Positions 1-32,508 of a stretch of 32,508 nt of DNA are shown here, piece by piece. A model generated the notes under the pieces. That model saw nothing but the letters and a program-made list of their open reading frames with translations, made no database searches and was not told the DNA's origin. A program made the translations under genes and the position numbers. The DNA lies in assembly GCA_945893365.1 (NCBI GenBank), contig CAMDED010000085.1, forward strand, positions 1-32,508, given 5' to 3'. The stretch's first letter is position 1, and every line of letters starts with the position of its first letter. Source of the stretch: Candidatus Sulfopaludibacter sp. SbA3. GTDB taxonomy: Bacteria; Acidobacteriota; Terriglobia; Bryobacterales; Bryobacteraceae.

Positions 1-150
1 TCGTTGTAGTCCTTCACGAATCGCTCCAATACCTCGTTGGCTTCCTCCACCGTCTTCGCCTTCGCCAGCCGCAGTTCACTCTTCAGCCGGTCCTGAAATG
101 TCTTCCACATCCGCTCGATCCGCCCTTTCGCTTGCGGAGATAGCGCCCGA
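1..150 (-). pseudogene. Transposase C-terminal fragment (ISNCY-like)
   Basis: Read on the minus strand from about 150 down to the window edge, one open frame gives the peptide SPQAKGRIERMWKTFQDRLK followed by a helix-rich stretch ending in ERFVKDYN. The S-P-x-A-K-G-R-I-E-R motif is typical of the DDE/integrase core (around the last catalytic glutamate) of ISNCY-type transposases. The frame stays open beyond 150 but stops resembling a transposase there, and the plus strand begins to look coding instead. The upstream two thirds of the transposase are therefore missing on this side. The gene continues past the left edge, so its 3' end cannot be judged. It is probably a relic or the broken end of an insertion sequence. 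The family is a confident call; the exact junction (about 147-160) is not. Confidence 0.7.
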
Positions 151-155
151 GAGGC

Positions 156-293
156 ACCGTGTACACGGCGGCTGAAATGCGGCGGGTGGTCCAGATCGGT
201 GATCCCGCCACTGTGCTTGAGATTCACGAATGGAAGCGGAAGTTTGACGGGCGGGTGCGGGAGTACCAGGCGCGAAAAGGGGAAGGGGCCTGA
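156..293 (+). pseudogene. Orphan C-terminal coding remnant, unknown family
   Basis: An open plus-strand frame without a start codon runs to a TGA at 291-293. From about 159 it reads like real protein, with charged helical segments such as EIHEWKRKFDGRVREYQARK. It ends four bases before the ATG of the excisionase-like gene, the spacing expected inside an operon. I read it as the tail of an element gene whose front was removed when the neighbouring transposase DNA arrived. I do not recognise the family. The in-frame stop at 141-143 shows that the frame cannot extend leftwards through the transposase segment. Confidence 0.45.
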
Positions 294-297
294 CGAT

Positions 298-504
298 ATG
301 AGCAGCCGAATGTCGATTCCCGAGATCGCTGAGCGGCTGTCCGTCGGGCGGATCGCGGTCTACGCGATGCTGGAACAGGGCATCATTCCCGCCGTCCGCC
401 TTGGCCGACGGTGGATCGTCACCAGGCACGCCTTCGAAAATTGGGAGCGCACATGCGGGATGCCGACTGGACTTCCACGGAAAACCGAGCATAAGGTGAC
501 CTGA
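298..504 (+). CDS. Excisionase-like small helix-turn-helix protein
   Basis: This 68-residue protein contains a MerR/excisionase-type winged helix: MSIPEIAERLSVGRIAVYAM (residues 5-24) followed by a basic wing with VRLGRRWIV. Proteins of this shape bind DNA next to tyrosine integrases and either direct excision or repress the element. The gene sits four bases upstream of the integrase start and four bases downstream of the preceding TGA, so the three frames look co-transcribed. The ATG at 298 is preferred. An in-frame ATG at 310 would still keep the whole helix-turn-helix. A role as recombination directionality factor is inferred from fold and position; a plain transcription regulator is possible. 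Confidence 0.75.
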   Translation: MSSRMSIPEIAERLSVGRIAVYAMLEQGIIPAVRLGRRWIVTRHAFENWERTCGMPTGLPRKTEHKVT

Positions 505-508
505 CCTT

Positions 509-1714
509 ATGCCAGTCTACAAACGCAAGTACCGGTCGGGAAAGGCGGTGTGGTACTTCCAATTCGCCCCGCCAGGATCGACACGCCAAAATCAGAATCT
601 GATCACCGAATCTGGATTCGCAACAAAACAGGAGGCGACAGCCGCAGAGGTCGTCCGCCGCAACGAGGAACTGTTGCGCCATGCAGCCACCGGCGGAGTG
701 GTCGCGCCCATGCCGACGACTCTGGCGATGCTTTTGGCAGAGTTCATGAAGCAGTACGCGCAAGAAAACCTGGCACCGAAAACGGTTGAGCGATATAGCG
801 AGATGGCAGAGTACATCGCGCCGGAGCTGCTCGCGATGAACATGACCGAGATCACGCCGCTTCACCTCAGTCGCGAGTGGACGCGTTTACTGAAGTGCGG
901 CGGCCACGCGCGCAAGTCCAAGACGCCTCGCGCGATGAAGCCGAAGACGGTCAGAAACATCGCCGGTTTCGTGTCCTCTGCATTTGTGCGCGCGATCAAG
1001 TGGGGGCTGGCGACCACAAATCCGGTCACCCACAGCGACCTTCCGAAGGTGAGAAAGCGCATCGGAATGGCACTGCTCCCATCGGAGCAGGACCGCCTAA
1101 CCCAGTGTGCGACCGGCCCATGGTGCCTCCCGGCGTTCCTTGATGTGGCGGCAGCGACTGGCGCGCGTCGCGGGGAGGTTTTGGCCCTCCGATGGTCGGA
1201 CGTCAAAGGCATGCTTGTCTTCATTGATCGATCACTCTGCCAGACCAGGGACGGGCTCGTGTTCAAGAGCACCAAGACGGAGGAGCCCCGGAATGTGGAG
1301 TTGCCGCCGTCAATGCTGGCGTCCCTCGACGCGCATAGACTGCGCCAGGATGAGTTCCGCCACCAGTTCGGCCCGGACTATCGCAGCGATCTGGACCTGA
1401 TCTTCGCCAACCCGGATGGATCACCGCTGATGCCTAATTCGATTTCGTCAACGGTGTCGCGGCTCTGCCGGCGGCTGGGCCTGCCCAAGGGAGCATCGCT
1501 CCACGTCCTTCGACACAGCCACGCGAGCCTCCTCCTGGCCGACGGCGTCGACCTCGCGACCGTCTCCGCGCGCCTCGGCCACTCATCCGTGCGCACGACC
1601 GCAGATATCTACAGCCACGCGATCCGCGGCAAGGACCACGCCGCCGCCCAGTGTTGGGACGACATCATGCAGCGATCACGCAGCGAGACAGAGAAATCTA
1701 AAAGTGTAAACTAA
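509..1714 (+). CDS. int: Tyrosine recombinase (site-specific integrase)
   Basis: This 401-residue protein has the two-part layout of phage and island integrases. The N-terminal half has an arm-binding segment (about residues 1-60) and a SAM-like core-binding domain (about 70-185, with LAPKTVERYSEMAEYIAPEL). The C-terminal half is the catalytic domain, with TGARRGEVLALRW (Arg220), HVLRHSHASLL (His332, Arg335), LGHSSVRTT (His358) and the nucleophile in IYSHA (Tyr368), so all the visible active-site residues are intact. It would catalyse integration and excision between attachment sites. It follows the excisionase-like gene by four bases. Hand counting 1501-1560 gives 43 of 60 G+C, far above the cargo gene downstream. 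A tRNA 3' end lies 3.2 kb downstream and is its likely target-site duplicate. Confidence 0.93.
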   Translation: MPVYKRKYRSGKAVWYFQFAPPGSTRQNQNLITESGFATKQEATAAEVVRRNEELLRHAATGGVVAPMPTTLAMLLAEFMKQYAQENLAPKTVERYSEMAEYIAPELLAMNMTEITPLHLSREWTRLLKCGGHARKSKTPRAMKPKTVRNIAGFVSSAFVRAIKWGLATTNPVTHSDLPKVRKRIGMALLPSEQDRLTQCATGPWCLPAFLDVAAATGARRGEVLALRWSDVKGMLVFIDRSLCQTRDGLVFKSTKTEEPRNVELPPSMLASLDAHRLRQDEFRHQFGPDYRSDLDLIFANPDGSPLMPNSISSTVSRLCRRLGLPKGASLHVLRHSHASLLLADGVDLATVSARLGHSSVRTTADIYSHAIRGKDHAAAQCWDDIMQRSRSETEKSKSVN

Positions 1715-1731
1715 TGCATTGCAAAGCGGAT

Positions 1732-1750
1732 CGTCGGACCGAATCCGACG
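1732..1750 (+). terminator. Perfect 7-bp hairpin after the integrase
   Basis: The arms CGTCGGA (1732-1738) and TCCGACG (1744-1750) are perfect inverted copies around a 5-nt loop, starting 17 bases after the integrase stop. No T-tract follows, so it is at best a weak intrinsic terminator. It could equally be a recombinase arm site. The remaining bases up to the next gene (1751-1980) show nothing I can name. Confidence 0.35.
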
Positions 1751-1980
1751 TCTCGGGACAAGCCGGACTGCAACCGCACCGAGTCAACGCCAGCGCTCAT
1801 CACGAGGGTTAGAGTCCGGCCCGGGCAAAATAGGTAGCCGTCTCGTGTCCCCGCCCAAGTCGAACCGCAGATGCCAGGCAAGACAACGCTGCGAAACAAC
1901 GACATCTGCGCTGCCCGGCGCATTCCTCGCTGCCCGGCACCGAATTGGACTACCCTCCAAGACCACATTTGCTATAGTTC

Positions 1981-1987
1981 GAGGTGG
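1981..1987 (+). promoter_or_regulatory. Ribosome binding site deciding the HD-Hsp90 start
   Basis: GAGGTGG lies 11 bases before the ATG at 1999. The alternative in-frame GTG at 1984 sits inside this purine block and would have no ribosome binding site of its own. The ATG is therefore preferred. Confidence 0.5.
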
Positions 1988-1998
1988 TTCAACCACAC

Positions 1999-4740
1999 AT
2001 GCCCGGCCATCGTGTAACGGAAACTAAGCTCTTCAAGCTGTTGAAGAAACGCGAAGCCAAGGACGGCTTCGAAGCAGCGGAAATTTCATCGCAGGTGGCT
2101 CATGTTGTTGCTGAGGCGTGGCCTTTGCTCCAGCATGTTTGCCGAAGCTTCCCTCAGTACACCCTGCACGATCCCGATCATTCCTTTCGGGTCGCGCAGA
2201 ATATGTCACGGTTGGTCCCAGAAACCACTCTGGCCAACTTGAATAGCGTGGAACTTTCGATCCTTCTCTTAGCTGCGTACCTGCATGACATCGGTATGGC
2301 TGCGAGTCAAGAAGAATTCTATGCTTGGTTGGAATCTGCCGAATATCATTCGTTTCTTGGGACGCATGATAAATGGGCGCAGGCTCTGCGCGCGATTGAA
2401 TGGGGACCCGATTTCGAACACCGTATGCATTTCGAAGGCATTCGGGATTTCGAGCGCTCTGATGACTTTGAGCACTACCGAATTCGCAAGCGGCGAATGC
2501 GACCGCGTGACGTCAGCAGCGAAACTCCTGATGCGCAAACCGTGGATCTTCGTCGTCTACAAGACGTCATGTACACAGAATTCCTTCGGGAGAGCCACGC
2601 GGCACGGGGCGCCACATTCGTCATAGAACACTTTGGGCCGTCTGGGACTTCCGACCATAAAATCCGAATCGGCGAAGTCAACTACGCTGACCAAGTTGCC
2701 TTGGTGTGCAAATCGCACTGGGAAACGGCCCTGTCCCTTAAAACGGATAAATACAGACGGGACGGCTATGTCGGGATGCTCCCGGTCAACCTGCAATACT
2801 GTGCGATCATTCTACGCCTTGCCGATTTAATCGAGTTAGACCCAGAGCGAACGCCCAAGGTTTTGATGGATTTCATCCTGCTGGACCTCGAACATCACGG
2901 CGATAGCGAAGGCGCGGTGGAGCAAGCCCGCTTGAAATCAGGCGATGAATGGGCTAAGCATCGCGCCATCCTAGGCTACAAAATTTCGCCGGATGAAGTG
3001 CGAATTGAGGCCAAGTGCGCTCACCCTGCGATTCAGCGCGGTCTTAAGGAGTGGTGTCACTATATAGATCGAGAGAGACAGGATTGCAGGCTCGTAGTTC
3101 ATGATAATCGGCGCGACATCACTGACCAATATCACCTGCGGCTGGAAACTGAAGTCAGGGCCGATTATATCGAGTCAGATGGTTCGTACCTTTATTCCGA
3201 TTTCAAGTTCCAACTGGACTATGAGCGCATTGTTGAACTCCTGATGGGGACAGAGTTATGGGGCGATCCTGCTGTCGTGCTGCGGGAACTGTTGCAGAAT
3301 GCAATCGATGCTTGTCACCATCGGGCGGCGACGAGTCTGGAGCAAGGGCGGCCGTACACACCACGAATAGTTTTCAGACTGCACCCCTCGCATGAGGCCC
3401 CGCTCGGTGTAACGCTGACCTGTGAGGACAACGGCACCGGAATGGACAAACGAATTGTCGAAACGTTCTTGATGCGAATAGGTCGTTCCTACTATCAGTC
3501 GAACGAATTCCGAAGGCAGAACCTTCCATTTTATCCAATTAGCCATTTTGGGTTAGGTGTGATGTCATGCTTCATGATCGCCGGTAAAGTCAGGATTGAA
3601 ACGCAACGTTACAGCGATGGCGCCGAAGCCAGCTTGCCATTGTTGGTTGAGATCGCGGCGAGCGGGCGGTACGTTGTCATGCGCCCGCTTTCGAAATTGC
3701 GGGAAGGCACTGCTGTTGCGCTGGATATTGACCAGGCAGGCATCGGTCACTTCGACCCGCGCCTAATGGACCGGGAACACATGATTCACCGGCGAATGCG
3801 TGGTGACTTCCCGGAGCCTTGGTTCTTCGGAGATCAAGCGCATAGCGTTCTTCAGCGATTAGCTGTTCACCTTGATATTCCCATTGAATTCGAAGGTCCA
3901 CATGGCAAGACCATCATCCCGGCATGCGGATTTGAGCTTGCCGTCATTGACTGGTCAAGACTCCTGTGCATGAATACTCGCCACCGTGAGTTCGTTTTCA
4001 ACTTCACCTACGAGGAAACAGGTGGGTTGGCAGGCGGCTTCCGTTTTCTCTTTCCGCTTACTGACGGCGGGGATTTGTGCCTCGGCTGTGCAGTGGAGTC
4101 CCTTTTCAAAATGGTTATTGATATTGATGGGGACCTGTGTTTGACAACACCAGGCTATAAGGACCAGCGTATGAACCTCGACTTCGGGATCAAAGAGGAG
4201 TGGGGGCATTCCGAGAGCAGGGGCGTGTACCGACATAAGTTCAATCAAAAGCCGCCCCACGGTAAGGAGCACGAGTACGATTCCGACTCGGATCTTTTGG
4301 AAGTGGTGAAGGCCAGTTTCCGATGGTCGCAAGATGGTTTGTACGTTGGGCCTCTGGCGTTTAAGCGTCCAGACGTAGAGGAGAAGAGGGAAGACTCGGA
4401 TAAGAGGAACCCGGATGAACCGAGTGTGTTCACCCATGTGCCGGTCCCAGGGTTGAATGCCGCTGACATCGATATACGCGGACCGTGGCGCGTGAGCCTG
4501 AACGTCCAACGGTCAGATTTCCAGGGCGGCGCTGCACTTGAGAATTTTAGGCAGCGGTACTACGCCTTGGCAGCAGAAATGTGGAGGCGTATCTTGACTA
4601 CCCCCGGCCTGTTTTCGACGGTAGCAGCACGGGACTCGTTTGTGAGGGCCCTTCTTCAACGGGCGTCGTGGCCGCTGGAGTCGTACTTGCGCCCAATTGT
4701 TGACAGCCTACCGGAGCTTCGGGTGGCCGAACAGGCGTGA
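1999..4740 (+). CDS. HD phosphohydrolase fused to Hsp90-type ATPase
   Basis: This 913-residue protein has no signal peptide or membrane segment. The N-terminal part has an HD-type metal centre: LHDPDHSF (His57), AYLHDIGMA (His96-Asp97) and RLADLIELD (Asp276). The middle carries a GHKL/Hsp90 ATP-binding fold: LRELLQNAIDAC (Glu430, Asn434, Asp437), EDNGTGM (Asp477) and SHFGLGVMSCF (Gly518-Gly520). The last 350 residues are not assigned. HD domains cleave phosphoester bonds, often in nucleotides, and an Hsp90-type ATPase can act as a conformational switch. A sensor-effector in cell defence is a reasonable inference, but nothing in the sequence proves it. It is the only sizeable gene between the integrase and the tRNA 3' end. 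Its base composition is lower than its neighbours' (29 of 60 G+C at 2281-2340), which fits an acquired gene. Confidence 0.85.
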   Translation: MPGHRVTETKLFKLLKKREAKDGFEAAEISSQVAHVVAEAWPLLQHVCRSFPQYTLHDPDHSFRVAQNMSRLVPETTLANLNSVELSILLLAAYLHDIGMAASQEEFYAWLESAEYHSFLGTHDKWAQALRAIEWGPDFEHRMHFEGIRDFERSDDFEHYRIRKRRMRPRDVSSETPDAQTVDLRRLQDVMYTEFLRESHAARGATFVIEHFGPSGTSDHKIRIGEVNYADQVALVCKSHWETALSLKTDKYRRDGYVGMLPVNLQYCAIILRLADLIELDPERTPKVLMDFILLDLEHHGDSEGAVEQARLKSGDEWAKHRAILGYKISPDEVRIEAKCAHPAIQRGLKEWCHYIDRERQDCRLVVHDNRRDITDQYHLRLETEVRADYIESDGSYLYSDFKFQLDYERIVELLMGTELWGDPAVVLRELLQNAIDACHHRAATSLEQGRPYTPRIVFRLHPSHEAPLGVTLTCEDNGTGMDKRIVETFLMRIGRSYYQSNEFRRQNLPFYPISHFGLGVMSCFMIAGKVRIETQRYSDGAEASLPLLVEIAASGRYVVMRPLSKLREGTAVALDIDQAGIGHFDPRLMDREHMIHRRMRGDFPEPWFFGDQAHSVLQRLAVHLDIPIEFEGPHGKTIIPACGFELAVIDWSRLLCMNTRHREFVFNFTYEETGGLAGGFRFLFPLTDGGDLCLGCAVESLFKMVIDIDGDLCLTTPGYKDQRMNLDFGIKEEWGHSESRGVYRHKFNQKPPHGKEHEYDSDSDLLEVVKASFRWSQDGLYVGPLAFKRPDVEEKREDSDKRNPDEPSVFTHVPVPGLNAADIDIRGPWRVSLNVQRSDFQGGAALENFRQRYYALAAEMWRRILTTPGLFSTVAARDSFVRALLQRASWPLESYLRPIVDSLPELRVAEQA

Positions 4741-4951
4741 GTGCTCGGGGTTGGATGGTGGAGCGGCCGGAGGGCCTGAGTCCGCAATTTTCCGGAATGC
4801 GGCGGCGTCAGCGCGCGCCCTGGGCCCACGACCGCGCTGTGACTGCGCTGTGACGTCGGCGCTTCGTGGCGGTGTTTCGGAGCATCATGGAAAACCAACT
4901 GCACTGAAACCACAACTACTTAGACCCAACCGAACTGGACTGAACTGCCAG
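4741..4951. other. Gene-free stretch between cargo gene and att-like site
   Basis: No convincing coding frame, RNA or strong terminator is visible. The open frames here are short and lack ribosome binding sites. The stretch ends at the tRNA 3' fragment, so it would be the right-hand non-coding arm of the island. Confidence 0.5.
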
Positions 4952-4982
4952 CCGTCGGGTTCGATTCCCGTTAGCGCTACCA
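4952..4982 (+). other. tRNA 3'-end fragment, probable attachment site
   Basis: The segment contains a T-arm with loop TTCGATT (4960-4966). Its stem arms TCGGG and CCCGT form four Watson-Crick pairs and one T-T mismatch. It continues with a seven-base acceptor strand TAGCGCT, an A discriminator and encoded CCA. No D-arm, anticodon arm or 5' acceptor strand (AGCGCTA or a wobble variant) lies upstream, so this is not a complete tRNA. Such 3'-end copies are the classic footprint of integrase-mediated insertion into a tRNA gene. Because the fragment points right, the intact tRNA would lie left of the window. The amino-acid identity cannot be read from this fragment. Confidence 0.75.
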
Positions 4983-5091
4983 TGTTTTCATAGAGTTACG
5001 GGCTTCAGGTGACGAGGAGTGACGACGCGGGTTGCGCCAGAAGCGCGACAAGGCGAAAGCGCCGTTCCTTTCGGGAATATACTTAGAACAG
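4983..5091. other. Short spacer between att-like site and antitoxin-like gene
   Basis: Nothing assignable is seen except that the frame of the following small gene is open back to a TTG at 5032, with an AGGAG block some 14 bases upstream. That TTG is an alternative start adding 20 residues. Confidence 0.35.
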
Positions 5092-5328
5092 ATGCGCGAC
5101 CAGCCGTCCCCTGAAACTCTAGCCTTCGTAGCTGAAGCAAATGCCTCCGTTGCCGCCGCGCAGGCAGCATCTCTCGCTGCCGGCGTCCCGATTGTGTACA
5201 AGGATGCAGAAGGGCGATATGTCGAGGAGTACCCGGGTGGACGGATCTTCGAGATTTGTTTTCATCCCGGCGAAAGTGGCGACCGCCATGTCGAAATCGT
5301 GCGCGAACTCGCCGGATCTATCCGCTGA
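5092..5328 (+). CDS. Antitoxin-like small protein upstream of zeta toxin
   Basis: The 78 residues begin with an Ala-rich helix (PETLAFVAEANASVAAAQAA) and end in a compact beta-rich tail with VEEYPGGRIFEI. The stop codon overlaps or abuts the start of the zeta-type kinase frame, an arrangement usual for antitoxin-toxin pairs. The ATG at 5092 is chosen because the helix begins there; a TTG at 5032 would give 98 residues. The antitoxin role rests on the neighbour, not on a recognised antitoxin fold. Because the partner is frameshifted, the gene may be a leftover. Confidence 0.55.
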   Translation: MRDQPSPETLAFVAEANASVAAAQAASLAAGVPIVYKDAEGRYVEEYPGGRIFEICFHPGESGDRHVEIVRELAGSIR

Positions 5329-5917
5329 CCCCGCCCTCTATCATTCCGCCTGTATTGATCGTCGTTGCCGGACCGAACGGTTCGGGCAAGAGCACAGTGA
5401 CAAGCCAGCTTCGCCTGCACGACCGGATGCCAGTGCTCGATCCCGACGCCATCGCCCGCATCGCGAATTCGTCGGATCCAAGTCGGGCCGCGATGCGGCG
5501 GGGCGCGAAGTGCTCTCGCAGTGGAGGCAGTTCATCGAACGCCGCGTCAGTTTTGCCATTGAAACAACGCTGGCGGGCATCGGTCCGATCGAACGCATCA
5601 GACAGGCCCGAATTGCGGGGTATGGAGTTCGGGTGTACTACGTCGCTATCGACACACCGGAACTCAATGTCGAACGCGTGCGCCGCCGGGTTCTTCAGGG
5701 AGGGCATGGCATCCCCGAACGCGATATTCGCCGTCGCTACGACCGCAGCCTTACAAACGCTCCAGTCGTGCTGACACTAGCCGAGCAGGCGTCGGTGTTG
5801 GACAACTCCTATCACCAGACCATGACAGTCGCCGAGATCGAATCCGGGATTGTTTCGTGGCGAGCCCCGAACGTGCCCACGTGGGCCGCGAAGATTCTTG
5901 CCGCCATTGGGCGTTGA
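5325..5917 (+). pseudogene. Zeta-toxin-type kinase, frameshifted
   Basis: Two adjoining frames together make one zeta-toxin/AAA-type nucleotide kinase of about 197 residues. The first frame carries the P-loop VVAGPNGSGKST (about 5358-5393) and the substrate-site motif LDPDAIAR. The second, from about 5504, carries REVLSQWRQFIERR, the family-typical FAIETTLAG and an arginine-rich lid with RRRYDRS. The switch falls within 5492-5504, in the GC-rich run gcggcgggg, and needs a single-base indel. Zeta kinases phosphorylate UDP-N-acetylglucosamine or related nucleotides and are neutralised by a small partner. The start is unclear: CTG at 5325 or TTG at 5355, with no good ribosome binding site. It is either a dead gene or a sequencing error in the GC run. 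Confidence 0.75.
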
Positions 5918-6198
5918 GTTCTCCTTCATCCGCGCCGCGAGTCCCTTGCAGATTCGGTTGAAGCGTTGAACGCGTTACTCGCCTTGCCACATGCCGCTTT
6001 CCTCCGAACCGAGGAAAGTCCACCTATGGCAGTCTTACGCCCAGTGAAATGGACATGTACTAAGCCGTCACTTCGGGCTTGCAAAACTGCGGCGATTCTC
6101 GAAAATTTCGTGACGTGTTATGCTTCGGATCACGCGCAGGATTTCTCTTTCTTGCGCTTGCGCCTCCTCTGTAAACACGGCCCGCACAACGGCAAGCG
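5918..6198. other. Gene-free spacer containing one hairpin
   Basis: No coding frame of quality is visible. The one clear structure is a perfect 8-bp hairpin at 5997-6018 (CTTTCCTC / GAGGAAAG, 6-nt loop). No T-tract follows it, so terminator activity is doubtful. Confidence 0.4.
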
Positions 6199-6378
6199 AT
6201 GAATTCACCAACTGACGACGATCCTGATCTCGAGCAGATTCATGAATTGTTTGCGGCCGAAGAAACCGCGCTCGTCGAAGCCCGGGCTCAGGTCGCGTGG
6301 CACGAGCGGGCACTGGCCGAACTGGCAAAGGCGCATCCCGAGGTGGCGGCCTTGCGTCCACCCGTCCTCGACTGTTGA
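6199..6378 (+). CDS. Small hypothetical protein (59 aa)
   Basis: ATG at 6199 to TGA at 6376 encodes a small acidic, helical protein (EQIHELFAAEETALVEARAQ near its start). The composition, rich in Ala and Glu with regular hydrophobic spacing, looks like a genuine short helix pair rather than a random frame. No family is recognised and no strong ribosome binding site is visible. It stands alone between the zeta pseudogene and the terminase relic and may itself be a phage or element leftover. Confidence 0.4.
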   Translation: MNSPTDDDPDLEQIHELFAAEETALVEARAQVAWHERALAELAKAHPEVAALRPPVLDC

Positions 6379-6534
6379 AATCCGCGAAATGAAAATTCTC
6401 GTTTTTGAGCGATTTCGGGAGTCAAGATGCTGATAAGAAATGGATTAGGTCCGTTCACGTGTCGATTTTGGCCCCCCTCGAACGTGGTCGAAAGATGAGA
6501 AGTAGCATCAGCCAAAGGACTGAAACCAAACCAC

Positions 6535-7051
6535 TTGGGAAGAAAGCCGAAGCCGATCAGGGCGCAAATCGCTGCGGGCGACCCACGCAAGAAGGGCGTC
6601 CACAAACTGGAGCAGCAACTCGCGGCCGAGCCGAAGGCGTCGCGCGGCCTGCCGCCCTGCCCGACTACCTCGTGGGACGAGCGCGGGACGCGTGGACGTT
6701 CTGGTCGCACGAGCTGGAGTTGATGGACCTCGACCGCCGGCCCGACGGCCCGATGCTGGAGGGCGTGTGCATCGCGTACGACGCTGCGATTTCCTGCTAT
6801 GAAACGATCAAGACGCAGGGCCGGTTCATCGCGAAGAGGTTTTGAACCCGGCCACCAACAAGCTGGTCGTGGTGGACGTGAAGCCACACCCCGCCGTGCG
6901 GCAGGGGAACCAAGCGCTGGTTCTCTTGAAGGCGTTCTGTTCGGAATTCGGACTGTCGCCGGTGAGCCGGACGAGGCTGGCGGTGGACAAGTTGGATGAC
7001 GGCGAAGCGGATTTGATGGAGCTGCTGGGACGGCCAAGGGCGAAGCGAACG
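6535..7051 (+). pseudogene. P27-type phage terminase small subunit, frameshifted
   Basis: Three successive frames give one P27-like terminase small subunit. Frame one starts at TTG 6535 with GRKPKPIRAQIAAGDPRKKG, the family's N-terminal signature. Frame two, from about 6660, reads PDYLVGRARDAWTFWSHELE and LEGVCIAYDAAISCYE. Frame three, from about 6835, gives NPATNKLVVVDVKPHPAV and LVLLKAFCSEFGLSPVSRTR. Each switch needs a one-base indel. In phages this protein recognises DNA for packaging with the large terminase subunit, but no other phage structural or packaging gene is nearby. It is a solitary prophage or element relic. The IS630 relic follows directly, so the true 3' end is uncertain. Confidence 0.75.
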
Positions 7052-7089
7052 CCGCCCCCCGGTCGTGAATTGAAACGTTCAGAGCAGCA

Positions 7090-8080
7090 TTGCCCCAGAC
7101 CAGAAAACGTTCCTGGGCGTTTCATCGTTCAACTGGAGCTTCACCACGCATGGCCCGGCAACCCACTGCGGCCAGCCTCTCCGAACAGCGCCTGGACGGA
7201 ATCTGGGAGATTGCGCCAGGACGCGTACGCAAGCCGAACTACGACACCGATAAGATCGCCGCTATTGTGAATGCAACCCTGCAGAGCAAACCCGAAGGCA
7301 TGACGCATTGGAGTTGACGCACGATGGCCCAGAGTCAGAGCGTGAGTAAGTTCACGATTAACAATATCTGGCAGGCCCACCAACTGAAGCCCCACCGGGT
7401 GAAGACGTTCAAACTGTCGCGCGACCCGAAGTTCCTCGAGAAAATGACCGACGTGATCGGGTTGTACTTGAACCCGCCCCAGCAGGCCATTGTGTTGTGT
7501 GTGGATGAGAAGAGTCAAATCCAGGCGCTGGATCGCACCCAACCCGGTTGCCGATCAAGAAGGGCCGCTGTGGGACCATGACCCACGACTACAAGCGCAA
7601 CGGCACCACGACTCTACTTGCCGCCCTGGAGGTCCTACAAGGGAAGTGATCGGCCAATGCCACCAGCGCCATCGCCATCAGGAGTTTCTCAAGTTCCTGC
7701 GCACTCTGGACCAGGAGTTCCCTGGTGAGGGTCCCGCTCCATCTCGTCATGGACAACTACGGAACTCACAAGCACGAGAAGGTGCGGAACTGGCTGAAGC
7801 GTCACCCACGCTTCGTACTACACTTCATCCCCACGAGGTCCAGTTGGCTGAACCTGGTCGAGCGTTGGTTCGGCCACTTGGATCAAAAGGCGATCCGGCG
7901 GGGCGTGTTCCGAAGCGTGGAGGATTTGAAGGCGTCCATCGAGGCATTTCTCACGGTGTGGAACAACGATCCGGAGCCGTTCGTCTGGACCGCGACGGTA
8001 GAATCCATCACCGAGAAACTCTCCCGTTGCCGGCGGACGTTGGAGAAGATCCAGCCCGGCTGCACCAGCCCCCCGCCCGC
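7090..8080 (+). pseudogene. IS630-family transposase, multiply broken
   Basis: The reconstructed order is [56 protein letters not shown] (first catalytic Asp), [42 protein letters not shown] (second Asp), SSWLNLVERWFGHL (Glu) and PFVWTATVESI. This is an IS630/Tc1-type DDE transposase. An in-frame TGA interrupts it at 7315-7317, and at least three frameshifts follow: near 7550, around the end of [12 protein letters not shown], and near 7725. The N-terminal helix-turn-helix is not recognisable. The catalytic residues remain but the gene cannot make a full protein. Its right edge cuts into an acetate kinase gene on the opposite strand near 8080. Terminal repeats were not identified. Confidence 0.85.
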
Positions 8081-8193
8081 CCGATGCGCTCAACCTGCCC
8101 GGTCAAAATACGTTGCGGCGAGCTGCTCGACGCAAATGCCGCAAACTTGATGGTGGACGAACCTCCGTTGATAGTGAGAATGCGGTCAGACAT
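8080..8193 (-). pseudogene. ackA: Acetate kinase, 5' stub cut by IS630 DNA
   Basis: From ATG at 8193 on the minus strand the frame reads MSDRILTINGGSSTIKFAAF and then GQVERIG. These are the characteristic N-terminus of acetate kinase: the ILTINGGSSTIK strand with the phosphate-binding Asn and Ser residues, then the GQVERIG motif. After about 38 codons the sequence becomes that of the IS630 relic, so some 360 residues of a normal 400-residue enzyme are missing. The gene lies 79 bases downstream of transaldolase on the same strand and was probably the last gene of the phosphoketolase operon, converting acetyl phosphate plus ADP to acetate plus ATP. No other part of it is in the window. Confidence 0.85.
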
Positions 8194-8272
8194 GGATGCA
8201 CCGTGCTCAGGCAGAACCGAACGCGGCGCAAGCAGACCGTTGTCGTGTCGAACTCAGGTTGCGGCTCACGAC

Positions 8273-9244
8273 TCAGCGAGCCTTCATGGCCACCTGCGAG
8301 AGCGCGTACTCTTGGAGCTTGCGGGCGTCGCTATGGAATTTTCGGATGCCTTCGGCGAGTTTCTCCGTCGCCATCGCATCTTCGTTGTGCATCCACCGGA
8401 AGGTCTTTTCATCCAGGTGCAAACGGTCTCCCGGTGACGACTCCGCCGTTACCGGATCGAGTTTCCGGTCTAATGGGGCCTGCGTGCGCTCGAGCTGTTC
8501 CAGGAGTTCCGGACTGATTGTGAGCAGGTCCGATCCCGCCAGGCGCACGATCTGGTTCACGTTCCGGAAACTGGCGCCCATCACCTGCGTCTTGTAATCG
8601 AACTTCTTGTAGTAATTGTAGATCCGAGTGACGGATGCGACACCCGGATCCTCGTCCGGCGGAATCTCCGTTCCACCGCGTTGGTTCTTGTGCCAGTCGT
8701 AGATGCGGCCCACAAATGGCGAGATCAACGTCACCTTAGCTTCAGCGCAGGCCACGGCCTGCGCGAAGCTGAACAGCAGCGTCAGATTGCAGTGGATGCC
8801 TTCGTTCTCAAGCCGCTCCGCCGCCCGAATGCCCTCCCATGTGCTCGCGATCTTGATCAGCACGTGTTCGCGCGGTACGCCGTTGGCCTCGTATAGCGAA
8901 ATCAGTTTCCGCGCTTTCGTTATCGTTCCCTCGGTGTCGAAACTGAGCCGCGCGGCCACTTCGGTCGAGACCCGGCCCGGAATAACCTTCAGGATCTCGC
9001 AGCCGAACAGGACAAACAGGCGGTCGATAAGCTCTTCCGCCATCTCCCCATGAGCGCCGTCGTGCTTTATCGCGAGGTCCGCCGCCGCATCCACCAGCCG
9101 CCGGTAACTCGGCATTTGGGCCGCGTGATAGAGAAGCGACGGGTTCGTGGTTGCGTCTTGCGGCCGGTACTGCGCAATGGCTTCGATGTCGCCGGTATCC
9201 GCTACCACCGTCGTGTATTGTTTGAGAGACTCCAGCAGTGTCAT
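8273..9244 (-). CDS. tal: Transaldolase
   Basis: This 323-residue protein has the length and sequence of TalB-type transaldolases. DATTNPSLL near residue 30 is the family signature, and the Schiff-base lysine is Lys131 in [32 protein letters not shown] and [11 protein letters not shown] complete the barrel core. The enzyme moves a dihydroxyacetone unit between sedoheptulose-7-phosphate and glyceraldehyde-3-phosphate in the cytoplasm. Its ATG overlaps the rpiB stop by four bases (ATGA), so it is translationally coupled to the pentose-phosphate genes upstream. With transketolase and RpiB it supplies xylulose-5-phosphate for the phosphoketolase of the same operon. Confidence 0.96.
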
Positions 9245-9735
9245 CCTAACCTCCTTAGATTCAGATCCGCCTTCAGATCCAGCGGTGTCAACGCCTTCTG
9301 CAATTGCTCCACCTTCGCCAGCCTCCGGCGATGCCGCTCCACTCCGCTAAAGCGCGCGGCCAGGAAAGTCCTGACGCAATCCCAGGCAACGGCAACGCCT
9401 GTGGTCTTGCCGCCCAGGCAGAGCACATTTATGTCGTCGTCCTCAACGCCCTGTCGTGCCGAATAGCCGTCGTGAATCAGGGCGGCGCGGACGCGGTTGA
9501 TCTTATTCGCCGCAACCGAAACGCCCACGCCGCTTCCGCAAATCAGAACGCCGCGGTCCACCTGCCGGTCTGCGACCGCACGAGCCACCCCGATTGCAAA
9601 ATCCGGGTAGTCGTCGTCCGGATCGAATTCCTTGTTCCCGAAGTCAATCACCTGGTACCCCGCCTCTGCAAGCAGCGCCGCCAGTTGAATTTTCATAAAG
9701 AAGCCGCCGTGGTCGGCGCCAATTGCGACTCTCAT
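9241..9735 (-). CDS. rpiB: Ribose-5-phosphate isomerase B
   Basis: The 164 residues begin [19 protein letters not shown] and contain the catalytic-cysteine loop [17 protein letters not shown], then DINVLCLGG, all diagnostic of the RpiB/LacAB isomerase family. It interconverts ribose-5-phosphate and ribulose-5-phosphate. The frame is open upstream, but the ATG at 9735 is chosen because it starts the conserved beta strand and makes an ATGA overlap with the transketolase stop. The C-terminus is about 15 residues longer than the shortest family members and is Arg/Lys-rich. Allose-6-phosphate isomerase activity is possible, but the operon partners favour ribose-5-phosphate. Confidence 0.93.
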
Positions 9736-11849
9736 CGATTCCCCTTCCCTTTGGCGGGCGCGCGATGCCTCACGATCTGGCTCTTGGCCGCGGCAACCAC
9801 GTTCTCGACGCTGAAGCCGAATTTCTTCAGCAGTTGCTTGATAGGCGCCGATGCCCCGAAACTCTCGATGCAGAGGTTGTGGCCTTCGCAGCCCGTGTAC
9901 TTGCTCCACCCGAAATCGGATGCGACCTCCACGGAGACCCGCGCTTGCACGACCGGCGGCAGCACGGAGTCTTGATACGCCTGATCCTGGTCGTCGAACA
10001 GTTCCCAGGAAGGCATGCTGACCACCCTGGCCCGCACGCCCTCGCCTTTCAATTGCTCGTAGGCTTCCACGCAAAGCGCAACCTCGCTGCCGGTGCCGAT
10101 CAGGATGACTTCAGGATTGCCACCCGGAGCGTCCGCCAAGACGTAAGCGCCGCGCGCGAGCCCTGATGCCGTCGCATATTTCGTCCGGTCGAGAGTCGGA
10201 ACGGCTTGCCGGGTGAGCACCAGCACGGCAGGCTCGTGATGCAATTGCAGAATCACCTTCCACGCCTCCCGCACTTCGTTCGCATCGCACGGCCGGATCG
10301 TGATTATGCCCGGCATGGCTCGCATGTGCGCAAGCTGTTCGATGGGTTGGTGCGTCGGGCCGTCCTCGCCGACTCCGATGGAATCGTGCGTGAACACGTA
10401 AATGGCGGGAAGCTCCATCAGCGCGCTCAATCGCAAGGCGCCCCGCAGGTAATCGGCGAAAATAAGGAACCCGGAGCCGAAGGGCCGAACCTTCACCAGG
10501 CTCATCCCGTTCAGGATGGCGCCCATCGCGTGCTCACGGATTCCGAAGTGGAAGTTGCGCCCGGAGTAATTTTCCGCCGAGAAATCGCCCGCGCCGTCAA
10601 ACGTAAGCCGCGTCTTCGTCGAGGGAGCGAGATCCGCGGAGCCGCCGATCAGCCACGGTATGTTTTTCGCGGCCGCGTTCAGAATCTTGGCGGAGGATTC
10701 GCGCGTAGCCAATCCTTTTGCGTCGGGGAGGAACTCCGGTAAATCGCGGTCCCAGCCTTCCGGAAGCTGCCGATGCTGCATGCGGTAGATCTCTTCCGCC
10801 AGCTCCGGGTACAGTTTCCGGTAGGCTTCGATCCGCACGAACCAAGCGTCCCGCAGCTCCTTTCCGCATCTCCCGACGCCCCGCCGGAAGTGCTCGTAGA
10901 CTCCGTCAGGCACGTAGAACTTCTTGTCCTCCGGCCAGCCGTAGTTTCGCTTCGCAAGCCGGATCTCCGCCTCGCCGAGAGGCTCGCCGTGCGCCCCGCT
11001 GGTGTCCTGCTTGTGTGGCGCGCCGTAGCCGATGTGACTGTCCACAATGATCAACGTAGGACGGTCGTGCGTGCTCTGAAAGGTTCGAAACGCCCGCGCC
11101 AGCATCTCTAAGTCGTTCGCGTCCACCACGCGTGTGACGTTCCAGCCGTAGGCCAGGAAGCGCGTCGCCACGTCCTCGCTGAATGCCAGCGCAGTGTTGC
11201 CTTCAATGGTTATGTGGTTGTTGTCGTAAATCCAGCACAGGTTCGAAAGCCGCAGATGCCCCGCCAGCGACGCCGCTTCGCTCGAGATGCCCTCCATCAT
11301 GCAGCCGTCACCGCAAAGCGCGTACACGTCGAAGTCGAAAAGCTCGAACCCCGGCCTGTTGTAGCGTGCGCCTAGCCACTGCCGTGCGATGGCCATCCCG
11401 ACGCTCGTCGCTACTCCTTGTCCGAGCGGCCCGGTGGTGGTTTCCACGCCCGACGTCCATCGGTACTCCGGATGTCCCGGGCAGCGGCTGTCCAACTGCC
11501 GGAAGTTCTTGAGCGCTTCGAGGGGCACTGAGAGTGCGCCGAGCCTTTCATAGTCTTTGCTCACGGCGCGCACTTCGGTAAGGTGCAGAAGCGAATACAG
11601 CAGCATCGACGCGTGGCCGGCGGAGAGGACGAAGCGGTCGCGATTCGGCCATGCGGGGTCGGAGGGATCGAACCGAAGAAACTCCTGCCAGAGGCAGTAA
11701 GCCACAGGCGCCAATGCCATGGGTGTTCCCGGGTGCCCGGAATTGGCGGCCTCCACCGCATCCATCGAAAGCGTGCGGATGGTGTTGATGCAGGTCAGAT
11801 CCATCAATTGAATGGCTGAGGGACGTTCAGAAATTATCGCCGTGCTCAT
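9732..11849 (-). CDS. tkt: Transketolase
   Basis: The protein has 705 residues when started at the ATG at 11849, which forms an ATGA overlap with the phosphoketolase stop; a longer open frame upstream has no homology. Visible motifs are [13 protein letters not shown] (substrate and ThDP His39), [11 protein letters not shown] (His79), TTGPLGQG, the thiamine-diphosphate motif [20 protein letters not shown] ending in an NN pair, and [20 protein letters not shown] in the pyrimidine domain. It transfers two-carbon ketol units between pentose, tetrose and hexose phosphates. Length and domain order (Pyr and PP domains plus the C-terminal domain) match complete bacterial transketolases. It lies between xfp and rpiB. 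Confidence 0.96.
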
Positions 11850-14308
11850 GCAAGCTCCTTCTTGTTTCCCGCCGCCGGCCAGCGCCATCCCGTAATTTCC
11901 GGCGGATCTATGCCGTGCCGATACGCATAGGCGCGGCATGCAATCTGCCGGTTGCGGAACTTTTCCTTGGCATGTCCGCCGGTGCGCTGCAGATTGGGAA
12001 CCCGGTCGATGGCGTCGATCGCCAGGCTGAAGCGGTCGGTCTCGTTGTTGATCGCCAGCTCCATCGGAGTATTGATGTTGCCCTTCTCCTTGTAACCGCG
12101 CACATGCAGATTCTTGTGGTTCGTCCGGCGGTAGGCCAGCCGATGAACCAGCCAGGGATAGCCGTGGAAATTGAAGATGATCGGCTTATCCGCGGTGAAC
12201 AGCGAGTCGAAGTCTCTGGAGGAAAGTCCGTGTGGATGTTCCGTCGAGGGCTGCAGTTTGAAGAGATCGACCACGTTTATGTAGCGAATCTTCAGGTCGG
12301 GAAACTCATCGCGCAACAGGACCGTCGCCGCCAATGCTTCCTGAGTCGGAATGTCGCCCGCCGAGGCCATCACCAGGTCGGGCTCGCATCCCTGGTCGTT
12401 GCAGGCCCACTCCCACATGCCAATTCCCTTCGTGCAGTGCTCGATCGCCGCAGGCATATCCAGGTATTGAAGATGCAGTTGCTTGTCGGAAACGATGACG
12501 TTGATGTAGTTCTCGCTTCTGAGGCAATGGTCCGCCACCGACAACAGGCAGTTCACATCGGGCGGCAGGTAGATGCGCGTCACAGCCGCGCTTTTGTTCA
12601 GGACCACATCCAGAAAGCCGGGGTCCTGGTGTGTGAAGCCATTGTGATCCTGCCGCCAGACTGTTGAGGTGATCAGCAGGTTGAGCGACGAGATCGGCCG
12701 CCGCCACGACAGCTCGTTGCAGATCGACAGCCATTTGGCGTGCTGATTGAACATGGAGTCGACAACGTGAATGAAGGCTTCATAGGACGAGAAGAACCCG
12801 TTGCGTCCGGTGAGCAGGTATCCCTCGAGCATGCCCTGCATGGTGTGTTCGCTGAGCATCTCCATCACCCGACCGTCCGGTGAAAGCTCGCCCCCATCCT
12901 GGTCTTCCGGGAAGTATTCGGCTATCCAGAACTTCTTAGCCGCTTGGTACACCGCGTGAAGCTTATTCGATGTGTTTTCGTCCGGGCCGAACACGCGGAA
13001 GTTCGTCATGTTTAGTTTCATGACGTCCCGCAAAAAGTTCCCCAGGGGCGGAACGTTCTCGGCCTCCATCGCGCCGGGGCGATCCACCTTGAGAGCGTAA
13101 TCGGTGAACGGAGGCAGCCGCAGGCCCTTCCTCAAAAGACCGCCGTTGGCATGCGGATTGGCGCCCATCCGCCGGGGCCCCACAGGCGCCAGAGCTTTCA
13201 GTTCCGGTCGAAGCTTTCCTTCCGAGTCGAACAACTCCTCCGGCTTGAGATCCCGCATCCACCTTTCGAGAATGGCCAACTGTTCGGGGTTCTTCTTAAC
13301 GTCGCCAAGGGGGACCTGGTGAGCGCGCCAGGATCCTTCGAGCCGGTGTCCGCCCACTTTCTCCGGCGCGCCCCAGCCTTTGGGCGAGCGCAGAACAATC
13401 ATCGGCCAGCGGGGTCTCGTTGGTACACCGGTGCGACGGCATTCTTCCCGATAACGCTGGATCTCGGCGATGCAGTGTTCGACTGTTGCAGCCATGGCTT
13501 GGTGCATGCTGTCCGGATCCGAACCTTCCACGAAGTATGGCGTCCAGCCATATCCTTTGAATAGGTCCTCAAGCTCCTCATGGCTGATGCGCGCCAGCAG
13601 CGTGGGGTTGTTGATCTTGTACCCGTTCAAGTGCAGAATCGGGAGAACGGCGCCGTCGCGAATCGGGTTCAGGAACTTGTTGATGTGCCATGAGGTCGCA
13701 AGCGGCCCGGTCTCGCTCTCGCCGTCGCCCACCACCGCGGCGACGATCAGCTCGGGATTGTCGAATGCCGCGCCGCAGGCATGCGACAACACGTAGCCCA
13801 ATTCGCCTCCTTCATGTATGGAGCCTGGTGTCTCGGGCGTGCAGTGGCTGCCGATGCCGCCGGGAAACGAGAACTGTTTGAAGAACTCGCGCATTCCGCG
13901 CTCGTCCTCACTTTTGTCCGGGTAAACCTCGGAGTAGGCGCCTTCGAGGTACAACGGCGCCAGCACTCCTGGGGCGCCATGGCCCGGCCCCGCCATGAAG
14001 ATCATGTCGAGGTCGAGCTTCTCGATCAAGCGGTTCAGGTGCACGTAAATGAAGGAGAGACCAGGACTCGCCCCCCAGTGTCCGAGCAGCCGGTTCTTGA
14101 TGTGCTCCGGTTTCAGTGGTGTCTTGAGGAGCGGATTGTCCAGGAGATAGATCATCCCCAGAGCCAGGTAATTGCATGCCCGCCAATAGGCGTCTGTTCT
14201 GCGCAGTTCCTCCGGGTCGAGAGGCTTTCCCGGCACGGTGCATCGCGCCGGTCCGTAAGCGCTCAACGATCGGATTGCAGGTACATCTGCTGTTTCGATT
14301 GAATTCAT
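11846..14308 (-). CDS. xfp: Xylulose-5-phosphate/fructose-6-phosphate phosphoketolase
   Basis: This 820-residue protein is full length for the family. It shows [26 protein letters not shown], the ThDP motif [29 protein letters not shown] and, near the C-terminus, [19 protein letters not shown]. It splits xylulose-5-phosphate (or fructose-6-phosphate) with phosphate into acetyl phosphate and a triose or tetrose phosphate. The ATG at 14308 is preferred over the longer open frame because AAGGAG sits eight bases upstream. It is the first gene of the sugar-phosphate module, with tkt, rpiB, tal and the ackA stub following on the same strand. A 32-base segment of this gene (14103-14134) recurs at 15371-15402. 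Confidence 0.96.
14103..14134. repeat. 32-bp segment of xfp repeated at 15371-15402 (copy A)
   Basis: This stretch inside xfp encodes about [11 protein letters not shown] on the minus strand. It matches 15371-15402 at 30 of 32 positions in the same orientation, 1,268 bases away. The flanking gatg also matches with one extra base in copy B. Both mismatches are C/T transitions. Confidence 0.85.
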
Positions 14309-14316
14309 CTTTAGGT

Positions 14317-14322
14317 CTCCTT
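14317..14322 (-). promoter_or_regulatory. Ribosome binding site of xfp
   Basis: On the minus strand AAGGAG lies eight bases before the ATG at 14308. It fixes this start against the longer upstream frame, which reaches 14509. Confidence 0.7.
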
Positions 14323-14357
14323 GATTCAGCTTGCTTGGCGCTGTTAATCGCACAGTT

Positions 14358-15365
14358 CTATCCGTCTCCAGCTCGAGCCAGTCGCGGCCCTGGTAATTTA
14401 ACTCCAAAGCGCTCTGCAACAACTTCGGGTACTTCCAGGGATTGAGAGACAGGGTACCCGCATTCACGCCACGCTTTGAGTCCGCCTTCCAGCACCCATA
14501 CTTTGTCAACGCCTATGCGTTTCAAACCCACGGCTGCTCGCGCGCTTACCGCGTCGCTTCCAGAAGAACAATAGAGAACGATCTTGACGTCATCCGGCAC
14601 AGCGATGTATGGAGACTTCCGCAACAGAGCGGGATCTACACTGAAAGCACCCGGAATAGCCTCCAAGCTTTGACTGTCGGTTTCTTCTTCGAGGGTCAAC
14701 AGATCGAGCACTGCGACCTTGCTATTGGATTTCAGTTTGCGTGCGAGCATTAGCGGACTGATGCGGCGCAGCCGTAGTTGACGGATCATTCGCGCCAGAG
14801 TCAGTCCCCGCCAGCCGGCATAGAGAACGATCGGAGTCCCAATCGCGACACCGAGGGCCATCCCAAAATATTGGCCCCAACGAATTGCAACATCCACTTC
14901 ATTCGAGAAGAGATACCCCAGCCCCACATAGACGCCTGACCAGAGGAAGCTGCCTACTGCATCGAGGGCAAGGAAAGTCATGATTGACACTCCTTCGGCG
15001 CCGCCAAGTGGCGGCATAACAGCGTCCAGTCCAGGGAGAAACTTGGCCACACACAATACCGGGAGACCATAGCGGCGGAATTTTTCCTGCGCATTCTTGG
15101 AGCAGCGTCGCGGGTCGGCAGTGAACCGGCAAAGTAGCCGCATAGCCTTCGAACCCCACTTGCGGCCGAGCCAGAACCATGTACCATCCCCTGCCAGGCA
15201 ACCCAAAACACCCAACAAAACAATGATGCTCGTGCGCATTTCACCATGAGCCGAAAGAGAGCCTGCGACCATAAGAAAGGCAACTGAGGGGATCGGCAGG
15301 CCGAGTTGTTGGGCAAGAACCGCAAGGAAAACTCCGCTATAAGTCAATTGTGAGGAGGCGGTCAC
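14358..15365 (-). CDS. DedA-family membrane protein with C-terminal rhodanese domain
   Basis: This 335-residue protein has two parts. Residues 1-200 are a DedA/SNARE-associated (VTT) membrane domain with [31 protein letters not shown] and the conserved [14 protein letters not shown] motif, plus several hydrophobic spans. Residues 225-310 are a rhodanese-like domain with active-site loop [11 protein letters not shown] (candidate catalytic Cys) and [11 protein letters not shown]. DedA proteins are linked to lipid-carrier and phospholipid flipping; the rhodanese part may relay sulfur or sense redox state, which is inference. The GTG start at 15365 overlaps the previous stop by four bases (GTGA). 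It lies just downstream of a phosphoketolase-derived repeat, so the original start may have been replaced. Confidence 0.88.
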
Positions 15366-17122
15366 GATGGTGCTCCGGTTTCAGCGGTGTCTCGAGGAGC
15401 GGCAAGCTCCTCGGCGATGTTCCTGCGCCCAGTGCGCCGTGAATTCAGGTCCACTTCCTGCAGTAAAACGAGAGAAGCGCCATGCCGTCGGAGAATTTCG
15501 GTTACATCCGACAATCGTAAACCCCGCTCGACATTCCAACTGAGAACCTTCACTGAAGATGTCGTTGCGGCCATTCCTCCGATCCCACCTTCCAAAACCC
15601 GGTCCGGGGGCTGGCCGGCGAAAAGTGGACGTGAGAGTGAAAGGAGTACGCACACAAGCAGACATCCCACTATTCGGCTGTGGATCACTGGGGCGCGCCC
15701 CGTCGAAGCGGCGGGTGCTGGTGTTTCGGTGCAGCGGGCGTTTGACATCGCCGATCTTCCTGCCGTCAGCTTCCGGTGTTCAGCGGCAATGCGTCCCGCG
15801 GCCAGGAGCCAAGCCACCGTGAGCGCGACATTGAGCCATGCGAATCCCCCGATGCCAGCGCCAACCATGGTTCCGCCAAACACGATTCCGGCTTGCAGAA
15901 CGTCGCCGGCGCGCATGAAGAAGGTATCGACCGCAGCCTTGGCCTTGTATTTCGCTTCGCGCGAAGTCGGCAGCCAGAGCGCCTGTCTTACAGTGTTCAT
16001 GATTGAGTAATCCGTGCTGTTTTCGAGAATCTTCGTCCAGCGGACCACGGCGAGTACCGGCGCTACAGCCAGGACCGAGTAACTGAGGAGGGCCAGCACG
16101 GGCAAGATGAACAGTGCGCCTCGTACTCCGCAATACCGAAACACGCGGGATGCGCCGAGCGCCTGCAAGACTAGCCCCAGAAAGTTAACGACACTATAGA
16201 AATGTCCGTAAAACTCGCCGATGAAAACCTTTGGGTTGCCGCCCGCTTTGGCGGCTTCGACCACCACCAGTTTGCCAAGTGCGTATTCCCCGATCGTGTT
16301 CACAATGTTGAGCAACACGATTAGAACCGCGATCCAGAAGAGGTATCGGTCCTGCAGAATGAGTTGGAATCCCCCTTTTGCTCCGAGCGGTTCCTGGCCC
16401 TGCCTCACCACCTCCGGCGGCGCCGTCCGCGCCTCGCGCGCGTTCACTGCCAGCATCAGGGCAAGGCACCCCAAAAGAACGGCAGCGGCAATCAGCATCA
16501 GTGAATAGGGCCCCACGGAACTGCTCTTGACGAGCGGCGCAACCACCGCCGAGCCGGCCAAAGCTCCGATGCTCATCCCTACACCAATGAACGGAAACAA
16601 ACGCTCGCCCTGGCTTTCCGTATATATGTCGTTGGCAAAGGCCCAGAATTGCGACACCATGTATACATTGAAAATGCCGAGCCAGATGTAAAAAGCGACG
16701 CCTTCGCGTATGCCACGGGAACCCAGAAACCAGAACAGCACCAAATTGATTGCGAAGAACCCAGTCAGGCTGGCCAACAGGCGACTTCGATTTACTTTCG
16801 TGGCGAACCAGCCGTAGAAAGGAACAATCGCGAGCAGGAGCACGGCCTGGGCGGCGGCGGAGTATGACTTTACCTCCGCGCCGCTTTCAGAGAGAATCAG
16901 CGCCTCGCGGACCGGCTTTAGCAAGTAATAGGCGCCCAGCAGGAGGAAGACGTTGGCCGTCATCAGCAAGGCCGTGATGCCTTCTCCGGCGCGCACATCG
17001 GCAAATACCGACAGCAGTCGCTCCAACCGGCTCTTCGGTTTCCCGCCTAGAGATCGGAAGACCGGGAAGGACTGGTGCGACAGCGCCTCCGGGTGCGCTC
17101 TCAGTTCTGGGGGCTCTACCAT
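15362..17122 (-). CDS. NTP/NDP-exchange-type transporter fused to truncated phosphatase domain
   Basis: The ORF encodes 586 residues. Residues 1 to about 455 form an MFS-like transporter with some 11-12 membrane segments, resembling Npt1/Npt2 (Tlc-type) nucleotide transporters (FLLLGAYYLLKPVREALILS near the start, NDIYTESQGERLFPFIGVG, STDYSIMNTVRQALWLP). From Met459 a second start-like sequence follows, with a hydrophobic signal or anchor (IVGCLLVCVLLSLSRPLFA). It leads into the first strands of an endonuclease/exonuclease/phosphatase domain: VKVLSWNVERGLRLSDV and LVLLQEVDLNSRRTGRRNI, with the catalytic Asn and Glu. That domain stops after about 50 residues and runs into phosphoketolase-derived DNA, so its Asp/His half is missing. 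The transporter substrate is unproven. It overlaps the upstream gene by seven bases and DedA by four. Confidence 0.82.
   Translation of the reverse strand: MVEPPELRAHPEALSHQSFPVFRSLGGKPKSRLERLLSVFADVRAGEGITALLMTANVFLLLGAYYLLKPVREALILSESGAEVKSYSAAAQAVLLLAIVPFYGWFATKVNRSRLLASLTGFFAINLVLFWFLGSRGIREGVAFYIWLGIFNVYMVSQFWAFANDIYTESQGERLFPFIGVGMSIGALAGSAVVAPLVKSSSVGPYSLMLIAAAVLLGCLALMLAVNAREARTAPPEVVRQGQEPLGAKGGFQLILQDRYLFWIAVLIVLLNIVNTIGEYALGKLVVVEAAKAGGNPKVFIGEFYGHFYSVVNFLGLVLQALGASRVFRYCGVRGALFILPVLALLSYSVLAVAPVLAVVRWTKILENSTDYSIMNTVRQALWLPTSREAKYKAKAAVDTFFMRAGDVLQAGIVFGGTMVGAGIGGFAWLNVALTVAWLLAAGRIAAEHRKLTAGRSAMSNARCTETPAPAASTGRAPVIHSRIVGCLLVCVLLSLSRPLFAGQPPDRVLEGGIGGMAATTSSVKVLSWNVERGLRLSDVTEILRRHGASLVLLQEVDLNSRRTGRRNIAEELAAPRDTAETGAPS
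15371..15402. repeat. Phosphoketolase-derived 32-bp scar (copy B)
   Basis: 30 of 32 bases match xfp 14103-14134, but here the segment is read in another frame as the last codons of the transporter-phosphatase ORF. Weaker similarity to xfp continues about 18 bases further, across the DedA start. In the xfp frame it would read PLLETPLKPEH, one substitution from copy A. It looks like a remnant of a second phosphoketolase gene. Confidence 0.8.
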
Positions 17123-18741
17123 GTGCGATCGACCCCCACGATTTGCGCCAGTTCGCCGCGCTTGCGGATGTAGACCCGCACGCTCTGCCGCGGACGCTCG
17201 GGTGATTCGAGCACGGCCATCCAGTATCCGTCTCCCCGCATTTCCGGCAGCCGCGCCGAGTTCTCTCCTGGGATTTCCTCGCTTGTCTCTCGTTCGTTGT
17301 CGAAGGTCGCCCAGCGGACCTGGATCTCCAGAACTGCGCCCAATCCGTTCTCGGCTGCGAGATCGATCCACTCAAGTCCTCCATCCGCGACGCGAAACCG
17401 GTCCAACGCAAGCAGCTTGGAGGACCAAGCTTGGGCGATCTTGTCACGGCGCTTGATCAGACAGTCGGCGATCCAGTCGGCTGCGCGCTGGTCACTCAAT
17501 TCGCCAGTCTCTACCATTGCCCTAATTTCACCGTCGGTGAAGGCAGCCACCTGCTTTGCCGCCCAGAAGGCATCCGCCCTATCCATCATTAGAAATGCCG
17601 GATTGGGAACTTCCGGTTTCCACTGGAGCGGATCGAAAGACCATGCATCGAATAGTCCGACACCCCTCAACTTGGAGTAGTCAGACCGCTGCCAGCGCGG
17701 GACGTACAAGCCGAAAGTCACTGCACGCGCCACCGCCTCTTTATGCGCGATCATGTTCTGGTGCCCGATCCATGGCTCCTTCGGTCGGTCGCCACGGCTG
17801 CCCAGAATGGAACCGAAGTCTATCAGATGGTGCTTGAGGTATTGGCGACCATCCTCCGTTACCAGGACGTCCATAGTATTGATTTGGCTGGTGTCGTGGT
17901 GATTCAGCCAGGCGCTGAAAACGGCCAGACCGCGCAACACTCGACGGTCCTGATGAGGGATCGTATCGTTCGGATCGTCACTCCTGGCGCCGCGATAGTC
18001 GAACGGTCCTACCACCTTGCCATCGAGCCACCGGCTTGCCAGCGCACGGTACGTGCCATCGGCCAACTTCGGCTGCGCTTGCAAAAGTTCGTCGACCATA
18101 TGCTCGGTGAGGGGAATCTTCTTCCCGCTCGGATGCCGGTACATTACGCCATCGGCGAGCTCAAGTTGCTGGCGACGGAAACGGACGATATAGTTTTCCG
18201 GCGTAGAGTAACCGAGGGCGTAGAATATCTTGCTGCCGATCACGTCCGCCGCGGAGCACAACTCGGGATATAGCGGCGGGTCGAACTTCAGCACATATCG
18301 ATGTTCGTGCCCGTCTTCGATGACAAATCCCGGCGTTATGCCGTCGCTCTTGGCCGCCGTGATGCGCCAGGCGCGGTTGGGATCAGGCGGCGTGCTGTTG
18401 CCCGGTCCGCGCTGGAGCTCGGCAATCGACATCCGGTGGAATGCATGCCGGTTTGTGTACCAAGAGCTGTCAGGAACCTCGCCCAGCGTATTCACATCGA
18501 GCGCAGGCTGCGGCGCATGCTTTGCGGCCTTGCCCTCGCGGCGAGGAGTCACATACGACCCATTCAGGAAGTCGTAAATGTGGTCGACGCCGCGGATTGC
18601 GATGCCGCTTACAGGCCGTGGCTCCGGTTCGCGCCACAATGGGTCATCGGCATAGAATTTCCTGCCATGATCCTCCGCGGACGCCTGTTGACCCAGCGCT
18701 CCGGCGACCGCAATTGCGGCAATCCAAAGAGCGTTGCGCAT
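17116..18741 (-). CDS. Exported protein with kinase-like motifs
   Basis: This 541-residue protein starts with a Sec signal peptide (MRNALWIAAIAVAGALG, predicted cut after QQASA). The ATG at 18741 is chosen because it begins that peptide; the longer open frame upstream overlaps the Omp85 gene. The mature part shows an ordered set of kinase-like elements: YVLKFDPP (Lys152), LNHHDTSQINTMDVL (Asp283, Asn288, like an HxDxxxxN catalytic loop) and HHLIDFGSILG (Asp309 of a DFG-type metal site). The final 90 residues are beta-rich and may be a ligand-binding tail. I do not know a named family. A HipA/Fam20-like fold is inferred from these motifs. It starts two bases after the Omp85 stop and overlaps the transporter by seven bases. 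Confidence 0.8.
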   Translation of the reverse strand: MRNALWIAAIAVAGALGQQASAEDHGRKFYADDPLWREPEPRPVSGIAIRGVDHIYDFLNGSYVTPRREGKAAKHAPQPALDVNTLGEVPDSSWYTNRHAFHRMSIAELQRGPGNSTPPDPNRAWRITAAKSDGITPGFVIEDGHEHRYVLKFDPPLYPELCSAADVIGSKIFYALGYSTPENYIVRFRRQQLELADGVMYRHPSGKKIPLTEHMVDELLQAQPKLADGTYRALASRWLDGKVVGPFDYRGARSDDPNDTIPHQDRRVLRGLAVFSAWLNHHDTSQINTMDVLVTEDGRQYLKHHLIDFGSILGSRGDRPKEPWIGHQNMIAHKEAVARAVTFGLYVPRWQRSDYSKLRGVGLFDAWSFDPLQWKPEVPNPAFLMMDRADAFWAAKQVAAFTDGEIRAMVETGELSDQRAADWIADCLIKRRDKIAQAWSSKLLALDRFRVADGGLEWIDLAAENGLGAVLEIQVRWATFDNERETSEEIPGENSARLPEMRGDGYWMAVLESPERPRQSVRVYIRKRGELAQIVGVDRTW

Positions 18742-18743
18742 GG

Positions 18744-19967
18744 TTAGTTCATAGTGTTTACGCGAAACCATATTTGAAATCCCTCGTGGCTGAAGCCTGT
18801 ATCTACAGTGAATGCCGGTCTTGCTGCCCTCCCTTTGAAGCGCACGCTGAAACCGACGTCGCTTTCGAGATTGTGGAAGTTCCACTGCTCCCAGTGCTGG
18901 AAGACTTTTCCTGCGTCGGCAAACACGGCCATATCGAGGGCGGGCGAACAAAACCAACGGTACTCGCCGTTCACCATAACCGAGTTGTCGCCATAAAAGC
19001 GGTTGAAGCGATACCCGCGTAGCGTATTCGAACCGCCCAGGGTTGGTTGAAGATAGAAGGGAACGAGTTGTCCGTTGCCGGCTGTGGTGAGCGAGGACGA
19101 TCCGTGCAGGGCGAAAACCCGCGTGCGATTGAATAGCGGGATATACTGCGAGGCGTCCAGATCCAGCCGCAGGAAGCTGTAAGCGCCGAGATTCCTGTCC
19201 AGGTAGCGGACGTACTGCGCCGAATACCTGCCGCCGCTGGCCGGGTAGGAGATCTGGTCACGCCAGTCATATTCGACGAAGCCGCCGCCGCGCCAGAAGT
19301 TCGTTTGCCGGTCAAGGCCGGGAGCGGCAGCCGGACCGAACTGCTCCTCTGTCGAAATGTAGCGTGTGGAGTGACCAAGGCCGGTGTTGACGGCGAGGTA
19401 TGACCCGATCAGCCCGGCGCTCAGCCCTTTGAAGACACGGATTCCGGGGCGTAATTCGACATTGGTGTCTTCCAGGCGATAGTTGCTGCGTCCGGTCTTA
19501 CTCGAATCCGGTCCAAGGCCATAGTACGGCATTTCTGAGATATTGCGGTGCTGCGTGCTGAATGTAGCGAACGTGCGGTCGCTAAATAGACGCGGCAGTG
19601 TAACCGCCAGCCGGCCGCCATACGATTCGTTGATCGCCGCACTCGCGTCTACCCTGAGGATGAGCTTGCTTTCCCACATCGGCTTCGTGTACCTCGGCCC
19701 GATGGCAAAGCCTGAGCCCGGCACCATGTTGCCGAGCGATACGCCGAACCCATGGGCTTCGCCGGTGAGGAGCCGGTATGGCAGGCTGTTTTGAGTTCTT
19801 ACGATTACGCGCTCCGCTTTTGGCGGAACCAAAGGCGTCAGCTTCGTTTCCTTTTCCGTTCGCGCCGACTGAATCAGATCGGTCCGCGATTGTGCCTGAG
19901 CCTCCCGCTCCGCCCAAAGGACGAAAAGGCTGAAGCCCAAAACTGCTATCCGTTTCGATTGTGTCAT
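18744..19967 (-). CDS. Omp85/BamA-TamA family outer-membrane beta-barrel
   Basis: This 407-residue protein has a signal peptide (RIAVLGFSLFVLWAEREAQAQ), a linker of about 40 residues and a barrel of roughly 16 amphipathic strands ending in aromatic FQIWFRV. The loop-6 signature of Omp85 proteins is present as GGSNTLRGYRFNRFYGDN. No POTRA domains are visible between signal and barrel, so this is the short surface-antigen type, not BamA itself. Residues near MNAGLAALP on the opposite strand are only a shadow. The ATG at 19967 is preferred to the GTG at 19970 because GGAG lies six bases upstream of it. It is the first gene of the minus-strand run and may secrete or insert a partner, possibly the kinase-like protein next to it (inference). 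Confidence 0.88.
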   Translation of the reverse strand: MTQSKRIAVLGFSLFVLWAEREAQAQSRTDLIQSARTEKETKLTPLVPPKAERVIVRTQNSLPYRLLTGEAHGFGVSLGNMVPGSGFAIGPRYTKPMWESKLILRVDASAAINESYGGRLAVTLPRLFSDRTFATFSTQHRNISEMPYYGLGPDSSKTGRSNYRLEDTNVELRPGIRVFKGLSAGLIGSYLAVNTGLGHSTRYISTEEQFGPAAAPGLDRQTNFWRGGGFVEYDWRDQISYPASGGRYSAQYVRYLDRNLGAYSFLRLDLDASQYIPLFNRTRVFALHGSSSLTTAGNGQLVPFYLQPTLGGSNTLRGYRFNRFYGDNSVMVNGEYRWFCSPALDMAVFADAGKVFQHWEQWNFHNLESDVGFSVRFKGRAARPAFTVDTGFSHEGFQIWFRVNTMN

Positions 19968-20270
19968 CACTCTCTCCGTTAGCTTCTGGAGCCTGGCTCC
20001 CTCGGAAGTCGCGTTTGCGCCACCGAAGCGGCTCCCGCCGCCGTTAGCGCCAGAACTGCAACTCGCGTGAAGTACATATTCAACACGTCCTAACAGGTTG
20101 CACGCTGGAATCCACTTCGCTGCCGTTTGGCATCAACAGCTTGGGAATAGCACCCGCCGTCGTTCGCCGAACAGATTCGGCACCTGCCGGCATCAGGCGC
20201 CGAAGTCAACGGAAGAGTGGCAATCGGGCGTTATCGAGCTGGAGGGACCTTAATGTGCTAGTACCGTTAG
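19968..20270. other. Divergent intergenic region between Omp85 and glgX
   Basis: These 303 bases separate two divergent genes and should hold both promoters. I cannot assign -35/-10 boxes with confidence. The one clear element is an imperfect inverted repeat at 20176-20204. A short ATG-TGC-TAG minicistron at 20253, preceded by GGAGGGA, sits just before glgX and may be fortuitous. Confidence 0.5.
20176..20204. promoter_or_regulatory. 11-bp inverted repeat upstream of glgX
   Basis: The arms TTCGGCACCTG (20176-20186) and CAGGCGCCGAA (20194-20204) pair at 10 of 11 positions around a 7-nt spacer, 66 bases before the glgX start and 208 bases before the Omp85 start. It could be an operator for a dimeric repressor or a transcribed hairpin. 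Confidence 0.45.
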
Positions 20271-22382
20271 GTGCACGACGAAACTGTCCTTAAGGAACAT
20301 CCGGCTCCCGCCACGGGCTGTAGCTATCCGATAGGGGCTACGCTCGCGCCTGGCGGCGCCAACTTCTCAGTCTTCTCGCGGAGTGCGGCTAAAATCGACC
20401 TGCTGTTTTTCGATCGGGTGGACGACGGTCGCCCTTCGCGTGTCATTCCTATCGATCCTGCAGCGAACCGTACGTATCACTATTGGCACGTCTTCGTGCC
20501 AGGCGTCGAAGCGGGTCAGATCTATGGGTTCCGAGCCTACGGGCCGTTCGAGCCGGCTTGGGGCCTAAGATTCGATCCATCCAAGCTACTGCTCGACCCA
20601 TATGGCCGCGCAACGGTTGTCCCCAAAAACTATAGCCGTGACGCCGCGCGTCGACAAGGCGACAACGCCGCAACGGCCATGAAGAGCGTGGTTACGGACC
20701 CGCGGGCGTATGACTGGGAAGGAGACGTGCCCCTGAAGCGGCCCTGGTCACGCACGATTATCTACGAGATGCATGTGCGCGGTTTTACCGCGGATCCCAG
20801 CTCCGGGCTGCCGGAATCGAAGCGTGGCACATACGCGGGACTGGTCGAGAAGATTCCCTATCTTCGACAATTGGGAGTCACCGCGGTCGAGTTGCTTCCG
20901 GTATTTCAGTTCGATGCTCAGGATGCGCCCGCGGGCCGGACGAACTACTGGGGCTACTCACCGGTTTCATTTTTCGCGCCGCACCAGGCATACAGCTCGC
21001 GCCAGGAGCCGTTGGCAGCGGTAGATGAATTTCGGGACATGGTGAAGGCGCTGCATCGCAACGGTATCGAAGTCATTCTCGATGTAGTCTTCAATCACAC
21101 TGCCGAAGGCGGAAACGATGGGCCGACACAATGCTTCCGCGGCCTGGATAATCCCGCTTACTATCTCCTGTGTGAAGATCGCTCACAATACGCAAACTTC
21201 ACCGGCACAGGCAACACGCTGAATGCGAACCATCCGGCGGTGCGCCGCATGATTGTGGACAGCCTCCGCTACTGGGTAAGCGAGATGCATGTGGATGGCT
21301 TCCGGTTCGATCTCGCATCCATCCTGGCGCGAGATTCGTCGGGTGCTGTTCTGTCGAATCCTCCGGTGCTTTGGGACATCGAGTCCGAACCGGTGCTGGC
21401 CGGCACGAAGATGATTGCCGAGGCCTGGGACGCGGCCGGGCTCTATCAGGTCGGCACTTTTGTAGGCGACAGTTGGAAGGAGTGGAACGATCGATTTCGC
21501 GACGACGTACGCGACTTCTTCCGGGGCGAGAACGATTCGGTGGGGCGCGTGGCTGACCGTCTGCTTGGCAGCCCAAGCATTTATGGTCGGAAGGAGCGCG
21601 AACTCGAGGAAAGTATCAATTTTGTAACATGCCACGACGGTTTCACACTGAACGACGTCGTCTCCTATAACTACAAGCACAACGAAGAGAATGGCGAGGA
21701 CAACCGCGATGGACGTGAGGACAACCGAAGCTGGAACTGCGGGTTCGAAGGACCGACCGACGATCCCGTGATAGAGAGTCTTCGCAACCGCCAGGCGAAG
21801 AACTTCCTAACAGCCGTCCTTTTGTCCGGTGGTGTACCGATGTTTGTGATGGGCGATGAGGTGCGGCGCAGTCAACGCGGCAACAATAACGCCTACTGCC
21901 AGGACAATGACACGAGTTGGTTCGACTGGAACCTGCTCTCCAAGCATGCGGATGTCCTCCGATTCGTGAAGTTGCTGATTGGGCGCCGGGTGCTGCGCGA
22001 CGTGGACCATGAACGCCGGCGGCTGAGTTTGAGTCAGGTTCTCCATGAACAAAAACACGCATGGCACGGCGTGAAACTCAATCAGCCGGACTGGTCGCCG
22101 CGCTCACACAGTGTCGCAATCAGCGGGGCCCTGAAGGCCGAAGGAGTATTGGTACATTTCATCCTCAATGCGTATTGGGAACCACTCGATTTTGAACTTC
22201 CGCTATTGGAGAACGGTACAGAGAACTGGTGGCGGTGGATCGATACATCACTAGATCCACCGCATGAGATTTGCGAATGGAATACGGAACTGCCGGTTCT
22301 AGGGACAACCTACCGTGCTGGCGCGCGGTCCGTAGTGGTGCTCATTGCAGGCGACGGGATGAATGGCGGGCATATCGACTGA
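20271..22382 (+). CDS. glgX: Glycogen debranching enzyme (GlgX type)
   Basis: This 703-residue protein has an N-terminal CBM48-like domain (SYPIGATLAPGGANFSVFSR). A GH13 barrel follows, with DVVFNHTAEGG, GFRFDLASIL (nucleophile Asp347), MIAEAWDAAG (acid/base Glu384) and FVTCHDGFTLNDVV (Asp456), and then a C-terminal beta domain. It hydrolyses alpha-1,6 branches of glycogen limit dextrins in the cytoplasm. The GTG at 20271 matches the usual start position of the family, but its ribosome binding site is poor: the nearest purine block lies more than 20 bases upstream. The gene is divergent from the Omp85 operon. Released sugars could feed the phosphoketolase module nearby, although co-regulation is only inferred. 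Confidence 0.95.
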   Translation: MHDETVLKEHPAPATGCSYPIGATLAPGGANFSVFSRSAAKIDLLFFDRVDDGRPSRVIPIDPAANRTYHYWHVFVPGVEAGQIYGFRAYGPFEPAWGLRFDPSKLLLDPYGRATVVPKNYSRDAARRQGDNAATAMKSVVTDPRAYDWEGDVPLKRPWSRTIIYEMHVRGFTADPSSGLPESKRGTYAGLVEKIPYLRQLGVTAVELLPVFQFDAQDAPAGRTNYWGYSPVSFFAPHQAYSSRQEPLAAVDEFRDMVKALHRNGIEVILDVVFNHTAEGGNDGPTQCFRGLDNPAYYLLCEDRSQYANFTGTGNTLNANHPAVRRMIVDSLRYWVSEMHVDGFRFDLASILARDSSGAVLSNPPVLWDIESEPVLAGTKMIAEAWDAAGLYQVGTFVGDSWKEWNDRFRDDVRDFFRGENDSVGRVADRLLGSPSIYGRKERELEESINFVTCHDGFTLNDVVSYNYKHNEENGEDNRDGREDNRSWNCGFEGPTDDPVIESLRNRQAKNFLTAVLLSGGVPMFVMGDEVRRSQRGNNNAYCQDNDTSWFDWNLLSKHADVLRFVKLLIGRRVLRDVDHERRRLSLSQVLHEQKHAWHGVKLNQPDWSPRSHSVAISGALKAEGVLVHFILNAYWEPLDFELPLLENGTENWWRWIDTSLDPPHEICEWNTELPVLGTTYRAGARSVVVLIAGDGMNGGHID

Positions 22383-22447
22383 CCTTCTCTGCCGTGAGGA
22401 TTTCGGCGCTGCGGGCCTTTGCGCGGATGCCTGTGTTGTTGGAGTAA

Positions 22448-22922
22448 TTACGTTGTCGCGCGAGACTCGGCCTGAGCTGTTTCAGGCGCGCTCTTGCGTT
22501 CTGCCGATCCCTGGACGCGCCTTTTCTTCGCATGCCACGCCAGGAAGACGACGCGATAGACCTCCTGCGTGTCAAACGGCTGCGCCAGGACGTCATAGCC
22601 CCCCATGTTGAGCAACTTCCGCCCAAAGTTCGTCGTTAGCCAGCCTCGCTGTGACGATGAGGTTCGGCGGCATAGGCAGACTGTCGAATCTGTTGAGCAC
22701 GAGTTTCCAGTCGCCGTCCGGCAGATCTCGCTCGCAAATCACGACTCCGGCGTCGTTGTCGCTGAGGTAGGTGAGGGCTTCACGGCACGTGGACACTCTA
22801 TGGAGCAGCCAGTTGGACTGCTCGAAGATATGTCGCAGCGGAACCTGATCTTCCGATAGGGAACTGATCAGGAGAACCTTAACGACTTCGGCCGGTTTCG
22901 AGGGCGCGTGCGTGGTGGGCAT
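22448..22922 (-). pseudogene. Atypical response-regulator receiver domain, frameshifted
   Basis: From ATG at 22922 (AGAGGA about five bases upstream) the frame runs VVKVLLISSLSEDQVPLRHI, AGVVICERDLPDGDWKLVL and LIVTARLANDELWAEV. It then breaks near 22615. The next frame resumes with LNMGGYDVLAQPFDTQEVYR and ends at 22448. One-base removal joins them into a single-domain receiver with a 40-residue basic tail. The acidic pocket normally present after strand 1 is Ser-Ser here. The phosphoacceptor position is Glu in ICERDLPDG, and the usual Lys is Gln in AQPFD. It would therefore not be phosphorylated normally even if intact. No kinase adjoins it. A sequencing error at the break cannot be excluded. 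Confidence 0.72.
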
Positions 22923-22977
22923 CTATTCCTCTCGGGATTCTAATTGCAACCGCTTGGCCATTCTCAAGGCTGTCTGT

Positions 22978-23325
22978 CAAAAGCAGAATCTGCCGACGCG
23001 GTTCCAATCCATTCGCATTACCGCGTTCGGCTCGAAATGCGTCTTCAGACGCGCTGTTCCGGCAAACGCCGAAGCCGGCGATTGTTTCGGCGCCGGCGCG
23101 CTGATCTTCCAACCGAAGGACGTGACCGAAGTGAATACCCAGACTCGCGACGCATTCATTTACGGCGCCGGCGCGGACTTAAACATCACGCGTCACGTCT
23201 TTATCCGGGCGCAGTATCGCGGTTTCGCGTATAACTCGCCCACGTGGGATCGGGCCGCCTTTTCAGGATTCGAGCGAGTTACGCATCGCTCGGAGCCGTC
23301 TATCCGGTTCGGCTATCGATTCTGA
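22978..23325 (+). pseudogene. 3' end of an outer-membrane beta-barrel gene
   Basis: The frame ending at 23325 carries the last strands of an OmpA/porin-like barrel: FGAGALIFQPKDV, AFIYGAGADLNITRHVFIRA and a terminal EPSIRFGYRF, whose final Phe is the Bam recognition signal. About 100 residues are recognisable, while intact family members have some 180-220 including a signal peptide. The sequence before about 22978 runs into the start of the divergent receiver gene, so the front half is missing. It is a truncated relic with no usable start. Confidence 0.7.
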
Positions 23326-23414
23326 CGAAGTCTGTTCGGGTGAAGGCGAGGCGCCATCGGCCATCAGTTTGCATCTGACAGCAGACTGATACCCGATAGC
23401 CAGGACACGATTTC

Positions 23415-23858
23415 ATGAACAGCCAAAGACTGCAGTACTACATACACGACGAGACCGGTGTGTTAAGGTTTGAGCTCGCAGGGAGTCTGAGCGGAGCCGG
23501 TGCAGAGAGTGTCTGCCAAGCATGGCAAACGTCGCTCTCGATCATCGGCAATCGTCCGTTGATCATCGACATCACTTTCGTCGCCGACGCGGACGAGTAC
23601 GGGTGTTCCGTCCTCGATACGTGGCATCGAAGCGGCGCGAGGATCATCGCCGCATCGCCCGAATCGAAGGCGCTTGCCGAGGCAGTTCTGGGCGAAGCAG
23701 TTCTGGGCGAGCCCATTCCCGTGGCGCACCCCAAGCAAAGTTGGCTTCAGCGGCTGCGCGGGTTCGTCCTCGGAAGCCCCACGGTCGCACAGCAGGCCCC
23801 GATTGGTCGGCGGACCCGCTATTCTTCACAAATGTTGCAATCAGAATGCCGCCGATGA
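23415..23858 (+). CDS. STAS-like domain protein
   Basis: This 147-residue protein begins with ATG at 23415, with AGGA about 12 bases upstream. The first 90 residues follow the beta-alpha pattern of STAS/anti-sigma-antagonist-like domains: LRFELAGSLSGAGAESV, RPLIIDITFVADADEYGCSV and WHRSGARIIAASPESKALAE. The Ser that such proteins use as phosphorylation site is not obvious (Asp-Glu-Tyr-Gly instead), so a canonical antagonist role is doubtful. The C-terminal 50 residues are basic and of low complexity. A 15-base in-frame tandem duplication gives AVLGEAVLGE near residue 90. It stands alone between broken genes and may be losing function. Confidence 0.6.
   Translation: MNSQRLQYYIHDETGVLRFELAGSLSGAGAESVCQAWQTSLSIIGNRPLIIDITFVADADEYGCSVLDTWHRSGARIIAASPESKALAEAVLGEAVLGEPIPVAHPKQSWLQRLRGFVLGSPTVAQQAPIGRRTRYSSQMLQSECRR
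23682..23711 (+). repeat. Tandem 15-bp duplication inside the STAS-like gene
   Basis: Two adjacent copies of a 15-base unit (23682-23696 and 23697-23711) differ only at the last base and keep the reading frame, doubling Ala-Val-Leu-Gly-Glu. Confidence 0.85.
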
Positions 23859-24244
23859 CCCACCAACTACAGGCTCGCTCGCTTAAGCGCCAGACTGCCG
23901 AAGTCATCGTCGCCTGCCGAGACAGGCGCCGCATTTCGGCATACTCGGTGCGTCGCAAGCCGCGCCAAGAGCCTGGACGGAATCACGCGGACGAGCCCGC
24001 GGAGCCGCCGCGCATTTGGGTGAGCAGCATGCAGTGGCGAAAATCGAGGCAGGCGAAATGTGTTGGGAGCGATTCAAAGGCCGAGAGATCCCGGAGGAAC
24101 TGGCGCTCAGAGAAGGCAGCCCAGTCGAGCGTATCAGGATGCGGCTGAACAGCCGGCGGCGTTCGCGGTGACTCCGCTCAGAAATCGGCAGTTGCCTCGT
24201 CACGTTGTTCCACAGTTATTGCTGCCTATGGAGGAAGGCCGGCC
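23859..24244. other. Gene-free stretch before the TetR relic
   Basis: No convincing gene. A plus-strand frame ending near 24169 contains protein-like sequence (ERFKGREIPEELALREGS), but it has no clear start, ribosome binding site or recognised family. It may be a fragment of a lost gene. GGAGGAAGG just before 24245 belongs to the next gene. Confidence 0.4.
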
Positions 24245-24679
24245 ATGCCTGTTTTCAACAAGACGAGCATGACCACGAAGAGTTTTGACAGACTCCGCAC
24301 CCAACGCACCAAGAGTGCGTCCCGCAGGCTCTCCTGCGAAGAGCGAAGGCGGCAGATTCTGAAAGTTGCAGAGAAGCAGTTTGCCGCAACCGGGCTCGGG
24401 TCCACAACCACAGTCACACTGGCTGAGGCCGCGGGTGTGTCCGAGCCAATACTGTACATCCATTTCGAAACAAAACAAAAGCCGTTTGAGGAAGCGGTCG
24501 AGTTCAATACTCAAGTTCGGCTCACACAGAGTCTCCCAACCGCCATATGCCTGCCGCCGCAAGTCTTCCTTGAAGCGCGGCTTTTCCTCCAGGAACCTAC
24601 TTCGCTGATTCGTCAGACCCCGGCGAACCGACTGCAAATACCGCATCCGAGACTACTGGCTGGTACTTCGGAAGTGTGA
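24245..24679 (+). CDS. TetR-type regulator, probably C-terminally truncated
   Basis: A strong ribosome binding site (GGAGGAAGG, about eight bases upstream) precedes ATG 24245. Residues 28-85 are a TetR DNA-binding domain: EERRRQILKVAEKQFAATG, TTTVTLAEAAGVSEPILYIH and FETKQKPFEEAVE. The usual ligand-binding domain (another 110-130 residues) is absent. After about residue 97 the sequence is proline-rich and unlike the family, and it ends at 24679, inside the 3' end of the convergent histidine kinase gene. I read it as a TetR gene whose back half was lost. A short product with only the DNA-binding domain might still bind DNA. No obvious target operon adjoins it. Confidence 0.65.
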   Translation: MPVFNKTSMTTKSFDRLRTQRTKSASRRLSCEERRRQILKVAEKQFAATGLGSTTTVTLAEAAGVSEPILYIHFETKQKPFEEAVEFNTQVRLTQSLPTAICLPPQVFLEARLFLQEPTSLIRQTPANRLQIPHPRLLAGTSEV

Positions 24680-26954
24680 AGTGAAGCGTGGCGCCGGGTC
24701 CGTCATTGGAGGTCGCCCAAAGGCGTCCGCCATGGCTCTGCAGGATGGAACGGCTAATCGAGAGGCCCATGCCCATGCCGTCGGGCTTGGTGGTGTAGAA
24801 GGCATCAAAAATCCTTCCCAATGTCTTCGGGTCAAGCCCGGTTCCCGAGTCCTGAACGGTTACCTGGACGTGGTCCGCGTCGACGTTCCTGATGGTGATC
24901 ACTAGTTGCCGCGCCCGCTCACTAGCACTGCTCATCGCTTCGATAGCATTCATGACCAGGTTCAGCATCACCTGCTGCAACTGCACCCGATCGCCGAAAA
25001 CAGGGAAAACGTCGTCCGAACACAACGTCCGGATCGTTACCCTGTTTCTCTTCGCTTCCTCCGCGACGAGCGCGAGGACTTCCCGGATTGTTTGATCCAG
25101 GTCCAGCTTTTCTCTGGGCGGCCCAGTCCTTTTTGTCAGCGTCCTTATGCGGGCGATCACTTCACCGGCTCGTTTCCCGTCATGAACAATGTCGCGGACA
25201 GCTTCACGGGCTTCGTCTACGTCAGGCGCATCTCCGTCCAGCCACCGCAGGCAGGCGCTGCCGTTGCTGACGATGCCCGCCAGCGGCTGGTTGACTTCAT
25301 GCGCAATCGAAGCGGCCAGTTCCCCCATCATGCTCACGCGGTTGATGTGGGCGAGATCTGCCTCGAGTTGGTGCAGCCGCTCGCGCTCCTCCTCGGCAAG
25401 CTTCCGCTCTGTAATATCCATCGAAGTGCCGACCAGTTGAACGAGGTCTCCCGCGTCATTCAGGACAGGGTGCCGAATCATGTAAACATGCCTGACCGTT
25501 CCGCCGGGCAGCAAGATCCTGAACTCCACCGAGGTATCTATTTTTTCGCGGACTGACTTATGAAAGGTCGCATCGACCTTCGCCAAGTCCTCGGGGAGGA
25601 TTCGCTGGAAGACTCTTTCCCCGGTCAGTGGAGCCTGCCGCGGATCGATTCCGTAGATTCGGAACAAGTCCTCGGACCAGTAGACATATTCGCCGGTGGC
25701 GGCATCCCAGGCCCAACTGCCCGTATTGGTCAGCCTTTGCGATTCCGCCAGATAAGCTTCGCTTCGCCGCAGAGCCTCTTCCATCCGCTTGCGATCGTCG
25801 ATGTCAGCGCTTGTGCCGTACCACTTGACGATGTTTGCTGCCTCGTCATGCAGCGGCACGCTGCGGATCAACAGCCAGCGATACTGCCCGTCCGCCCTGC
25901 GAACGCGCGCCTCGAATTCCATGGCCTTCCCGGACGCGATCGCAGCAGTCCATGCCTCCAGAAAATGCGTGCGGTCCTCGGGATGAACGGCGATTTCCCA
26001 ACCAAAGCCAAGGCCCTGCTCGAGAGAGAGCCCGCTGAATTCGAGCCAGCGCCGATTGATAAAGTCGACGGAGCCATCCGGAAGCGCGCTCCAGACGAAC
26101 GCCGGAATAGTGTCGATCGTCAGCCGGAAACGCGCTTCGTTACTCCGCAACGTTTCATAAAGAACTGCGAGCTGCTGCGCGCTGTCGTTCAACACCCGTC
26201 CGAGTTCGGCGAGTTCGTCTTCGCCCTGGATGGCGACTCGATGCCCGAAGTCGCCCTTCGCCAACGCCCGGGCGCCGGCCTCCAGTTGGGAAAGAGGGTC
26301 GATGACTGACCGGGTAACATTCCAGCCGAGCACGACGGCGACCAGCAATGTGAGCAACGCGGCGGCAGGGAGAACGAGAACGAGTTCCCGCCTTGCCTGG
26401 TAACCACTCTCGATCGCCTCCGCTCGCTCCTGGGCTAGACCTGCTTCGACCTTCCGCACAAGTAACGAACTCAGTTGGACGAGTGCTTGCACCTGGTTAT
26501 TCATGCGATGGTCTACTGCGACCCAGTCGCCGGCGGAGGCCAGGTCCAGAGCAGTATCGAGCTGAGCCGGCAGGGTGACACGCAGAGTATCGAGCGCACT
26601 GCGGATGACCGGATCCTCCTGTGCATCGGTTGACGACTCGATCAGTTGCCTGCATTGGGCGACATTTTCCGTGAATTCTACGCGGAGCAAGGCAGCTTCA
26701 GTCCTGAACCGGCGAATATCCCGAGTGCTTGCCAGTACGGCCAGGTTGTCTCTGAACGTATCTATGTCAAAGTGAACCCGGATGACGGCGAGGGAGATCC
26801 GATCGGCCTTCGCCAGTTGCTCGGCCGGAGCCGCGGTCATCCTGAAGAGCCAAACCGCAACGGCGTCGGCGACCAGCATCGCCACGACGATTATCACGAA
26901 GCAGGCTGCCAGACGCGTCCCGATCCTGGCGCTGCCGAGGGGATACGAAGTCAT
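24597..26954 (-). CDS. Membrane sensor histidine kinase with HAMP and two PAS domains
   Basis: The kinase has 785 residues. A membrane segment (about 16-37), a periplasmic helical domain (40-188) and a second membrane segment (190-211) lead into a HAMP linker (WNVTRSVIDPLSQLEAGARA). Two PAS domains follow (about 274-395 and 400-520), with WLLIRSVPLHDEAANIVKWYG and MIRHPVLNDAGDLVQLVGTS. The HisKA box SIAHEVNQPLAGI has His552. The ATPase domain shows NLVMNAIEAM, QDSGTGL and MGMGLSISRSIL. It should autophosphorylate in response to a periplasmic or PAS signal. It lies 51 bases after a solute-binding lipoprotein gene and is probably co-transcribed with it, suggesting ligand-bound sensing. No response regulator gene adjoins it. 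No clear ribosome binding site precedes the ATG. Confidence 0.93.
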   Translation of the reverse strand: MTSYPLGSARIGTRLAACFVIIVVAMLVADAVAVWLFRMTAAPAEQLAKADRISLAVIRVHFDIDTFRDNLAVLASTRDIRRFRTEAALLRVEFTENVAQCRQLIESSTDAQEDPVIRSALDTLRVTLPAQLDTALDLASAGDWVAVDHRMNNQVQALVQLSSLLVRKVEAGLAQERAEAIESGYQARRELVLVLPAAALLTLLVAVVLGWNVTRSVIDPLSQLEAGARALAKGDFGHRVAIQGEDELAELGRVLNDSAQQLAVLYETLRSNEARFRLTIDTIPAFVWSALPDGSVDFINRRWLEFSGLSLEQGLGFGWEIAVHPEDRTHFLEAWTAAIASGKAMEFEARVRRADGQYRWLLIRSVPLHDEAANIVKWYGTSADIDDRKRMEEALRRSEAYLAESQRLTNTGSWAWDAATGEYVYWSEDLFRIYGIDPRQAPLTGERVFQRILPEDLAKVDATFHKSVREKIDTSVEFRILLPGGTVRHVYMIRHPVLNDAGDLVQLVGTSMDITERKLAEEERERLHQLEADLAHINRVSMMGELAASIAHEVNQPLAGIVSNGSACLRWLDGDAPDVDEAREAVRDIVHDGKRAGEVIARIRTLTKRTGPPREKLDLDQTIREVLALVAEEAKRNRVTIRTLCSDDVFPVFGDRVQLQQVMLNLVMNAIEAMSSASERARQLVITIRNVDADHVQVTVQDSGTGLDPKTLGRIFDAFYTTKPDGMGMGLSISRSILQSHGGRLWATSNDGPGATLHFTLPKYQPVVSDAVFAVGSPGSDESAK

Positions 26955-27005
26955 GGTTGTCGCTGCCTACGCTTTACAGTTAGCAGTCCAGGGTACCATC
27001 CCTGA

Positions 27006-28352
27006 TTATGGTGCGCCGGTGGCCGAAGCCGGCGCTTTGAGCGCCGTGATCTGCATCAAATTGCGTTGCAGCGCTGCGGCAGCTTGTGCCGCAGAGGTCT
27101 TCCTCGTTAGCACTGAATGGACCGCTTCAAAATAGGCCCGGGAAACCGCCGGGTACAGCTTACCGGTCGCGGTAGACGGCCGGGAGATCAAGCTCTTCCT
27201 GTAAACCTGCAAATGAGTCGATAAGTAGGGATATTCGGCCACCACCTCGGGATCGCTATACAGATCGGGGATGGTTGGCGGCATTCCAGTAATCAGACAG
27301 TTCCTGCGCTGCTCGTCGCGACTGCTTAGAAAGCCGACCAGCATCGCCGCCTCGCGGGGGTGGCGGGAGTGTCTGGAAACACCATAGCCGGTGGCGGCGA
27401 AAGTTGCTGCAACGCCTCTCCGCCCCTCGGGCAACGGCGCTACTTGTAATCTGTCTCTTGTGGGTGATCCTGCTGCACGGACGATGACGTACCCAAACGA
27501 CCAGCTGCGCATGAAGGCAGCTTGTCCTGCCTGCCAGAGATTTAATGAATCCCATTCCTTGTATGCGACCACGCCCGGCGGAGAAATGGAGCCTAACCAG
27601 CGTGCCGCCCTCTCCCATGCGCGGACCGAATGCGGGTTGTCCACGGTGACTGTTCCGTTTTCGATCACTGTCCCGCCGCTTTCCGAGGCCTGCCATTCGA
27701 GCGCATTGCAAGTAAGAGCCTCAGACGGAGCTCCTGGCCAGACATAACCCCAGAAGTCCGCGTGTCCCCTGGCACGCTCCCCCTTCTGAATTCGCGCGGC
27801 CATTGCTTCAAGTTCTTCCCAATTCTTCGGCGGCTCGCGGTAGCCGTATTGACGCAGCAGATCGACTCTGTAAAATAGCGCTCCAACAGCCATGGTGTAG
27901 GGCAAGGCGACCAGCTTGCCTTTTACACTATAGCTGGCAATCAGCTCAGGGAAGTGCGCTGCGATCTCGCGCTCCGGGATGTATGTTCGAAGATCGACGA
28001 ATTCGTCAGCGAGGATTTCGGGCCAGATCACGTCGATACCGTAGACATCCGGCACGCTTGCTCTTCCAGCCAGGAGGCTCCGCCAGGTCGCCAGTTGCTC
28101 CACTGCGGGCTCCGGAGCCGGAAGCACCTCAACCCGGATACCACTTCGGGCAGTGAACGTCTTCAGCGTCTCGTTCATCCGCTGCTGGGAGCCCTTGTCT
28201 GACCAGAGTTGGTGAATCAGGGTGATGGTAATGCCGGCTGCCGGTTTCGAGGATTCTCTGCAGCCTTGCCCTGTCAAGAGTACGAGAACACAAGCGCCGA
28301 CCACAACGTATGATCGAGCCCGCGGGACCACCGATGGACCTGAGCATTTCAT
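27006..28352 (-). CDS. ABC-type solute-binding lipoprotein (family 1)
   Basis: This 448-residue protein has a signal peptide and a candidate lipidation site at Cys31 (VLVLLTGQGC; the -3 residue is not ideal). The mature protein shows family-1 carbohydrate-type binding-protein features: LIHQLWSDKGSQQRMNETLK, IDVIWPEILADEFVDLRTYI, ALPYTMAVGALFYRVDLLRQ, WQAGQAAFMRSWSFGYV and ATGYGVSRHSRHPREAAMLV. It would bind a sugar or similar solute outside the inner membrane. No permease or ATPase gene is nearby. The gene directly downstream on the same strand is a sensor kinase, so a sensing rather than uptake role is plausible. AGGAGGT three bases before the ATG fixes the start. Confidence 0.92.
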   Translation of the reverse strand: MKCSGPSVVPRARSYVVVGACVLVLLTGQGCRESSKPAAGITITLIHQLWSDKGSQQRMNETLKTFTARSGIRVEVLPAPEPAVEQLATWRSLLAGRASVPDVYGIDVIWPEILADEFVDLRTYIPEREIAAHFPELIASYSVKGKLVALPYTMAVGALFYRVDLLRQYGYREPPKNWEELEAMAARIQKGERARGHADFWGYVWPGAPSEALTCNALEWQASESGGTVIENGTVTVDNPHSVRAWERAARWLGSISPPGVVAYKEWDSLNLWQAGQAAFMRSWSFGYVIVRAAGSPTRDRLQVAPLPEGRRGVAATFAATGYGVSRHSRHPREAAMLVGFLSSRDEQRRNCLITGMPPTIPDLYSDPEVVAEYPYLSTHLQVYRKSLISRPSTATGKLYPAVSRAYFEAVHSVLTRKTSAAQAAAALQRNLMQITALKAPASATGAP

Positions 28353-28355
28353 GCG

Positions 28356-28362
28356 ACCTCCT
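28356..28362 (-). promoter_or_regulatory. Ribosome binding site of the solute-binding protein gene
   Basis: A consensus AGGAGGT on the minus strand, three bases before the ATG at 28352. Confidence 0.75.
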
Positions 28363-28397
28363 GCGATTGCGGCCGGGCCGCTCTGCTCACCGCGCCT

Positions 28398-29215
28398 TCA
28401 AGCCAGTGCGTCGGCCACCTGCGTTCCGTCCTGAACGTGCCTATTGTAGTAGTTTTTGCCTCCTCCAACTGGTGAGTCCCCGTTGATGGACGCCGAGCCG
28501 GCAACCCCTTGTTGGGCATCCATGCTGTTCGTGACGGCGTTGACGGTTTCGATCGCTTCCAGGGCCGGAGCGCACGCGGCGCCCCCTCGCATCCAGACGC
28601 GCTGCGTGCGCTGGCGCCTTCGATGCTTAGACTGACTGAATTGTGGGAGGCGCCGTCCACGGTAGATGTCGTAATGCGGGAAGGATTGGTCGGGAGTGAC
28701 CCCCAATCGGCCGGCGGTGTGAAGCCCAAAATCGTGACACAGAGCCGTTCATAGTTGCGACCGGGGGGAGAGGCAAGTTGGTAAGCGAATTGGTGGTGAA
28801 TTCGGAGGGACCTCCGCGCCCTCGGTCTGCAGCAGGGCCGTCTGGCCCGTCACTTCCACCGACTGCGCCGCACCGCCAACGACCAGGGAGGCGTCTACAC
28901 GCACGGTGGTGTTGATGGTGACGCGGATGTTTCGTTGTGTGAAGGTCTGGAAACCTTCTCGCGAAATTTCTATTTCGTCTGTGCCGGGCGGGATCGCAGG
29001 AAAGGTGTACGACCCGTCAACATTGGTTCCCGGTTTCGCGAAACTGGCTGGTTTGCCATGGGTGATTTTGACCTTACCGCCGGGAACGCTGGCAGTAGAG
29101 GGGTCCATGACGTTTCCCACCGGCGATCCGTACAGCCCCAATGCACGGCCGTTTGCACGAGCAGCGACACCGTGAACGCCGCAAACATTGCAGCAAAACG
29201 CAAGTGAGGGAGCAT
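28398..29215 (-). pseudogene. TonB-dependent receptor, frameshifted and truncated
   Basis: From ATG 29215 the frame gives a signal peptide (MLPHLRFAAMFAAFTVSLLV). After a frameshift near 29150 a carboxypeptidase-regulatory domain follows: GNVMDPSTASVPGGKVKITH, GSYTFPAIPPGTDEIEISRE and QSVEVTGQTALLQTEGAEV. Further frame changes are needed to read the plug-domain segments NSLTNLPLPP, GFTPPADWGSLPTNP, NSVSLSIEGASA and RVWMRGGAACAPALEAIETV with MDAQQGVAGSASIN. The ORF ends soon after, so the whole beta-barrel (about 700 residues) is missing. The order of segments matches the large TonB receptors common in Acidobacteriota. At least four indels plus truncation make it a clear pseudogene. It lies just upstream of the solute-binding protein gene, on the same strand. 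Confidence 0.82.
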
Positions 29216-29440
29216 ATCTCGGCAAGACTCCTTCCTTCCAGGCGCTTCTCACCTTTCCCACGTTTGAGTCGCGGGCACCCGTCGACCCTTCGCGAGTGGC
29301 CGGCGAATATTATAGGCCCACACCGTTGTCAAGGGCAGCTAAAACGTCGAGATGGCGAAATTCACCACCTGCGTGCTCGACTACTCGACGTGGCCTTGGG
29401 TTACCATAGCGCATTGGCACGATCCCGCTCAAATCGCCGG
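29216..29440. other. Divergent spacer between TonB relic and propeller kinase
   Basis: This 225-base region should carry the promoter of the kinase on the plus strand and the old receptor promoter on the minus strand. On the minus side an AAGGAG lies about 14 bases before the receptor ATG. No operator-like repeat was found by eye. Confidence 0.4.
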
Positions 29441-32400
29441 ATGCAAAGCTGCGCGGGGGCGCTGTGCCTTCTGCGGCTTGCCGTCACTCTGAGTGCAGCG
29501 GAACCGGCCTTGGTGAGACTCGCTGTAAGCGAAGGCAAGGACATCCGCTTTGCCCATCTGACCACCACGAACGGCTTGTCCCCGGGCGGAATCCCAGGCA
29601 TTTTACAGGACGGCCAGGGTTTCCTATGGTTCAACACCTCGGGTGCGCTGAATCGTTACGATGGTTATCAGTTCAAATCCTACCGGCGAGATCTATCCCA
29701 CCCGAACTACCCGGCGGGTTCCCTGCACCATGTTCTAAAAGACCGGGCGGGCTATTTATGGGTCAGCAACAACTCATCTTTGGATCGGTTCGATCCCCGC
29801 ACCGAAACCTCGATGCGCTGGCCGATCGATCGCGACGGTCCGCATAGTGTGCTCGGGCCGGTTTGGCACATGAACCAGGATCAGGCCGGGATCATGTGGC
29901 TGGCCACTTCCAACGGCCTGCATCGGCTGGACCCCTCAACCGGAGGGTTCCGGCACTACTTTCACGATCCGGCTGATCCAGCGACTCTAGGCAGTTCGAT
30001 GGTGCGATCCACCTACGAGGATCGGGAGGGAACGCTGTGGGTATGCACGTTGGCCGGTCTCGAGGTCTTCGACCGGCGCACGGAGAAAGTGACGGAGCGG
30101 ATCCACCTCAACATGGCAGGGGCGCGCGAAATCAGGGCGCTTGAGGACCACTTTGGTGCGCTGTGGATCATTTACACCTCCGGAAACGGTCTGGCCTCAT
30201 GGGATCGCCATTCACGACGGCTGACGTTGTACTCGTTCAAGGACCGGGAGCCTCCGGGATCACAGCTGAGTGGAGTGTCCGGAATCCACGAAGACGCTGA
30301 TGGCAATTTGTGGCTAGCCACGTACGGTAGCGGTCTGGTCAAAATTGATCCCAGCCGGCGCAGCGCGATTCGATACCGCAATTCACTGCTCGATCCCGAC
30401 AGCCTCAGTAACGACATGCTGGGTTCGGTGTTTGAGGACCGCGAGGGCAACATTTGGGCCGGCTCCGGGACTGGTGGAGTGAACCGCTTTCAGAGAAAGC
30501 CGCTGCCGTTCCGGCGATACCGCCATGATAGTGACAATCCGCAGAGCCTTCTGCGAACAGCCGTAAGCAGCGTATATGCGGATAGCCACGACAACATCTG
30601 GGTGGGCAGCGCCTTCGGGCTGACGCGCATTGACGGTAACACTGGAGCACACAGCTTCTTCCGAAATGCGGGGGGAGGTAGGAAGAACCTTTCCAACACG
30701 TTTGTAGTCTCGATCGTCGAGGGCGGCTCCGGCTACATGTGGTTCGGGACTTATGGCGGAGGGTTAAACCGGTACGATCCACGGACTGGAACATTTGCCG
30801 CGTTTCGGCACAACCCCGCCGATTCTCATAGCCTGAGCAACGATATCGTTTACGCCTTGATGGTGGATCGTCAGGGTACCCTCTGGGCTGGAACGGACGA
30901 TGGCCTCAACCGCCTTGAAGACCCAGTTACCGGCCGCTTCCGCTCGTGGAAGGCGGGGCCGGCCCGCTCAACGTCGCAGGAAGTGCCTGCAATCGTCCAG
31001 GATCCGAACGGAGCCCTCTGGTTGGTCAGTGGGACGCTTCAGCGCTTCGATCCAGCTACCGAACGCTTCACCTCCTATACATTCGATTTTTCCGGAACGG
31101 GGAAAGTGGACCGGCAGAGTTCCACCACTCTGGGTGCGTCGGCAACGACGACAGTGAATAGCTTCCTTGCTATCGATCACGCGGGCGTTTTGTGGGTGGC
31201 TACGCCCAATGGACTCCTGCGCTTCAATCGCGAGCGAGAGGAATTCACTACCTACGACGAGCGCGATGGCTTGCCGGCCAGTTCCGTCCTGGGCATGGTC
31301 GAAGATCGCAACGGCAACCTCTGGGTAGGCACCGACGGCGGGCTATCCCGATTCGACCCGCGCACGAAGACCTTCACGAATTACTATGAGGCCGACGGCT
31401 TAGCCGGCAACGCGTTCGAGGGCTTTCCGGCTGCGTGCCAATCCCGGCGCGGGCAGATGTTCTTCGGCAGCAAGAGCGGACTCACGTCGTTTTGGCCGGA
31501 GCAGATCGTCGAACCGCCATCCGTCCCGCCGGTCGTCCTGACCGGATTCTCGTTAAGGAACCAGCCGGTTGCGCCCGGCGCGGGCTCGCTTCTGGCAAAC
31601 TCCATCACGTTTACACCGTCCTTGACAATGTCTCACGAGCAGAATCTCTTCTCCTTCGAGTTTGCGGCTCTGAGCTACGTGGATCCCGCACGGAACCAGT
31701 ATCGGTACATGCTTGAGGGCCTTGACCGTTCCTGGAATCGGGTGAACGCCCAGCACAGGCTGGCTACTTTCACTACATTGCCTACGGGCGACTACACGCT
31801 GCGTATTCAGGGATCGAACAATCGCGGCGTGTGGAATGAGCAGGGAGTTGCATTACGCCTGAAGATCCTTCCTCCCTGGTGGGGGACGTGGTGGTTCCGC
31901 GGGATTTCCGCGGTTGTTCTTCTGCTGCTGATTTGGGTAGCTTGGTGGTTCCGTGTGAGGCAACTTCAGAGGGAGTTCAAAAAGCTTCAGGATGTGATCG
32001 AAACCATTCCGGCCATGGCCTGGACCGCTCGTCCGGACGGTTCGAATGTGTTCGCAAATGGGCAGTGGGCCGAATATACAGGATTGTCCGCGCAGGATTC
32101 GGCTGGTTCAGATTGGACGGCGCCGGTTCACCCCGACGATCGCCAGTTATGCTCGGAGAAGTGGCGAGCATCCCTCACTACTGGAGATCCATTCGAATTT
32201 GAGGGGCGCTTCCGCCGGGTTCGGGACGGGGAATATCGCTGGCTGCTGGCCCGCAGTGTGCCTCTGCGCGACGGGGGCGGAAATATTGTCAGGTGGTATG
32301 GAGTTCTCACGGACATCGAGGACCGCAAGCGAGCCCAGGAAGAACGGGACAGGCTGCGGCAAATCGAAGCGGATCTCGCGCACATCAACCGCGTGAGCAT

Positions 32401-32508
32401 GATGGGGGAATTGGCCGCGTCGATCGCTCATGAGGTCAACCAGCCGCTATCCGGGATAGTGAGTAACGGCAGCGCGTGCCTGCGGTGGCTGGCTGGAGAT
32501 GCGCCCAA
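29441..32508 (+). CDS. Propeller-type sensor histidine kinase, cut by window edge
   Basis: From ATG 29441 the frame is open to the window end (1,022 codons seen). A signal-like N-terminus (MQSCAGALCLLRLAVTLSAA) precedes 14 two-component-regulator propeller repeats with a W/F-centred motif, for example EDADGNLWLATYGSGLVKID and EDRNGNLWVGTDGGLSRFDP; this number would make two seven-bladed propellers. A Y_Y_Y domain (about 31600-31870, YRYMLEGLDRSWNRV) and a membrane segment (VVLLLLIWVAWWF) follow. Then come a PAS domain (about 31990-32330) and the start of HisKA (SIAHEVNQPLSGI). The ATPase domain lies beyond the edge. Such kinases usually sense oligosaccharides outside the inner membrane. The start has only a weak ribosome binding site. 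Confidence 0.9.
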   Translation, partial: MQSCAGALCLLRLAVTLSAAEPALVRLAVSEGKDIRFAHLTTTNGLSPGGIPGILQDGQGFLWFNTSGALNRYDGYQFKSYRRDLSHPNYPAGSLHHVLKDRAGYLWVSNNSSLDRFDPRTETSMRWPIDRDGPHSVLGPVWHMNQDQAGIMWLATSNGLHRLDPSTGGFRHYFHDPADPATLGSSMVRSTYEDREGTLWVCTLAGLEVFDRRTEKVTERIHLNMAGAREIRALEDHFGALWIIYTSGNGLASWDRHSRRLTLYSFKDREPPGSQLSGVSGIHEDADGNLWLATYGSGLVKIDPSRRSAIRYRNSLLDPDSLSNDMLGSVFEDREGNIWAGSGTGGVNRFQRKPLPFRRYRHDSDNPQSLLRTAVSSVYADSHDNIWVGSAFGLTRIDGNTGAHSFFRNAGGGRKNLSNTFVVSIVEGGSGYMWFGTYGGGLNRYDPRTGTFAAFRHNPADSHSLSNDIVYALMVDRQGTLWAGTDDGLNRLEDPVTGRFRSWKAGPARSTSQEVPAIVQDPNGALWLVSGTLQRFDPATERFTSYTFDFSGTGKVDRQSSTTLGASATTTVNSFLAIDHAGVLWVATPNGLLRFNREREEFTTYDERDGLPASSVLGMVEDRNGNLWVGTDGGLSRFDPRTKTFTNYYEADGLAGNAFEGFPAACQSRRGQMFFGSKSGLTSFWPEQIVEPPSVPPVVLTGFSLRNQPVAPGAGSLLANSITFTPSLTMSHEQNLFSFEFAALSYVDPARNQYRYMLEGLDRSWNRVNAQHRLATFTTLPTGDYTLRIQGSNNRGVWNEQGVALRLKILPPWWGTWWFRGISAVVLLLLIWVAWWFRVRQLQREFKKLQDVIETIPAMAWTARPDGSNVFANGQWAEYTGLSAQDSAGSDWTAPVHPDDRQLCSEKWRASLTTGDPFEFEGRFRRVRDGEYRWLLARSVPLRDGGGNIVRWYGVLTDIEDRKRAQEERDRLRQIEADLAHINRVSMMGELAASIAHEVNQPLSGIVSNGSACLRWLAGDAP

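Follow-up and report, generated by a model that had tools for sequence, protein, structure and literature searches.

What is a protein built like a kinase, and bearing what looks like an export signal, doing between the genes of an outer-membrane barrel and a nucleotide transporter? The periplasm is generally regarded as ATP-free, and soluble kinases are therefore unexpected there. The question arises from a 32,508-nucleotide stretch of DNA (the window) of Candidatus Sulfopaludibacter sp. SbA3, contig CAMDED010000085.1, in which a reading made from the sequence alone had picked out three adjacent genes of this description.

The kinase-like protein and its active site

The gene occupies exactly the interval assigned to it by that sequence-only reading, 17116-18741, to which the minus strand can now be added; all the features described below lie on the same strand. 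Its product, 541 amino acids long, is a putatively exported kinase-like protein, as judged from its ORF, fold and conservation. It starts with an apparent signal peptide (residues 1-22; 18676-18741), identified by eye, with predicted cleavage between MRNALWIAAIAVAGALGQQASA and the ED that follows it; most homologues also have hydrophobic N-termini. An N-terminal extension (residues 23-115; 18397-18675) has conserved columns and the motifs FxxDDP and NTxGxVPDSxW. The kinase domain (residues 116-444; 17410-18396) corresponds to the range, 116-449, that aligns with the Helicobacter pylori kinase CtkA, and is followed by a C-terminal beta-rich domain (residues 445-541; 17119-17409) with predicted strands and high pLDDT. 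Purifying selection acts on the gene (dN 0.118, dS 0.64 in comparison with a 79%-identical homologue).

HipA and HipA_2 proteins, which enter the argument below as possible relatives, are cytoplasmic. Since the signal peptide has been read by eye, it might be non-functional and the protein a cytoplasmic HipA-like kinase. We regard this as very improbable: at the majority of the 79 loci with homologues, judged by eye and uncounted, a hydrophobic stretch stands right before the conserved start (K/R)(K/R)FYxDDP, and the partner gene encodes an outer-membrane protein. These 79 loci come from a scan of genome contigs and represent the best 80 of 430 relatives. (One of them, L090, is labelled Arcobacter yet groups with Bryobacteraceae sequence, perhaps through a binning error.)

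Searches of Pfam, NCBIfam and PADLOC assigned the protein to no family and produced no accepted match, a PDB sequence search yielded only a chance-level match, and the plasmid sequences searched contained no relative. A weak Pfam match to KilAC (E 0.19) was taken as chance and that identity set aside. The protein belongs to an unnamed, apparently exported kinase-like family that is carried by Acidobacteriota; Edaphobacter aggregans DSM 19364 (L073) and Bryobacterales bacterium F-183 (L071) are among the bacteria with homologues.

The lysine, helix-C acid, catalytic aspartate, asparagine and DFG aspartate of protein-kinase-like folds are all present. Lys152, in VLKFD (codon 18286-18288), is the predicted nucleotide-binding lysine, and is K in 106 of the 108 rows of the alignment and R in the other two. 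Asp166 (18244-18246), in a predicted helix spanning residues 161-176, holds the helix-C position, which is acidic in 107 rows (D in 83, E in 24). Asp283 (17893-17895), the predicted catalytic residue (D in 105/108), and Asn288 (17878-17880), predicted to bind metal (N in 107/108), both lie in NHHDTSQINTMD, where they had been placed before, as had Lys152. The aspartate of LIDFG (17818-17820), D in all 108 rows, had been numbered 309 and is in fact residue 308. The mean column of the same alignment has its top residue in 59% of rows, as against the 105-108 of 108 for Lys152, Asp283, Asn288 and Asp308. These four do not vary among 16 aligned homologues (the window protein and 15 others that are 40-79% identical to it), and in a distant subfamily that also looks exported, seven of seven members keep the active-site residues. 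The conservation that the sequence-only reading had proposed as a check is borne out by both counts.

Fold and residues do not disclose which group is transferred, and SelO and SidJ provide precedents for other chemistry on a kinase fold. It is conceivable, although improbable, that the exported protein transfers AMP, works in the manner of a ligase, or binds without catalysing anything: the full set of lysine, acid, aspartate, asparagine and aspartate is retained in nearly all 108 rows, and mere binding would have no need of it.

Relatives by fold and by profile

The AlphaFold2 model of the protein (pLDDT 81.8, pTM 0.84) has the two-lobed fold of an atypical kinase, and a fold search with it places CtkA, Fam20, CotH, PI4KII-alpha and HipA nearest. 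CtkA (PDB 3akj-3akl) is the best structural match, with a VIA-align Z of 15.3 and rmsd of 4.7 over 243 residues at 12% identity, yet there is no detectable PDB sequence match to it; we know of no Omp85 or NTT partner of CtkA. Fam20C1 and Fam20A follow (Z 13.7 over 261 and 259 residues, 8-9% identity), in alignments that begin at about residue 34, within the N-terminal extension; then come CotH (Z 12.4 over 232 residues) and HipA (4pu5; Z 11.5 over 222 residues). The claim of a kinase-like fold, for which comparison with HipA, CotH and Fam20C had been suggested, holds up at Z 11.5-13.7 to these three. An unrelated fold or a lack of conservation had been named as grounds for abandoning it; the fold is kinase-related and the named residues are conserved. 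The reading of this exported-looking protein as a kinase is well supported, with catalysis itself an extrapolation from fold and residues.

Which of these folds marks the closest kin? Fam20C and Fam20A, kinases of the Golgi secretory pathway, share the fold and likewise work outside the cytosol, whereas the window protein is bacterial; neither it nor the 16 members of its family set has a Pfam match to Fam20C at E up to 1. CotH, the spore-coat kinase (PF08757), is described as Fam20C-like and as lacking the DFG motif in the accessible part of PMC12189002. The window protein has the fold in common with CotH but keeps the DFG motif, and membership of the CotH family was rejected (no Pfam match in the window protein or the 16 members, and 0.1% in profile comparison).

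Profile comparison points toward HipA-like kinases as possible relatives. Three profiles match HipA_C (PF07804) at 20.7, 29.5 and 69.8%, the last figure being reached with distant relatives added and the other two without them; the same three match HipA_2 (PF20613) at 81.4, 54.5 and 48.7%. The profile of the distant subfamily alone gives 6.6% (HipA_C) and 0.2% (HipA_2), and reversed targets, serving as controls, give 0.1-0.2%. Lys152, Asp283, Asn288 and Asp308 fall in register with HipA_C, so that both fold and residues are held in common with HipA/HipT and the HipA-like kinases. In single-sequence searches the window protein draws no HipA match from Pfam even at E 1, and weak matches to HipA_2 occur in 4 and to HipA_C in 1 of the 16 members, the best having E values of 0.053 and 0.11, under the gathering cut-offs. 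(PF20613 does match other genes of the same genome, C133 and C193.) The window protein differs from HipA/HipT in these sub-cut-off scores, in its export signal, in its additional N- and C-terminal regions and in its neighbours: no HipB-type antitoxin gene adjoins it, the places being taken by Omp85 upstream and NTT downstream.

The Omp85 and NTT neighbours

Between the end of the Omp85 barrel gene (18744-19970; 408 aa) and the start of the kinase gene lie 2 bases, and the kinase gene in turn shares 7 bases with the NTT/TLC ATP/ADP-type transporter gene (15746-17122, the 3' limit being approximate), counted from the likely ATG of the latter. Both neighbours had been named correctly from the sequence, and both recur far beyond the source genome. 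The barrel matches PF01103 at E 1.2e-16 (61.6 bits; cut-off 24). No POTRA family is found among its Pfam matches up to E 1, and its model, a poor one (pLDDT 54.3), has only helices ahead of the first strand at residue 75. It resembles the Omp85 proteins without N-terminal extension ('noNterm') of PMC4104836 in its Omp85 domain and in having no evident POTRA, but differs in its pairing with an exported-looking kinase; the word 'kinase' is absent from the available portion of that text.

The transporter matches the TLC domain (PF03219) at E 1.1e-15 (57.9 bits; cut-off 21), and by sequence similarity it aligns with the ADP,ATP carriers 9j3n (E 1e-12) and 9j3j of the PDB. Longer neighbours at homologous loci combine TLC with HEAT repeats (NTT-HEAT), and the TLC match is common to the window and locus transporters and to the NTT/TLC carriers and NTT-HEAT fusions in the accessible text of PMC5381601. 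The window NTT departs from those carriers in falling far below the TIGR00769 cut-off of NCBIfam (48.6 against 387.2 bits) and in the outward direction proposed for it below; 'kinase' does not occur in that portion of text either.

At the 79 loci (from the best 80 of the 430 relatives) the Omp85 gene lies upstream of the kinase gene in 77, and an NTT or NTT-HEAT gene lies within 5 kb in 45. That the first link is so much tighter speaks for another arrangement, in which the barrel secretes or displays a kinase that acts on neighbouring cells or matrix with outside ATP, the NTT merely recovering nucleotides. PlpD sets an example, its enzyme (patatin) domain being brought to the surface via an Omp85 barrel (PMC4104836, in the part available). 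We think a surface kinase unlikely, with neither an evident POTRA domain nor a fusion to speak for it, and with an NTT gene whose start overlaps the kinase gene in the window and which follows it directly at 25 of the 79 loci.

Genome co-occurrence extends the linkage: 47 of 50 kinase-bearing genomes have NTT genes, against 75 of 247 that lack the kinase, in a count made without correction for kinship. No NTT is present within 5 kb at 22 of 68 scored loci, including that of the window's closest homologue (L019, with only 3 kb of downstream sequence); the 14 kb of sequence around the paralogue in the source genome (L175) contain no NTT match, and three kinase genomes (G061, G064 and G108) have no NTT match. 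Because of these 22 loci and three genomes, and of the 75 kinase-free genomes with an NTT, the transporter is neither always near the kinase nor dedicated to it. The Omp85-kinase-NTT trio is nevertheless no local accident. Among the matches listed for the terms used in the open PMC literature, no title or abstract describes the kinase family or the trio.

A metallophosphatase or PAP2 gene is found within 5 kb at 33 of the 79 loci (again from the best 80 of the 430 relatives), and at L019 the kinase gene is followed by an EEP-family gene. Known NTTs import ATP (PMC5381601, in the text available). These observations would fit a cluster for scavenging phosphate and nucleotides, with the NTT importing nucleotides, phosphatases freeing phosphate and the kinase-like protein a minor partner. 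The odds against such a cluster seem long, as it would give an invariant kinase active site nothing to do, and the partner that stays constant is the barrel rather than a phosphatase.

A proposed envelope phosphorylation module

The reading that we prefer, at a probability of roughly 0.55, is an envelope phosphorylation module composed of an active exported kinase of the HipA/CtkA/Fam20C type, an Omp85 barrel, an outward-working NTT and phosphatases. Its kinase fold, conserved active site, gene linkage and genome co-occurrence are computed; export of the kinase is predicted from its N-terminus. From these we infer kinase activity, outward ATP transport, the existence of a substrate and a role for the barrel. 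The atypical kinase would work outside the cytoplasm, and the barrel, without evident POTRA, would anchor it at the outer membrane, display it or pass it through. The carrier in the inner membrane would swap cytoplasmic ATP for spent ADP, and it is through this exchange that the kinase is proposed to be supplied. Candidate substrates would be protein, lipid or glycan, and the phosphatases encoded nearby in many genomes may reverse or balance the phosphorylation.

A more specific version, a dedicated ATP-fuelled envelope system in which the outward NTT feeds ATP to a HipA/Fam20-type kinase that sits in the periplasm, either docked on Omp85 or exported by way of it, with phosphatases opposing it, is offered only tentatively and would not be our wager; bacteria would then have an equivalent of the Golgi Fam20C system with a nucleotide carrier of its own.

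An Omp85 gene and, frequently, an NTT gene beside these kinase-like genes suggest that phosphorylation may occur in a compartment thought to be ATP-free. The functions of NTT genes in free-living bacteria are left open in the accessible text of PMC5381601; the module would suggest a role for them, and another for the type of Omp85 that has no evident POTRA. An unannotated family of Acidobacteriota gains its first structural reading, and the rule of the ATP-free periplasm can be tested directly on a conserved and seemingly exported kinase family whose genes keep company with one for an ATP/ADP-type carrier.

A kinase-like gene and its active site

The kinase-like protein is encoded at window 17116-18741, on the minus strand, by an open frame of 541 residues. 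Its N-terminus, judged by eye, is a typical export signal, as the sequence-only reading had claimed, and the protein is accordingly taken as putatively exported. The Omp85 barrel gene ends 2 bases upstream and the likely ATG of the TLC/NTT transporter gene on the 3' side overlaps the kinase-like gene's 3' end by 7 bases; all three genes lie on one strand, with barrel before and transporter after, in the order that reading had given. Neither Pfam nor NCBIfam gives an accepted match for the 541-residue protein, and a search of PDB sequences returned only a chance-level match.

Lys152, Asp283 and Asn288 had been correctly placed as kinase elements from the sequence alone; the DFG aspartate, put at 309, is residue 308. 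Conservation was counted in window-protein numbering over 108 alignment rows, kept from 127 gathered by removing duplicates over residues 61-300, kinase pieces of <400 aa (79-locus set) and spans of <=350 aa (other loci) having been excluded before deduplication. Position 152 is K in 106 of 108 rows and R in 2, and residue 166 is D in 83 and E in 24; D283 is kept in 105, N288 in 107, D308 in all 108 and G310 in 105. The four residues singled out in the sequence-only reading, with the aspartate corrected, are thus kept in 105-108 of 108 rows. Equally constant are R253, D255, D256, N258, D259, H263, R267 and R270 of a block that precedes the catalytic loop, RxDDPNDxxxHxxRRxxR (residues 253-270; window 17932-17987, minus strand). 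The excluded pieces include broken copies, namely L084, a homologous locus interrupted by a stop, and L131, a truncated locus described below.

One paralogue (L175), 42% identical to the window protein, is present in the window's genome (7.88 Mb, 299 contigs); it has an adjoining Omp85 gene, a metallophosphatase gene on the opposite strand and no NTT match in the 14 kb of sequence around it. The closest homologue (L019) is 79% identical and comes from a genome (G007) of the same family as the window's host; between these two genes dN is 0.118 and dS 0.64. At L019 a full-length EEP (endonuclease/exonuclease/phosphatase) gene lies directly 3' of the kinase. At window 15362-15745 (minus strand) the NTT frame continues into what seems to be the signal peptide and initial part of an EEP protein, which stops where the next gene starts; at window 14358-15365 (minus strand) a VTT (DedA/UptA-like membrane) domain is fused to a rhodanese domain.

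Predicted fold and relatives

An AlphaFold2 model from 16 input sequences has a mean pLDDT of 81.8 and a pTM of 0.84. Confidence is low for residues 1-25, 61-75 and 319-352; the third stretch comes just after DFG, where an activation segment is expected. Foldseek matched 11 PDB chains with E <= 0.001, every one Golgi casein kinase/Fam20C or CtkA. VIA-align gave Z 15.3 with CtkA (rmsd 4.7, 243 residues), 13.7 with Fam20C1 (4.1, 261) and Fam20A (4.0, 259), 12.4 with CotH (4.3, 232) and PI4KII-alpha (4.7, 236), 12.1 with actin-fragmin kinase (4.1, 235), 11.8 with the bacterial kinase 7vkc (3.8, 222) and 11.5 with HipA (4.0, 222), all eight above the Z of 7-8 that the tool gives as usual for the top hit of a model lacking any clear counterpart. 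The comparison with HipA, CotH and Fam20C that the sequence-only reading had proposed gives a kinase-like fold. A shared fold does not by itself establish function and, since CtkA, Fam20, PI4KII-alpha and HipA all score well, does not separate a protein substrate from a lipid or glycan one.

Pfam searches with 16 family members touched HipA_2 in four (best E 0.11) and HipA_C in one (best E 0.053). Profiles were compared using 10 HipA_C, 6 HipA_2 and 11 CotH loci, from 15, 19 and 12 fetched. One kinase profile scored 81.4% with HipA_2 and 20.7% with HipA_C, another 54.5% and 29.5%; adding distant relatives gave 48.7% and 69.8%, and the distant relatives alone 0.2% and 6.6%. Reversed targets scored 0.1-0.2%, four unrelated neighbour families <=2.9%, and the 11 CotH loci <=0.2%. 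The lysine, catalytic Asp, Asn and metal Asp of HipA_C coincide with those of the window protein in the profile alignment. PF20613 matched two other genes of the window's genome and not the kinase-like gene. The window protein is probably HipA-related but is not covered by the current definitions of the HipA families.

Eight regions were fetched from weak matches to the kinase model; one is a broken copy (L131) lacking the Lys152 stretch and that from the DFG aspartate onward. The other seven (L128-L130, L132-L135) have open frames of 347-698 residues and all keep K152, D283, N288, D308, G310 and G314; they form a distant, apparently exported subfamily of kinase-like proteins in Acidobacteriota with a full active-site set. 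Three of them, scanned against Pfam, gave no match. In their seven contexts Omp85 lies directly upstream once (L208), a metallophosphatase is present once (L209), and five have none of the profiled partners.

Gene linkage and co-occurrence

A scan of genome contigs, taking the best 80 of 430 relatives, gave 79 loci. Their own neighbours supplied the profiles used in the search, and each Pfam name was taken from a single representative. In 77 of 79 loci Omp85 precedes the kinase in the same orientation; at L080 it is downstream, and the sequence of L093 starts 66 bases upstream of the match. At L023 Omp85 precedes a tandem kinase pair; kinase copies are also in tandem at L027, and barrel copies at L028. 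An NTT or NTT-HEAT gene is located within 5 kb at 45 loci and directly downstream at 25, a metallophosphatase or PAP2 within 5 kb in 33, and either kind in 52; for the 49 loci with >5 kb on both sides the counts are 30, 21 and 33. In a kinase tree of 79 sequences (the window and 78 others, without L084), 46 have a linked NTT, 22 lack one and 11 are unscored; the tree requires at least 15 switches between presence and absence, and nine arrangements are seen, so the NTT link has been made or lost many times.

A second, longer NTT gene, with HEAT repeats in the two scanned representatives and often lying past the single-domain NTT in opposite orientation, is seen in L021, L039, L044, L048, L056, L071, L091, L097 and others, so that two NTT proteins lie beside one kinase operon. 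An ordinary Ser/Thr kinase-type gene (by eye, representative L097) recurs at 23 of 79 loci, frequently on the far side of the NTT-HEAT gene. L090, an Arcobacter-titled locus, has a kinase close to a Bryobacteraceae one, perhaps through binning error or transfer.

Among 297 Acidobacteriota genomes the kinase model matched in 59, of which nine weak ones were scored negative, leaving 50 (best E < 1e-30). Of these 50, 47 have an NTT match, vs 75 of 247 others (Fisher p 7.7e-18, kinship not removed). In the 21 genomes common to two of the scans a TLC match at E <= 0.001 is found in 8/8 kinase genomes vs 3/13 others; of those eight, G007 has a TLC match below the curated cut-off and G027 a partial kinase match. 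In the phylum sample, no fewer than 19 of 62 kinase sites have an NTT within 6 kb.

A putative exported kinase and its proposed ATP supply

Kinase fold, conserved active site, gene linkage and genome co-occurrence are computed, and export is read from sequence; as far as computation reaches, the sequence-only reading is borne out. The three genes may form a phosphorylating system in or beyond the periplasm. ATP would leave the cytoplasm via the NTT, swapped for ADP, and supply the kinase, which the Omp85 barrel may hold or secrete. Because Omp85 is more tightly linked to the kinase than the NTT is, the main rival is a kinase that acts at the surface or is secreted. The phosphatase neighbours suit reversible phosphorylation, but phosphate scavenging as well. 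A kinase-like protein set with Omp85 and NTT is not described in the titles and abstracts listed by searches of the open PMC literature, and the window protein represents a new and as yet unnamed branch within a known fold.
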